From Bradyrhizobium sp. OK095 (lineage in GTDB: Bacteria > Pseudomonadota > Alphaproteobacteria > Rhizobiales > Xanthobacteraceae), in NCBI RefSeq assembly GCF_900109945.1, contig NZ_FOBX01000005.1:372001-436000 (forward strand): 64,000 bases of DNA, read 5' to 3'. Position 1 is the first letter of the stretch. Each line of letters begins with the position of its first letter. The position numbers and the translations under genes were made by a program. This document shows positions 1 to 64,000 of the stretch, piece after piece. A model generated the notes under the pieces. The model saw nothing but the letters and a program-made list of their open reading frames with translations, was not told where the DNA came from and searched no databases.

Positions 1-30
1 AAGCGGGTCGAGCCAGAAACATCCCGACAC

Positions 31-65
31 AAACAAAAAAGGACCAACTTGCGTTGGCCCTCCTT
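31..65 (-). terminator. rho-independent terminator
   Basis: Read on the minus strand, a hairpin (arms 39-48 and 53-65, three-base bulge on one side) is followed by a run of six T and then GTTTG. This is a good intrinsic terminator for a minus-strand transcript coming from the right. No minus-strand protein gene lies just upstream, which supports the small-RNA call. Confidence 0.6.
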
Positions 66-156
66 GTCGTGCGTACAGACCCGATCCTGTTCGACCCCGG
101 GGGGCTGGGGGCTGAGGAATCCGGAACCGAAAGGACCGGGTCAACGCACACAAGTC
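31..156 (-). ncRNA. candidate structured small RNA
   Basis: On the minus strand a long interrupted stem can be drawn. An 11-base arm at 144-154 pairs with 63-74 with one bulged base, and an inner 9-base arm at 133-141 pairs with 79-87 with one G-U pair. They enclose a C/G-rich apical region. The stem is followed at once by a hairpin with a U-rich tail, which is the layout of an independently transcribed small RNA of about 125 nt. I looked for SRP RNA (GGAAGGAAGC-type apical loop), tmRNA tag codons and a 6S bubble and recognised none. No convincing promoter was seen, so the 5' end is a guess. Confidence 0.4.
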
Positions 157-408
157 TTTTCGCAATGCAGGGCGGCAGGCGCTTGGCGGAAAAGCGGCGA
201 CACTATGATTCCTGCTAACGATCCCGTGACGGATCGCCGCGACAGAGTTCCACCGTTGCGTGTGTCATGATTCGCCGCCGATCCGATCGGTTGAATGAGG
301 AGCCTCTTGCGGAGGGGAACAGTTGGCGCAATCATGCAATTGTCATGATCCGCGTTTCCCGGACGGTCTTCGCGGACGCGATCATCCAGATGCGTCAGGA
401 GGCGTTCC

Positions 409-777
409 ATGAGTCTATCGGAGGATGCCGATCCGAGCGGGCAGCGCGCGGCGGCGCATCCCGCCGCTGCGACGACGCACCCGAACCGGGTGACGTTCAA
501 CCGGATCGAGCTGCACCGCATTCTCAATCTCTACGGCCGCATGGTCGCCAACGGCGAGTGGCGCGACTATGCCATCGACTTCCTGAAAGACCGTGCCGTG
601 TTCTCGGTCTTCCGCCGCGCCTCGGAAGTGCCGATCTACCGCATCGAGAAAGATCCGCGCCTGGCCCGCAAGCAGGGCATGTACAGCGTGATCTCGGCGA
701 CCGGCCTGATCCTGCGCCGCGGTCACGAGCTCGAGCGTGTGCTGCTGGTGATCGATCGGAAATTGGCGGTGGTTTGA
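409..777 (+). CDS. DUF2794 family protein
   Basis: This is a 122-residue protein recognised as the DUF2794 family, small alphaproteobacterial proteins of unknown function. The first 25 residues are low-complexity and Ala/His/Pro-rich. The conserved core follows (NRIELHRILNLYGRMV, WRDYAID, FRRASEVPIYRIEKDP, GMYSVISATGLILRRG). No signal peptide or membrane segment is seen. The start is well supported: AGGAGG at 397-402 sits six bases before the ATG. It is the only gene on this strand near the left edge, and the antisense open frames over it are shadows. No reaction can be assigned. Confidence 0.85.
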   Translation: MSLSEDADPSGQRAAAHPAAATTHPNRVTFNRIELHRILNLYGRMVANGEWRDYAIDFLKDRAVFSVFRRASEVPIYRIEKDPRLARKQGMYSVISATGLILRRGHELERVLLVIDRKLAVV

Positions 778-786
778 CGCGATCCT

Positions 787-860
787 TAGCCCGGATGAGC
801 GTAGCGACATCCGGGTCTTTGCTTGTGGTGTCCCGGGTATCGCTCCGCTCACCCGGGCTA
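787..860. repeat. palindromic intergenic repeat, family A, copy 1
   Basis: The element runs from TAGCCCGGATGAGCG to CGCTCACCCGGGCTA, so the two ends form an imperfect inverted repeat able to fold into a long hairpin. A related copy is at 20873-20950. Such elements are dispersed in Bradyrhizobium genomes. It lies between convergent genes, so it may also act as a terminator. Confidence 0.8.
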
Positions 861-871
861 CGAGACCGAGC

Positions 872-1402
872 CTACGTCCCCGGCACCGTACCCGCGCCCT
901 CGCCGAGATCGCGCTGCATCATCACCGTATCCAGCCAGCGGCCGAATTTCAGCCCGACACTGGGATGCGTGCCGATCATCTTGAAGCCGCCACGCGTGTG
1001 CACGCCGATCGAGCCGGCATTGGCGGAATCGCCGATCACCGCGATCATCTGGCGGAAGCCGCGCGCCTCGCATTCGGTGATCAGCCGCTCCAGCAGCAAT
1101 GAGCCGATGCCGCGGCGGTGGAATGAGGGATTTAGATAGATCGAGTTCTCGACCGTGAAGCGGTAGGCTGGCCGCGGCCGGTAGGCGCCGGCATAGGCGT
1201 AACCGGCCACACGTCCCTCGAGGATGGCGACGAAATAGGGATAACCGCCGTCCACCAGCGCGCGATAGCGCCGCGTCATCTCGGTGAGGTCGGGCGGCTC
1301 CAGCTCGAACGTCGCGGTGCCCTCGCGGACAGCCTGCTGGTAGATGGCGGTGATGGCGGGGAGGTCGGCCTCAACGGTGGGCCTGATATCGGGTGCGGAC
1401 AT
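872..1402 (-). CDS. GNAT family N-acetyltransferase (phosphinothricin acetyltransferase-like)
   Basis: A 176-residue single-domain GNAT enzyme that would move an acetyl group from acetyl-CoA to an amine. The N-terminus (IRPTVEADLPAITAIYQQAV, then TATFELEPP) and the CoA-binding segment HRRGIGSLLLERLI, followed by HTRGGFKMIG, match the Pat/Bar/YncA subgroup. That subgroup includes methionine sulfone/sulfoximine and phosphinothricin acetyltransferases. The substrate cannot be told from sequence. The gene is convergent with the DUF2794 gene across repeat A and is flanked upstream by repeat B, so it is probably monocistronic. Confidence 0.85.
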   Translation of the reverse strand: MSAPDIRPTVEADLPAITAIYQQAVREGTATFELEPPDLTEMTRRYRALVDGGYPYFVAILEGRVAGYAYAGAYRPRPAYRFTVENSIYLNPSFHRRGIGSLLLERLITECEARGFRQMIAVIGDSANAGSIGVHTRGGFKMIGTHPSVGLKFGRWLDTVMMQRDLGEGAGTVPGT

Positions 1403-1462
1403 GGGGCGAGATTAAAGCCTTCGCCCGGCCGCTGGAAGGGGCCACAGCGCATCCACATACTC

Positions 1463-1550
1463 CGTCATTGCGAGGAGCCCTTGCGACGAAGCAATCCAGA
1501 AATGCATCCATGGAGGCACTCTGGATTGCTTCGCTTCGCTCGCAATGACG
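1463..1550. repeat. palindromic intergenic repeat, family B, copy 1
   Basis: The outer arms CGTCATTGCGAGGAGC and GCTCGCAATGACG and the inner arms GAAGCAATCCAG and CTGGATTGCTTC make a long near-perfect hairpin. A nearly identical copy with a different loop is at 48583-48669. Confidence 0.9.
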
Positions 1551-1581
1551 GCGCTCGCGCGGCACACCCCGCCCAAACAAA

Positions 1582-1605
1582 AACCCCGGCCTCTCGGCCG
1601 GGGTT
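1582..1605 (-). terminator. terminator of the Bax-inhibitor-like gene
   Basis: A perfect 10-base stem (AACCCCGGCC / GGCCGGGGTT) with a four-base loop, followed on the minus strand by TTTGTTT. It lies 27 bases past the stop codon of the gene at 1632-2435. Confidence 0.85.
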
Positions 1606-1631
1606 CGTGTCCGTTCTCTCGTCCGTAGCGC

Positions 1632-2435
1632 TTAGTCGCGCTGGCCGAGGAGCTGCAGCAGCAGCGTGAACAGGTTGATGAAGTTCAGGTACAGCGACAG
1701 GGCGCCGGTGATGGCCGCACGCTCTGCGACGTCACCGCCGGCCGAGGCGTAGCCGTAGATGTAGTCGTTCTTCAGCCGCTGGGTATCCCAGGCGGTGAGG
1801 CCCGCGAACACCAGCACGCCGCCCACGGACACGATGAACTGCAGCATCGAGCTGGCCAGGAACATGTTCACCAGGCTCGCGATGATGATGCCGATCAGGC
1901 CCATGAACAGGAACGAGCCCATGGCAGTCATGTCACGCTTGGTGGTGTAGCCGTAGAGGCTCAGCGCACCGAACGTCGCCGCGGTGATGAAGAACACCCG
2001 CACGATCGACGTGTGGGTGAACACCAGGAAGATCGACGACAGCGAGACGCCCATCAGCGCCGCGAAAGCCCAGAACAGGATCTGGGCGGTCGAGGGCGCG
2101 AGACGGTTGATGCCTGCCGAGATCACGAACACCATGACAAGAGGCGCAAACATGAAGAGCCACTTCAGCGGGCCAAGGTACATCGCGCTGCCGAACGGCG
2201 TCAGATAGATCGCCTTCGCGCCGGTACCTATCCGAATCGCGTCGGCGGCTGAAGGGTCGGCTACCGCAGCCATGTAGACGCCGAGCGCGGCCAGGCCGGT
2301 GATGGCGAGGCCGATGCTCATGTAATTGTAGATGCGCAGCATGTAAGCGCGCAGGCCGGCGTCGACCGTCGCGGCGTCAACACGCCCGGCGGCCCTGCCG
2401 AAAGGAGAAGCGTAGTTACGGTCAAGGTCCGACAT
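1632..2435 (-). CDS. Bax inhibitor-1/YccA family membrane protein
   Basis: A 267-residue integral membrane protein with about seven hydrophobic segments, recognised as the BI-1/TMBIM family (bacterial YccA/YbhL relatives). The N-terminal 35 residues are polar and cytoplasmic. Hydrophobic stretches include SIGLAITGLAALGVYMA, WLFMFAPLVMVFVISAG and VGGVLVFAGLTAWDTQ, the last carrying the typical AWDTQRLK of the family. Relatives modulate proteases or act as pH-sensitive calcium leak channels; nothing here fixes the role. It is monocistronic with its own terminator. A short inverted repeat (CGGCATG / CATGCCG, 2464-2485) lies in the presumed 5' leader. Confidence 0.9.
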   Translation of the reverse strand: MSDLDRNYASPFGRAAGRVDAATVDAGLRAYMLRIYNYMSIGLAITGLAALGVYMAAVADPSAADAIRIGTGAKAIYLTPFGSAMYLGPLKWLFMFAPLVMVFVISAGINRLAPSTAQILFWAFAALMGVSLSSIFLVFTHTSIVRVFFITAATFGALSLYGYTTKRDMTAMGSFLFMGLIGIIIASLVNMFLASSMLQFIVSVGGVLVFAGLTAWDTQRLKNDYIYGYASAGGDVAERAAITGALSLYLNFINLFTLLLQLLGQRD

Positions 2436-2705
2436 GGTCGAATTCCCGTTGGTTGGCCCGGTCCGGCATGAGGGTCGCCATGCCGCCGGTTCGTCAAATT
2501 CTACCTCGGATACCGATGTCTGCCGACTAAATTCTGGCTCACAATCGGGGCTCCGAACCCACTCGATATGTGGGAAACTAACACATTAGCTGCAACCGTC
2601 CACGCGCGGCTGAATGTCGCCCTTACCGGCAATTTAGACGAGCAGACGTGGTTAATCGCAGGAATCGTGCGATTTCGCTCCCGCGCAGCCACCCGCTACC
2701 ATTTG

Positions 2706-5276
2706 TCACAAATTCCGCAACACCGTGGCGGGCTTTTTGTTCAACGCCAGCAGTGTGCCGGCGAGCCCGAGCCCGACGGTGACGATGAGGGCGGCCACGA
2801 CCACGCCGGCCGCGCTGCCGGCCTGCCAGACGAAGCTCAGCGTCATCAGTCGCGTCACGATCATCCAGGCCGCGATGCTGCCGGCGATCACGCCGAACAA
2901 TGCGGTGGCAAGCCCGATCAGGAGGTACTCGAGCGCATAGGCGCCGAGCAGCCGCAGCCGCGTCGCGCCCAGGGTCTTGAGGATCACCGCATCGTAGACC
3001 CGGTGGCGATGGCCGGCGGCGAGCGCCCCGCCCAGCACCAGGATCGCCGAGATCAGGGTGATCGCGCTGGCGCCGCGGATCGCCAGCGCCAGATTGGTCA
3101 CGACCGCGCCGACCGTCTCCATCACCTCGCGCACGCGCACGCTGGTCACCATCGGGTAGGCGTCGGCGACCTGCTTGATGATCTTGCCGTCGGCCTCGGC
3201 ACTGCCGCCGCTTTCCGTCAGCGTCGCGATATGGGTATGCGGCGCGCCCTTGAAGGCGTTCGGCGAGAACACCAGCACGAAATTGATGCCGAGGCCCTGC
3301 CAGTCGATGGTGCGCAGATTGCCGATTTTGGCGGGGATGTCGCGGCCGAGCACGTTGACCACGACCTCGTCCCCGACCTTGAGGCCGAGGCCGTCGGCGA
3401 TCTTCTTCTCCATCGAGACCAGCGGCGGGCCGGAATAGTCGGCCTTCCACCATTCGCCCTCGACCACCTTGGAGCCCTTCGGCAGTTCGGCGGTATAGGT
3501 CAGGCCGCGGTCGCTTTGCAGCACCCATTCCGCATCGGTGGTGGGCTTGATGTCCTCGGCGCGGACGCCGCGCGCTCCGACAATGCGCCCGCGCAGCATC
3601 GGCACGTCCTCGACCGTCGCGCCCGGGGCGATCTGGCGCAAATAATCGTCGAACGGTGCGGCCTGCGTGCTCGGGATGTCGATGAAGAAGAACGACGGCG
3701 CGTGCTCGGGCAGCGCGGCCAGGAACTGCCGGCGCAGATTGCCGTCGATCTGGGTGATGGTGACGAGCACGGCTAAGCCCAGGCCAAGCGACAGCACGAC
3801 CGAGGGCGTCAGCGCACCCGGCCGGTGGATGTTGGCGACCGCAAGCCGCAGCATCGGCAGCCGCGAGCGCGGCAGCCGCCGCGCGATCGTCATCAAGAGG
3901 GCCGCGATGCCGCGGAGCAAAACAAACACGACGACGGAGGACGCCACGAAAACCGCGGCGATCCGCTTGTCGAATGAGAGTCCGATCACCACCGCAATGA
4001 GCAGCGCGACCACGACGGCCATGAACACGAGATAGCCCAGGCGCGGCCGGTGCCATTCGGAGCTGATGGTGTCGCGGAACAGCGCGGCCACCGGCACGTC
4101 GTGCACGCGGCCGAGCGGCCACAGGCCGAAGGCGAGTGCGGTGAGCAGGCCATAGAGGAAGGACAGCGCGAGCTCGTCGGCATGCACGGCCGGCACCACC
4201 GGCAGCGGCAGCAGTTTTCCGAACAGGCCGACGATGGCGAACGGCATGGCGGCGCCGAGCGCGAGCCCGATCACCGAGCCGATTGCGGCCAGCAAGAGGA
4301 CCTGCGCGAGATAGATGCCGAACACGTCGCGCCCGGTGGCGCCGACGGCCTTGAGGGCCGCGATCACCTCGAGCCGGCGGTCGATATGGCTCTTCACGGC
4401 ATTGGCGACGCCGACGCCGCCGACCAGCAGCGCGGCCAAGCCGACCAGAGTCAGGAACTGCGTGAAGCGGCTGATGTTGCGTTCGAGCTGCGGCGAGGCG
4501 TTGGAGCGGCTGCGGACCTCCCAGCCGGCCTGCGGCGCAGCGTTGCGCGAATCCGCGATGAAGGCGTCCGTGGCGCGCTCGCTGTTGCCAATATCAGGCA
4601 GCTTCACCCGGTAGACCCAGCGCACCAGGCTGCCGGGCTGGATCAGCCCGGTCGCGCGCAGGCCCGCCTCGCTGATCAGGAAGCGCGGGCCAAAACCGAT
4701 ACCGCCAGCGAGCTTGTCGGGCTCGGCTTCGACGGTGCTGCGGATCTGGAACGTCGCGGACCCGACGGTGACGCGGTCGCCGGTCTTGAGCGACATTCGC
4801 GCCAGCAGTGTCGGATCGGCCGCAGCGCCGAATACGCCGTCGCGCTCTGCAAGCAGCTCGGACATTGGCAGTGGCGGCGCCAGCGTCAATTGTCCCAGCA
4901 TCGGATAGGTGTCGTCGACCGCCTTCATCTCGACCAGCGCGAGCTGGCCGTCGACCGAGCGCGCCATGCCGCGCAGGGTCGCGGCGGTCGAGACGGTGCC
5001 GCGCGCGCGCAGGAAGGCGACCTCTTCGGGTTTCGCCTCGCGCTGGAACAGCACGAACGAGACGTCGCCGCCGAGCAGCGTGCGGCCTTCGCGGGCGAGA
5101 CCGTCGCTCAGGCTCGCCGAGACCGAGCCGACGCCGGCGATCGCCATCACGCCGAGCGCGATGCAGGCAATGAAGACGTAGAAGCCGCGCAAGCCCCCGC
5201 GCAATTCGCGCAGCGCGTAGCGCAGCGACAGCGCGACGCCATTGGGCTTCGCGAACGGTTCGACAGCGAGGCTCAT
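2706..5276 (-). CDS. ABC transporter permease with two FtsX-like domains (YbbP type)
   Basis: An 856-residue membrane protein. One transmembrane helix lies near residues 31-55, followed by a large periplasmic region, then a first FtsX-type helical block starting near residue 275. A second block sits at the C-terminus (SAILVLGGALAAGHRHRVYD, LKTLGATRLRLLGAYALEYL). This is the YbbP architecture, the permease partner of a LolD/MacB-class ATPase. Its start overlaps the end of the ATPase gene by four bases (ATGA), so the two are translationally coupled. The pair is divergent from a TesA-type esterase, as in E. coli tesA-ybbAP. The substrate is unknown; lipid or envelope-molecule handling is inferred from the family and neighbour. 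Confidence 0.92.
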   Translation of the reverse strand: MSLAVEPFAKPNGVALSLRYALRELRGGLRGFYVFIACIALGVMAIAGVGSVSASLSDGLAREGRTLLGGDVSFVLFQREAKPEEVAFLRARGTVSTAATLRGMARSVDGQLALVEMKAVDDTYPMLGQLTLAPPLPMSELLAERDGVFGAAADPTLLARMSLKTGDRVTVGSATFQIRSTVEAEPDKLAGGIGFGPRFLISEAGLRATGLIQPGSLVRWVYRVKLPDIGNSERATDAFIADSRNAAPQAGWEVRSRSNASPQLERNISRFTQFLTLVGLAALLVGGVGVANAVKSHIDRRLEVIAALKAVGATGRDVFGIYLAQVLLLAAIGSVIGLALGAAMPFAIVGLFGKLLPLPVVPAVHADELALSFLYGLLTALAFGLWPLGRVHDVPVAALFRDTISSEWHRPRLGYLVFMAVVVALLIAVVIGLSFDKRIAAVFVASSVVVFVLLRGIAALLMTIARRLPRSRLPMLRLAVANIHRPGALTPSVVLSLGLGLAVLVTITQIDGNLRRQFLAALPEHAPSFFFIDIPSTQAAPFDDYLRQIAPGATVEDVPMLRGRIVGARGVRAEDIKPTTDAEWVLQSDRGLTYTAELPKGSKVVEGEWWKADYSGPPLVSMEKKIADGLGLKVGDEVVVNVLGRDIPAKIGNLRTIDWQGLGINFVLVFSPNAFKGAPHTHIATLTESGGSAEADGKIIKQVADAYPMVTSVRVREVMETVGAVVTNLALAIRGASAITLISAILVLGGALAAGHRHRVYDAVILKTLGATRLRLLGAYALEYLLIGLATALFGVIAGSIAAWMIVTRLMTLSFVWQAGSAAGVVVAALIVTVGLGLAGTLLALNKKPATVLRNL

Positions 5277-5995
5277 GCGGGTGCGGACTGCGTGTCGATA
5301 CGACCCGAACGCAGGCGGATGACGCGATCGCAGCGATGCGCCAGCGCCGAATCGTGCGTCACCAGCACCAAGGTCATGCCGCGCTCGGTATGCTTGCTAA
5401 ACAGGAGGTCGACGATCTGCTTTCCGGTGGTCTCGTCGAGATTGCCGGTCGGCTCATCCGCGACGAGGATGGCGGGATCGGGCGCCAGCGCGCGCGCGAG
5501 CGCGACGCGCTGCTGCTCGCCGCCGGACAGCTGCGTCGGATAATGATGCAGGCGATCGCCGAGCCCGACCGATTGCAGCTCCTGCGCCGCGCGCTTGGCG
5601 GCATCCGGATTGCCGGCGAGCTCGAGCGGCACCGCGACGTTCTCCAGCGCCGTCATGGTCGGGATCAGATGGAAGGACTGGAAGACGATGCCGACCTGCC
5701 GGCCGCGGAAGCGGGCCAGCGCGTCCTCGTCGAGGGCATTGAAAGGCGTGCCGTTGACCACCACCTCTCCGCTATCAGGACGCTCCAGCCCCGCCATCAC
5801 CATCAGCAGCGTGGATTTGCCCGAGCCTGACGGGCCGATCAGGCCAATCGTCTCGCCCGAGCCGACGCGCAAGCTGATATCCTTGAGGATGTGAACGCGT
5901 GCCGCCCCCGAACCCAATGACAGATTGACGTTGGAGATGGCGATGGTGTCCGGCGTGCTGCCGGCGAGCGAAGAGGATTCGATGCGAGTGTCCAT
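5273..5995 (-). CDS. ABC transporter ATP-binding protein (YbbA/LolD type)
   Basis: The nucleotide-binding subunit for the adjacent FtsX-type permease. All motifs are intact: Walker [10 protein letters not shown], signature [15 protein letters not shown], Walker [13 protein letters not shown] and the H-loop VTHD. About 240 residues is normal for the class. The reading frame extends to 6013, which would add six residues (MPYDRT); the ATG at 5995 is preferred because it leaves more room for the divergent promoter. The gene couples to the permease by a four-base overlap. Confidence 0.93.
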
Positions 5996-6050
5996 GGTCC
6001 GGTCATATGGCAACTCCGTACACGCGGTCGAGAGGCGTTACGGATTCTTC

Positions 6051-6683
6051 ATGCACATAGCCGTGTTGATGCTCGCTTTGATGACGGTTGCGAACCCGGC
6101 TTGGGCGGAAGCGACAAAACCGCTCAAGCTTGTCGTTCTCGGCGATTCCTTAAGTGCCGGCCTCGGCCTCCCGGCCCAGGAGGCCTTCCCCGCAAAGCTC
6201 CAAAAAGCATTGCAAGCCAAAGGCATAGAGGTCGACATGACCAATGCCGGGGTGTCCGGCGACACCTCCTCGGGCGGCCGCGACCGGCTCGACTGGTCGG
6301 TCCCGGACGGAACCGAGGGCGTGATCATCGAGCTCGGCGCCAACGACGCGCTACGCGGCATCGATCCCGATTTGACGCGCGCCGCGCTGACCGAGATCGT
6401 TGCGCGTCTCAAGGCGCGCAGGATCCCTGTGATGTTGTGTGGCATGCTGGCGCCGCCGAACTACGGCGCCGATTATGCCGCGCGCTTCAATTCGATTTAT
6501 CCGGATCTGGCGAAAAAATTCGACGTGCCGCTCTATCCGTTCTTCCTCGACGGCGTCGCCGCCGACGCCAAGCTCAACCAGGCCGACGGCATTCATCCGA
6601 CCGCGGCCGGCGTCGACATCATCGTCGGCAACATGATGCCCACAGTGGAGGCATTTTTGCGCAACATAAGCGAGCAGCGATGA
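6051..6683 (+). CDS. tesA: arylesterase / TesA-type SGNH hydrolase
   Basis: A 210-residue secreted or periplasmic esterase of the GDSL/SGNH family. The chosen ATG gives a clean signal peptide (MHIAVLMLALMTVANPAWAE). Then come block I GDSLSAGLG with the catalytic Ser, block III GANDALRG, and the C-terminal HPTAAG with the catalytic His. E. coli TesA hydrolyses acyl-CoA and lysophospholipid esters; the true substrate here is unknown. The frame stays open upstream into the divergent ABC gene, but those residues do not resemble a protein start. It forms a divergent cluster with ybbA/ybbP-like genes. Confidence 0.9.
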   Translation: MHIAVLMLALMTVANPAWAEATKPLKLVVLGDSLSAGLGLPAQEAFPAKLQKALQAKGIEVDMTNAGVSGDTSSGGRDRLDWSVPDGTEGVIIELGANDALRGIDPDLTRAALTEIVARLKARRIPVMLCGMLAPPNYGADYAARFNSIYPDLAKKFDVPLYPFFLDGVAADAKLNQADGIHPTAAGVDIIVGNMMPTVEAFLRNISEQR

Positions 6684-6863
6684 TGAAAAGCGGGCAACGC
6701 TAACCCTAATTCCCAGGGTTTTACCGGGGTGAGGCGCGCGACTCTTCGCAGAGTCACACAAACGCGATAGGAATCAAGGTACAGATGATTCGTCGCCGGC
6801 TCTAAAATTTGGATATGATCTTTCCTTGAAGGGATCATGCCCAAGCATCGGGAGTGCGAAACG

Positions 6864-7400
6864 ATGCCGCGTTTGTTCACTGGTCTGGAAATCCCGGCTG
6901 AAGTCAGCCAGACGCTTTCCAATTTGCGAGGTGGCCTTCCCGGCGCCCGCTGGATCGATCCCGAAAATTATCACGTCACCCTGCGCTTCATCGGCGATAT
7001 CGACGGCATGTCCGCCAACGAGATCGCCTCGATGCTGTTTCGCGTCGACCGCAAGCCGTTCGAGGTGAAGGTGCAGGGCTTGCAGAGTTTCGGCGGCCGC
7101 AAGCCGCGCGCGGTGGTCGCCAGCATCGCGCCGAGCAAGCCGCTGATGGAATTGCAGGCCGAGCTCGAACGCTTGATGCAAAGGATCGGTCTCGACCCTG
7201 AGGGACGCAAGTTCATCCCGCATGTCACGCTGGCCCGCCTGCACGACGCCACCGACCGCGACGTCGCCGATTATCTCTCGATGCGCGGCTACTTCCCGAG
7301 CAAGGCGTTCACGGCGGAACGTTTTGTGCTGTTCTCCTCCCGCGCGTCCACCGGCGGCGGGCCGTATGTGGTCGAGGACGCCTACGAGCTGTGTGAGTGA
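6864..7400 (+). CDS. thpR: RNA 2',3'-cyclic phosphodiesterase
   Basis: A 178-residue protein of the LigT/ThpR 2H-phosphoesterase family, which opens 2',3'-cyclic phosphate ends of RNA. Both catalytic HxT motifs are present, HVTLRF near residue 37 and HVTLAR near residue 124. The start at MPRLFTGLEIP matches the usual family N-terminus. An in-frame ATG at 6837 would add nine residues and cannot be excluded, as it has AAGGG just upstream. A -10-like TATGAT lies near 6812. The gene is convergent with the vapC toxin, only 16 bases away. Confidence 0.88.
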   Translation: MPRLFTGLEIPAEVSQTLSNLRGGLPGARWIDPENYHVTLRFIGDIDGMSANEIASMLFRVDRKPFEVKVQGLQSFGGRKPRAVVASIAPSKPLMELQAELERLMQRIGLDPEGRKFIPHVTLARLHDATDRDVADYLSMRGYFPSKAFTAERFVLFSSRASTGGGPYVVEDAYELCE

Positions 7401-7416
7401 GGTCTTTCTCGGCGCG

Positions 7417-7821
7417 TTATCTCAGTGGCGCCACGCCTGATCGACTGACGTCGGTCCTAGCAAAGTCCTCGCCTTTGAACAGCAGTGGTTCGCTGCGGGT
7501 CGTAGCCAGCGCGTAGGAGAAGCAGTCTCCGTAGTTGAGCGATGCGGCGTGACGTCCTTTGCCGTAGCGACGCCAAGCGCGTCGTGCCGTATCAACTTGG
7601 TTGGCGTCGACCGCCACGATCTCCGCGCCGATCTTGACAAGCCAGAGATCGAACTCACGCCCGCCTGCATCACCCAGCCGCGTCTCGATCACCATCGCAG
7701 CTTCAAGCACCGTTGCCGCAGAGATCAGGCGGACCGGATCATCTGCAATTTGAACTTCGAGGTCTGGCGCATCGGGCTCGTTGAGAGCGATGGCCACGAT
7801 CGCAGATGCGTCGATCACCAT
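7417..7821 (-). CDS. vapC: VapC-type PIN-domain toxin
   Basis: A 134-residue PIN-domain ribonuclease, predicted toxin of a type II toxin-antitoxin pair. The N-terminal MVIDASAIVAIALNEP carries the first catalytic Asp. An acidic residue sits in VLEAAMVIE, and LNYGDCFSYALA plus LLFKGEDFARTD carry the remaining PIN acidic residues. The length is normal for VapC. It is coupled to the antitoxin gene through TGATG (one-base overlap). RNA targets such as tRNA or rRNA loops are known for the family; the target here is unknown. Confidence 0.9.
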   Translation of the reverse strand: MVIDASAIVAIALNEPDAPDLEVQIADDPVRLISAATVLEAAMVIETRLGDAGGREFDLWLVKIGAEIVAVDANQVDTARRAWRRYGKGRHAASLNYGDCFSYALATTRSEPLLFKGEDFARTDVSRSGVAPLR

Positions 7822-8075
7822 CAGCGTGGCAATCCATGCTCGTCGTATCCGAGAATCTGCTCGGGTGTGCGGTCATCCACGACTCGCATTTCGCTCCAGC
7901 GTCGCCTGATCTCGGCCATGTCTTCCAGCAGTGCGGCTTTGCGAGTTTGACCGCCGAGCCGACGCAGGCGCTCCTCGATGGCGCGCTTGGTCGCCGTCGT
8001 GATGTTCTCGCCGGTCAATTGGGCCAGACTCCGCGCCAATTGCTCCGTTTCGGGGTCCTTGATGCTTAGTGCCAT
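7821..8075 (-). CDS. vapB: VapB-type antitoxin
   Basis: An 84-residue antitoxin with an N-terminal DNA-binding region of the PSK-operon type (MALSIKDPETEQLARSLAQL, ENITTATKRAIEERL) and a charged C-terminal tail (MAEIRRRW...DRTPEQILGYDEHGLPR) that would thread into VapC. It lies first in the operon, overlapping vapC by one base. Such antitoxins usually repress their own promoter; a matching inverted repeat lies just upstream of the start codon. Confidence 0.88.
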   Translation of the reverse strand: MALSIKDPETEQLARSLAQLTGENITTATKRAIEERLRRLGGQTRKAALLEDMAEIRRRWSEMRVVDDRTPEQILGYDEHGLPR

Positions 8076-8076
8076 G

Positions 8077-8098
8077 TTGAGGTTCCTTGGTTCCTCAA
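8077..8098 (-). promoter_or_regulatory. putative vapBC operator
   Basis: The inverted repeat TTGAGG / CCTCAA has a ten-base spacer and begins two bases upstream of the vapB start codon, between it and AT-rich -10-like sequence (TAGAATATACC on the minus strand). The position fits autoregulation by the VapBC complex; this is inferred from position and symmetry. Confidence 0.45.
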
Positions 8099-8270
8099 TA
8101 GGTATATTCTAGCCCACTGGAACGCAAGAATGGATGGTGGTGCGTGACGAGAACCGGATCGGCGCAGAGGTCCGTCCATCGCACGCGGTCTGTCCGTGAA
8201 GGACGCAGCGCATAAGCCGTTGCGTCAATACACAGTTGCAATTTTCGTCAGTCTCTGGCGGTAAAGAGCC

Positions 8271-9455
8271 ATGCTCTCGACCCCCAGTTCCTCATTTCAC
8301 GAGGCCTATCAGGCCCGGATCGCGTCCGGCGCGATCGAGCCCGACGCCGCACAGGCCGAGGTCGCCGAGGCCTATGCGGCGCTGGACCTGCGGCTTGCGA
8401 ACTACAAGCCGCAGCGCAAGCAGGGCCTGCTCAGCCGTCTGTTCAGCAGCGACAAGGACGAGGCGCCGCGCGGGCTCTACATCCATGGCGAGGTCGGCCG
8501 CGGCAAGACCATGCTGATGGACCTGTTCTTCCAGCACTCCACCGTCGAGCACAAGCGGCGCGCGCATTTTCACGAGTTCATGGCCGATGTGCATGAGCGC
8601 ATCTACGACTATCGCCAGAGCATCGCGCGTGGCGAGACCGCCGATGGCGACGTCATGGTGCTCACGGCGAATGCGATCTTCGAGGAGAGCTGGCTGCTCT
8701 GCTTCGATGAATTCCACGTCACCGACATCGCGGACGCGATGATCCTGGGGCGCCTGTTCGCAAAACTGTTCGAGCTCGGCACCGTCGTGGTCGCGACCTC
8801 CAACGTCGCGCCGGACGATCTCTACAAGGGCGGGCTCAACCGTTCGCTGTTCCTGCCCTTCATCAAGCAGATCACCGACCACATGGACGTCGCGCGGCTC
8901 GATGCGCGCACCGACTTCCGGCTGGAAAAACTTCAGGGCGTGCAGATGTGGCTGACGCCGGCGGATGGCGATGCCGACGAAGCGCTCAACCGCGCCTGGT
9001 CGAAGATATCCGGCAACGCCAAATGCAAGTCGCGCGACATCTCGATCAAGGGCCGCATCCTGCACGTGCCGTGCTCGGCCCATGGCGTCGCGCGCTTCAC
9101 GTTCGCCGATCTCTGCGAGAAGCCGTTGGGTGCATCCGACTACCTCAGGCTGGCGCACGACTATCACACCATCCTGGTCGACCATATTCCAGTGATGGAC
9201 GTCTCCCAGCGCAATTCCGCCAAGCGCTTCATCACGCTGATCGACACGTTGTATGACAATGCCGTGAAGCTGATGGCCTCGGCCGATGCCAACCCGATCT
9301 CGCTCTACCTTGCCCACGAGGGCAACGAGGCCAACGAGTTCAAGCGGACGGCGTCGCGGCTGATCGAAATGAGCTCGGAATCCTATCTGGCGCTGCCTCA
9401 CGGTCGCAAGGATTCCACCGCCAGCGGCTCCACCAAGGGCCTGGTGGAGACTTAA
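8271..9455 (+). CDS. zapE: cell division ATPase ZapE (AFG1-like)
   Basis: A 394-residue AAA-type ATPase of the ZapE/AFG1 family. Walker A is HGEVGRGKTMLMDLFF and Walker B is LLCFDEFHVTDIADAMIL, followed by the family signature VVATSNVAPDDLYKGGLNR. The length and C-terminal arginine-containing segment (FADLCEKPLGASDYLRL) match the family. In E. coli ZapE associates with the division site and destabilises FtsZ polymers; a mitochondrial relative assists turnover of respiratory-chain subunits. It stands alone, and the intergenic repeat after it separates it from mdh. Confidence 0.93.
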   Translation: MLSTPSSSFHEAYQARIASGAIEPDAAQAEVAEAYAALDLRLANYKPQRKQGLLSRLFSSDKDEAPRGLYIHGEVGRGKTMLMDLFFQHSTVEHKRRAHFHEFMADVHERIYDYRQSIARGETADGDVMVLTANAIFEESWLLCFDEFHVTDIADAMILGRLFAKLFELGTVVVATSNVAPDDLYKGGLNRSLFLPFIKQITDHMDVARLDARTDFRLEKLQGVQMWLTPADGDADEALNRAWSKISGNAKCKSRDISIKGRILHVPCSAHGVARFTFADLCEKPLGASDYLRLAHDYHTILVDHIPVMDVSQRNSAKRFITLIDTLYDNAVKLMASADANPISLYLAHEGNEANEFKRTASRLIEMSSESYLALPHGRKDSTASGSTKGLVET

Positions 9456-9470
9456 GTCCTATCTCCCGCC

Positions 9471-10667
<1,197 letters not shown>

Positions 10668-10681
10668 GGTCAAAACAATCC

Positions 10682-10712
10682 CCGCCGAAGATCGAAACCC
10701 GGTCTTCGGCGG
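10682..10712 (+). terminator. hairpin after mdh
   Basis: A perfect 10-base stem (CCGCCGAAGA / TCTTCGGCGG) with an 11-base loop, followed by TTTCACTT. It is placed 14 bases past the mdh stop. The short T run suggests a partial or processing terminator between mdh and sucC. Confidence 0.65.
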
Positions 10713-10887
10713 TTTCACTTCCGGACCCCGCTGCGCCACTTGTTGAGGGCTTTGCGAGATCCGGTCCGGCAGTCCAGAGATCGATGTCAAAGAATCCGAG
10801 TTGCAGTTCCTGTGGTATATGGTATGCCAGCCACAAGACTGAGGTGGGCCCATGTGGTCACCGCCCGCGGGTTCAGGGAGCGACCAT

Positions 10888-12084
10888 ATGAATATCCATG
10901 AATATCAGGCCAAAGCGCTGCTCAGCGAGTTCGGCGTAGCGATCTCCAAGGGCGTGCCCATCCTGAACCCCGCGGATGCGGACGCCGCCGCCAAGGCGCT
11001 GCCGGGTCCGGTCTATGTGGTGAAGAGCCAGATCCATGCCGGCGGCCGCGGCAAGGGCAAGTTCAAGGAAGCCTCAGCCGGCGACAAGGGCGGCGTCCGC
11101 ATCGCCAAGTCGGCCGCCGAAGTCTCCGAATTCGCCAAGCAGATGCTCGGCGCCACGCTGGTGACGATCCAGACCGGCCCCGCCGGCAAGCAGGTCAACC
11201 GCCTCTACATCGAGGACGGCTCCGACATCGACAAGGAGTTCTATCTCTCGATCCTGGTCGACCGCGAGACCTCGCGTGTCTCCTTCGTCGTCTCGACCGA
11301 AGGCGGCGTCAACATCGAGGACGTCGCGCACAACAACCCTGAGAAGATCGTGACCTTCTCGGTCGATCCCGCGACCGGCATCATGGGCCATCACGGCCGC
11401 ACCGTCGCCAACGCGCTGAAGCTGTCCGGCGATCTCGCCAAGCAGGCCGAGAAGCTCACCGCGCAGCTCTATGCCGCGTTCGTCGCCAAGGACATGTCGA
11501 TGCTGGAGATCAACCCGCTGGTCGTGACCAAGCAGGGCCAGCTCCGCGTGCTCGACGCCAAGGTGTCGTTCGACGACAACTCCCTGTTCCGTCATCCCGA
11601 GGTGCTCGCGCTGCGTGACGAGACCGAGGAAGACGCCAAGGAAATCGAGGCGTCGAAATACGATCTCAACTACGTCACCCTCGACGGCAATATCGGCTGC
11701 ATGGTCAACGGCGCCGGTCTCGCCATGGCGACGATGGACATCATCAAGCTCTACGGTATGGCGCCGGCGAACTTCCTCGACGTTGGCGGCAGCGCCAGCA
11801 AGGAGAAGGTCGCGGCCGCCTTCAAGATCATCACCGCCGATCCGAGCGTGAAGGGCATCCTGGTCAACATCTTCGGTGGCATCATGAAGTGCGACGTGAT
11901 CGCCGAGGGCGTCACCGCCGCCGTGCGCGAAGTCGGTCTCAGCGTGCCGCTGGTGGTCCGCCTCGAAGGCACCAATGTCGAACAGGGCAAGAAGATCATC
12001 CGCGAATCAGGCCTGAACGTGGTGCCGGCCGACAATCTCGACGACGCCGCGCAGAAGATCGTGAAGGCCGTCAAGGGGGGCTAA
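10888..12084 (+). CDS. sucC: succinyl-CoA synthetase, beta subunit
   Basis: A 398-residue ADP-forming beta subunit that, with SucD, converts succinyl-CoA to succinate with nucleotide phosphorylation. The ATP-grasp N-terminal half starts [16 protein letters not shown] and contains [15 protein letters not shown]. The C-terminal CoA-ligase half contains [34 protein letters not shown] and [14 protein letters not shown]. The ATG at 10888 gives the usual family length; upstream in-frame residues are not conserved. It is followed four bases later by a DUF1579-like gene rather than directly by sucD. Confidence 0.97.
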
Positions 12085-12088
12085 AGCC

Positions 12089-12568
12089 ATGACCCAGGAC
12101 CATCTCGCCGCATCATCCCCACTTGCAGAGCATGCGCGTCTCGCCGCGTTCGCCGGCGAATGGAATGGCGAAGAGGTGGTCTTCCCGTCGCGCTGGATGG
12201 CGGGCGGGCCGGCGACCTCGCACACCGTCGCGCGCATGGACCTCAATGGATTCTACCTGATCCAGGACAGTGTCCAGATGCGTGACGGCAAGCAGAGTTT
12301 TGCGACCCACGGCATCTTCACCTTCGATCGCGAAGACCGGACCTACAAATTGTTCTGGTACGACTCGCTCGGCTACACGCCGCCCTCGCCCGCCTCCGGC
12401 GGGTGGGTCGGCAAGACCCTGACGCTGGTGCGCGGCTCGCTCCGCGGCAATGCGCGCCACGTCTACGAAATCATCGACGACGATTCCTATTCGTTGAAGA
12501 TCCAGTTCTCGCCGGACGCGGAAGGTTGGGCTGACGTGCTCACCGGCGTCTACCGCCGCATCCACTGA
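12089..12568 (+). CDS. DUF1579-like protein between sucC and sucD
   Basis: A 159-residue soluble protein resembling the DUF1579/lipocalin-like group. The pattern is an N-terminal LAAFAGEWNGEE, then HTVARMDLNGFYLIQDS, THGIFTFDREDRTYKLFWYD and a final TGVYRRIH, suggesting a small beta-barrel. No signal peptide or membrane helix is seen. It starts four bases after sucC and ends 33 bases before sucD, so it must be co-transcribed with them. Function is unknown; its position suggests a role tied to succinyl-CoA synthetase, but this is only inference. Confidence 0.8.
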   Translation: MTQDHLAASSPLAEHARLAAFAGEWNGEEVVFPSRWMAGGPATSHTVARMDLNGFYLIQDSVQMRDGKQSFATHGIFTFDREDRTYKLFWYDSLGYTPPSPASGGWVGKTLTLVRGSLRGNARHVYEIIDDDSYSLKIQFSPDAEGWADVLTGVYRRIH

Positions 12569-12601
12569 CCTCTCACTCGTTAGTTCGCGAAAGCAGACCT
12601 C

Positions 12602-13486
12602 ATGTCCATCCTGATCGACAAGAACACCAAGGTCATCTGCCAGGGCTTTACCGGCAAGAACGGCACCTTCCACTCGGAGGCCGCGATTGCCTACGGCACC
12701 AAGATGGTCGGCGGCACCTCGCCGGGCAAAGGCGGCGCGACGCATCTGGGCCTGCCGGTGTTCGACACCGTGCGCGAGGCGCGTGAGAAGACCGGCGCCG
12801 ACGCATCCGTGATCTACGTGCCGCCGCCGGGCGCGGCGGACGCGATCTGCGAAGCCATCGACGCCGAGATCCCGCTGATCGTCTGCATCACCGAGGGCAT
12901 TCCTGTCATCGACATGGTGCGTGTGAAGCGCTCGCTGGCCGGTTCCAAGTCGCGCCTGATCGGGCCGAACTGCCCGGGCGTCATGACCGCCGGCGAGTGC
13001 AAGATCGGCATCATGCCCGCCAACATCTTCAAGACCGGCTCTGTCGGCATCGTCTCCCGCTCCGGCACGCTCACTTACGAAGCTGTGTTCCAGACCTCGC
13101 AGGAAGGCCTCGGCCAGACCACCGCGGTCGGCATCGGCGGCGATCCGGTCAAGGGAACCGAGTTCATCGACGTGCTGGAAATGCTGCTCGGCGACCCCAA
13201 GACCGAGTCGATCATCATGATCGGCGAGATCGGCGGTTCCGCCGAGGAGGACGCCGCCCAGTTCCTCAAGGACGAAGCCAAGCGCGGTCGCAAGAAGCCG
13301 ATGGTCGGTTTCATCGCTGGCGTGACCGCACCTCCCGGCCGCCGCATGGGCCATGCCGGCGCGATCATCTCGGGCGGCAAGGGCGACGCCGGTTCCAAGA
13401 CCGACGCGATGAAATCGGCAGGGATTACAGTGTCCCCGTCTCCCGCCCGCCTCGGCCACACGCTTGCCGAAATATTGAAGGCATAA
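12602..13486 (+). CDS. sucD: succinyl-CoA synthetase, alpha subunit
   Basis: A 294-residue alpha subunit. The CoA-binding Rossmann domain contains [20 protein letters not shown] and [21 protein letters not shown] follows, and the phosphorylated active-site His lies in [20 protein letters not shown]. The length is standard. It pairs with SucC upstream across the DUF1579-like gene and is followed by a 139-base leader before sucA. Confidence 0.97.
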
Positions 13487-13550
13487 TTCACTCCTTCGTG
13501 CTTTTCCGGGCGAAGTTTCGCAGCAAATAGGGTAAATGGTGCCTGTCGCA

Positions 13551-13574
13551 CTGGGCCTCTGCCGGGGAGCCCAG
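13551..13574 (+). other. hairpin in the sucD-sucA intergenic region
   Basis: CTGGGC and GCCCAG form a six-base stem with a 12-base loop about 50 bases before sucA. No T run follows, so it is more likely an RNA processing or stability element than a terminator. Confidence 0.35.
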
Positions 13575-13625
13575 CGCCAGCGCCGTTTGTTATGCGCGAA
13601 CCGAAAAATCGCCAGGAACTCAAGT

Positions 13626-16595
<2,970 letters not shown>

Positions 16596-16612
16596 ACTTT
16601 TTGAACTGCGTC

Positions 16613-16655
16613 ATGCCCCGCCCCCACTGCGTCAGTGCGCACAAGGGCGGGGCAT
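16613..16655 (+). terminator. inverted repeat between sucA and sucB
   Basis: ATGCCCCGCCC and GGGCGGGGCAT form a perfect 11-base stem with a 21-base loop that itself holds a smaller GCGTCA/TGCGC fold. It begins 18 bases after the sucA stop. With no T tract it may be a repeat or processing element rather than a true terminator. Confidence 0.5.
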
Positions 16656-16774
16656 CCGGCAAGTTGCGACGTGCTCGTGAATGCGATGCGTCCCGCTTGC
16701 TGGATGGCCTGCTTTTCGCGGGCCGATGACATCGGAATTCATGACCGCACCGGCGATCCCTTAAGGAAAAGACC

Positions 16775-18013
16775 ATGACTGAAATTCGTGTGCCGACGCT
16801 CGGCGAATCCGTCACCGAGGCCACCATCGGCCGCTGGTTCAAGAAGGCCGGCGATGCCGTCGCCGTCGACGAGCCCTTGGTGGAGCTCGAGACCGACAAG
16901 GTCACCATCGAAGTCCCGGCGCCCTCCGCCGGCACGCTGAGCGAGATCGTCGCTGCCGACGGCACGACCGTCGCGGTCGGTGCGTTGCTCGGCCAGATCA
17001 CCGAAGGCGCCGCCGGTGCCAAGCCGGCTGCCGCTCCTGCGAAGCCCGCAGCCGCTGCTCCAGCCGCCGCGGCTGCCGCTCCGGCTCCGGCCGCGAAGGC
17101 GCCGCCGGCCGATGCGCCGCTCGCCCCGTCTGTGCGCAAGCTTTCCGCCGAAACCGGCGTCGACGCCTCGACCGTTCCGGGCTCCGGCAAGGACGGCCGC
17201 GTCACCAAGGGCGACATGCTCGCCGCGATCGAGCGTGCGGCCTCCGCGCCGACCCCGGTCAATCAGCCCGCCGCTGCCGTGCAGGTGCGCAGCGCCTCGC
17301 CGGCCGACGACGCTGCCCGCGAAGAGCGCGTCAAGATGACCCGGCTGCGCCAGACCATCGCGCGCCGCCTCAAGGACGTGCAGAACACCGCGGCCATGCT
17401 GACGACCTTCAACGAGGTCGACATGACCAACGTCATGGCGCTGCGGGCCCACTACAAGGATGCGTTCGAGAAGAAGCACGGCTCGAAGCTCGGCTTCATG
17501 GGCTTCTTCACCAAGGCCGTCGTGCAGGCGCTGAAGGACATCCCGGCCGTCAACGCCGAGATCGACGGCACCGATTTGATCTACAAGAACTATTACCACA
17601 TCGGCGTTGCCGTCGGCACCGACAAGGGTCTCGTCGTCCCCGTCGTGCGCGACTGCGACAACAAGTCGATCGCCGACATCGAGAAGGGCATCGCCGATTT
17701 CGGCCGCCGTGCCCGTGACGGCCAGCTCAAGATCGACGAGATGCAGGGCGGCACCTTCACCATCACCAATGGCGGCATCTACGGTTCGCTGATGTCGACC
17801 CCGATCCTCAACGCGCCGCAGTCCGCCATCCTGGGCATGCACAAGATCCAGGAGCGGCCGATGGCGATCGGCGGCAAGGTCGAGGTCCGCCCGATGATGT
17901 ATCTGGCGCTGTCCTACGATCACCGCGTCATCGACGGCAAGGAAGCCGTCACCTTCCTGGTTCGCGTCAAGGAGAGCCTGGAAGATCCGGCGCGTCTGGT
18001 GCTGGACCTCTAA
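16775..18013 (+). CDS. sucB: 2-oxoglutarate dehydrogenase E2 (dihydrolipoyl succinyltransferase)
   Basis: A 412-residue E2 core. One lipoyl domain carries the lipoylated Lys in [13 protein letters not shown] (about residue 43). An Ala/Pro-rich flexible linker is followed by a peripheral-subunit-binding domain ([17 protein letters not shown]). The catalytic acyltransferase domain ends in the active-site [15 protein letters not shown]. It transfers the succinyl group to CoA. It follows sucA and precedes an SDR gene and lpdA. Confidence 0.97.
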
Positions 18014-18080
18014 TCCCGAGTGCTCTGCGAGCGCCGTCGCACAATTGCGCGACGGCGCGTGTCGAAACATGGAGGCGCGC

Positions 18081-18830
18081 GTGACAGATAAAGTCGTTGT
18101 CATCACCGGCGGCAGCCGCGGCATCGGTCGCGCCACTGCGCTTGCGGTCGCCGCGCGCGGCTTCCGTGTCGTGGTCGGCTATGCCAGCAACAAGCAGGCG
18201 GCCGACGAGGTCGTTACCCAGATCGCGGCCAGCAATGGCAAGGCCATCGCGGTGAAATGCGACGTCGCCGAGGAAAGCGACATCGTCGCGCTGTTCAAGG
18301 AAGCCGACAAGTTCGGCACGCTCGGCGCGCTCGTCAACAATGGCGGCATCGTCGGCCAGAGCGGCGTGCGCGTCGACGAGATGTCGGCCGAGCGCATCCA
18401 GCGCGTGATGGCGGTCAACGTCACCGGCTCCATTCTTTGCGCGCGCGAAGCCGTCAAGCGGATGTCGACCAAGCATGGCGGCAAGGGCGGCGTCATCGTC
18501 AACCTGTCATCGGTTGCTGCCAAGCTCGGCGCGCCCAATACGTATGTCGATTATGCCGCCTCCAAGGGCGCGATCGATTCCTTCACCATTGGCCTCGGTT
18601 ACGAGGTCGCGAGCGAAGGCATTCGCGTCGCCGGCATCCGTCCCGGCCTGATCGATACGGAAATCCACGCCTCCGGCGGTGAGCCCGATCGGCACCATCG
18701 CCTGGCCCATATGGTGCCGATGAAGCGCGTCGGTACCGCGGACGAAATCGCCAACGCCATCGTCTGGCTGATGTCGGACGAGGCTTCCTACATCACCGCA
18801 GCCACGCTCGATGTGTCCGGCGGACGCTGA
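18081..18830 (+). CDS. SDR family oxidoreductase between sucB and lpdA
   Basis: A 249-residue short-chain dehydrogenase. The cofactor motif TGGSRGIG lies at the N-terminus, NNGGIVG replaces the usual NNAG, and catalytic Ser and YxxxK (NLSSVAAKLG...YVDYAASKGAI) are intact. The C-terminus IWLMSDEASYITAATLDVSGG is typical of glucose-dehydrogenase/FabG-like members. The GTG at 18081 is chosen because GGAGG lies five bases upstream; an ATG at 18069 is possible. Cofactor and substrate are unknown. Its placement inside the 2-oxoglutarate dehydrogenase block implies co-transcription. Confidence 0.88.
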   Translation: MTDKVVVITGGSRGIGRATALAVAARGFRVVVGYASNKQAADEVVTQIAASNGKAIAVKCDVAEESDIVALFKEADKFGTLGALVNNGGIVGQSGVRVDEMSAERIQRVMAVNVTGSILCAREAVKRMSTKHGGKGGVIVNLSSVAAKLGAPNTYVDYAASKGAIDSFTIGLGYEVASEGIRVAGIRPGLIDTEIHASGGEPDRHHRLAHMVPMKRVGTADEIANAIVWLMSDEASYITAATLDVSGGR

Positions 18831-18887
18831 CGCGCCGCGCGGACGCTGACATATCCTCATCACGCTAAACTCACGGGACTTTCTCTC

Positions 18888-20288
18888 ATGGCACCCTACG
18901 ATCTCGTCGTCATCGGCACTGGACCTGGCGGTTATGTCTGCGCGGTGCGCGCAAGCCAGCTCGGTATGAAAGTCGCTGTGGTCGAAAAGAACGCCACGCT
19001 CGGCGGCACCTGTCTCAATGTCGGCTGCATGCCGTCGAAGGCGCTGCTGCACGCCTCCGAAATGTTCGAGGAAGCCGGGCACTCCTTCGCCAAGATGGGC
19101 ATCAGCGTTTCCGCGCCAAAACTCGAATTGCCGGCGATGATGAACTTCAAGCAGCAGGGCATCGACGGCAACGTCAAGGGCGTCGAGTTCCTGATGAAGA
19201 AGAACAAGGTCGACGTGCTCAAGGGCACCGGCAAGATCCTCGGTACCGGCAAGGTCGAAGTCTCCGCCGACGGCAAGTCGCAAATGATCGAGACCAAGAA
19301 CATCGTGATCGCCACTGGCTCGGACATCGCGCGCCTCAAGGGCATCGAGATCGACGAGAAGCGCATCGTCTCGTCGACCGGCGCGCTGTCGCTGGACAAG
19401 GTCCCTGGCAAGCTCCTGATCGTCGGTGCCGGCGTGATCGGCCTCGAGCTCGGCTCGGTCTGGCATCGTCTCGGCGCCGAAGTCGTCGTCGTTGAATTTT
19501 TGGACCGCATCCTGCCCGGCATGGACGGTGAGATCGCCAAGCAGTTCCAGCGCATCCTGGAAAAGCAGGGCTTTGCGTTCAAGCTCGGCGCCAAGGTCAC
19601 CGCGGTCGACACCTCAGGCAAGACGCTGAAGGCGACGATCGAGCCGGCCGCCGGCGGTGCCGCCGAGACGCTCGAAGCCGACGTCGTGCTCGTCTGCATC
19701 GGCCGCGTGCCCTACACCGACGGGCTCGGCCTGAAGGAAGCGGGCGTTGCGCTCGATCCCCGTGGCCGCGTGCAGATCGATCCGCATTTCGCCACCAGCG
19801 TGAAGGGCGTCTATGCCATCGGCGACGTCGTCGCGGGCCCCATGCTCGCGCACAAGGCTGAGGATGAAGGCGTAGCCGTTGCGGAGATCATCGCAGGCCA
19901 GGCCGGCCACGTGAATTACGATGTTATCCCAGGCGTCGTGTATACCACGCCGGAAGTGTCCTCCGTCGGCAAGACCGAGGAGGAGCTGAAGCAGGCGGGC
20001 GTCGCTTATACCGTTGGGAAGTTTCCGTTTACCGCCAACGGCCGCTCCAAGGTCAACCAGACCACCGACGGCTTTGTGAAGATTCTCGCAGATGCGAAGA
20101 CCGATCGCGTGCTCGGCGTGCACATTATCGGCATCGAGGCCGGCGAATTGATCCATGAAGCCTGCGTTCTCATGGAATTTGGCGGCAGCGCGGAAGATCT
20201 CGCCCGCACCTGTCACGCGCATCCGACCCGCTCGGAAGCCATCAAGGAAGCCGCGCTTGCAGTGGGCAAGCGGGCCATCCATATGTAG
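18888..20288 (+). CDS. lpdA: dihydrolipoyl dehydrogenase (E3)
   Basis: A 466-residue FAD-dependent disulfide oxidoreductase that reoxidises the lipoyl group of SucB. Features are an N-terminal FAD site [14 protein letters not shown], the redox-active cysteines in [16 protein letters not shown], the NAD-binding [13 protein letters not shown], a second FAD motif [17 protein letters not shown], and the C-terminal catalytic His-Glu in HAHPTRSEA. It belongs with the upstream sucA/sucB genes. Confidence 0.97.
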
Positions 20289-20322
20289 GCGACGCCCAAG
20301 GCCGAATCGGGCGGGACAACAC

Positions 20323-20853
20323 ATGCTGCGCCGCCTTCTTCAACCGGTCTGGGTCCTGCTGGCGATCATCTTCCTGATCGAAGCCTGGCTATGGGATCAT
20401 CTCGAACCGATCGTCGCGCGGGTTGTCGCCATCATTCCACTCGCCCGGTTCAAGCAATGGCTGTCGGATCGCGTCGATGCGCTGTCGCCGGCGATGACGC
20501 TGATCGTGTTCGCGGTCCCCGTCATCCCGCTGTTTCCGCTCAAGCTGGTCGGCCTGTGGCTGCTCACGCACGAGTACTGGACCAGCGCGGTCTTCACCAT
20601 CCTGTTCGCAAAGCTGCTCGGCGTCGGCGTCACCGCCTTCGTGTTCGACGTGACGCGCGACAAGCTGATGGAGATGGGCTGGTTCGAGCGGCTCTATGCC
20701 CTGGTGATGAAGCTGCGCGCAAAAGCCGCGGAGCTCGTCGACCCGATCAAGCGGCGTATCCGGGAGATCATCAAGGGCAACGGCGAAGGCTGGTCCTCGC
20801 GCACGCTGCGTCTGATCCAGCGTTTTCGCAAGAGCGTGCACGAGGCGCGCTGA
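20323..20853 (+). CDS. conserved membrane protein downstream of lpdA
   Basis: A 176-residue protein not assigned to a named function. An N-terminal helix (VWVLLAIIFLIEAWLW) is followed by two further hydrophobic segments (MTLIVFAVPVIPLFPLKLVGLWLL and FTILFAKLLGVGVTAFVF) and a long basic cytoplasmic tail (KRRIREII, RLIQRFRKSV). It starts 35 bases after lpdA and is probably the last gene of that transcript. The frame extends back into lpdA, but the ATG at 20323 is the natural start. Confidence 0.75.
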   Translation: MLRRLLQPVWVLLAIIFLIEAWLWDHLEPIVARVVAIIPLARFKQWLSDRVDALSPAMTLIVFAVPVIPLFPLKLVGLWLLTHEYWTSAVFTILFAKLLGVGVTAFVFDVTRDKLMEMGWFERLYALVMKLRAKAAELVDPIKRRIREIIKGNGEGWSSRTLRLIQRFRKSVHEAR

Positions 20854-20872
20854 GCGCCGAATCGTCGGTCGC

Positions 20873-20950
20873 GTAGCCCGGATGAGCGAAGCGACATCCG
20901 GGACCTTTTGTTGCGGCTCCCCGCATATCGCTTGCGCTCATGCGGGCTAC
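20873..20950. repeat. palindromic intergenic repeat, family A, copy 2
   Basis: Ends GTAGCCCG and CGGGCTAC, with internal GGATGAGCGAAGCGACATCC and CGCTTGCGCTCATGCGGG. It has the same plan as the copy at 787-860 with changes in the loop. It lies between convergent genes. Confidence 0.85.
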
Positions 20951-20966
20951 AAATTTGCCTCAGCCC

Positions 20967-21560
20967 CTACCCGTGCAGATGCAGCAGATGCGGCCACCAT
21001 GCGCCGAGCACAGTCATGGCAAGTCCCGCAAAGGTCAGCAGGCCAGCGATGTAAGCGAGCGCGACCATGCCGGTGATGATGGTCGCCGACGCCAGCACGA
21101 TGCCGATCTGGAAGGCCGCGGAGGCAAGCTCGAAATGGTGATATTTCGCGGTCGCCTCGTCGCGTTCATGTTCGGCGTCCTTGGCCTTCTCGGCGAGCTG
21201 CTCGGTGCCTTCCTTGGTCTCGGGCTCGGAGCGATAGCGCGCCGCGGTCTTCTGCCAGTCGTCGATCTGCTTCTGCACCGCGGCCTTGGTGGCGTCGTCG
21301 GTCGCGGAGCCCAGCGTCAGCTTGCCCTGCTCGGCCGCGGTCTGCACCACCGTGCGGCGGATGCTCTTGGCCTGGAAGAAGGCCCAGAGATTGGAGGCCT
21401 CGACATTCTTGCTGATCGATTCGGTTTGGGCGCCCTTGCCGAGCGTCTCCGAAATCGCCAGGAACAGCGCCAGCACGGCGATCAGAAGGGCGATCTTCCT
21501 GTTCTCGCCGGACGCGTGTTCAGCGTGCTCGGCGTGCTCCATGCTTTCGTGTGCGCTCAT
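20967..21560 (-). CDS. DUF4337 domain-containing membrane protein
   Basis: A 197-residue protein recognised as DUF4337. The N-terminus is His/Glu-rich (HESMEHAEHAEHA) and precedes a first membrane helix (KIALLIAVLALFLAIS). A charged helical middle (KQIDDWQKTAARYRSE, EKAKDAEHERDEATAKY) and two C-terminal helices (FQIGIVLASATIITGMVALAY, LTFAGLAMTVLGAWW) follow. The function is unknown. The His-rich head could bind metal, but that is only inference. Monocistronic. Confidence 0.82.
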   Translation of the reverse strand: MSAHESMEHAEHAEHASGENRKIALLIAVLALFLAISETLGKGAQTESISKNVEASNLWAFFQAKSIRRTVVQTAAEQGKLTLGSATDDATKAAVQKQIDDWQKTAARYRSEPETKEGTEQLAEKAKDAEHERDEATAKYHHFELASAAFQIGIVLASATIITGMVALAYIAGLLTFAGLAMTVLGAWWPHLLHLHG

Positions 21561-21667
21561 GATGTCCTCCTGCCTCGGTTCCGCAACGATTGACCGAACC
21601 GTGGGCGCCGCGCAAGAGGCAAGGACGTTATGACGTCAGTGTGTCAGCGCCTCTTTCACCGCCTCTT

Positions 21668-22633
21668 TCACCGTCTTGGATGCGCACTCGCATAGACTTC
21701 GAGCAGCCTTTCGGAATCGATGCCGGTGTAGATCTGCGTGGTCGAGAGTGAGGAATGGCCAAGCAATTCCTGGATAGCGCGCAGATCGCCGCCGCGCGAT
21801 AATAGATGCGTTGCGAAGGAATGCCGCAGCGCGTGCGGCGTTGCGCTGTCGGGCAGGCCAAGCGCGCCGCGCAGCCGCTCCATCGCGAGCTGGATGATAC
21901 GCGGGCTGAGCGGGCCGCCGCGGGCGCCGAGGAAGATCGGGCCTTCCGCCGGCAGCGGATACGGGCACATCCCCACATATTCGTCGACCAGCGCCAGCAC
22001 GTTTTGCAGCACCGGCACCATGCGGGTCTTGTTGCCTTTGCCTGTGACGATCAGCACGTCGCCTTCGCCCGCGCGGGGCACCTCGCGGCGCTTCAGGCCG
22101 AGCGCCTCGGAGATGCGCAGACCTGATCCATACAACAGCGCCATCACCGCAGCGTCGCGCGCCAGAATCCAAGTCTCGCGGTCCTCGCCGGCGCGCTCGT
22201 CGGCATCGGCCAGGCGCTTTGCGGATGCCATCGGCAGCGGCTTCGGCAAGGTCTTTGCGACCTTCGGCGCGCGGATCGCCGATAACGCGCCGACCTTGCC
22301 CTTGCCTTCTCGCTCCAGAAAGCGGCCGAACGAGCGCAGGCCCGCCAGCGCGCGCATCAGTGAACGGCCGGCAATATCGTCGGCGCGGCGCATCGCCATG
22401 AAGGCGCGGATATCGGTGGCTTCGAGCGCGGCGAAGCGCTTGAGCGTCACGCGCTCGCCCCAATGGGCGCAGAGGAAATCCAGGCACTGCCGCAGATCGC
22501 GGCTATAGGCCTCCAGCGTCTTCGGCGACAGCCGCCGCTCGGCACCGAGATGCACCAGCCAGCGCGTCATCTCCTGCGCAATCGAGGGATCGGCGCTGGC
22601 GAGCTCGATTTGTGGGGCGGCCGCTTTGCTCAT
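21668..22633 (-). CDS. xerC: tyrosine recombinase XerC
   Basis: A 321-residue site-specific recombinase that, with XerD at dif, resolves chromosome dimers. The N-terminal SAM-like core-binding domain includes TRWLVHLGAERRLSPKTLEAY. Catalytic residues are visible as the first Arg in YGSGLRISEALGL, Lys in VTGKGNKTRMVPV, HxxR in HALRHSFATHLL, His/Trp position in LGHSSLSTTQ, and the nucleophile Tyr in IYTGI. It is divergent from priA. It is a core XerC, not an element integrase, judged from length and neighbours. Confidence 0.93.
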   Translation of the reverse strand: MSKAAAPQIELASADPSIAQEMTRWLVHLGAERRLSPKTLEAYSRDLRQCLDFLCAHWGERVTLKRFAALEATDIRAFMAMRRADDIAGRSLMRALAGLRSFGRFLEREGKGKVGALSAIRAPKVAKTLPKPLPMASAKRLADADERAGEDRETWILARDAAVMALLYGSGLRISEALGLKRREVPRAGEGDVLIVTGKGNKTRMVPVLQNVLALVDEYVGMCPYPLPAEGPIFLGARGGPLSPRIIQLAMERLRGALGLPDSATPHALRHSFATHLLSRGGDLRAIQELLGHSSLSTTQIYTGIDSERLLEVYASAHPRR

Positions 22634-22744
22634 GCGCTCTGGACGTAATGATTCCGCACAGTATATCGCATCAGACCCGTTAACGTTCGCTAAGGCTGCC
22701 CTGTGCGGCTAGCCTCAAGGCCCCCAGGTTCCGATTCTCTCCTC

Positions 22745-24955
22745 ATGGATCATTCGTCCCGCAGCGCGACCACCCCCGCCAACGCGACCCGCATGGTCGA
22801 CGTGCTGGTGCCGGTCGCGCTCGACCAGACCTATTCCTACAAGGTGCCGCGCGGGATGGAGCTGAAGGCCGGCGATCTCCTCAGTGTGCCGCTCGGCCCG
22901 CGCGAGGTGCTGGGCGTGGTCTGGGCGGAGAACGCCAATCCCGATCCGCGCCTGCATAACCGCCTGAAGGAAGTCAGCGAAAAGCTCGACTTTCCGCCGT
23001 TGAAGCCTGAGCTGCGCTCGGTGGTCGACTGGGTCGCCAATTACACGCTCAGCCCGCGCGGCATGGTGCTGCGCATGTGCCTGCGGATGGGCGAGAATCT
23101 CGGTCCCGAACGGACGCGCGCCGGCGTTCGCCTGGTCGGCGATCCCCCCAAACGGCTGACGCCGGCGCGACAGCGCCTGATGGAGGTGCTGTCGGACCGG
23201 CTGCTGCACAGCAAGTCGGAAGCCGCCAAGGAAGCCGGCGTCTCCGCCGGCGTGGTCGACGGCCTCGTCGACGAGGGCACGCTCACGGTCGAGCCGATGC
23301 CGCCACCGCCGCCACCACCGGCCCCCGATCCGGATTTCAGCCGGCCGGATTTTTCGCCGCTCCAGCGTAGTGCTGCCGACACGTTGCGCGCGCTTGCCGC
23401 CAACGGCACCTTCCACGTGGCGCTGCTCGACGGCGTCACCGGCTCGGGCAAGACCGAGGTCTATTTCGAAGCCGTGGCCGAGGCGATCCGCCGCGGAAAA
23501 CAGTCGCTGATCCTGATGCCGGAGATCGCGCTGACCGGACAATTCCTCGATCGCTTTGCTCAGCGTTTTGGCGTGCGGCCGATCGAGTGGCACTCCGAGC
23601 TGACGCCGCGCACCCGCGCGCGCAATTGGGCCGCGATCTCCGAGGGCACCGCGCCGGTCGTGGTCGGCGCGCGCTCGGCGCTGTTTCTGCCCTACGGCAA
23701 TCTTGGCCTCATCATCGTCGATGAAGAGCACGACCAGGCCTACAAGCAGGACGAGGGCGTGCATTATCACGCCCGCGACATGGCGGTGGTACGCGCGCAT
23801 ATCGCCAAAATTCCGATCGTGCTGGCCTCCGCCACGCCCTCGGTCGAGTCCGAGGTCAATGCGCGCAAGAACCGCTATCAGCGCATCGCGCTGCCCTCGC
23901 GCTTCGGCGGCCAGCACATGCCGCATATCGAGGCCATCGACATGCGCCGCGAGCCGCCCGCGCGCGGCCGCTATATCTCACCACGCCTGGCCTCCGAGAT
24001 CAGAAAAGCGATCGAAAAGCGCGAGCAGGCGCTGCTGTTCCTCAATCGCCGTGGCTATGCGCCATTGACGCTATGCCGTGCCTGCGGCCACCGCTTCGCC
24101 TGCACCATCTGCGATGCCTGGCTGGTCGATCACCGTTTTCGTCAGCGGCTGGTCTGCCATCACTGCGGTTTTTCGATGCCGCGGCCGCAGACCTGTCCGC
24201 ATTGCGCGGCGGAGGAATCGCTGGTCGCGGTCGGCCCCGGCGTCGAACGCTTGCAGGAGGAGGCGGCTGCGCTGTTCCCGGACGCGCGCACCATGGTGCT
24301 GTCGAGCGACCTCATCACCTCGATCGAGACGATGCGCTCGGAACTGAACGAGATCGCGGAGGGCCGCGTCGACATCATCATCGGCACGCAGCTCGTCGCC
24401 AAAGGCCACAATTTTCCGCGGCTCAATCTGGTCGGCGTGGTCGACGCGGATCTCGGCCTTAGCAATGGCGATCCGCGCGCCTCGGAACGCACCTGGCAAT
24501 TGCTCAACCAGGTGATCGGCCGTGCCGGCCGCGAGCAGGGCCGCGGTGTCGGTTATCTCCAGACCCACCAGCCCGATCATCCCGTGATGAAGGCGCTGAT
24601 CGCCTGCGACCGCGAGGCCTTTTACGACAGCGAGATCGATCTGCGCGAGCGCACGCTCTATCCGCCGTTCGGCAGGCTCGCGAGCCTGATCATCTCCGCC
24701 GGCGACCGCCCGAGCGCCGAAGGCCTTGGCCGCAGGCTCGTTGCACTGGCGCCGCGCGACGAGCGCGTCGTGGTGCTGGGGCCGGCCGAAGCGCCGCTCG
24801 CCGTGATCAAGGGGCGTTATCGTTTCCGCATCCTGGTGAAATCGGCGCGCGGTTTTGACCTGTCGGATTATCTGCGCAACTGGCTCGCGGTGTGCCCGAA
24901 GCCGAAGGGCAATCAGAAGCTAGAGGTGGACGTCGATCCGCAGAGCTTTTTGTAA
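22745..24955 (+). CDS. priA: primosomal protein N' (replication restart helicase)
   Basis: A 736-residue superfamily 2 DNA helicase that reloads the replisome at stalled forks. The N-terminal 3'-end-binding domain is VLVPVALDQTYSYKVP. A Pro-rich linker precedes Walker A DGVTGSGKTEVYFEA and the DEEHDQAYKQ box. The zinc-binding cysteines are CRACGHRFACTICD, CHHCG and CPHC, and the helicase C motifs GTQLVAKGHNFPRL and QVIGRAGREQGRG follow. The start at MDHSSRS is preferred to an upstream in-frame codon. It is divergent from xerC. Confidence 0.95.
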   Translation: MDHSSRSATTPANATRMVDVLVPVALDQTYSYKVPRGMELKAGDLLSVPLGPREVLGVVWAENANPDPRLHNRLKEVSEKLDFPPLKPELRSVVDWVANYTLSPRGMVLRMCLRMGENLGPERTRAGVRLVGDPPKRLTPARQRLMEVLSDRLLHSKSEAAKEAGVSAGVVDGLVDEGTLTVEPMPPPPPPPAPDPDFSRPDFSPLQRSAADTLRALAANGTFHVALLDGVTGSGKTEVYFEAVAEAIRRGKQSLILMPEIALTGQFLDRFAQRFGVRPIEWHSELTPRTRARNWAAISEGTAPVVVGARSALFLPYGNLGLIIVDEEHDQAYKQDEGVHYHARDMAVVRAHIAKIPIVLASATPSVESEVNARKNRYQRIALPSRFGGQHMPHIEAIDMRREPPARGRYISPRLASEIRKAIEKREQALLFLNRRGYAPLTLCRACGHRFACTICDAWLVDHRFRQRLVCHHCGFSMPRPQTCPHCAAEESLVAVGPGVERLQEEAAALFPDARTMVLSSDLITSIETMRSELNEIAEGRVDIIIGTQLVAKGHNFPRLNLVGVVDADLGLSNGDPRASERTWQLLNQVIGRAGREQGRGVGYLQTHQPDHPVMKALIACDREAFYDSEIDLRERTLYPPFGRLASLIISAGDRPSAEGLGRRLVALAPRDERVVVLGPAEAPLAVIKGRYRFRILVKSARGFDLSDYLRNWLAVCPKPKGNQKLEVDVDPQSFL

Positions 24956-24968
24956 GGACTCTCGTCTC

Positions 24969-25106
24969 GTGCCCCGGACGCAGCGCAGCGTCCCTTCGAC
25001 GGTGCGCTGCAGAGCCGGGGCCCATGTTGCGCAGGCGCTCGCGGCTTCTGGGTCCCGGCTCTGCGCCGCAACGCTCACGCGTTGCAGCTTGTCCGGGAAA
25101 CGCATG
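24969..25106. repeat. palindromic intergenic repeat, family D
   Basis: The element starts GTGCCCCGGACGCAGCGCAG and ends CGTTGCAGCTTGTCCGGG, with internal inverted segments around GCCGGGGCCC and GGGTCCCGGCTCTGCGCCG. It lies between convergent priA and the RlpA-like gene. Confidence 0.7.
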
Positions 25107-25118
25107 ACGCCAACAAAA

Positions 25119-25146
25119 AGCCCGCCGTCCCCCGGGACAGCGGGCT
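25119..25146 (-). terminator. terminator of the RlpA-like gene
   Basis: AGCCCGC / GCGGGCT stem enclosing a CCCGGG-containing loop that extends the pairing (GTCCC/GGGAC). It is followed on the minus strand by TTTTTGTTGG. It lies 23 bases beyond the stop codon at 25170. Confidence 0.8.
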
Positions 25147-25169
25147 TATTTCACGCGCGTTGCGCGCCG

Positions 25170-25655
25170 TTAGGAGACGACTTCCGCGGTGACGCGGCCG
25201 ACGCCGGCGCCGGTGAGGCCGATGGCGCGGGCGGCTCCCGTGGAGAGGTCAAGGACACGGCCGCGCACGAACGGGCCGCGGTCATTGATGGTGACGATGA
25301 CGCTCGAGCCACCATGGGTGACGCGCAGCTTGGTGCCGAACGGCAGCGAACGGTGCGCTGCGGTCAAGGCGTTCTGGTTGAAGCGCTGGCCCGAGGCAGT
25401 CCGGCTGCCGGACTCGTTGCCATAATAGGACGCCATGCCGGAGAAGCTGTGGCCCGAGCCCGACGACGGGGTCATGGACGCATTGGCGTTGCGCCAATCC
25501 GAGCTGGAATCGTTCTGGGCGTGATGATGGTGCCGGTGGTGCCTGGATTTGGCAGAAGCTTCGGTAGCAGTTCCACCGATAAGGAGAGTTGCGGCAACGA
25601 AAGCGATCGCCGTACGCGGCCGGGTCACAGAGCCCAGCATCTTCAAAGACAGCAT
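25170..25655 (-). CDS. RlpA-like double-psi beta-barrel septal protein
   Basis: A 161-residue exported protein. A signal segment (TAIAFVAATLLIGGTATEASA) is followed by a His-rich stretch (SRHHRHHHHA) and then the RlpA double-psi beta-barrel domain: GMASYYGNESGSRTASGQRF, LPFGTKLRV and ITINDRGPFV-like VTINDRGPFVRGR, DLSTGAARAIGL. The catalytic Asp of RlpA-type lytic transglycosylases appears conserved in INDRGPF. There is no C-terminal SPOR domain, unlike E. coli or Pseudomonas RlpA, so septal targeting would need another route. A perfect 18-base palindrome lies just upstream of the start. Confidence 0.87.
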   Translation of the reverse strand: MLSLKMLGSVTRPRTAIAFVAATLLIGGTATEASAKSRHHRHHHHAQNDSSSDWRNANASMTPSSGSGHSFSGMASYYGNESGSRTASGQRFNQNALTAAHRSLPFGTKLRVTHGGSSVIVTINDRGPFVRGRVLDLSTGAARAIGLTGAGVGRVTAEVVS

Positions 25656-25676
25656 TTAGTGGTCCCTAAGCTAGTA

Positions 25677-25694
25677 TTGCCACATATGTGGCAA
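25677..25694 (-). promoter_or_regulatory. 18-base perfect palindrome upstream of the rlpA-like gene
   Basis: TTGCCACATATGTGGCAA reads the same on both strands. It ends 22 bases before the start codon of the RlpA-like gene, a position where a bound dimer would block transcription or initiation. The regulator is unknown. Confidence 0.5.
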
Positions 25695-25835
25695 GTGGAG
25701 CCCTCATCAGTTTGTGAGCGGGTTGCGTTTCGTTTCGCAATGAGGCGTGAATTAGGCAGTAAATCCGTTATGTGTCGTCATGAAATATCTTGTGACCCCT
25801 GCCGCTATTCAGCCAATATTCCGTAATCTTGCGCT

Positions 25836-25851
25836 TTAACGATTCATTAAC
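25836..25851. promoter_or_regulatory. CtrA-box-like site (TTAA-N7-TTAA)
   Basis: TTAA CGATTCA TTAAC matches the full CtrA consensus TTAA-N7-TTAA(C) and lies in an AT-rich patch 180 bases upstream of the RlpA-like gene. CtrA controls division and envelope genes in alphaproteobacteria. That the site is used here is inference. Confidence 0.45.
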
Positions 25852-26302
25852 TTATCTATTACATTCAAATACTGTAAATCGAAGTCATCACACTCGGTGT
25901 TTAGAATTGAGTAAGTATTCGGCGGGTGAAACCGGTAAGGGCGGAATCACGCCTCTGCGATCCGTGTTCATGGCCGCTATGCGCTGAGGGCAGGAACGAA
26001 TGGGCGCGATGGCGCCGTCAGGCTCACGGCAATTCCGTGGCGTGGCAGGTCGTCATCCCGTTCATCGTCGAAGCGTCGTGGACTGCGACGAACTGGCGAC
26101 AGAACGTCATGCCTTTAATTTGGCGTCATGTTGCACGTGCGCGCCTGCTATGTTAGCAAAGCCGCGATTTTAACGGACCCGGCACTTCCTGTGTCGGCCG
26201 AAAATCGAAGTCCCGCTTGAATTCCAAGGGCTTGGATCGCTAGGCGCCGCTTTGTGGCGACGGTTTTTCCCTTGCGAGTTTAACAGCAAAAAGAGCGCGT
26301 CT

Positions 26303-28392
<2,090 letters not shown>

Positions 28393-28397
28393 TGCTG

Positions 28398-28420
28398 CAT
28401 GGCCGGATCTTCCGGCCATG
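28398..28420 (+). other. perfect hairpin between atpA and atpG
   Basis: CATGGCCGGA and TCCGGCCATG form a 10-base perfect stem with a three-base loop, six bases past the atpA stop. A second GC-rich fold (CCCGGCACCCGGCCGGG, about 28457-28473) follows. No T run is seen, so RNA stability or differential expression within the operon is more likely than termination. Confidence 0.5.
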
Positions 28421-28534
28421 ACCGCTTCGCGAGAGGCATAGGAATAAGAAGTGTGCCCGGCACCCGGCCGGGCATTGCGACAGGGACAGGCTAGCGGTCC
28501 GACGCTTCAGTCGAACCGCCGGGGTGAGCGAAGA

Positions 28535-29410
28535 ATGGCGTCACTTAAAGACATGCGCGTGCGCATCGCCTCCACCAAGGCGACGCAAAAGATCACCAAG
28601 GCCATGCAGATGGTCGCTGCGTCGAGGTTGCGCCGCGCCCAGCAAGCGGCCGAAGCCGCGCGGCCCTATGCCGACAAGATGAGCGCGGTGATCTCCAACA
28701 TCGCCAGCGCTGCTGCGGGTTCGCCCGGCGCGCCGGCGCTGCTGGCTGGCACCGGCAAGGACCAGGTTCATTTGCTGCTGGTCTGCACCGGCGAGCGTGG
28801 CCTGTCCGGCGCCTTCAACTCCTCGATCGTGCGCCTCGCGCGCGAGCGCGCCCAGGCGCTGATGGCACAGGGCAAGGAAGTCAAATTCTTCTGCGTCGGC
28901 CGCAAGGGCTATGAGCAGCTTCGTCGTCTGTTCGACAAGCAGATCGTCGAGCATCTCGACCTGCGCAGCGTTCGTCAGCTCGGTTTCGTCAATGCCGAGG
29001 ACATCGCCAAAAAGGTGCTGGCGCGTTTCGAGAACGGCGAGTTCGACGTCTGCACGCTGTTCTACGCGCAGTTCAAGTCGGTGATCGCCCAGATCCCGAC
29101 CGCGCAGCAGATGATTCCGCTGGTCGTGGAAGCAAAGGCGGCGAACGCGCCGTCGACGTCCTACGAATACGAGCCGGAGGAAGACGAGCTCCTCTCCGGC
29201 CTGCTGCCGCGCAACATCGCGGTGCAGATCTTCCGCGCGCTGCTGGAAAACAATGCTTCGTTCTACGGCGCGCAGATGAGCTCGATGGACAACGCCACCC
29301 GCAACGCCGGCGAAATGATCCGCAAGCAAACCCAGATCTACAACCGAACCCGTCAAGCCCAGATCACCAAGGAGCTGATCGAGATCATCTCCGGCGCCGA
29401 GGCGGTCTGA
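28535..29410 (+). CDS. atpG: F1F0 ATP synthase gamma subunit
   Basis: A 291-residue central-stalk subunit. The N-terminal coiled-coil helix ([36 protein letters not shown]) and the matching C-terminal helix ([31 protein letters not shown]) wrap the rotor axis, with the Rossmann-like middle domain between them. The ATG at 28535 is the family start. Confidence 0.97.
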
Positions 29411-29440
29411 CGCACGAACTAACGACGGTCGTTCAAGTAA

Positions 29441-30904
<1,464 letters not shown>

Positions 30905-30922
30905 GGGCGAATTGCGAGTAGG

Positions 30923-31397
<475 letters not shown>

Positions 31398-31420
31398 GCC
31401 CCGGCGCACTGCTCCGGGGC
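31398..31420 (+). terminator. terminator after atpC
   Basis: GCCCCGG / CCGGGGC stem with a nine-base loop directly at the atpC stop codon, followed by AAATCTCG. The stem is strong but the T tract is poor. Confidence 0.55.
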
Positions 31421-31558
31421 AAATCTCGAATTCCTGCTCGAAATTCCTGAACAAGTTCAGCGCTCGTCACGAAAGTGGCGGGCGCTGAAACTTTGTTGCA
31501 CCGTGCCGGAGATAGCGGCATTCTGCCGCCGCGGATGAGGTTCCAGGGCAGGTCGCAG

Positions 31559-33202
31559 ATGAAGCGCAAGATCGCAGCGATTTTCGCGGCCGATATTGCC
31601 GGTTACTCGAGACTGGTCGCGGAAGACGAGGAGGAGACGCTGCGGCGTCTGGCGTCCTACCGTGAAGTCATCGACGACTTCATCGCAAAGGCAAACGGGC
31701 GCATCTTCAACACGGCGGGCGACGCCGTGCTCGCGGAATTCCCGAGCGCGGTCGACGCGGTGCGCTGCGCGATCGACATCCAGGAATCGCTGCGGACCCG
31801 CAACATGGCCTATCCGCCGAGCCGGCAGATGTCGTTCCGGATCGGCATCACCATCGGCGACGTGGTCGAGCGCGACGGCGATCTCTTGGGGGACGGGGTC
31901 AACATTGCCGCACGGCTGGAGGGCCTCGCCGAGGTCGGCGGCATCTGCGTCTCCCGTGCCGTGCACGAGCAGGTTGCCAACAAGCTGTCGGTGCAGTTCG
32001 CCGATATCGGCGCGCAGGAAGTGAAGAACATCCCGACGCCGGTGCACGCCTACATGGTGGCGATGCGGCGCGAGGACGGCACCTACACCACGCCGAAGCT
32101 GAAGAAGGTGGCCAAGGCGGAGTCCGGGCCGAACTGGATGTGGCCGCTGGTGGTGGGCGTGGTCTCCGTCGTCGCGATCGGCGTCGGCGGATTCCTCTAT
32201 TTCACCAAGCTCGAGACCACCCAATTGTCGTCGACCGCGACCGCGCCGAGCCCCGTTGTTGCACCATCACACAGCCCAACGCCCGCGATCGCGACAAAGG
32301 CGCCTGAGCCCTCACCCACGCCGACACAGAGTGCGGCGGCGGCGCCGACGCCGATGCCATCGCCGCCAGCCGCGTCGGGCGGAAAAATCGTCGTCGATGC
32401 GGTGCCGTTTATCGGTGAGCGCCTGCGCGCCTATCTCGGCAATGAATATTCCACCGCCGGCGATTACAAGGCCTTCGCCCTGAACGTCGGCGGCTTCACC
32501 GGCTCTTCGGTCAATCAGCCGAACGAGGAGGCCGCGCGCAGCGCGGCGCTCGACCAGTGCCAGAAGCGCGCCGACGCCGCGCAATCGCCGCGGCGCTGCG
32601 AGCTCTATGCGGTCGGCAACAATGTCGTCTACGCCCATGGTCGGCCGCCGATGCCGCCGCAGCCTTGGGTTCGGCACGACACCAAGATCGAGCGCGCGTT
32701 CGTGTCGAAGGACTTTCCGATGCTGCGCGACCAGGCCAGGAATCGCGTCGAAAACATCTACGTGCCGGCGGCGAAAACGCGCTCGGTCGCGCTCGGCCCG
32801 AATGGACAATATTTCATGGTGCTGGGCGCCTCGTCGGTCGATGAAGCGACGCGGCGTTCGCTGGAATCCTGCGGTGGCATCGCCGGTGTGGCCTGCATGA
32901 TCGTCGCAGTCGACGATGTCTTCGTCGTGCCGATCCCGACCCTGCTCAAGCCCAACGGCTTCTTCCACGCCGCAACCAACTCTTCGATCGTGGCCGATGC
33001 GCGCGACGACGTCGTGCGCAAGCTCGGCGACGGCATGGGCTGGAATGCAGTTGCAGTCGGCACCGCGGGCCGCCCCGGTCTCGGCCTGAAAGCCGCCGAC
33101 GAGCAGACCGCCGTCAACGGCGCACTCGCCGACTGCGTCAAGCACGACAGCGACTGCCACGTCATCGCGATCGGCCCGTTCACGGTGGGGCCGACGAATT
33201 GA
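31559..33202 (+). CDS. membrane-anchored class III adenylate/guanylate cyclase with a repeated C-terminal region
   Basis: A 547-residue protein. Residues 1-165 are a class III cyclase catalytic domain: the metal-binding Asp is in IFAADIAGYSR, the second in FNTAGDAVLAEF, then FRIGITIGDVVERDGDLLGDGVNIAARLE. One membrane helix lies near residues 191-214 (MWPLVVGVVSVVAIGVGG). A Pro/Ala/Thr-rich linker follows to about 280. The rest would be outside the cytoplasm and shows three degenerate copies of an AL..C...C..(Y/V)AV pattern (near 300-355, 414-460 and 494-540), similar in style to DUF4189. The start at MKRKIAAIF is preferred to an upstream in-frame ATG. It probably makes cAMP in response to an envelope signal; the signal is unknown. 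Confidence 0.85.
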   Translation: MKRKIAAIFAADIAGYSRLVAEDEEETLRRLASYREVIDDFIAKANGRIFNTAGDAVLAEFPSAVDAVRCAIDIQESLRTRNMAYPPSRQMSFRIGITIGDVVERDGDLLGDGVNIAARLEGLAEVGGICVSRAVHEQVANKLSVQFADIGAQEVKNIPTPVHAYMVAMRREDGTYTTPKLKKVAKAESGPNWMWPLVVGVVSVVAIGVGGFLYFTKLETTQLSSTATAPSPVVAPSHSPTPAIATKAPEPSPTPTQSAAAAPTPMPSPPAASGGKIVVDAVPFIGERLRAYLGNEYSTAGDYKAFALNVGGFTGSSVNQPNEEAARSAALDQCQKRADAAQSPRRCELYAVGNNVVYAHGRPPMPPQPWVRHDTKIERAFVSKDFPMLRDQARNRVENIYVPAAKTRSVALGPNGQYFMVLGASSVDEATRRSLESCGGIAGVACMIVAVDDVFVVPIPTLLKPNGFFHAATNSSIVADARDDVVRKLGDGMGWNAVAVGTAGRPGLGLKAADEQTAVNGALADCVKHDSDCHVIAIGPFTVGPTN

Positions 33203-33246
33203 TGCCTGCTGAGCTTGGCCCCACTGAACGCCCCGACGACAGTGCG

Positions 33247-33396
33247 TTCCCTCCCCCCTTGCGGGGGAGGGCTAGGGAGAGGGGTAGCCCAGCAAAAGGT
33301 GTCGGCTATTGATCGTGCACCGAGACAGGTGTGCAGCGGACAGAATCCCCGTGTGGCACCCCTCTCCCTGCCCCTCCCCCGCAAGGGGGGAGGGAA
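33247..33396. repeat. palindromic intergenic repeat, family E
   Basis: The outer arms TTCCCTCCCCCCTTGCGGGG and CCCCGCAAGGGGGGAGGGAA enclose the inner arms GGGAGAGGGGT and ACCCCTCTCCC. The whole 150-base element is an imperfect palindrome between convergent genes. Confidence 0.85.
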
Positions 33397-33481
33397 TGAG
33401 AGAACGGTGCTCCCCTCACACGCAAATTCCCCTCACTATTTCAGCCTCATCTCTATTGTGCATGGGGCTGTTTTCGCAGTT

Positions 33482-33979
33482 TTAGTTTGCGAATCCAGCA
33501 AACTCTCGCGCCACGGCCTGATAAACCTCGCGGCGGAACGGCACGACGACATCGGGGACACGGTCGAGGCGCTCCCAGCGCCAGGCATCGAACTCCGCAG
33601 GCTGATCGTTGCGCGGCGTCAGCGGATCGATCTCGTCATCCTTGCCGGTGAAACGCAGCGCGAACCATTTTTGCCGTTGGCCGCGGAATTTCGCGAGGCG
33701 ATGCGTCTGCGGCCCGTCGTAAGGCGGGAACTCGTAGGTGAGCCAGTCGGTCTCGCCAAGATAGCTCGCGCTCTTGACGCTGGTCTCTTCCCAGAGCTCG
33801 CGCATCGCCGCATCGCGCAGATCCTCGCCCTCGTCGACACCGCCCTGCGGCATCTGCCAGTCGAGGCCCGGCAGGATGATCTCGGGTCCGTCGCCTTTGA
33901 AGCGGTGGCCGATCAGCACGCGGCCTTCGGCGTTGAACAACGCAATTCCGACATTGGGGCGGTAGGGCTTTTCATTCAT
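33482..33979 (-). CDS. RppH-like Nudix hydrolase, copy 1
   Basis: A 165-residue Nudix hydrolase of the RNA pyrophosphohydrolase type, which would remove pyrophosphate from 5'-triphosphate RNA and so trigger decay. The Nudix box is intact (GGVDEGEDLRDAAMRELWEE), with the RppH-type lead-in YRPNVGIALFN and GLDWQMPQ, and a tail FRREVYQAVAREF. The start at MNEKPYRPNVG (33979) is the family start; further upstream the frame is not conserved. It lies 67 bases downstream of a second gene of the same family. Confidence 0.88.
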   Translation of the reverse strand: MNEKPYRPNVGIALFNAEGRVLIGHRFKGDGPEIILPGLDWQMPQGGVDEGEDLRDAAMRELWEETSVKSASYLGETDWLTYEFPPYDGPQTHRLAKFRGQRQKWFALRFTGKDDEIDPLTPRNDQPAEFDAWRWERLDRVPDVVVPFRREVYQAVAREFAGFAN

Positions 33980-34046
33980 CACGCGCGGATCTCTCGTCGT
34001 CAGTCCAGGCGATGCCTTAGCACCGAACCCGGGATGACAATTTGAA

Positions 34047-34550
34047 TTAGTCATCCGCGAGCGACGAAAATTCCTTCACCACGCGCTCATAGACCGGGCG
34101 CTTGAACGGAATGATCAGCTCGGTCAGGTTCTTCATCGGCTCCCAGCGCCAGCTGACGAATTCGGCCTTGTGGCCGCCGCCGGGGTTTTCGACATTGATC
34201 TCGCTGTCCTTGCCTGTAAAGCGGACCGCGAACCATTTCTGGCGCTGACCGCGATAGCGGCCCTTCCAGGCGCGCCCGGCAATCGTGCGGGGGATGTCGT
34301 AGATCAGCCAGTCCGGGACCTCGCCGAGCCGCTCGACCGAGCGCACGCTGGTCTCCTCGTAGAGCTCGCGCTTGGCGGCGGCCCAATTGTCCTCGCCGGG
34401 ATCGACGCCGCCCTGCGGCATCTGCCAGACATGGGTGTCGTCGATATGCTCGATGCCACCGGCACGGCGGCCGATGAATACCAGCCCCTTCGTGTTGATC
34501 AGCATCACGCCAACGCAGGTCCGGTAGGGCAGATCCTCGTAACGCGCCAT
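34047..34550 (-). CDS. rppH: RNA pyrophosphohydrolase RppH-like Nudix hydrolase, copy 2
   Basis: A 167-residue paralogue of the preceding gene. It has [38 protein letters not shown] with the Nudix box completed by KRELYEETS, then [12 protein letters not shown] (shared almost exactly with copy 1) and [13 protein letters not shown]. This copy looks the closer to canonical alphaproteobacterial RppH. The start is set at [11 protein letters not shown] (34550). It is upstream in the same direction and probably co-transcribed with copy 1. Which copy is the true RppH is not decided by the sequence. Confidence 0.9.
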
Positions 34551-34626
34551 TCCGCCAGACCTCTTGCGTGCTCTCAGTAAGGCTCGAACAGCCCCCATCG
34601 GGCCGCTGCCATACCAATCCGTTGAT

Positions 34627-35862
34627 TTAGCTGGATTTTGATTTCAGCATCGCCGTTGTCAATGGCACCAGAAGAATACCTCGGTCGCCCAATGTCTTGG
34701 TCCAGGCGCCGATGCGCTCGATCGAGACCGGCAGGGCCGAGGCGGTGCCGATGGCGACGCCCCGCTCGCGGGCCGCCGATTCGAGCTTGTTCAGGGCGCG
34801 GTCGATCTCGGTCGGGGTCGGCACCACGTCGATCGCGATGTCGCCCTTGCCGAACGGCATCGCAGCGCTGGCGGTGGCCTGGGGCGCGATGCTGCGGGGC
34901 GAGGAGCCGTCGTCGAAGAAGCCGAGGCCGCGCTTGGACGCCTCGCGGATGATCGGCTGCATCGCCGCGTCCGTCGCGATGAAGCGGGCGCCCATGAAAT
35001 TGGCGAGGCCGGCATAGCCTTGCATCCGGCTCAGATGCCAGTACAGGCGGTCCATGTTCTGGTCGGCCGTGAGCGAGGTCAGCAACGTCTGCGGCCCCGG
35101 ATCGTTGTCCGGGAAGTCGTAGGGCTCCATCGGGATCTGGAGGAAGATCTCGTGGCGCTGGGCGCGCGCCCGCTCGGCAAGCTTTCCGGGATCAGATCCA
35201 TAAGGCGTGAATGCCAGCGTCACTGCCGGCGGCAGCTTCATGATCGCGTCGGTGGTCTTGGCAGCGCCGACGCCGAGGCCGCCGATCACGATCGCGACCA
35301 CCGGCATCTTAGCGGCCCTGGCGCGGTCGGCCTCCGCCGCATAGACGTTGAACGGCTTCATGTCGCCGGCAACCACCGGGATCATGCCGTAGCGCGATTT
35401 CTCCAGGAGTTTTTGGTCGATCCCGGCCATGACGGGCGGCGGAGCGGAAGCCGCCGCCGCCTCGCCCTTATCCGCAGCGTCGCCGGCGCCAATCACCACG
35501 TCGTGGCGCGTGCCGGTGGAACCGTCGATCATGGTGACGGTCTTCTGGTCGCCCGGCTGCTTCGGCGCTTCCTTGGTCTCGTGCTTGCTCTCCTGACCGT
35601 GGCCGGAGGCAGCCGGCTTCTCATCCACGGCCTTGTCGATAGCCTTGTCGGTAGTCTTGGGCTCGTTGATCGCGAGCCGCGTCATCGGTTCGCCGCCGAG
35701 CGGATCCTTGTTGAAGATGGCAAAGCCGGCAAAGCCGACCAGGAACAGGCCGAGCAGGGTGGCGAGCAGCTGCATGGCCGTGAACGGCAGCCGCAGCCGG
35801 CGTTTGCGGCGCGGCTTGTCCTGTCCGAGCGGGGTGCTCAGATCATCGGCCGTTTCAGTCAT
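34627..35862 (-). CDS. divergent polysaccharide deacetylase family protein (YibQ-like)
   Basis: A 411-residue protein. A short cytoplasmic N-terminus ([11 protein letters not shown]) precedes one membrane helix ([19 protein letters not shown]) and a low-complexity Lys/Glu/Asp-rich linker to about residue 140. The divergent polysaccharide deacetylase domain follows: [68 protein letters not shown] and GLGFFDDGS. Catalysis has not been shown for this family. It follows the ctpA terminator and precedes the Nudix pair on the same strand. Confidence 0.88.
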
Positions 35863-35969
35863 GCGCGATCCCGAATCACTGCGGCCGACGATACCACGCC
35901 GGGGTCAAGCGGCGGCAGGCCGGGAGAGGCCGGGGGCGCCAGGGTTCCAGGCAACCAGGGTTCCAAGCA

Positions 35970-35998
35970 AAAAGGGCGGCTCCGGGAGCCGCCCTTTT
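35970..35998 (-). terminator. terminator after ctpA
   Basis: AAAAGGGCGGCTCC and GGAGCCGCCCTTTT form a long perfect stem with a one-base loop centre, with the A/T ends giving a U tract in both directions. It lies 33 bases past the ctpA stop on the minus strand. Confidence 0.85.
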
Positions 35999-36031
35999 CG
36001 ATAGATCGGATGATGCGGTCAGGTCGCCGCC

Positions 36032-37390
36032 TTAGTTCGCCGCTTTGGGCTTGTCGGCCGCAGCCTTGTCGGTGGTGCCGGGCGTAGGTGCCGCCGAAGC
36101 GCTGTTCTTGATGCCGTGGAGCAGATCGTCGGCGAGCTTGAGCGCCTTGTCGTCCTTGGCGTCCGGCGGGACGTAGGACTGCGAGCCGGTCTTCTCGTCG
36201 CCGTCGTTCTTGAGATGGCCGCGCAGCGAAGCCTCGCCCTTGGTGTCGGTGCGCGACTTCAGCTCGTCCGGCACGTCCTGGAGCACTTCGATGTCGGGCA
36301 CGATGCCCTTGGCCTGGATCGACTTGCCCGACGGCGTGTAGTAGCGCGCCGTGGTCAGACGCAGCGCGCCGTTGCCCGAGCCGAGCGGGATGATGGTCTG
36401 CACCGAGCCCTTGCCGAACGAGCGCGTGCCGACGATGGTCGCGCGCTTGTGGTCCTGCAGCGCGCCGGCGACGATCTCCGACGCCGAGGCTGAACCGCCA
36501 TTGACCAGCACGATGACAGGCTTGCCCTTGGTGAGGTCGCCCGCATGCGCGGTGCGGCGCTGGGTCTCCTCGGCATTGCGGCCGCGGGTCGAGACGATCT
36601 CGCCCTTCTCCAGGAACGAGTCGGAGACGGTGACCGCTTCCTCGAGCAGGCCGCCCGGGTTGTTGCGGAGGTCGATGACGTAGCCCTTGAGCTTGTCGCC
36701 GATCTGATTCGAGAGGTTGGCGACCTCGCGCTTCAGGCCTTCGGTGGTCTGCTCGTTGAAGGTGGTGATGCGGATATAGGCGATGTCGTCGGCCTCGACG
36801 CGCGCGCGCACCGAACGCACGCGGATGTTGTCGCGCACGAGCGTGACGTCGATCGGATTGTCCTGGCCCTTGCGGATGATCTTGAGCTTGATCTTGGTGT
36901 TGACGGGGCCGCGCATCTTCTCGACCGCCTGGTTCAGGGTCAGGCCCTGCACCGCTTCATCGTCGAGATTGGTAATGATATCGTTGGCCATGACACCGGC
37001 GCGCGAGGCGGGCGTGTCGTCGATCGGCGAGACCACCTTGATCAGGCCGTCTTCCATCGTGACCTCGATGCCAAGGCCGCCGAACTCACCGCGGGTCTGC
37101 ACCTGCATGTCGCGGAAGCTCTTGGCGTCCATGTAGCTCGAATGCGGATCGAGGCCGGTGAGCATGCCGCTGATGGCCGTTTCGATCAGCTTGGTGTCAT
37201 CGGGCTTCTCGACATAGTCCGAGCGCACGCGCTCGAAGACGTCGCCGAACAGATTGAGCTGGCGATAGGTGTCTGCGGTCGCGGCCCGTGCGCTGGAGCC
37301 CATGAAGACCGCGCGCGGCTGGGTCACGAACAGCGTCAGCGCCGCACCAGTGGCCGCGCTGAGGAGGATAACTGAAGTCTTGCGCATCAT
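36032..37390 (-). CDS. ctpA: carboxyl-terminal processing protease (S41 family)
   Basis: A 452-residue periplasmic serine protease with an N-terminal signal/anchor (VILLSAATGAALTLFV). The PDZ domain is GGLGIEVTMEDGLIKVVSPI...SRAGVMANDIITNL. The S41 catalytic core has VIDLRNNPGGLLEEA and the Ser-Lys pair in NGGSASASEIVAGA and TRSFGKGSVQ. A disordered Ala/Lys/Pro tail follows. CtpA proteases cut peptidoglycan hydrolases and other envelope proteins. The start overlaps the envC-like gene by four bases, so the two are translationally coupled. Confidence 0.94.
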   Translation of the reverse strand: MMRKTSVILLSAATGAALTLFVTQPRAVFMGSSARAATADTYRQLNLFGDVFERVRSDYVEKPDDTKLIETAISGMLTGLDPHSSYMDAKSFRDMQVQTRGEFGGLGIEVTMEDGLIKVVSPIDDTPASRAGVMANDIITNLDDEAVQGLTLNQAVEKMRGPVNTKIKLKIIRKGQDNPIDVTLVRDNIRVRSVRARVEADDIAYIRITTFNEQTTEGLKREVANLSNQIGDKLKGYVIDLRNNPGGLLEEAVTVSDSFLEKGEIVSTRGRNAEETQRRTAHAGDLTKGKPVIVLVNGGSASASEIVAGALQDHKRATIVGTRSFGKGSVQTIIPLGSGNGALRLTTARYYTPSGKSIQAKGIVPDIEVLQDVPDELKSRTDTKGEASLRGHLKNDGDEKTGSQSYVPPDAKDDKALKLADDLLHGIKNSASAAPTPGTTDKAAADKPKAAN

Positions 37391-38763
37391 CCGCGAACCT
37401 TCTCGCCTTCATTTGTGGCCCACCATGGGCCTGGATCGATTGGAGTCCCGTCCTTACGGAACTCGACATACAGAACAGGTTGACTCGCGTTCGTGGCGAG
37501 AATGGAAGCGACTTGAGAAGTCGACCCCATGGACGCGACCGGCTCCCCCGTGAGCACAAACTGACCGATGTTGACCGAAATGCGCTCCATCCCGGCGATC
37601 AACACATGATACCCGCCACCGGCGTTGAGGATCAAGAGTTGTCCATAGCTGCGGAACGGGCCTGAATAGACCACCCAGCAGTCACACGGCGTTGTGACCT
37701 GGGAGCCGGGCTTGGTTGCCAGCGAAATGCCCTTCTGGACCCCGCCGACCCCGTCGGAACCGCCAAAGTCCCTGATCTTGTTACCGTTAACCGGCAGAGG
37801 CAGGAGCCCCTTGGCGGAGGCGAAGGCGATCGCCGGGGTCGTCCGGGACCGGTCCTTGAAAACGCCCGGGCCGGGCTTGACGCTGGCGGCCGCGTTTGCA
37901 GCTGCCTTGGCCTCGGCCTGCTTTGCGGCCTCGGCCGCCTTTTCAGCCGCCTTGGCGGCGCTTTGCAGGTCCTGCTCCATCTTGGCGATCAGCCCCTGGA
38001 GATCGCCGACCTGCCGTGACAGCGCGATGGCGCGCGAGTTTTCGGCATCGAGGTCTTTTTCGCGCGAGGCCTGCTGGCGCTGCCGCTCGTCGACGAGGGC
38101 GGTGAGCCGGGTCTGGTCGGTGCGGACCTTGTCGCGGTCGGAGGCGAGCTGATCGCGTTCGGTGGCGATGGTTTTGCGCAGGGCCACGAGCTCGCCGAGC
38201 TCGCCCGCGATCTTTTCCGCGCGGCCGCGCAGCTCCGGCACCACCGCGCCGAGCAGCATGGCGGTGCGCAGGGATTGCAGCGCGTCTTCGGGCCGCACCA
38301 GCAGCGCGGGCGGCGTGCGCCGGCCGGCGCGCTGCAGGGCCGCCAGCACCTCGATGATGTCGGCGCGGCGCGAATCAAGCGAGGTGCGCATCTGCTGCTC
38401 GCGGCTGTTCAGCGTCTTCAGCCGTGCTTCGGCTTCGTCGATCTTGGTCTCGACGGTGCGCACATTGGCGGCGGTGTCGATCAATTGCTGATTGAGCTGG
38501 GTGCGGTCCTGGCCGAGCGAAGAGATCTCCGACTTCAGCTTGGCCTGCGCCTCTTCCGCGCTCTTCTTGCTCGCGCGCGCGGCTTCCAGCTCCTGCTCGC
38601 GCTGCTTGATCGCGTCGGGCGAGACGGCCGCGGTCTGCGGTGTCGTCGCCGTCTGAGCTTGCGCGAGGCTTGCGCCCAAGATGCTTGAGCCCAAGACACT
38701 TGTGCCCGAGACGCTCGCAATCAGCAGCAGGTTGATGATCGGCGCTCGCATCGCTTTAGACAA
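37387..38763 (-). CDS. EnvC-like murein hydrolase activator (degenerate M23 domain)
   Basis: A 458-residue periplasmic protein. A signal peptide (INLLLIASVSGTSVLGSSI) is followed by two long coiled-coil stretches (about residues 50-290, e.g. REQELEAARASKKSAEEAQA) and a C-terminal LytM/M23 domain (about 330-455). The zinc-binding HxxxD of active M23 enzymes is replaced (VQKGISLATKPG in place of HxGID-type sequence), as in EnvC, which activates amidases rather than cutting murein itself. It is coupled to ctpA by a four-base overlap, linking it to controlled septal peptidoglycan splitting. Confidence 0.9.
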   Translation of the reverse strand: MSKAMRAPIINLLLIASVSGTSVLGSSILGASLAQAQTATTPQTAAVSPDAIKQREQELEAARASKKSAEEAQAKLKSEISSLGQDRTQLNQQLIDTAANVRTVETKIDEAEARLKTLNSREQQMRTSLDSRRADIIEVLAALQRAGRRTPPALLVRPEDALQSLRTAMLLGAVVPELRGRAEKIAGELGELVALRKTIATERDQLASDRDKVRTDQTRLTALVDERQRQQASREKDLDAENSRAIALSRQVGDLQGLIAKMEQDLQSAAKAAEKAAEAAKQAEAKAAANAAASVKPGPGVFKDRSRTTPAIAFASAKGLLPLPVNGNKIRDFGGSDGVGGVQKGISLATKPGSQVTTPCDCWVVYSGPFRSYGQLLILNAGGGYHVLIAGMERISVNIGQFVLTGEPVASMGSTSQVASILATNASQPVLYVEFRKDGTPIDPGPWWATNEGEKVRG

Positions 38764-38784
38764 AAGTGCTCGTTGTGGCGCGCA

Positions 38785-39267
38785 TCACGCGCGGTGATAG
38801 GGGTGGCCGGCCAGAATGGTGGCGGCCCGATAAAGCTGTTCCAGAAGCATGACGCGGACCATTTGATGCGGCCAGGTCGCAGAGCCGAACGCAATCGCGA
38901 GCTTGGCCTTACGGCGCAATTCGGGCGAAAGTCCGTCCGCCCCTCCGATCACGAAGATAGTATGACCGGCACCCTCGTCGCGCCAGCGCCCGAGATGCCG
39001 TGCGAATACGGTGGAATCGAGATTCTGGCCGCGCTCGTCCATCGCCACCAGGATCGATTTTTCCGGGATATGCGCGGAGATCGCCGCGGCCTCCTCGGCC
39101 ATCCGCGTCGCAGTATCGCGCGCGCGGCTCTCGGGGATTTCGTGGATCTGGAGCTCGCGGAATCCGAGCTTGCGGCCGGCTTCGTCGAACCGCTCGAAAT
39201 AGCGGTCGGCAAGCTCCCGTTCGGGGCCCTGCTTCAGCCGGCCCACCGCAATGACAGCAATACGCAT
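38785..39267 (-). CDS. rlmH: 23S rRNA (pseudouridine1915-N3)-methyltransferase
   Basis: A 160-residue SPOUT methyltransferase that modifies helix 69 of 23S rRNA. It has the start MRIAVIAVGRLKQGPE and the SAM-binding trefoil knot FVIGGADGLSPELRRKA with SATWPHQMVRVMLLEQLYRA. It ends with the usual short tail HPYHR. The ATG at 39267 is the family start; an upstream in-frame codon adds poorly conserved residues. It sits next to rsfS, the usual ribosome-assembly neighbour. Confidence 0.95.
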   Translation of the reverse strand: MRIAVIAVGRLKQGPERELADRYFERFDEAGRKLGFRELQIHEIPESRARDTATRMAEEAAAISAHIPEKSILVAMDERGQNLDSTVFARHLGRWRDEGAGHTIFVIGGADGLSPELRRKAKLAIAFGSATWPHQMVRVMLLEQLYRAATILAGHPYHRA

Positions 39268-39375
39268 CTTCCGAGTCGTGCTCTCGAGGCCGCGCGCAAG
39301 TTGCGCGCGCACGACGCTAGCATGCGCATCAGCCGATTCGAAATCGGCTTAGGGAGCCCAAGTGCTGCGGGAGCC

Positions 39376-39819
39376 TCAGGGAGCCTGGATCGCCTTCGCC
39401 GCCCCTGGGCCCTGCGTGTACAATCTCTCGAGATTGTAGAACTCACGGACCTCGGGTCTGAACACGTGCACGATCACATCGCCGGAATCGATCAGCACCC
39501 AGTCGCAATTGGGCAAGCCCTCGACGTGGATGTTCTTGATGCCGGTTTCCTTGAGGCCCTTCGCCACGTTCTCCGCGATCGCGCCAACGTGCCGGTTGGC
39601 CCGGCCGGTGGTGACGATCATGTAGTCGGAGTATGCCGATTTGCCGCGAAGGTCGATGGTGACCGTCTCTTCCGCCTTCATGTCGTCGAGGCGGGAGAGG
39701 ATCAGGCTCAGCGTCTTGTCGGCGTCGGGTTGCGCCTGCAAGGCCGCAGCTTGGGTCGATGTTTTACGCGCCGGTTTTGCCTTGGGTAAAACAGACTTCG
39801 ATGAAGCTGTCTTGGACAA
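39376..39819 (-). CDS. rsfS: ribosomal silencing factor RsfS
   Basis: A 147-residue protein. The first 30 residues are Lys/Ala-rich and disordered. The RsfS domain follows (LSLILSRLDDMKAEETVTID, YSDYMIVTTGRANRHVGAIA, HVEGLPNCDWVLIDSGDVIV, FYNLERLY). It binds ribosomal protein L14 and blocks subunit joining in starvation. The start is a TTG codon with no strong ribosome-binding site close by and an in-frame stop not far upstream, so the exact N-terminus is uncertain. Its place between nadD and rlmH is conserved. Confidence 0.93.
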   Translation of the reverse strand: MSKTASSKSVLPKAKPARKTSTQAAALQAQPDADKTLSLILSRLDDMKAEETVTIDLRGKSAYSDYMIVTTGRANRHVGAIAENVAKGLKETGIKNIHVEGLPNCDWVLIDSGDVIVHVFRPEVREFYNLERLYTQGPGAAKAIQAP

Positions 39820-39950
39820 TACAGATGTGGTCAGGGACCATTCCTTTCACTGTATCGCGAACGCCGAATCCAGCGCTCACTGGTTACACTACATCATGTG
39901 GGGTTAAGGGTTTCAATATGCCAGAGAGCCCCGTTTCCGTACAGTCTGAC

Positions 39951-40595
39951 TCACTTCGTACCTTTCCAGCTTCCGTCCGGGTTCCGTAAGCCGGTCGACG
40001 AGAGATTCAGCTTCATTCCCGTCAGAAAGACCCAGGCCGGTGCCGGCTGATCCGCAAGCAATGCTGCCTTATTCTCGGGCAAGCGGTAGCGCGCAAGCGC
40101 CTGGGCGGCGGGCGAGGCGAGGGCGCGAAAACTCTGCGGCGGGCGATCGATGACCGCAATCGGCACCTGGTCGGCGATGCGCCGCCAGTGCTGCCAACGA
40201 TGGAATTGAGCGAGGTTGTCGGCGCCCATAATCCAGACAAAGCGCAAGCCCGAGAGGCGGCGGCGCAAGGTGTTGATCGTGTCGATAGTATAGCGCGTAC
40301 GAATGACGGATTCGAGACAGCTCACCTCGATCCTGGAATCGTTGGCGACGTCGCGCGCAGCCTGCATGCGCTCGCCGAGCTCATGCAGATTGCCGTTCTC
40401 CTTCAGCGGATTGCCGGGGGTCACCAGCCACCACACGCGATCGAGCTGAAGCCGTTTCAGCGCGAACTGGCTGATCGCGCGATGGGCCTGGTGCGGCGGA
40501 TTGAACGAGCCGCCGAGCAGGCCGACGCGCATGCCTTCCGTGTAGGGCGGTATGGCCTGCGCGAAGAAACGCGGCGCGACGAAATTGTTACTCAA
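39951..40595 (-). CDS. nadD: nicotinate-nucleotide adenylyltransferase
   Basis: A 214-residue NAD-synthesis enzyme joining nicotinate mononucleotide and ATP. The nucleotidyltransferase motif is [14 protein letters not shown], followed by [49 protein letters not shown] and the C-terminal [14 protein letters not shown]. The start given is a TTG, because the residues before MRVGLLGG ([10 protein letters not shown]) look conserved in relatives. The alternative ATG is at 40532. It follows proA by 18 bases. Confidence 0.93.
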
Positions 40596-40613
40596 TGTCC
40601 GCCCTGTGCGACA

Positions 40614-41909
40614 TTACGGTCGCGTCTGCCCTGTGCCGTGGACGCGATATTTGAAGCTCGTCAATTGCTCGGCGCCGACCGGGCCGCGGGCGTGGAAGCG
40701 GCCGGTGGCGATGCCGATCTCGGCGCCGAAGCCGAACTCGCCGCCATCGGCGAACTGCGTCGAGGCGTTGTGCAGCACGATCGCGGAATCGACTTCGCTG
40801 AGGAATTTCTTCGCGGTCGCCTCATCCTCGCTCACGATCGCATCGGTGTGCTGCGAACCGTGGCTCTGGATATGCGCGATCGCGCCGTCGACGCCGTCGA
40901 CCACCTTGGCCGCAATGATCGCGTCGAGATATTCGGTGTCCCAATCGTCTTCGCTCGCGGGCTTCACGCGCGCATCGGCTTTCTGCACGGCGTCGTCGCC
41001 GCGCACTTCGCAGCCGGCCTCGATCAGCATCTCGACCAGCGGCTTCAGATTCTTCGCAGCAGCCGCACGATCGACCAGCAGCGTTTCGGCCGCGCCGCAG
41101 ACGCCGGTGCGGCGCATCTTAGCGTTGAGCACGATCGACTTCGCCATGGCGAGATCGGCGCTGGCGTCGATATAGACGTGGTTGACGCCTTCGAGATGCG
41201 CGAACACGGGCACGCGCGCTTCCTGCTCGACACGCGCGACGAGGCTCTTGCCGCCGCGCGGCACGATCACGTCGACGGCGCCGTTCAATCCGGACAGCAT
41301 CATGCCGACCGCCACGCGGTCGCGCGTCGGCACCAGCGTGATCGCGGCTTCGGGAAGTCCGGCTTCGCGCAGGCCCTGCACCAGGCATTCATGGATGGCG
41401 CGGCAGGACCGAAAACTGTCCGAGCCGCCGCGCAGGATCACGGCATTGCCCGATTTCAGGCACAGCACGCCGGCGTCCGCCGCAACGTTCGGCCGGCTTT
41501 CGAAAATCACGCCGACGACGCCAAGCGGCACGCGCACGCGCTCGATGGTCATGCCGTTCGGCCGCTGCCAGCTCTCGGTGACAATGCCCACGGGATCGGC
41601 GATGCCGCGCACGATGGCGATGCCCTCGGCCATGCCTTCGACGCGCGCGGGCGTCAGCGTCAGGCGGTCGATGAAGGAGGCGATCATGGTGCCGGAGGCG
41701 CGGGCATCGGCGACGTCTTCGGCATTGGCGGCAAGAATGGCGGCCGAGTTCGCGCGGATTGCCCGCTCCATGGCTTCCAGCGCCCGGTTCTTCTGCTCCG
41801 GCGGCGCCAGCGCCAGCACGCGCGCGGCAGCGCGGGCACGGGTGCCAAGATCGATCATCAGCGCCTGAAGATCGGCATTGCCGTCGACGGCTTTGAGGGG
41901 GGCGGCCAT
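40614..41909 (-). CDS. proA: gamma-glutamyl phosphate reductase
   Basis: A 431-residue NADPH-dependent enzyme for the second step of proline synthesis. The aldehyde-dehydrogenase fold has [31 protein letters not shown], the catalytic Cys in [14 protein letters not shown], and [20 protein letters not shown] near the end. It is separated from its usual partner proB by the parDE module on the opposite strand. It is upstream of nadD in the same direction. Confidence 0.96.
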
Positions 41910-42060
41910 AGCTAGTTCAACCTTCTGCTAAGGCAGTGTCCTAGCACGGAAATCCCGCTTTTGCGAAGGGCGGGGAGGGTATGGCAGGGGCCCGGTTCGC
42001 GCCGCCAGCTCGGCCAATAGCCTGGTTGTGCCGGTGGCCGGGCGGGTCCTTGCGAAGCGC

Positions 42061-42088
42061 TCAAATATCAATAAGTATCAATATTTGA
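42061..42088 (+). promoter_or_regulatory. putative parDE operator
   Basis: TCAAATAT and ATATTTGA form a perfect inverted repeat. Within it TATCAATA occurs twice, at 42066-42073 and 42076-42083, exactly ten bases apart (one helical turn). It lies 15 bases before the parD start and is strongly AT-rich against the surroundings, as expected for binding of a ribbon-helix-helix antitoxin. Confidence 0.6.
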
Positions 42089-42102
42089 TAACGGAGCCGC
42101 CC

Positions 42103-42381
42103 ATGGCGAGCAGCTACAGCATCGGCAAGCATTTCGAAGACCTGATCGACAATCTGCTTGAGAGCGGCCGCTATGCCACCGCGAGCGAGGTCATGCGCGA
42201 AGGCCTTCGCCTCGTCGAGGAGCGCGAAGAGCGGCGCAAGCTCAAGCTTGAGGCGCTGCGGGAGGAAATCCAGAAGGGGTTTGACAGCGGACCGATGGAA
42301 GAGGTCGATGTCCAGGAATGGATGAAGGACATCAAGGCGCGAGGACGGCAGCGACTGGCCGCGCGCAAACGTGGCGAATAG
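42103..42381 (+). CDS. parD: ParD-type antitoxin
   Basis: A 92-residue antitoxin. The ribbon-helix-helix DNA-binding start is SYSIGKHFEDLIDNLLESGR, with RYATASEVMREGLRL typical of ParD. The charged C-terminal tail (EEVDVQEWMKDIKARGRQRL) would wrap the toxin. The start ATG at 42103 lies just after the operator-like repeat. It overlaps parE by 11 bases. The pair lies on the plus strand between proA and proB. Confidence 0.92.
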   Translation: MASSYSIGKHFEDLIDNLLESGRYATASEVMREGLRLVEEREERRKLKLEALREEIQKGFDSGPMEEVDVQEWMKDIKARGRQRLAARKRGE

Positions 42382-42667
42382 GTTTCGTAAGGCCCCGCAA
42401 GCCGATCTCGACCTCGATTCGATTTGGGATTTCATCGCGTCGGACAGCATTCGGGCCGCCGACAAGCAGATCGCACGTCTCGGCGAGATCTTCGAAATGC
42501 TCTTGGAGAATCCGCTGGCTGGGCGCGAACGACGAGAGCTGCGCGCTGGCCTGCGCAGCTTCCCGGTCGGCAACTTCGTGATCTTCTATGTCCCGTTGCC
42601 CGATGGCATCGAGATCATCCGCGTCATGCACGGCCGTCAGGATATCGGCGCCGGCGACATGCAGTAG
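42371..42667 (+). CDS. parE: ParE-type toxin
   Basis: A 98-residue RelE/ParE-superfamily toxin: FRKAPQADLDLDSIWDFIAS, then IARLGEIFEMLLENPLAGRE, LRSFPVGNFVIFYVPLPDGI and IIRVMHGRQDI. The ParE-typical Arg-rich ending is present. The start is GTG, overlapping the end of parD. ParE toxins poison DNA gyrase, which is family knowledge and not shown here. It ends 18 bases from the convergent proB. Confidence 0.92.
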   Translation: MANRFRKAPQADLDLDSIWDFIASDSIRAADKQIARLGEIFEMLLENPLAGRERRELRAGLRSFPVGNFVIFYVPLPDGIEIIRVMHGRQDIGAGDMQ

Positions 42668-42685
42668 CCGGCGTTCGTTCGGCCT

Positions 42686-43807
42686 CTACCCGCCCACCAC
42701 CAGATCGTCGCGGTGAATCATCTCCGATCTCCCGCTGATGCCGAGGATGGTCATCACGTCCGGGGAGGAGCGGCCCTTGATCCGCTCGGCGACCTCGGCG
42801 TCATAGGCGATCAGGCCGCGACCGACCTCGCTGGTGTCGGGGCCGCGGACGATCACGGCATCGCCGCGGGCGAACTGGCCCTCGACCTTGATCACGCCGG
42901 CCGGCAGCAGGCTGGCGCCGGCGCGCAGCGCGGTCACCGCGCCCGCATCGATGGTCAGCGTGCCCTTCGGCTCCAGCGTGCCTGCGATCCAGCGTTTTCG
43001 CGAGGTGATGGGGTTGGCCGGCGTCAGGAACCAGGTGCAACGGCCGCCATTGGCGATCGCTTGCAACGGATGCTCGATCTTGCCGGAGGCGATCAGCATG
43101 TGGGTGCCGCCGGTGGTCGCGATCTTGGCGGCCTCGACCTTGGTGCGCATGCCGCCGCGCGACAGCTCGGACTCGGCGTCTCCCGCCACCGCCTCGATCT
43201 CCGAGGAAATGCTGTCGACGACCGGAATGAGCTTTGCGTTCGGGTTGTTCTTCGGCGGGGCGTCGTAGAGCCCGTCGATGTCCGACAGCAGCACCAGCAG
43301 ATCGGCGCTCGCCATGGTGGCGACGCGCGCGGCGAGGCGGTCATTGTCGCCGTAGCGGATCTCGTTGGTGGCGACCGTGTCGTTCTCGTTGATCACGGGG
43401 ATCGCGCGCCACTCCAGGAGCTTGCCGATGGTGGAGCGGGCGTTGAGATAGCGGCGGCGCTCCTCGGTGTCCTGGAGCGTCACCAGGATCTGGCCGGCGC
43501 CGATGCCGTGCGCGCCGAGCACCTCGGACCAGATCCGCGCCAGTTCGATCTGGCCGACGGCTGCCGCGCCCTGGCTTTCCTCCAGCTTCAGCGGTCCGCG
43601 CGGCAGCTTGAGCCGGCTGCGGCCAAGCGCGATCGAGCCTGAGGAGACGACGAGGACGTCGCGGCCCTCGCGATGCAGCTTGGCCATGTCGTCGGCCAGC
43701 GCGGCGAGCCAGGACGCCCGCACCTCGCCCCTGTCGGAATCGACCAGCAGCGCGGAGCCGACCTTGACGACGATGCGGCGGAATTGACTGAGTTCGGGGC
43801 TGGCCAT
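42686..43807 (-). CDS. proB: glutamate 5-kinase
   Basis: A 373-residue enzyme for the first step of proline synthesis. The amino-acid-kinase domain ([63 protein letters not shown]) and a C-terminal PUA domain ([39 protein letters not shown]) are both present. The start MASPELSQF at 43807 fits the family; the frame is open for 55 more residues upstream but without similarity. It normally sits in one operon with obgE and proA; here both neighbours have been separated from it. Confidence 0.95.
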
Positions 43808-43998
43808 GGTGCGTGCGACGAATTGCTCTGCGTTGGAAACGGCGGAGCGACAGGCGGCGCCGGGTAAGGCCTGCTTTTGCAGCAGGACGATGGCCGGCGC
43901 AAGGCGGGCCGGATGGTAAACGGCGAAGGTCGGCCTTGTCTCGGACGTCTGCCTGGCTCTAATTGCCGCCAACGATAATGGGCTGAAAGAGGAAACGA

Positions 43999-44964
43999 AT
44001 GGATCGCCGCAAATTCTTGGCCGGATGTCTCGGGCTGCCGCTGCTGGCGCAGGCGGGCGAGGTGCAAGCGCAGGCCGGGCTGACGAAAGTCATCTTCCCG
44101 TTCGCGGCGGGCGCGGGCGGCGACACGCTATGCCGGCTGATTGCACAGGAGATGGCCCCGGCACTGCAACGGACCATCGTGGTCGAGAACCGCACCGGCG
44201 GCGATGGCCTGATCGGCATCAAGGCGGTGAAGGGCGGTAGCCCCGACGGCAGCATGGTGCTGGTGACGACAGGGCCCACCATGTACCTGCTGCCGATGGT
44301 GGAGACGATTCCGAGCTTCGATACGGCCAAGGATTTCATGCCGGTGTCGCTGCTCGCGCGCTTCGAATTCGCCGTCGTGGTCGGCCCAGGAATCGATGCC
44401 GCCGATTTCAAGGGATTTGTCGCCTGGCTGAAGGCGCATCCCGACAAGACCTCGTTCGGCGTGCCGAGCAACGGCACCATTCCGCACTTCATGGGCTCCA
44501 AGCTCGAAAAGGATCTCGGCATCCCCCTGACCCGCGTGCCCTATCGCGGCAGCGCGCCGATCCTCAACGACATCATTGGCGGCCACATCTCGTTTGGCAT
44601 CACGACATTGGCGGATGCGCTGCCGCAGCATCGCGCCAAGGGCGTGAAGATCATCGCGGTCAGTAGCGCGGAGCGTTCGCCGTTCGCGCCCGACGTTCCG
44701 ACATTGAAGGAGAGCGGCATCGATCTCGTCGCCGACGCCTGGTACGGGATGTGGCTCCCCGCCGGCAGTCCGCCGGAATTCGCCAGCAAGCTTGCTGCTG
44801 CCGCAAGCGCCGCGCTCGCCAAGCCCGAGGTGAAGGAGAAGCTCACCGCGATCGGGCTGATCCCGGTCGGCAGCAGCGCGGATGGGCTGACGAAGGAGCT
44901 CGCCGCCAACACGGCGTTCTGGCAGCCGATCGTCAAGGCGACGGGGTACAAGATCGAGAATTAA
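43999..44964 (+). CDS. Bug-type tripartite tricarboxylate transporter substrate-binding protein
   Basis: A 321-residue periplasmic binding protein of the TctC/Bug family. The N-terminus [20 protein letters not shown] looks like a twin-arginine-type or Sec signal. The Bug core follows: [60 protein letters not shown] and [19 protein letters not shown]. Such proteins bind carboxylates or aromatic acids. No TctA/TctB membrane genes are next to it, so it is an orphan like many Bug genes. It lies between proB and the sulfatase-like gene. Confidence 0.9.
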
Positions 44965-44983
44965 CTCGCAAGCTCCGCCCCAT

Positions 44984-45097
44984 CCCCTCATCCTGAGGAG
45001 CTTGCGAAGCAAGCGTCTCGAAGGATGAAGGCCCCGCTGTTGCAGCTCGGCCTGCATGGTTCGAGACGGCGCTATCGCGCCTCCTCACCATGAGGAT
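44984..45097. repeat. palindromic intergenic repeat, family F
   Basis: Starts CCCTCATCCTGAGGAG and ends CTCCTCACCATGAGGA, with GCGTCTCGAAGG answered by GGTTCGAGACGGCGC. It is an imperfect 110-base palindrome between convergent genes. Confidence 0.8.
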
Positions 45098-45098
45098 T

Positions 45099-46733
45099 TT
45101 AGAGCTTCGCCCGTTGCTCGATCCCACCACGGATCGACGCAAGCTCGGTCTCATCCCAGACGCCGATCAGGATGCCACCCTTCACCTGCAGCTGATTATC
45201 CGCATAGTTCGCGATCTTCTCGCGTGGCGTGGTGATGTGGTCGTTCGGATGCAGCGCCCAGTCGAACAGCTCGGCCTGTAATCGTGCAACGATGCCGGCG
45301 CATTCCGGATCGTCGCCGCGATCCAGAAACTCTTCCGGATCGGTTTCGAGATCGTACAGCATCGGGCGGAAGCTGGAGGCGTGGATGTATTTCCAGCGGC
45401 CGTCGAACACCATGAACAGGCGGCAGCGCTCGATCGGCTGGTTCAGTTTTAGCCGGACATCCTGCATGGAATAGTCGTATTCGGAGAATGCGACCTTGCG
45501 CCAATCCGGCGGCGTCGGTCCGCGCAGCAATGGCAGCAACGAGCGCCCTTCGAGGATGTGGCCGGGCACCTTGCCGCCGAAATAATCGACGAAGGTCGGC
45601 GCGAGATCGATGCCTTCGACCAGCGCGTCGCTGCGCGTGCCGCGCGTGGCGTCGGCTTCCCTGGAGGGATCGATGACGATCAACGGAATCTTTGCCGACT
45701 GTTCGTGGAACAGATCCTTCTCGCCCATCCAGTGATCGCCGAGATAATCGCCGTGATCGGAGGTGAACACGATCATGGTTGTGTCCAGCAGGTCGCGTTC
45801 CTCCAGGAATTTCATCAGCACGCCCATCTGGTCGTCGATCTGGGTGATCAGGCCCATATAGGTCGGGATCACCTTCTCGCGGGCATCGTCGCGCGCCATG
45901 TTGCGGGAGTAGCGCATGTCCATATAGGCGCCGAACACCGGATGCGGATTCTGCCGCTCGCGCTCGGAGCGGATCACCGGAATCATGTCATCCGTCGAAT
46001 ACATGCTGGCGTAGGGCTCGGGCGCGATGTAGGGCCAGTGCGGCTTGATGTAGGACAGATGCAGGCACCACGGCCGGCCGTCGGTCTCGGCTTCGCCGAT
46101 GAAGTCCATCGCGCGACGCGTCATGTAGGGCGTCTCGGAATGCTCGTCCGGCACGCGCGCGGCCTTGTCGGCGTGCACCAGCAGCCAGCCGTTCTGCAAG
46201 CTGCCGTCTTCCGCAGCGCCTGAATTGGCCCAGTGCTCCCAGGGATTGGTGGCGTCAAAACCCTGCTGGCGCAGATATTCATCGTATTTCGGGCGCGGCC
46301 GCCCGGTCGGATGCAGGCCGTCGTCGCGCTCGTAAGGTTCAAAACCGCATTCGGCGACATGCACGCCGATCATCGATTCCGGCGGGATGCCGAGCGCCTT
46401 CATGCCTTCGAGATCAGGCGCCATGTGGGTCTTGCCGACCAGCACATTGCGCACGCCGATTTTCTTCAGATGATCGCCAAGCGTCGGCTCGCCGACGCGC
46501 AAGGGCCAACCGTTCCAGTGCGAGCCGTGCGAGCGCATGTAGCGGCCGGTGTAGAACGACATCCGCGACGGACCGCAGATCGGCGACTGCACATAGGCCT
46601 TCGAGAACAGCACGCCGCGCTTGGCCATGGCGTCGATGTTCGGCGTCTTCAGTGTGGGATGGCCGGTGCAGCCGAGATAATCATAGCGAAGCTGGTCGCA
46701 CATGATCCAGAGAACGTTCTTCGCGCGCGCCAT
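45099..46733 (-). CDS. sulfatase-like / phosphonate monoester hydrolase-like enzyme
   Basis: A 544-residue alkaline-phosphatase-superfamily hydrolase. Metal-binding residues are visible in LWIMCDQLRYDYLG (D13) and VFTSDHGDYLGDHWMGEKD. The formylglycine-precursor motif C-x-P-S-R is CGPSR with Cys53. NVLVGKTHM carries the conserved Lys/His. Family members hydrolyse sulfate esters or phosphonate monoesters; the substrate is not decided by the motifs. The start at MARAKNVLWIM (46733) is preferred. It lacks an obvious signal peptide, so it is probably cytoplasmic. With the Bug-type protein it interrupts the obgE-proB pairing. Confidence 0.88.
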   Translation of the reverse strand: MARAKNVLWIMCDQLRYDYLGCTGHPTLKTPNIDAMAKRGVLFSKAYVQSPICGPSRMSFYTGRYMRSHGSHWNGWPLRVGEPTLGDHLKKIGVRNVLVGKTHMAPDLEGMKALGIPPESMIGVHVAECGFEPYERDDGLHPTGRPRPKYDEYLRQQGFDATNPWEHWANSGAAEDGSLQNGWLLVHADKAARVPDEHSETPYMTRRAMDFIGEAETDGRPWCLHLSYIKPHWPYIAPEPYASMYSTDDMIPVIRSERERQNPHPVFGAYMDMRYSRNMARDDAREKVIPTYMGLITQIDDQMGVLMKFLEERDLLDTTMIVFTSDHGDYLGDHWMGEKDLFHEQSAKIPLIVIDPSREADATRGTRSDALVEGIDLAPTFVDYFGGKVPGHILEGRSLLPLLRGPTPPDWRKVAFSEYDYSMQDVRLKLNQPIERCRLFMVFDGRWKYIHASSFRPMLYDLETDPEEFLDRGDDPECAGIVARLQAELFDWALHPNDHITTPREKIANYADNQLQVKGGILIGVWDETELASIRGGIEQRAKL

Positions 46734-46814
46734 GCCTCGCCCCTGTCGTTTCTTGATTGTTCGATGCTGCGCTATTGCGCTAGCCAAGACAAGCGGGCCG
46801 CCTGAGTGGTCGGA

Positions 46815-47897
<1,083 letters not shown>

Positions 47898-47910
47898 TTA
47901 CCCCTGAATC

Positions 47911-47935
47911 GGCCGAAATTCCGCGAATTTCGGCC
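47911..47935 (-). terminator. hairpin after the MaoC-like gene
   Basis: GGCCGAAATT and AATTTCGGCC form a perfect 10-base stem with a five-base loop, six bases past the stop codon of the MaoC-like gene. There is no clear T run. Confidence 0.6.
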
Positions 47936-47940
47936 CGTGC

Positions 47941-48423
47941 TTAACCAGCAGGCCTTCGCCGGATCAGGAATTTCTGGATGCCCTCCAGCACCAGCTCCTT
48001 GCGCTGGTTGTAAACGGTGCTTTTCAGCGTCACCGTCCCGGTCGTACGGCCTGGCACGAGTTCGATCACCTCGAGCGCGGGGTAGATGGTGTCATCGGCG
48101 AACACCGGCGTGAGGAACCGGCTCGACTGCTCGAGGAAGCCGACCAGAGAGTCCTCGACCATGAACGGAAACAGCCCCGCGCCGGGCGCGGTGTGGATCA
48201 GGGTCTGGAAGCCGTGGGCCAGCAGATGCGGCATGCCGCGGGCGCGGCAATACTCGACATCATAATGCACGGGATGGGTGTCGCCGCTCGCGGTCTGGAA
48301 CGCCGCGAACACCGCGGTGGTTTGCGTCCGGCTCGGCAGCACAAAACGTTCGCCGACGACGAAATCCTCAAACCAGCGTTGCGTAGGGATCATGCGGTGC
48401 TGGGTCGGATCGAAGTCGGTCAT
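47941..48423 (-). CDS. MaoC family (R)-hydratase-like protein
   Basis: A 160-residue hot-dog-fold protein of the MaoC dehydratase family. The hydratase motif is AFQTASGDTHPVHYDVEYCR with the Asp/His pair, followed by LLAHGFQTLIHT, FADDTIYPALEVIELVPGR and VYNQRKELVLEG. Members hydrate enoyl-CoA or related acyl groups; the substrate is unknown. The start at MTDFDPTQH (48423) is preferred to a codon nine residues upstream. Monocistronic with its own hairpin. Confidence 0.88.
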   Translation of the reverse strand: MTDFDPTQHRMIPTQRWFEDFVVGERFVLPSRTQTTAVFAAFQTASGDTHPVHYDVEYCRARGMPHLLAHGFQTLIHTAPGAGLFPFMVEDSLVGFLEQSSRFLTPVFADDTIYPALEVIELVPGRTTGTVTLKSTVYNQRKELVLEGIQKFLIRRRPAG

Positions 48424-48582
48424 GTCTGGCTCTTCTTGTCGGTGCGGCACCTATCGCTACCGCGACGTGAAGAGTGCGACAATCCGTTCAATTCGACGAG
48501 GCCGGGCTTGTCGCGGGCGCTCACGCCATTAAAACGGCCGCAAGCGACTCTCTGGTCGCCTGATCCTGACGCTCCCTCCGCT

Positions 48583-48669
48583 CGTCATTGCGAGGAGCCC
48601 TTGCGACGAAGCAATCCAGACTGCCGCCTCAGAGACAGTCTGGATTGCTTCGCTTCGCTCGCAATGACG
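48583..48669. repeat. palindromic intergenic repeat, family B, copy 2
   Basis: Same arms as the copy at 1463-1550 (CGTCATTGCGAGGAGC ... GCTCGCAATGACG; GAAGCAATCCAG ... CTGGATTGCTTC) with a different 18-base loop. It lies between divergent genes, close to the DMT transporter start. Confidence 0.9.
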
Positions 48670-48693
48670 ACCTCTCACAGTCCGACTTGTTCA

Positions 48694-49608
48694 ATGCCCT
48701 TCTTCAAGAACCTCTCCGCCTATGACGACCGATCGGCGCGCCTCGCCGGCATCGGGCTCATGGTGCTGTCGATCTTCATGTTCTCGTTCGGCGACGCCAT
48801 GGGCAAGTTCCTGGTCGGGACCTATTCGGTGGGGCAGCTGCTGTTCCTGCGTGGCAGCGCGGCGCTGCTTTTGCTGCTGCCGATCATCTGGCGGCATCGC
48901 CGGGATTTCGTTCACATGGAGAGGCCGTGGTTGCAGCTCGTCCGCGTCACGCTGTCGACGCTGGAGGTCGCCGCCTTCTTCATCGCAACGGTCTATCTGC
49001 CGCTCGCCGACGTCATCACCTATTATCTCGCCGGTCCCATCTTCGTCACCGCGATGTCGGCGATCTTCCTGCGCGAGAAGGTCGGCTGGCGGCGCTGGAC
49101 CGCGATCCTGATCGGCTTCTGCGGCGTCGTGATTGCGCTGCGGCCGTCGGCGCAGACCGTCAGCCTGCCGGCGCTGATCGCGCTCGGCGGCAGCCTGTCT
49201 TTTGCAACGTTGATGCTGATCACCCGCAGCCTGCGCAAGACGCCCGACATCGTGATGGCGTCCTCGCAATTCGTCGGCACGTTCCTGCTGGGTGCGGTGA
49301 TGTCGGCATTTCACTGGGTGCAGCCGACGCCGGGCAGTCTCGTGATCTTTGCGCTGGCGGGGGTCATTTCGGTGACCGCGCTGTTCTGCGTCAACCGCTC
49401 GCTCAAGCTGGCGCCGGCGAGTGTGGTTGTGCCCTACCAATATTCGATGATCGTCTGGGCCGTGATCTTCGGCTTCGTCGTGTTCGGCGATGTGCCTGAG
49501 GTCGCCACCATCGTCGGTGCCGCCATCATCATCGGCGCCGGGTTCTATATTTATCTGCGCGAGCGCGATCTCGGACGCCCGAGCGCCGAAGTGAATCCGC
49601 CAGCATAG
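48694..49608 (+). CDS. DMT (EamA) family transporter
   Basis: A 304-residue inner-membrane protein with about ten hydrophobic helices in two EamA repeats. The first begins LAGIGLMVLSIFMFSFGDAM; its end is marked by YLPLADVITYYLAGPIFVTA. The second is SFATLMLITRSLRKTPDIV through YQYSMIVWAVIFGFVVFGD. The substrate is unknown; family members export amino acids or other metabolites. The ATG at 48694 is chosen because the upstream frame is repeat sequence. It is followed at once by a strong hairpin. Confidence 0.9.
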   Translation: MPFFKNLSAYDDRSARLAGIGLMVLSIFMFSFGDAMGKFLVGTYSVGQLLFLRGSAALLLLLPIIWRHRRDFVHMERPWLQLVRVTLSTLEVAAFFIATVYLPLADVITYYLAGPIFVTAMSAIFLREKVGWRRWTAILIGFCGVVIALRPSAQTVSLPALIALGGSLSFATLMLITRSLRKTPDIVMASSQFVGTFLLGAVMSAFHWVQPTPGSLVIFALAGVISVTALFCVNRSLKLAPASVVVPYQYSMIVWAVIFGFVVFGDVPEVATIVGAAIIIGAGFYIYLRERDLGRPSAEVNPPA

Positions 49609-49635
49609 TGCTTACCCTCCGAGGGAGGGTAAGCA
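49609..49635 (+). terminator. terminator after the DMT transporter gene
   Basis: TGCTTACCCTCC and GGAGGGTAAGCA-type arms form a stem of about 12 bases with a very short loop directly at the stop codon. It lies between convergent genes and could serve both, though neither side has a long T run. Confidence 0.6.
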
Positions 49636-49643
49636 TCTGTGGC

Positions 49644-50237
49644 CTACCTCATCCTTCGCGCACTGCTCCAGCTCTTCAGCGACGACCACACGCCGCGCGA
49701 GAGGCGGAAGCAGTCGACCGGCGTGGACGAGCCTAGCGCCAGGAAGCGATGCAGCTGCACGCCGCTCCACTGGAAGCCGCACTTCTCCAGCACGTTGCGC
49801 GAGGCCGGATTAGTGACGCGTGCGCCCGCATAGAGGTGGTCGTCCTCGAGCTCCTCGAAGAAGAAGTCGATCGCGCCGCGCGCGGCTTCGGTGGCATAGC
49901 CCCGGCCCCAATGCTCGACGCCGAGCCAATAGCCGAGCTCGGCATTGCCGGGCGTGGAGCGATCGATGCCGACCATGCCGACCGGCCCGCTGTCGTGCTC
50001 GATCAGGAACGCGGTCTCGTTGCCGAGCACGGCCGTGCCGCGGATGAATGCGACGGCGTCGTCCTGCGAATAGGGAAAAGGGAGGCGGCGGGTGTTTTCC
50101 GCGACACGGCGGTCGTTGGCGAGGTGGGCAATGGTCTTGACGTCGGCGAGGGTCGGCCGCCGCAAGGTCAGTCGCTCGGTGGCGACGACGCTGGGTCTCG
50201 CCTCCTGCAAGGTCACGCTCGAGAAATCCTGCAACAT
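49644..50237 (-). CDS. GNAT family N-acetyltransferase (RimJ/RimL type)
   Basis: A 197-residue acetyltransferase. TERLTLRRPTLADVKTIAHL is the typical RimL-type start, with IDRSTPGNAELGYWLGVEHW, GRGYATEAARGAIDFFF (CoA site) and NPASRNVLEKCGFQWSG. The substrate is unknown. The ATG at 50237 has GGAG six bases upstream; a GTG at 50258 would add seven residues. It lies downstream of rpmA and may share its transcript, though a hairpin intervenes. Confidence 0.87.
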   Translation of the reverse strand: MLQDFSSVTLQEARPSVVATERLTLRRPTLADVKTIAHLANDRRVAENTRRLPFPYSQDDAVAFIRGTAVLGNETAFLIEHDSGPVGMVGIDRSTPGNAELGYWLGVEHWGRGYATEAARGAIDFFFEELEDDHLYAGARVTNPASRNVLEKCGFQWSGVQLHRFLALGSSTPVDCFRLSRGVWSSLKSWSSARRMR

Positions 50238-50287
50238 GTCCGGCTCCGTCAAAGTCACTAAGTGGAAAGTGAACTCGTCAAACGAAA

Positions 50288-50313
50288 GGGGAGGCCGGTT
50301 TCCCTGCCTCCCC
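50288..50313 (-). terminator. terminator after rpmA
   Basis: GGGGAGGC / GCCTCCCC eight-base stem with a ten-base loop, followed on the minus strand by TTTCGTTTG. A second inverted repeat (CCGCCGG / CCGGCGG, 50346-50372) lies closer to rpmA. Confidence 0.65.
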
Positions 50314-50393
50314 TGGAGCCTTCGATCTCTTTGATCTCAAGGACTCCGCCGGTTCGGTCTAGGACCCGGCGGACTCCAAATTTGATCCACCGT

Positions 50394-50663
50394 CTATTCA
50401 GCCGCCTCGGCGACCGGAAGTACCGAGATGAAGGTGCGGCCGTTGGCTTTGGCCTGGAACGTGACGCGACCCTCGATCTTGGCGAACAAAGTGTGGTCCG
50501 TGCCCATGCCGACATTAAGGCCGGGATGCCAGGTGGTGCCGCGCTGACGCGCAATGATGTTGCCGGGAATTACAACTTCCCCGCCGAACGCCTTGATACC
50601 GAGGCGCTTGCCTTTGGAATCGCGACCGTTGCGCGATGAACCGCCTGCTTTTTTGTGAGCCAT
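50394..50663 (-). CDS. rpmA: 50S ribosomal protein L27
   Basis: An 89-residue L27 with the N-terminal arm [20 protein letters not shown] that reaches the peptidyl-transferase centre, then [12 protein letters not shown] and [11 protein letters not shown]. No cleavable N-terminal extension of the Firmicutes type is present. It is 97 bases downstream of rplU, as in most bacteria. Confidence 0.97.
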
Positions 50664-50760
50664 GGCCCGTCTCCGAAACCTTACGTATTTCTAGATCAAT
50701 TCCTTGACGGAATCATTTCAAAATCTCTCACGCATCAATTCGTGATTGCGCGTGATCAAT

Positions 50761-51153
50761 TTATGCGGCGGCGTCTTCGGTCGTGGTCGCAGGCTTCGCG
50801 ACCTTCTCCCGCTTCGGACGCGGGCCCTTGGTGGGCTTGGCGCCGTCCGTCAGGATCTCGGAGATGCGGAGGACCGTGATCTCGTCGCGATAGCCGCGCT
50901 TGCGGCGCGAATTCTTGCGGCGGCGCTTCTTGAACGCGATGATCTTGGCGCCGCGCTTGTGGTCGAGCACCTCGACCGCAACGGACGCACCGGCGACCGT
51001 CGGCAGGCCCAGGATCGGCGTGTCGCCGCCGATCAACAGAACTTCGTTCAACTGTATGATCGAGCCGACTTCGCCTTCGATCTTGCCTACTTCGAGAACA
51101 TCATCCGGAACGACGCGGTACTGCCGGCCGCCGGTTTTGATGACTGCGAACAT
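50761..51153 (-). CDS. rplU: 50S ribosomal protein L21
   Basis: A 130-residue L21. The conserved MFAVIKTGGRQYRV, GSIIQLNEVLLIGG and KRRRKNSRRKRGYRDEIT are present, followed by an Ala/Lys/Thr-rich extension (EKVAKPATTTEDAAA) that makes it longer than the E. coli protein. The ATG at 51153 is the family start. The 5' region carries a nested hairpin that may be regulatory. Confidence 0.97.
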   Translation of the reverse strand: MFAVIKTGGRQYRVVPDDVLEVGKIEGEVGSIIQLNEVLLIGGDTPILGLPTVAGASVAVEVLDHKRGAKIIAFKKRRRKNSRRKRGYRDEITVLRISEILTDGAKPTKGPRPKREKVAKPATTTEDAAA

Positions 51154-51176
51154 CGTTTTTTCTCCGTGTTCAAATC

Positions 51177-51207
51177 CCGGCCTCGCGACGGGAATCGTCC
51201 GGGCCGG
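51177..51207 (-). promoter_or_regulatory. nested hairpin in the rplU leader
   Basis: On the minus strand CCGGCC pairs with GGCCGG and, inside it, GACG pairs with CGTC around a five-base loop. This sits 24-54 bases upstream of the rplU start codon, just after a run of five A. Ribosomal-protein leaders often fold to bind their product, but there is no known match I can name. Confidence 0.4.
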
Positions 51208-51485
51208 CTTTTTGTCAGTCGCTATGGGTTTATTGCGAGTCTTGTGCGGGCGGGATTTATCCCTTTGAAAACCCACGCAAAAACAAGCGGCGCGAGAAAC
51301 GCCCCGCGCCGGTTGCGGGACTTATAGCCGCCATCAGCCGGGAGTCAAGGAAAAGCGGGTGAAAAGGCCCGGATTTGAGAGATTTGGCCCGCTTCCACGG
51401 CCGGACTGGAATCTCGGCCCGCGCTGCAACCAACGGGTTCCCGCGCAGTTAGTCCGCCGGAACAGGTACGCGGGCAAGGGCACAA

Positions 51486-52628
51486 ATGGCAACAGACGAG
51501 CTGGTCAAGACCACGACGGGCATCGCCCATCACGGCGCCGAGCGGCTGCCGTCGGTGGACGTCGACAGTTTCAACATCGAGATCAAGGACGAGGACGGTT
51601 TTCTCGGCGACCGTGCCAGCAAGGGCGCGTTCCGAAAAATCCTCGACCGCTGGCGCAAGCCGGGGCGCAAATCGGGCGAGGACCCCTTTGGCAAGGAGCC
51701 CTCGGAGAGCATCAGCAAGAAGGTCCTCGACGAGATGCTGGTCGGCGATGATGTCGAGGCTTCCGCCGTGGTGCACAGCGCCATCGAGGAGTTCGCCCAG
51801 GAGCTTGCCTACGTCACGCGTCGTTTCCTCAAGACAAAAGCCTGGGCCAAGACCGAGCGCATCGTGGTTGGCGGCGGATTTCGCGATTCCCGGCTCGGCG
51901 AGATCGCGATCGCGCGCACCGACATCATCCTCAAGGCGGAGGACTTCAAGATCGATCTGGTGCCGATCCGCGCGCATCCGGATGAAGCCGGCCTGATCGG
52001 CGCGCTGCATCTGGCGCCGTCATGGATTTTCGAGGCACATGACGCGATTCTCGCGGTCGACATCGGCGGCACCAACATTCGCTGCGGCGTGGTCGAGACG
52101 CGCTGGAAGAAGGCGAAGGATCTGTCGAAGGCGGGCGTGTGGAAGTCCGAGCTATGGCGTCATGCCGATGATGAGCCAACGCGCGAAGGTGCGGTGAAGC
52201 GTCTCATCAAAATGCTGAAGGGACTGATCACGGACGCCGAGAAGGAAGGCTTCAAGATCGCGCCCTTCATCGGCATCGCCTGTCCCGGCGTCATCAACGC
52301 GGACGGCTCGATCGAGAAGGGCGCGCAAAACCTGCCGGGCAATTGGGAGAGCAGCAAGTTCAACCTGCCGGCGAGCCTGCTCGAGGGCATCCCCCAGATC
52401 GGCGAGCACGACACCGCAATCCTGATGCACAATGACGGCGTGGTTCAGGGCCTCTCCGAGGTGCCGTTCATGCAGGATGTCGACCGCTGGGGCGTGCTGA
52501 CCATCGGCACCGGGCTCGGCAATGCCCGCTTCACCAACCGCCGCAAGGAAGGCAACGGGAAAGACCGGGATTCTACTGAGAACGGCAAGGACAATAACAA
52601 GAAAAAGGCCAAGGCGGACAAGGAGTAA
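51486..52628 (+). CDS. ROK-family protein with permuted domain order
   Basis: A 380-residue protein with sugar-kinase (ROK/ASKHA) motifs in an unusual order. The phosphate-1 motif DIGGTNIR lies at residues 192-199 instead of the N-terminus. It is followed in normal order by ACPGV (265-269), NLPGNW (282-287), the ND catalytic Asp (D317) and IGTGLG (about 338-343). After that there is only a Lys/Asn/Glu-rich tail. The motifs that normally close a ROK protein, VVGGG (127-131, adenosine site) and DEAGLIGALHLA (from 166), instead come first, just before DIGGT. The first 80 residues are polar. The ROK zinc motif is not seen. It could be a permuted kinase or a sensor; the substrate is unknown. The ATG at 51486 follows a weak ribosome-binding site. 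Confidence 0.8.
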   Translation: MATDELVKTTTGIAHHGAERLPSVDVDSFNIEIKDEDGFLGDRASKGAFRKILDRWRKPGRKSGEDPFGKEPSESISKKVLDEMLVGDDVEASAVVHSAIEEFAQELAYVTRRFLKTKAWAKTERIVVGGGFRDSRLGEIAIARTDIILKAEDFKIDLVPIRAHPDEAGLIGALHLAPSWIFEAHDAILAVDIGGTNIRCGVVETRWKKAKDLSKAGVWKSELWRHADDEPTREGAVKRLIKMLKGLITDAEKEGFKIAPFIGIACPGVINADGSIEKGAQNLPGNWESSKFNLPASLLEGIPQIGEHDTAILMHNDGVVQGLSEVPFMQDVDRWGVLTIGTGLGNARFTNRRKEGNGKDRDSTENGKDNNKKKAKADKE

Positions 52629-53049
52629 CCTTGACTGGTTAGGTTAAGGACCGGTTTGCGTTGCGGCGCACGGGCCGCACGCTACGGTCGATCCGTCGCC
52701 TCACCTGGCCTGCGAAGCCGCCCTTCCTGGTCAGTTTTCAATGAGCGGCACGGGACCGCCAGTGTTTACCGCGTCTGGCGGTCCCACCTCGGGGGTTATC
52801 CCTGTGACCAGGTGATTCGGCCGCCAGCGGCCTGCCGGTCGCATCGCTTTGCGCCAAACAGACCGCGCCCAGCGCGCAAACGGCGCAAAGTCCCGCCGAA
52901 ATCCGCGATCGGCCGCGTCACAGCCGCAACATCCTCGTTCTCAAACGGAAAACCGGCCGGATTTTCGCCCCCTCAGCCTTGTCTGGCCCGCCATCCTCGC
53001 TTATTAACGCCTCCAACCACGGGGGCTCGCCCCCGATTTTTGGCGCCTT
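52629..53049 (+). other. structured intergenic region upstream of tRNA-Ser
   Basis: About 420 bases without a credible protein gene. A strong hairpin stands at 52752-52785 (GGGACCGCCAG / CTGGCGGTCCC, 11 perfect pairs, 12-base loop TGTTTACCGCGT), followed by CTCGGGGGTTATCCC and, at the end, a good intrinsic terminator (53021-53041). The region could encode a non-coding RNA on the plus strand ending at that terminator. It is not recognisable as RNase P RNA, tmRNA, SRP RNA or 6S RNA by the motifs I know. Confidence 0.4.
53021..53041 (+). terminator. intrinsic terminator upstream of tRNA-Ser
   Basis: CGGGGG / CCCCCG stem with a CTCG loop followed by ATTTTT. It ends eight bases before the tRNA. 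The nearest upstream plus-strand gene (ROK) stops almost 400 bases earlier. Confidence 0.8.
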
Positions 53050-53139
53050 GGAGAGGTGGCAGAGTGGTTGATTGTACCGCACTCGAAATGCGGCATAGGT
53101 GCAAGCCTATCGGGGGTTCGAATCCCTCCCTCTCCGCCA
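53050..53139 (+). tRNA. tRNA-Ser(CGA)
   Basis: A 90-base class II tRNA including the encoded CCA. The acceptor stem is GGAGAGG/CCTCTCC and the discriminator is G. The anticodon stem is CCGCA/TGCGG with loop CTCGAAA, so the anticodon is CGA (53084-53086), reading UCG. The long variable arm (ATAGG...CCTAT) is typical of serine tRNAs, and the T arm contains GGTTCGAATCCC. Type I restriction genes begin 230 bases downstream, a common insertion context. Confidence 0.97.
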
Positions 53140-53370
53140 AATCGTCCAATGACCTAGAGTTGGGCCTAACTCTGGCTTCGGACCAGCGGTTCTAGAGGAC
53201 TACCCGTCCGCGTAGCTTTCACCGCCCCCTCGGAATAGAGCCAAGTCTCTCTGCACTTGCAGAGCGCAGGGCTTTCCGTCTGAAGTTGTGTTGGCTGCGC
53301 GAGGAGGCAATTATACGAATCCTTCCGCCCCGCATCCCCTCACCGCTGATTCGTCGAAGGCTTTCTCCAA

Positions 53371-55605
53371 GTGAACGTTCAAATCCACAACGAGCTAAAA
53401 TCCGACATCTGGGATATCGCAAACCGCCTTCGAGGCCCATATCGCCCGCCGCAATACAGGCTGGTTATGTTGCCGATGGTCGTTCTTCGCCGACTTGATT
53501 GCGTCCTTGAGCCGACTAAGGACGCCGTGCTGAAGCAATATAAGAAGCTGACCGCACAGAAGATGCCCAAGAATGCGATGGAGAGGCTGCTTGGAAAGGC
53601 GGCGGATCCCACGCGCCAGCACCCACTCTACAACACTAGCCCTTTCACCTTTGCGAAGCTGCTTGGTGATGCCGAAAACATAGCGCCGAACCTCGTATCT
53701 TATATCAACGGCTTCTCACCGACCGCCCGAGCGATCTTCGAGAAGTTCAAGTTCAACGACCAGATCGAAAAGCTTGATTCCAGCAACAGGCTTTTCACTA
53801 TCGTCAAGGCGATGGCGGATGTCGATTTGCACCCCGACCGCATCGACAATCTGCAGATGGGGTACCTGTTCGAGCATCTGGTGATGCGATTCAACGAACA
53901 GGCGAACGAGGAGGCCGGAGACCACTTCACTCCGCGCGAGGTAATCCGCCTCATGGCGAACCTCGTCTATACTGGCGAGAAGGACGTTTACCGTCCGGGC
54001 ATATACCGGACGATCTATGACCCGGCGTGCGGCACCGGCGGCATGTTGTCGGAATCCGAAAAGTTCATTCTCAACCAGAACAGCCAGGCCAATCTCGCCC
54101 TCTTCGGGCAGGAATATAATGACGAGTCTTGGGCTATCTGCTGCTCCGACATGCTCATCAAGGACGAGGACACGAGCAGCATTGTGCTTGGCGACACGTT
54201 GGGCGACGGCAAGACCCACGACGGTTTTCAGGGCAAACAGTTTCACTTTCTCTTGGCCAACCCGCCGTTTGGGGTAGAGTGGAAGGATCAGCAAAAAAAT
54301 GTCGAAAAGGAATACAGCGAACTGGGCTTTTCTGGCCGCTTCGGCGCGGGGCTGCCCGCCATCAACGATGGCTCGCTGCTGTTCTTGCAGCACATGATTT
54401 CTAAAATGCACGCCTATAGGGAGGGGCATGAAGACGCGGTCGGCTCCAAGATTGCCATCGTCTTCAATGGCTCGCCGCTCTTCTCGGGCGACGCTGGATC
54501 GGGGCCATCGAACATTCGCCGCTGGATTATAGAAAACGATTGGCTAGATGCCATCGTCGCCCTGCCGGACCAGCTTTTTTACAACACGGGCATCTTCACC
54601 TATGTCTGGCTTGTGACCAACCGCAAGGTGCGCGATCGGCGCGGCAAGGTTCAGTTGATCGACGGTACGCGCTTCTTCGAGCGCATGAAGAAGAGCCTGA
54701 ACAACAAGCGCAACGAAATCACCGAAGGTCAGATTCGACAGTTGACGCGCATCTACGGTAATTACAGCGATGGCGAAACTGCCGAGGTGTCCATTGACGG
54801 CACTCGTGAAACGCGCGTCGTCTCCCGTATCTTCGAGAACCGGGAGTTCGGCTTTCTCAAGGCTACGGTGGAGCGCCCCCTGCGCATGAACTTTGAGGCG
54901 ACGCTCGAGCGCATCGTCAGATTAGACGATCAGGCCGCATTTGCTAATCTCGCCACCAGTAAAAAGCGCAAGAACGAGGCGGCGGCAATGGCGGAAATCG
55001 AGGAAGGCCGCAAGCTGCAAGTCGCCATCCGAGCCACGCTCGCCAAGCTGCAAGGCAAGGGTCGGTACATGGATCGCGAGGCATTCGAGTCGGACCTCGA
55101 CAATGTGGCGAACGGAGTCGGCATCAAGCTATCCGCAACGATCAAGAAGGCGATTTGCGCCGCCCTGGGTGAGCGCGATCCTAACGCTAAAATCTGCCGC
55201 GACAGTAAGGGTAGGCCTGAGCCGGACAGCGATCTGCGCGATACGGAGAACGTCCCCCTGCCTGAGACTTTCGAGATGCCGAAGGCGTTTCTAGATGCTG
55301 CGAGCAAGAAGGAGAATGCCGCGCACAACGGGGCGTCACTACCTATGTTCTTCGGCCCGGATAAGCCAAACAAGTACCTTGTCGAGGCTATGACCCCCGC
55401 GATCGACGACTACATGGCGCGTGAAGTCTTGCCCCATGTGCCCGATGCGTGGGTGGACTACGATAAGACCAAGGTAGGCTACGAAATCCCCATCAATCGC
55501 CACTTCTACGTCTACAAGCCGCCTCGTCCGTTGGGTGAGATCGAAACAGATATCACTGCGTTGGAAGGCGAGATTGCTGGGCTATTGAAAGGGTTGGTCG
55601 AATGA
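53371..55605 (+). CDS. hsdM: type I restriction-modification system, DNA methyltransferase subunit
   Basis: A 744-residue HsdM that methylates adenine in the target site as part of the HsdM2S trimer. The N-terminal HsdM domain (ELKSDIWDIANRLRGPYRPP) precedes the N6-methylase core. The SAM motif is YDPACGTGGMLSESEKFI and the catalytic motif is LLANPPFGVEW. A C-terminal extension (LGERDPNAKICRDSKGRPEP) makes it longer than E. coli HsdM. The start is a GTG without a strong ribosome-binding site. Base and codon use (more A/T at third positions) differ from the flanking genes, a sign of transfer. It overlaps hsdS by four bases. Confidence 0.95.
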   Translation: MNVQIHNELKSDIWDIANRLRGPYRPPQYRLVMLPMVVLRRLDCVLEPTKDAVLKQYKKLTAQKMPKNAMERLLGKAADPTRQHPLYNTSPFTFAKLLGDAENIAPNLVSYINGFSPTARAIFEKFKFNDQIEKLDSSNRLFTIVKAMADVDLHPDRIDNLQMGYLFEHLVMRFNEQANEEAGDHFTPREVIRLMANLVYTGEKDVYRPGIYRTIYDPACGTGGMLSESEKFILNQNSQANLALFGQEYNDESWAICCSDMLIKDEDTSSIVLGDTLGDGKTHDGFQGKQFHFLLANPPFGVEWKDQQKNVEKEYSELGFSGRFGAGLPAINDGSLLFLQHMISKMHAYREGHEDAVGSKIAIVFNGSPLFSGDAGSGPSNIRRWIIENDWLDAIVALPDQLFYNTGIFTYVWLVTNRKVRDRRGKVQLIDGTRFFERMKKSLNNKRNEITEGQIRQLTRIYGNYSDGETAEVSIDGTRETRVVSRIFENREFGFLKATVERPLRMNFEATLERIVRLDDQAAFANLATSKKRKNEAAAMAEIEEGRKLQVAIRATLAKLQGKGRYMDREAFESDLDNVANGVGIKLSATIKKAICAALGERDPNAKICRDSKGRPEPDSDLRDTENVPLPETFEMPKAFLDAASKKENAAHNGASLPMFFGPDKPNKYLVEAMTPAIDDYMAREVLPHVPDAWVDYDKTKVGYEIPINRHFYVYKPPRPLGEIETDITALEGEIAGLLKGLVE

Positions 55606-56912
55606 GAGACCGGCTCGACGCGCAATGGTTGGATGACCTTCCATCGAATTGGACGGAGAAGCGCGCGGATTTTCTGTGCGATCCCTATCGCGTGACCGTA
55701 GATCCTGCGGATTTTGGTGACAATCTTGTTGCGCACTATTCCATCCCTCAAGTGCAGGACACAGGGGGGCCGCTGATCGAACCCGCGAGCGGTATCGATA
55801 GTTCGAAGCTCCTGATTGCCGCGCCGACTTTGCTCGTCTCGAAGCTCAATCCTCGTAAGAGAACCATTTGTATCGCCGAACCTCACCCTGATTACGTCAC
55901 GCTCGCATCGGGGGAATTTGTGGCAATTAACTCTGATCGAATAGACCGTCGGTATGCCTATTATCTATGGAGCAGCGAGAAAGTTACGGATCGCCTTTCA
56001 GCGATAGTCCAGTCTGCAACGCGCTCGCATCAGCGAGTGAACCCCGCAGACATACTAAAGCTACCTTGGAGGTGGCCCCCACTCGAAATCCAGCGGCGGA
56101 TTGTGCTGTTTCTGGATGAAAAGATCGCAAAGATTGATGCTCTAGTTGCAAAGAAGCGGACACTCTTGGGGCACTTCGCCGTAAAGCGTCAAGTCCTCAT
56201 CACCAATGCCGTCACAAAAGGGCTCAACCCCGACGCTCCCATGAAGCCTTCCGGCATCGACTGGCTGGGAGACATTCCCGCGCATTGGAAAGTGAAGCGG
56301 CTCTCTTTCGTCAGTTCCGTTATAGACTGTAAACACCGAACTCCTGAATACATTGACGACGGCATCCCGCTGGTCAGTACTTCGGAGATAAAGCCTTATT
56401 CAATCGACTATCTGACCAAGCGCCGAGTCAGCGAGGATGAGTTTACCATCATGTCTGATGGGGAGCGCCGGCCGAGAGTGGGCGATATCATTTACAGTCG
56501 GAACGCATCCGTCGGTTCTGCCGCGCGGGTTAGAGCCGACGAGCTACTTTGTTTGGGGCAAGATTTGTGTTTGATCCGACCAAGGGTCATATCCTCGAAC
56601 TTTCTGGAATACTTTCTCAACTCCGATGCGTGCTTGGAGCAACTAGCGCGGGAGCTTGTTGGCGCGACCTTCAAGCGGGTCAATGTAGATGTCATCAAGA
56701 AGTATTTTGTGGTGGTGCCCCCGGAGGACGAACAAGCCGAGATCGTTGACGCTTTGGACCGCGGCCAAAGCGAAGAGTGGGAGGCTGACGCGAAGGTGGC
56801 TCAGAGTGTAGGTCGCTTGGCTGAATACCGCGCGGCCCTTATAACCGCTGCCGTGACGGGAAAAATACAGTTAAACGTTACGCCGAAAGAGCCTGCTGTC
56901 GAAGAGGTTTAG
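55602..56912 (+). CDS. hsdS: type I restriction-modification system, specificity subunit
   Basis: A 436-residue HsdS with two target-recognition domains. The first is about residues 10-155 and ends in WRWPPLEIQRRIVLFLDEKI. A conserved helical spacer (AKIDALVAKKRTLLGHFAVK) follows. The second domain starts at GIDWLGDIPAHWKVKRLSFV. The last conserved region is VPPEDEQAEIVDALDRGQ and RLAEYRAALITAAVTGKI. The two domains set the two halves of the bipartite target; the sequence recognised cannot be read off. It starts inside the hsdM stop (ATGA) and ends one base before hsdR. Confidence 0.94.
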   Translation: MRDRLDAQWLDDLPSNWTEKRADFLCDPYRVTVDPADFGDNLVAHYSIPQVQDTGGPLIEPASGIDSSKLLIAAPTLLVSKLNPRKRTICIAEPHPDYVTLASGEFVAINSDRIDRRYAYYLWSSEKVTDRLSAIVQSATRSHQRVNPADILKLPWRWPPLEIQRRIVLFLDEKIAKIDALVAKKRTLLGHFAVKRQVLITNAVTKGLNPDAPMKPSGIDWLGDIPAHWKVKRLSFVSSVIDCKHRTPEYIDDGIPLVSTSEIKPYSIDYLTKRRVSEDEFTIMSDGERRPRVGDIIYSRNASVGSAARVRADELLCLGQDLCLIRPRVISSNFLEYFLNSDACLEQLARELVGATFKRVNVDVIKKYFVVVPPEDEQAEIVDALDRGQSEEWEADAKVAQSVGRLAEYRAALITAAVTGKIQLNVTPKEPAVEEV

Positions 56913-56913
56913 C

Positions 56914-59900
56914 ATGCCTGGACATATGGAGCGCCACTTCGAAGCTGCGATTGAGGTCGGACTCACTGGCCAAGGCGGCTATATGAAGCGAGCTCCCACC
57001 GCATATGACGAGGCGTTGGCGCTCTTTCCCAAAGATGTAACGGCCTTCCTCAAGGACAGTCAGGTCGCAAAATGGGAGCATCTTGAAGCGTTGCTTGGAG
57101 CCAGAACCGAAGCGACCGTGCTGGATAACCTCGCTAAGGAACTCGACATCAAGGGCACGCTGCACGTCCTGCGGCACGGCTTCAAGTGCTACGGCAAAAT
57201 CTTCCGGCTGGCTTTTTTTCGGCCCAATTCCCGCATGAACGCCGAAGCGACCGAAGCCTACGCCAAGAACCAACTGACCATCACTCGGCAGGTCGCTTTC
57301 ACCTCCGCAATGAAGAAGGCAGACGGCACGAACAGGCGCTGCATCATCGACGTGACGCTTGCCGTCAACGGTCTGCCTGTGGTGACGGCGGAACTGAAAA
57401 ACCCTCTGACGGGACAACGCGCGATGGATGCCGTGCAACAGTATATGGAGGATCGAGACGATCGCGATCTTCTGTTCGCCTTCAAGAAACGCGCGCTGGT
57501 GCATTTCGCGGTGGACCCCGACGAAGTCTGGATGACAACGCGTCTCAAGGGCAAGGAAACGGTTTTTCTGCCGTTCAACAGAGGCAACAATCGCGGCGCG
57601 GGCAATCCACCCGTCGAAAGCAACTGGAAGACACACTACCTTTGGGATGAGGTTCTGCAGGCCGACAGCCTCCTCGATATTCTGCAACGGTTCATGCATC
57701 TTGAGGTGAAGGAACGGCAGATAAAGAGCGACAAAGGCGTACGGAACATCCGTAAGGAAGCGACGGTCTTCCCGCGCTATCACCAGCTCGACGTAGTACG
57801 AAAGCTTGTGGCGCATGCGCGCCAGCATGGATCGGGACGCAATTATTTGATCCAGCATTCGGCGGGTTCGGGCAAGTCTAACTCCATTGCTTGGCTCGCC
57901 CATCGCCTCGCCAGTCTGCACGACGCCAACGACGAGAAGGTGTTTCATTCCGTCGTCGTCGTTACCGACCGGCGTGTGCTCGACCAGCAATTGCAGAACA
58001 CGATCTACCAGATCGAGCACAAAACCGGCGTGGTCGAAAAGATCGACGAGGACACGCAACAGCTTGTCCGCGCGCTATCAAACGGGACGCCCATCGTCAT
58101 CACTACAATCCAGAAGTTCCCCTTCATCTCTCAGGCGCTGTCCACGCTGGAAAAGAAGGGGACGGGCGTGAAGATCGACACGGCAGGCAAACGCTTCGCC
58201 GTGATCGTGGACGAGGCGCATTCCTCGCAAAGCGGCGATACCGCGACCACGCTGCGGGGGATGCTGAACAAGGACGGAATCGAAGCGGCGATTGCCGCGC
58301 AGCTTTCCGACGAGGAAGACGGTGACCTTTCGGAGGAAGCCAGAGCCGCCATTCTGCGGGACTCGCTCAAGCGGATACGCCAACCGAACTTGAGCTTCTT
58401 TGCCTTTACCGCGACGCCAAAATTCAAGACCAAGACACTGTTCGACGAACCGGGACCATCGGGCAAGTCGCCGTTCCACGAGTACACCATGAGGCAAGCC
58501 ATCGAAGAAGGCTTCATCATGGATGTGCTCCAGAATTACACGACCTACAAACGCTTCTTCGGACTCGTCAAGCAGGTGGAAGATGACCCCGAGGTGCCGC
58601 GTAAGCAAGCCGCGAAGGCGCTGACGCGCTACCTAGAGCTCCATCCTGTCAATATCGAGCAGGTGGTTTCGGTCATCGTTGAGCATTTCCGACTTTATGT
58701 CGTGCACGAACTTGGCGGCCGCGCCAAGGCTATGGTGGTGACCGGCTCGCGTCTCGCAGCTGTCAAATACAAGTTGGCATTTGACTACTATATCAAGGAT
58801 CGCGGCTATTCCGGCATTCGCTCACTGGTGGCTTTTTCCGGTACGGTGGAGGACCCAGACAGTCCTGGCTCGTCCTACACGGAAGTGTCGATGAATGGCG
58901 GGCTTGCCGAAAGCGAACTGCCCGAGACCTTCGATCGCGACGATTATCGCGTGCTTCTAGTGGCCGAGAAATATCAAACCGGATTCGATCAGCCGCTACT
59001 GCAGACTATGTATGTGGTCAAGCGCCTCGCAGGCGTGCAGGCGGTACAAACGCTGTCACGCCTTAACCGCATCGCTTCCGGCAAGGCACGAACCTTCGTA
59101 CTCGACTTCGCCAATGAGGAAGCCGACATCTACAAGGCATTCAAGCCTTACTACGAGACGACGCCGATTGGTGAAAACGCGGATCCGCACCAGCTGTCAG
59201 AACTGCAGCACAAGCTATTGGAATGGGCGATCTTCACACCTCAGGACGTGAACGCCTTCGCTGCGGTCTGGTATCAACACACGCGCGACCATTCCGCCTC
59301 GCAGCACAAGGTCATGAATTCTGTGCTCGATGCGGTGGTGCAGAGGTTCAAGGAGGAGGACGAGGGTGAGCAAGAGACCTTCCGGGGCCAACTCACAGCC
59401 TACCGCAACCTTTATGCATTTCTCTCGCAGGTCATCCCCTATCAGGACAGCGAGCTTGAGAAATTTTATGCCTTCGTTCGCAACTTGCTTTTGAAACTGC
59501 CGCCTCCCGGCGACGGGAAGGCATTCGTGCTGGATGATGAAGTTGCACTTCGCTACTTCCGACTCCAGCAAATGTCCGAGGGCTCGATTGACCTTGGCTA
59601 CGGACAGGCTGACCCGTTGAAGGGGCCAACGGATGTTGGCACCGCTGGTTTGGCGGAGGAGGGCGTTGCTTTGTCCGCATTGGTAGGCAAGCTCAACGAG
59701 CGTTTTGGCACGGACTTCATCGAAGCCGATCAATTGTTCTTCGACCAGATTCGTGCCAGCGCAGAAGGAGATGAGAAAATTGTTGAAGCGGCCAGAGCGA
59801 ACAACCTCGCTAACTTCTCGTCCTACCTCGAACGGATACTCGATGAGCTCTTTATCGACCGGATGGAAGGCAACGAAGAAATCTTTTCGCGGGTGATGAC

Positions 59901-59979
59901 CGATAAAGAGTTTCGATCTGTCGCCCATGAACACTTGGCTCGCGAGATATTCAAGCGGGCGAGAGAGAAAAACGACTAA
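56914..59979 (+). CDS. hsdR: type I restriction-modification system, endonuclease/translocase subunit
   Basis: A 1021-residue HsdR. The N-terminal PD-(D/E)xK nuclease has the Asp in CIIDVTLAVNGLPVV and the ELK in TAELKNPLTGQRA. The translocase motor has Walker A QHSAGSGKSNSIAW, the DEAH box VDEAHSSQSGDTAT, motif III FAFTATPKFKT, and YQTGFDQPLLQTMYVVKRLA with LSRLNRI near the end of the second RecA domain. A C-terminal helical domain follows. All key residues look intact, so the system is likely active. It begins one base after hsdS, completing an hsdMSR operon. Confidence 0.95.
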   Translation: MPGHMERHFEAAIEVGLTGQGGYMKRAPTAYDEALALFPKDVTAFLKDSQVAKWEHLEALLGARTEATVLDNLAKELDIKGTLHVLRHGFKCYGKIFRLAFFRPNSRMNAEATEAYAKNQLTITRQVAFTSAMKKADGTNRRCIIDVTLAVNGLPVVTAELKNPLTGQRAMDAVQQYMEDRDDRDLLFAFKKRALVHFAVDPDEVWMTTRLKGKETVFLPFNRGNNRGAGNPPVESNWKTHYLWDEVLQADSLLDILQRFMHLEVKERQIKSDKGVRNIRKEATVFPRYHQLDVVRKLVAHARQHGSGRNYLIQHSAGSGKSNSIAWLAHRLASLHDANDEKVFHSVVVVTDRRVLDQQLQNTIYQIEHKTGVVEKIDEDTQQLVRALSNGTPIVITTIQKFPFISQALSTLEKKGTGVKIDTAGKRFAVIVDEAHSSQSGDTATTLRGMLNKDGIEAAIAAQLSDEEDGDLSEEARAAILRDSLKRIRQPNLSFFAFTATPKFKTKTLFDEPGPSGKSPFHEYTMRQAIEEGFIMDVLQNYTTYKRFFGLVKQVEDDPEVPRKQAAKALTRYLELHPVNIEQVVSVIVEHFRLYVVHELGGRAKAMVVTGSRLAAVKYKLAFDYYIKDRGYSGIRSLVAFSGTVEDPDSPGSSYTEVSMNGGLAESELPETFDRDDYRVLLVAEKYQTGFDQPLLQTMYVVKRLAGVQAVQTLSRLNRIASGKARTFVLDFANEEADIYKAFKPYYETTPIGENADPHQLSELQHKLLEWAIFTPQDVNAFAAVWYQHTRDHSASQHKVMNSVLDAVVQRFKEEDEGEQETFRGQLTAYRNLYAFLSQVIPYQDSELEKFYAFVRNLLLKLPPPGDGKAFVLDDEVALRYFRLQQMSEGSIDLGYGQADPLKGPTDVGTAGLAEEGVALSALVGKLNERFGTDFIEADQLFFDQIRASAEGDEKIVEAARANNLANFSSYLERILDELFIDRMEGNEEIFSRVMTDKEFRSVAHEHLAREIFKRAREKND

Positions 59980-60440
59980 AGACGATTGGCGGGGGCTTTA
60001 CCGATCGCTTTCCCCGCAATGATGACATCGTGCCCCTGTTTTGCCCGACGAGTCAAACGACGCGCGGTGTCATCCGAAATCCGCCGACACTACGATCGCC
60101 GCTTATCTCTGCCGATCTCGGGAAACGTGACCGGAAACCAAGCGACGGTATCGGCAGTAATGCGCTCCAACGCCGATTCGGATCCGTCACCACCCGGCGT
60201 GCGTCGCTCTCCGAATTTTGCTCGCGGCATCAGATGCTTCGCCAGATGTAGAGTACGCCGCGCCGGCGGCAGCCGGCTACTGTGCATGGGGTTGTTTTCG
60301 TCATTTTTGTTGTCCGCATAGTGGATGGCCCTGGGGCCTTCGTGTCTGCGCCGGCCCCAGGCCGGGTCATCGCTCGCTGCTGCGATCCGAAAATGAGCTA
60401 TAGTCACCCGTCGTAAGGCCCCCGCCCAAGGATCTTCCGG
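59980..60440. other. intergenic region between hsdR and the LysR gene
   Basis: About 460 bases with no credible gene; the short open frames here lack any family signal. A 20-base segment at 60281-60300 (TGTGCATGGGGTTGTTTTCG) matches 33457-33476 with one change, pointing to a small dispersed repeat or the remnant of an element. GC rises again toward the LysR gene. No copy of the tRNA-Ser 3' end was found. Confidence 0.5.
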
Positions 60441-61394
60441 ATGACCGCCAAAATCGATCTCCTGACGCTGCAACTCTTCGTGGCGATCGTCGAGGAGCAG
60501 AGTATCGCCAAAGCGGCGGAGAAGAAGAACATCGCCGCGTCCGCGGTCAGCCGCCGCATCTCGGATATTGAGGACCTGTTCAAGGTCGAGCTGCTGCATC
60601 GCCATTCCAAAGGGATCGAGCCGACACCTGCCGGCTTCGCCCTGCTCGAGCACGCCCGCATCATCCTCGGAAACCTGAGCAAGCTCGAGACCGAGCTGAC
60701 CGGCTACAGGCAGGGCAAGCGCGGGCTGATCCGGGTCTGTGCCAACAAGTCCGCGATCCTCGAAGCCCTGGCGGACGAGCTCAGCCTGTTTCTGGAACGG
60801 CATCCGTTGGTGCGTATCGACCTCGAGGAGGATTTGAGCCCGGCGATCGTGCGCGCGGTGGTGGAGAACCGGGCCGACATCGGCATTTTCGGCGGCAACA
60901 TCGACGGGCAGGATCTGGAGTTGCTGTCCTATCGCAGCGACAGCCTGGTCGCGCTGGTCACGAGCGACCACCCGCTGGCGGGACGCAATAGCGTTCGCTT
61001 CCGCGAGCTGGTCGATTTCGACTTCGTCAGCCTGGAGAAGGGCAGCTCGATCGAGACGCTGTGCGTCAGGGCCGCGGCGGCGCTCGGGCAGCACATGAAG
61101 GTGCGCATCCGCGTCAGCAGTTTCGATGCGCTGTTCCGCGTCATCGATGCCAGGATGGGGGTCGGCATCGTGCCGCTCGAGATCGTAAGCGGCCGCTACG
61201 GCGTCGACAGCCTCGTCACCGTCCCGCTCGACGAGTCCTGGGCGCGACGCGACCTGGTCATGGGCGTGCGCGATTACAAATCGCTGCCTCCGGTCACGAA
61301 GTTGCTGGTGGACCATTTGCGGACCCATGACGATGCGCGTCACGTCACGAGCAGCGTCTCCGACCGGCTGACGGTCGTGCCAAGCGGGAGCTAG
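60441..61394 (+). CDS. LysR family transcriptional regulator
   Basis: A 317-residue LysR-type regulator. The winged helix-turn-helix (LQLFVAIVEEQSIAKAAEKK, NIAASAVSRRISDIEDLFKV) is followed by the effector-binding domain (GLIRVCANKSAILEALADEL, ENRADIGIFGGNIDGQDLEL, YRSDSLVALVTSDHPLAG, IDARMGVGIVPLEIV). It reads in the same direction as the leuC-like gene and lies 113 bases upstream of it, so it probably controls that set, although most LysR genes are divergent from their targets. The effector is unknown. Confidence 0.92.
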   Translation: MTAKIDLLTLQLFVAIVEEQSIAKAAEKKNIAASAVSRRISDIEDLFKVELLHRHSKGIEPTPAGFALLEHARIILGNLSKLETELTGYRQGKRGLIRVCANKSAILEALADELSLFLERHPLVRIDLEEDLSPAIVRAVVENRADIGIFGGNIDGQDLELLSYRSDSLVALVTSDHPLAGRNSVRFRELVDFDFVSLEKGSSIETLCVRAAAALGQHMKVRIRVSSFDALFRVIDARMGVGIVPLEIVSGRYGVDSLVTVPLDESWARRDLVMGVRDYKSLPPVTKLLVDHLRTHDDARHVTSSVSDRLTVVPSGS

Positions 61395-61397
61395 TAC

Positions 61398-61433
61398 GGC
61401 TCGGCGGCTGCGAGCCATCGCCGGCCGCGATGG
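61398..61433 (+). other. two small hairpins between the LysR and leuC-like genes
   Basis: GGCTCG / CGAGCC (61398-61416) and CCATCGC / GCGATGG (61415-61433) overlap slightly, directly after the LysR stop codon. They could be mutually exclusive folds or a weak terminator; no T run follows directly. Confidence 0.4.
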
Positions 61434-61507
61434 CGGGTTGCCCAACCGTCACTGCACATTTTTGGCGCGGACTTCTATCCTGCTTCCCAACAACGCTGAC
61501 GGTCGCC

Positions 61508-62968
61508 ATGATCGGCAGCAATACGGCACATCAGATGCCGGACAAGGGAGGACGGATCGTGGACAGGCGCGGTCGCACGCTGCTGGCCAAAATCTGGGAC
61601 CAGCATGTCATCGCAAATCTCAGCGATGATACCGATCTGCTGCATGTGGATCGCCATCTGCTGCATGATCTCGGCGGCTCCCGCGGCCTGATCGACCTCA
61701 AAAACCGCAACCTTCCGGTCCATAATCCCGAGCTGACCTTTGCAACGCCCGATCATGCGATTTCGACGGCGTCGGGCCGTGCCGGCACCATCAAGACCGG
61801 GTGGGAGCTGCTGGCGGCGTTGCGGACCGAGACATCGGCCAGCGGCATCCAGCTGTTCGACATCGACCAGCCTGGGCAGGGCATCGTCCATGTCATCGGC
61901 CCGGAGCTCGGCCTCAGTCTGCCCGGCTGCCTGATCGTCTGCGGCGATAGCCATACCTGCACCCATGGCGGGCTCGGCGCGCTCGCCTTCGGCATCGGCT
62001 CCAGCGAGCTGACGCATGTGCTGGCGACCCAGACCATCATCCAGCGCCGCCCCAAGACCATGCGCGTGACCTTCGACGGCCGGTTGCCGTTCGGTGTCAC
62101 GGCAAAAGATCTCATCCTCGCTTTGATCGGCCATGTCGGCGCCGCCGGTGGCACCGGCTATGCGGTCGAATATGCCGGCAGTGCGATCAGGGACATGCCG
62201 ATCGAAGGGCGGCTCACCATCTGCAACCTGTCGGTCGAGCTCGGCGCCAAGATGGGCCTGATCGCGCCGGATGACACGACGTTTGCATATGTCCAAGGCC
62301 GGCCCTACGCGCCGCAAGGCGCGATGTGGGACCGGGCCGTTGCGGCGTGGCGTTCGCTTCGGAGCGACAGCGACGCCATGTTCGATCGCGAGGTGTCGAT
62401 CGATGTCGGGGCCATCATCCCCCAGATCACCTGGGGCACCAGTCCCGAACATGTCCTTGGCGTCGATGGCCGCATCCCGGACCCCGCGGACATTGCCGAT
62501 CCGGCGCGCCGCGGCGCGATCGAGATCGCGCTCGACTATATGGGCCTGAAGCCGGGTGCGCCGATCGCCGGCACGAAGGTGGATTGGGTGTTCATCGGCT
62601 CCTGCACCAATAGCCGCCTCAGCGATCTCCGCGCCGCAGCCGAGGTCGCGCGTGGCCGCAAGGTTGCGCCGGGCGTGCGCGCCTGGGTCGTGCCGGGCTC
62701 GGAGACCGTCAAGCGCGATGCGGTAGCCGAGGGCCTCGACAAGATCTTCATCGACGCGGGCTTCGAATGGCGCGAGCCCGGATGCTCGATGTGCCTTGCC
62801 GCCAACGGCGAAACCGTGCCGCCCGGCCAGCGCTCGGTGTCGACCTCGAACCGGAATTTCATCGGCCGGCAAGGGCCGCGCGCCCGCACCCATCTGGCAA
62901 GTCCGGCCATGGCTGTCGCGGCGGCGGTGTCCGGCGCCATCGCCGACGTTCGAACGATGGAGCGCTAG
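61508..62968 (+). CDS. leuC: 3-isopropylmalate dehydratase large subunit-like protein (LeuC paralogue)
   Basis: A 486-residue aconitase-superfamily large subunit. The [4Fe-4S] ligands are visible as Cys in IVCGDSHTCTHGGLGA, VFIGSCTNSRLSDLR and EPGCSMCLAANGE. HDLGGSRGLIDL and LTFATPDHAISTA near the N-terminus fit the family, where this region is usually less divergent. The start at MIGSNTAHQ is not certain; an ATG at 61535 is possible. Substrate may be isopropylmalate or another malate derivative. It is followed directly by the small subunit with no gap. Confidence 0.85.
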   Translation: MIGSNTAHQMPDKGGRIVDRRGRTLLAKIWDQHVIANLSDDTDLLHVDRHLLHDLGGSRGLIDLKNRNLPVHNPELTFATPDHAISTASGRAGTIKTGWELLAALRTETSASGIQLFDIDQPGQGIVHVIGPELGLSLPGCLIVCGDSHTCTHGGLGALAFGIGSSELTHVLATQTIIQRRPKTMRVTFDGRLPFGVTAKDLILALIGHVGAAGGTGYAVEYAGSAIRDMPIEGRLTICNLSVELGAKMGLIAPDDTTFAYVQGRPYAPQGAMWDRAVAAWRSLRSDSDAMFDREVSIDVGAIIPQITWGTSPEHVLGVDGRIPDPADIADPARRGAIEIALDYMGLKPGAPIAGTKVDWVFIGSCTNSRLSDLRAAAEVARGRKVAPGVRAWVVPGSETVKRDAVAEGLDKIFIDAGFEWREPGCSMCLAANGETVPPGQRSVSTSNRNFIGRQGPRARTHLASPAMAVAAAVSGAIADVRTMER

Positions 62969-63607
62969 ATGGCACAAGCCTTCACCAAACTGACCGCGAC
63001 CGCCGCGCCGATCATGCGCACCAATGTCGACACCGACGTCATCATCAGCATCAACCGCATGATCGGAAATTCCGTCCGCGGCAGTCTCGGCAAATGGGCG
63101 TTCGGCTCGCTCCGCTATTTGCCTGATGGTTCGGACAATCCAGCGTTCATCCTCAATCGCGAGCCTTATCGCGCCGCGGAAATCCTGGTCACCGGGCCGA
63201 ATTTCGGTTGCGGCTCCTCGCGCGAGGCGGCGGTGTGGGCGCTTCAGGAAATGGGCATCCGCGCCATCATCGGCTCCGGCTTCGGCGATATTTTCTTCGC
63301 CAACTGCTTCCAGAACGGCATTTTGCCGGTGGTGCTGGACAAAGCCGTCATCGATGGCCTTGCTGCGGAGATCGAAGCGAGCCAGGGCGCGGGACGTCTC
63401 GATGTCGATCTGCAGGAGCAGACGGTCACCTCGCCATCAGGCGTGCGGCACAGCTTCGAGATCGATCCGCGCCGGCGTGCGGGTTTGCTCGAAGGCCTCG
63501 ACGAGATTTCGCTGACATTGCGACGGGACCAAGAGATTCGCGCATTCCAGGCCTCCGACCGCACCGCGCGGCCGTGGATTCACTTTGCAGGATCATCGGC
63601 AAGATAA
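62969..63607 (+). CDS. leuD: 3-isopropylmalate dehydratase small subunit-like protein (LeuD paralogue)
   Basis: A 212-residue swivelling-domain subunit. It has NVDTDVIISINRMIGNSVRG near the N-terminus, the substrate loop GPNFGCGSSREAAVWALQEM, then IRAIIGSGFGDIFFANCFQN and GLLEGLDEISLTLRR. The start ATG immediately follows the leuC-like stop codon. It would form the heterodimer with the upstream large subunit. Confidence 0.9.
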   Translation: MAQAFTKLTATAAPIMRTNVDTDVIISINRMIGNSVRGSLGKWAFGSLRYLPDGSDNPAFILNREPYRAAEILVTGPNFGCGSSREAAVWALQEMGIRAIIGSGFGDIFFANCFQNGILPVVLDKAVIDGLAAEIEASQGAGRLDVDLQEQTVTSPSGVRHSFEIDPRRRAGLLEGLDEISLTLRRDQEIRAFQASDRTARPWIHFAGSSAR

Positions 63608-63627
63608 TCCGTCAGGACACATCAGGC

Positions 63628-64000
63628 ATGAACACGCTCTCGAACACGATCAAGGTGGCTGTCGTCGGTGGTGAAGGCATCGGTCCTGAAGTGACCGACC
63701 AGTCCCATCGCATTCTCAAATGGTTTTCGGACCGGCGCGGCGCGCCCGTGGTTCTGCGCGAAGCCCAATACGGCCTCATCCCTTATCTCGCGACAGGCAA
63801 GGTGTTGCCGGATGACACGGTCGAGGCGATGGAGGAGGCCGACGCAATTCTCTGGGGCGCGACGGGCGGCCCGGAAACCACGGAGGTGCCTGCGGCGGCG
63901 CGCAAGGCGGGAAGCCTGCTGTCGCTGCGCAGCAAGTACGACCTCTATGCGAATCTCCGGCCGATCGTCGCCAATCCGGCGCTGGCGGATTCCGCGCCGC
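63628..64000 (+). CDS. leuB: isopropylmalate/isocitrate dehydrogenase family protein, partial (window end)
   Basis: The first 124 codons of a decarboxylating dehydrogenase of the LeuB family, cut by the window end. The translated start reads MNTLSNTIKVAVVGGEGIGP, with GGEGIGPEV in place of the usual GDGIGPEV, then LWGATGGPE and LLSLRSKYDLYANLRPI, the substrate-binding Arg region. It starts 20 bases after the leuD-like gene. With the two upstream genes it makes a three-step isomerase/dehydrogenase module; the product could be leucine-related or that of another 2-oxoacid chain. Confidence 0.85.
   Translation, partial: MNTLSNTIKVAVVGGEGIGPEVTDQSHRILKWFSDRRGAPVVLREAQYGLIPYLATGKVLPDDTVEAMEEADAILWGATGGPETTEVPAAARKAGSLLSLRSKYDLYANLRPIVANPALADSAP

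Follow-up and report, generated by a model that had tools for sequence, protein, structure and literature searches.

The window, i.e. the whole stretch of DNA analysed here, comprises 64,000 nt of Bradyrhizobium sp. OK095 (GCF_900109945.1, NZ_FOBX01000005.1, positions 372,001-436,000, forward strand). It harbours a gene for a ROK-like protein of 380 aa, which we call cpROK (circularly permuted ROK-like protein), next to a divergently oriented rplU gene. A sequence-only reading of this DNA had assigned positions to the ROK motifs of the ORF 51486-52628, and translation confirmed all of them: from the N- to the C-terminus we find VVGGG (127-131), DEAGLIGALHLA (from 166), DIGGTNIR (from 192), ACPGV (from 265), NLPGNW (from 282), HND (315-317) and IGTGLG (340-345). 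After IGTGLG the protein ends in a low-complexity tail rich in Lys, Asp and Asn. The features and the evidence for each are as follows, where rows are those of the aligned family members.

50761..51276, - strand: rplU (L21), divergent neighbour; L21 recognised by eye from the sequence
51486..52628, + strand: cpROK coding sequence, 380 aa; family HMM covers 5-351 of 353, dN/dS 0.13-0.20 in five pairs
51531..51533, + strand: His16, close to the N-terminal end created by the rearrangement; 42 of 43 aligned members have H here and one row has a gap; unproven candidate for the histidine of ROK ExGH
51531..52019, + strand: residues 16-178, equivalent of the canonical ROK C-terminal half (about ExGH to closing helix); hhalign columns 1-175 (residues 8-182) to NanK 148-291, residues 87-178 to ROK HMM 220-304, half-model VIA matches with Z below 8
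51870..51878, + strand: GGG 129-131, adenosine-site motif; 43 of 43 rows
51981..52004, + strand: DEAGLIGA 166-173, closing helix of canonical ROK; D166 and G172 in 43 of 43 rows
52020..52046, + strand: residues 179-187, new join of the old C-terminal helix to the old N-terminal strand; the rotation scan gives its highest scores (117.9-118.9) with cuts after 183-188, the maximum being after 187
52047..52541, + strand: residues 188-352, equivalent of the canonical ROK N-terminal half; Pfam ROK 189-351 to 2-141 of 294, 29.1 bits, cut-off 22.9; hhalign E 3.8e-14
52059..52076, + strand: DIGGTN 192-197, PHOSPHATE-1 loop; D192, G194, G195 and N197 in 43 of 43 rows
52281..52289, + strand: CPG 266-268; P267 and G268 in 43 of 43 rows
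52329..52346, + strand: NLPGNW 282-287, which we take by homology to be the sugar-site loop; N282 and W287 in 43 of 43 rows
52428..52436, + strand: HND 315-317, with D317 as putative catalytic base; 43 of 43 rows
52506..52520, + strand: GTGLG 341-345, PHOSPHATE-2 loop; positions 341, 342, 343 and 345 in 42 of 43 rows, gap in one row
52542..52625, + strand: low-complexity charged C-terminal tail, residues 353-380; from sequence and family alignment

Order of the ROK halves

The linear ROK order of DxGGT, GTGxG, GGG and closing helix is not met by cpROK, in which the halves are reversed. An HMM built from 39 canonical ROKs (E. coli NanK and 38 genome loci similar to NanK over more than 230 residues) was run on the six-frame translation of 49500-55500. 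It matched residues 87-178 of cpROK with its positions 220-304 of 306 (i-E 0.0034) and residues 185-347 with its positions 5-144 (i-E 5.4e-7). Besides the cpROK ORF no ROK piece rises above noise in this region (other rows E 0.57 and 0.7), hence there is no separate C-terminal ROK piece nearby. A second GGG/AGLIGA segment after residue 343, named beforehand as an observation which would refute a permutation, was looked for downstream and is absent. The Pfam ROK profile (PF00480) reaches its gathering score (29.1 bits vs 22.9) with the best stretch at residues 189-351 (2-141 of 294), and the C-terminal positions 215-286 of the 288 positions of NCBIfam NanK match residues 104-177 (E 0.0071).

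Comparing the cpROK family profile (43 diverse members, column 1 being residue 8) with the 39 canonical ROKs by hhalign gives two alignments in native order: columns 179-346 pair with NanK 1-142 at E 3.8e-14, while NanK 148-291 pairs with columns 1-175 at E 2.4e-8. When the halves are exchanged, a single alignment runs from 1-342 to 2-291 over 283 columns (E 4e-21). In a rotation scan, done in steps of ten and in single steps near the maximum, the native order scores 81.6, cuts after residues 183-188 score 117.9-118.9, and the best start is residue 188 (118.9); starts at 178 and 198 give 116.1 and 88.0. Shuffling the columns of the N-half before joining it to the C-half yields 80.0-81.9 in five out of five controls, and fully column-shuffled family profiles reach 11-21 (five out of five). 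Because of the distance of these last values from the 81.6 of the native and the 118.9 of the rotated profile, the match of cpROK to ROK is not due to chance. When the canonical set is split and its two halves are compared, the unrotated order gives the highest score out of six rotations.

A colinear full-length alignment that appears only after rotation is thus obtained for cpROK, though not with all subgroups and single sequences. Against fructokinase/Mak-like ROKs (68.1 vs 44.5) and NanK-like ROKs (67.1 vs 46.3) the rearranged profile runs across the junction and scores higher. Against glcK-like ROKs it spans the junction without a gain (103.0 vs 104.1 unrotated), it does not align across the junction with the pooled profile of PPGK-like ROKs, and with two actinobacterial PPGKs alone it crosses by 29 columns (56.4 vs 50.8). 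Nothing significant was found against three rows of NagC-like ROKs. Of three single rearranged members one was aligned by Pfam across the junction (L091, 3-337 to 2-292, 39.6 vs 36.5 bits), and in a comparison of the rearranged profile with PDB sequences no best stretch was full length. A regular expression for the canonical order fitted only 21 of the 39 canonical ROK rows and was not used. With the single cpROK sequence as query, phmmer ranks chains of free serine kinase highest in the PDB (residues 12-74, E 0.007, with an i-E of 0.31 for the best stretch); we took these as chance matches.

Structure models add less. AlphaFold2 gave low confidence both for the whole protein (pLDDT 57.9, pTM 0.54) and for the N-half alone (pLDDT 59.1, pTM 0.61), probably because only close relatives served as alignment rows; at pLDDT values of 58-59 the models do not show how the halves pack against each other. 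The best VIA match of the whole model is the ManNAc kinase of human GNE, whose chain residues 405-541 align with model residues 184-342 (107 aligned residues, Z 7.2, rmsd 2.6). Its lead is small, since the scores of MreB, actin-like and Hsp70 chains (Z 6.0-6.5), which align sequentially over most of the model, are within or near the tie range of the tool. The first Foldseek match of the whole model is 2yhy (E 1.4e-5), with TM-scores of about 0.2. For the N-half model the best 20 VIA rows are, as we take them, all ASKHA proteins, and several lie on the C-terminal half of the target (6q26 132-276 of 286, 2qm1 140-303 of 325, 3bp8 221-377 of 381, 4nb4 98-261 of 265). With Z below 8 these matches support a C-terminal-half placement and do not prove it. 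The position of residues 120-180 in the C-terminal ROK subdomain, also named beforehand as a test, could thus be tested only weakly on these low-confidence models.

ASKHA proteins have an internal pseudo-twofold symmetry, both halves sharing the core fold, and this adds ambiguity to the placement of the N-half. One could therefore ask whether there is no permutation at all, the N-half being an unrelated or second RNase H-like domain whose likeness to the ROK C-half stems from convergence or from this symmetry. Such a view can draw on those N-half VIA matches that span both target halves (6q27 73-284, 2e2n 10-273), on the whole model being sequential to MreB and Hsp70 nearly as well as partially aligned to ROK, and on Foldseek, which found nothing significant for the N-half model (best E 0.79, first ASKHA row E 2.8). 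We nevertheless consider it very improbable: the N-half profile matches the ROK C-half alone (NanK 148-291, E 3.9e-8, next alternative with a probability of 0.1%), it supplies in register the GGG and closing-helix motifs that would otherwise be missing, and the best rotation leaves neither an overlap nor a missing block. That the motif order is merely an artefact, caused by a frameshift, by ROK fragments lying side by side or by two genes joined during assembly, can be rejected with near certainty. Nothing in favour of this view was found beyond the halves matching separate parts of one profile. The ORF is uninterrupted, and it is colinear in 127 of the 131 loci, which stem from many assemblies. 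Of the 207 plasmid records that match, 204 cover at least 80% of the query in one place, dN/dS is 0.13-0.20 in five pairs, and no other ROK fragments lie in 49500-55500.

The circular permutation that the sequence-only reading had suspected is supported by the order-swapped profile alignments, by the rotation peak at the predicted junction and by the NanK C-terminal match, and the fold comparison of the halves agrees weakly. On sequence grounds we are highly confident that cpROK is a natural circular permutant of a ROK kinase. What was the C-terminal half in the ancestor, beginning at about the ExGH sugar/zinc region and closing with the AGLIGA helix, now precedes the N-terminal half, which runs from DIGGT to GTGxG, and a short linker joins the old ends. 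The new termini had been expected next to the ATP site; this needs refinement, as they correspond to the interval from NanK 142 to 148, which directly follows PHOSPHATE-2 (GTGxG) and directly precedes the ExGH sugar/zinc region, so that part of the sugar-site region has also been moved to the front.

Conservation, distribution and ancestry

The motif order is conserved among homologues. GGG, DEAGLIG, DIGGTN, HND and GTGLGN follow each other in this order in 127 of the 131 cpROK loci, two of the 131 (L081 and L112) being the window's own gene. In L059 and L088 the DEAGLIG pattern is not matched, in L118 and L121 GTGLGN is not found (in L121 DIGGTN is missing too), and the latter two matches contain stop codons; these four exceptions are pattern misses or broken frames. 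Towards five Bradyrhizobium homologues dN/dS of the whole gene is 0.13-0.20 and that of the N-half alone 0.14-0.19, the two halves being similar. cpROK is a conserved protein under purifying selection. From set A1 we took in 50 of 80 loci, from A5 74 of 77 recognised loci and from A6 nine of twelve printed sequences, while A2 consists of 38 of 42 non-redundant loci, with L088, L102, L118 and L121 left out.

In the scan of contigs of 228 relatives the best 80 loci are nearly all labelled Bradyrhizobium and show 82-94% identity in the best segment. One contig (L004) is labelled Frankia sp. RB7; as its cpROK copy is 88% identical, this is probably mislabelled Bradyrhizobium-like DNA. Counting the own genome each time, matches occur in 41 of 297 genomes of the order (three of them, G208, G227 and G230, are fragments or weak), in 16 of 385 genomes of the class and in 32 of 398 genomes of the phylum, where ten of the 32 are weak matches to canonical ROKs. 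Full-length members outside the family of the window are 47-64% identical. Among 72,556 plasmid records 207 match cpROK, and in 204 of them a single place accounts for at least 80% of the query; they belong mostly to Rhizobium (111) and Sinorhizobium (79), and one Roseateles record lies, going by its name, presumably outside the Alphaproteobacteria. In the rows listed the plasmid genes are annotated as 'ROK family protein', 'glucokinase' or 'hypothetical protein'. The viral scans confirmed no viral relatives. cpROK is patchily distributed across the Alphaproteobacteria and a few other Pseudomonadota and is found on many plasmids.

In a phylogenetic tree with 18 of 42 usable cpROK rows the cpROK proteins form one clade (support 100/100, branch length 2.38), which is separated from the fructokinase/Mak/NagK group at 100/100. 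Since its grouping with glcK-like and NagC-like ROKs has a support of only 84/62, the sister group is unresolved. A re-rooted drawing of the tree carried a shifted label (82/32), and this value was not used. Descent from PPGK, which the missing zinc motif and an NDAxxQGL resemblance suggested, is not supported by the tree. The textbook route to a circular permutation is a tandem duplication or fusion followed by trimming of the outer halves. By analogy, cpROK may have originated from one such event; no duplication intermediate was seen, and no systematic search for one was made.

Natural circular permutants of multi-lobed enzymes are rare. Known natural cases such as saposin/swaposin and permuted GTPases represent the same kind of rearrangement in a different fold. 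To the best of our knowledge no natural circular permutant has been known among ROK kinases, and among the matches listed from those parts of the full-text PMC literature that were available, no description of a permuted ROK or ASKHA kinase was found. Present in 17 coded bacterial families, this stable clade of permuted proteins represents a natural experiment on whether the order of the chain matters for folding, for closing of the hinge and for catalysis in proteins of the actin/hexokinase fold.

Active site and predicted activity

The ROK motifs DxGGT, PG, ND, GTGxG and GGG are all present in cpROK and their key residues are invariant (GTGxG gapped in one of 43 rows). D192, G194, G195, N197, R199, N282, N316, D317, G129-131, D166 and G172 are conserved in 43 of 43 aligned rows, G341, T342, G343 and G345 in 42 with a gap in the remaining one, and H16, G41 and D42 in 42 with one gap each. 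The zinc motif CxCGxxGC(xE) was found in none of the 131 cpROK loci, compared to 39 of 39 canonical ROKs, which were chosen by similarity to NanK. However, this motif is not universal in ROKs, as none of ten PPGK-like ROKs carries it, and a methanotroph polyphosphate glucokinase without the ROK zinc motif has been described, such polyphosphate glucokinases being active (PMC6406325). His16 is conserved but lies two positions before the histidine of the ROK ExGH in the hhalign output, and 16 of the 131 cpROK loci contain a loose ExxGH pattern at some position. H16 is a candidate replacement for the ExGH histidine, which is not shown.

Because the ATP-site and ND residues are invariant and the zinc motif is absent, as in the published polyphosphate glucokinase, a competent ATP site is likely and the sugar pocket is rebuilt. 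Both halves would fold like those of a canonical ROK, GGG, DIGGTN and GTGLG together making up a single nucleotide cleft and D317 being the inferred base. Although its activity is untested, we infer that cpROK is probably an active kinase.

With the known ROK kinases (PF00480; NanK, glucokinase, fructokinase, BglK) cpROK shares the ATP-site motifs and the ND motif, and both of its halves align to the family profile. It differs by the reversed halves, the lack of CxCGxxGC (0 of 131 vs 39 of 39), the rebuilt ExGH region and a size of about 340-390 aa with longer inserts in the aligned members. On the evidence of its sequence, cpROK is a circularly permuted ROK variant which is ROK-kinase-like and fails the linear-order and zinc-motif tests. 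PPGK (NF045942; 1woq) is likewise of ROK type without the zinc motif (0 of 10), and its NDAxxQGL stretch resembles the L202/L203 group; unlike cpROK it has the canonical order, cpROK misses the NCBIfam cut-off, and the tree does not group the two. On plasmids of Deinococcus, Pantoea and Shinella (L230, L232, L235), PPGK-like ROK genes with the canonical order and without the zinc motif were also observed immediately downstream of zwf.

What such a kinase would act on is less clear. It could phosphorylate a substrate other than glucose, or use polyphosphate instead of ATP, given that the ExGH/zinc region of the sugar site is rebuilt and that the best ROK match of the single sequence in the PDB is 1woq, a polyphosphate/ATP glucomannokinase (E 0.024). 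As cpROK is not placed with PPGK in the tree and scores 23.9 with the NCBIfam PPGK profile, whose cut-off is 250, we regard this as unlikely, although it deserves to be kept in mind. We find it harder still to believe that cpROK is permuted but catalytically dead, serving as a sensor or regulator like the ROK repressors. The lost zinc motif, the lack of a conserved sugar operon in the regions viewed together with stress-associated neighbours, and a separate glucokinase (PF02685, at C17) in the same genome, which we take to be an ASKHA glucokinase of the E. coli Glk type and which belongs to a different family from cpROK, would all fit a regulator. Against this stand D192, G194, G195, N197, N316, D317 and G129-131, conserved without exception, the near-complete conservation of G341, T342, G343 and G345 (42 of 43), and the fact that no DNA-binding family was matched in Pfam. 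The loss of the zinc motif also weighs less, as PPGK-like ROKs lack it too (0 of 10) and polyphosphate glucokinases without it are active (PMC6406325).

Genetic neighbourhood and promoters

In Bradyrhizobium-type loci rplU was found in 79 of 80 cases, and in 77 of 80 it is divergent from cpROK within 1.5 kb. It was not found in 20 wide regions from other genera (tblastn, E 1e-10). Outside the Bradyrhizobium-type loci the neighbours are varied, with stress-like surroundings. Among 119 neighbours from these 20 wide regions (up to three on each side) the Pfam families seen most often include response regulators (5), histidine-kinase ATPases (4), DUF892 (3), trehalose phosphatase (3), GT20 (2) and HWE kinases (2). 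No conserved sugar operon surrounds cpROK in the regions viewed. A homologue of otsB, a gene of trehalose synthesis, occurs in four of the 20 wide regions and lies directly beside cpROK in three of seven annotated plasmid copies, i.e. those viewed with features out of the 207 matching records. On pSymB of S. meliloti cpROK adjoins an osmoprotectant (NAGGN) gene.

In order to look for control by the general stress response we scanned about 350 bp upstream for the EcfG promoter, whose consensus is given as GGAAC-N16-CGTT in PMC3892343. Spacers of N15-18 were allowed, the background is 1.25% per 360 bp, and distances refer to the point where the family alignment begins and not to a mapped start codon. 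The diverse set has 50 rows including the window's own gene (L112), leaving 49, nine of which are same-genus loci without the motif. An EcfG-type promoter precedes cpROK in 19 of these 49 loci, which come from ten of 17 coded families, or in 19 of 40 once the nine same-genus loci are removed. It lies far upstream in L091 (-331) and L118 (-230). In one coded family (f20: L093, L094, L097-L102) all eight loci have it, and so do six of the seven plasmid copies viewed, in which it lies between -61 and -78; one of these six is from a Bradyrhizobium plasmid. None of five cpROK loci of two families outside the class showed it, and EcfG is not expected there (PMC3892343). With greedy ORF picking the motif was found before three of eleven cpROK genes compared to four of 223 other genes; the figures reported above are not from this procedure, which recovered cpROK in only 11 of 20 loci.

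For the window copy an EcfG promoter is ruled out, as the motif is absent upstream of it; it is also absent from all 80 best Bradyrhizobium-type loci and from the nine further same-genus loci. Lying beside rplU without an EcfG motif, the Bradyrhizobium chromosomal cpROK is controlled differently.

In B. diazoefficiens trehalose synthesis is EcfG-controlled and OtsA uses glucose-6-phosphate, and during infection trehalose synthesis is what the general stress response must supply (PMC8092242). A stress-linked, ATP-dependent hexokinase feeding OtsA is for this reason the simplest reading, albeit an inference, and the genome encodes the PF02685 glucokinase as well. From this context cpROK would phosphorylate a hexose, most simply glucose; in many hosts it would act within the EcfG-controlled general stress response, and in some, encoded beside trehalose synthesis, it may supply glucose-6-phosphate for OtsA. 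A role of the family in stress and trehalose synthesis is put forward tentatively, with the balance of evidence just short of favouring it. The statement as a whole, that cpROK is a ROK permutant and a hexose kinase with a stress link in many hosts, has a good probability as long as no specific sugar is named; substrate and activity are untested and inferred. A wider scenario is possible but speculative: a single ancient permutation in the ASKHA fold gave rise to a new kinase clade with free ends beside the active site and without the zinc site, which was spread by plasmids through the Alphaproteobacteria and beyond and became stress-regulated and trehalose-linked, and whose relocated ends may give new regulation or specificity. 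cpROK in any case points to an uncharacterised putative kinase, which in many alphaproteobacterial replicons looks linked to the stress response and is sometimes encoded beside trehalose synthesis genes.

On the other side of cpROK in the window a tRNA-Ser(CGA) gene is located downstream (53050-53139), shortly followed by an ORF (53371-55605) which by eye resembles the methylase subunit HsdM of type I restriction-modification systems (FTPREV and NPPFG motifs). The two could possibly represent an island inserted at the tRNA gene.
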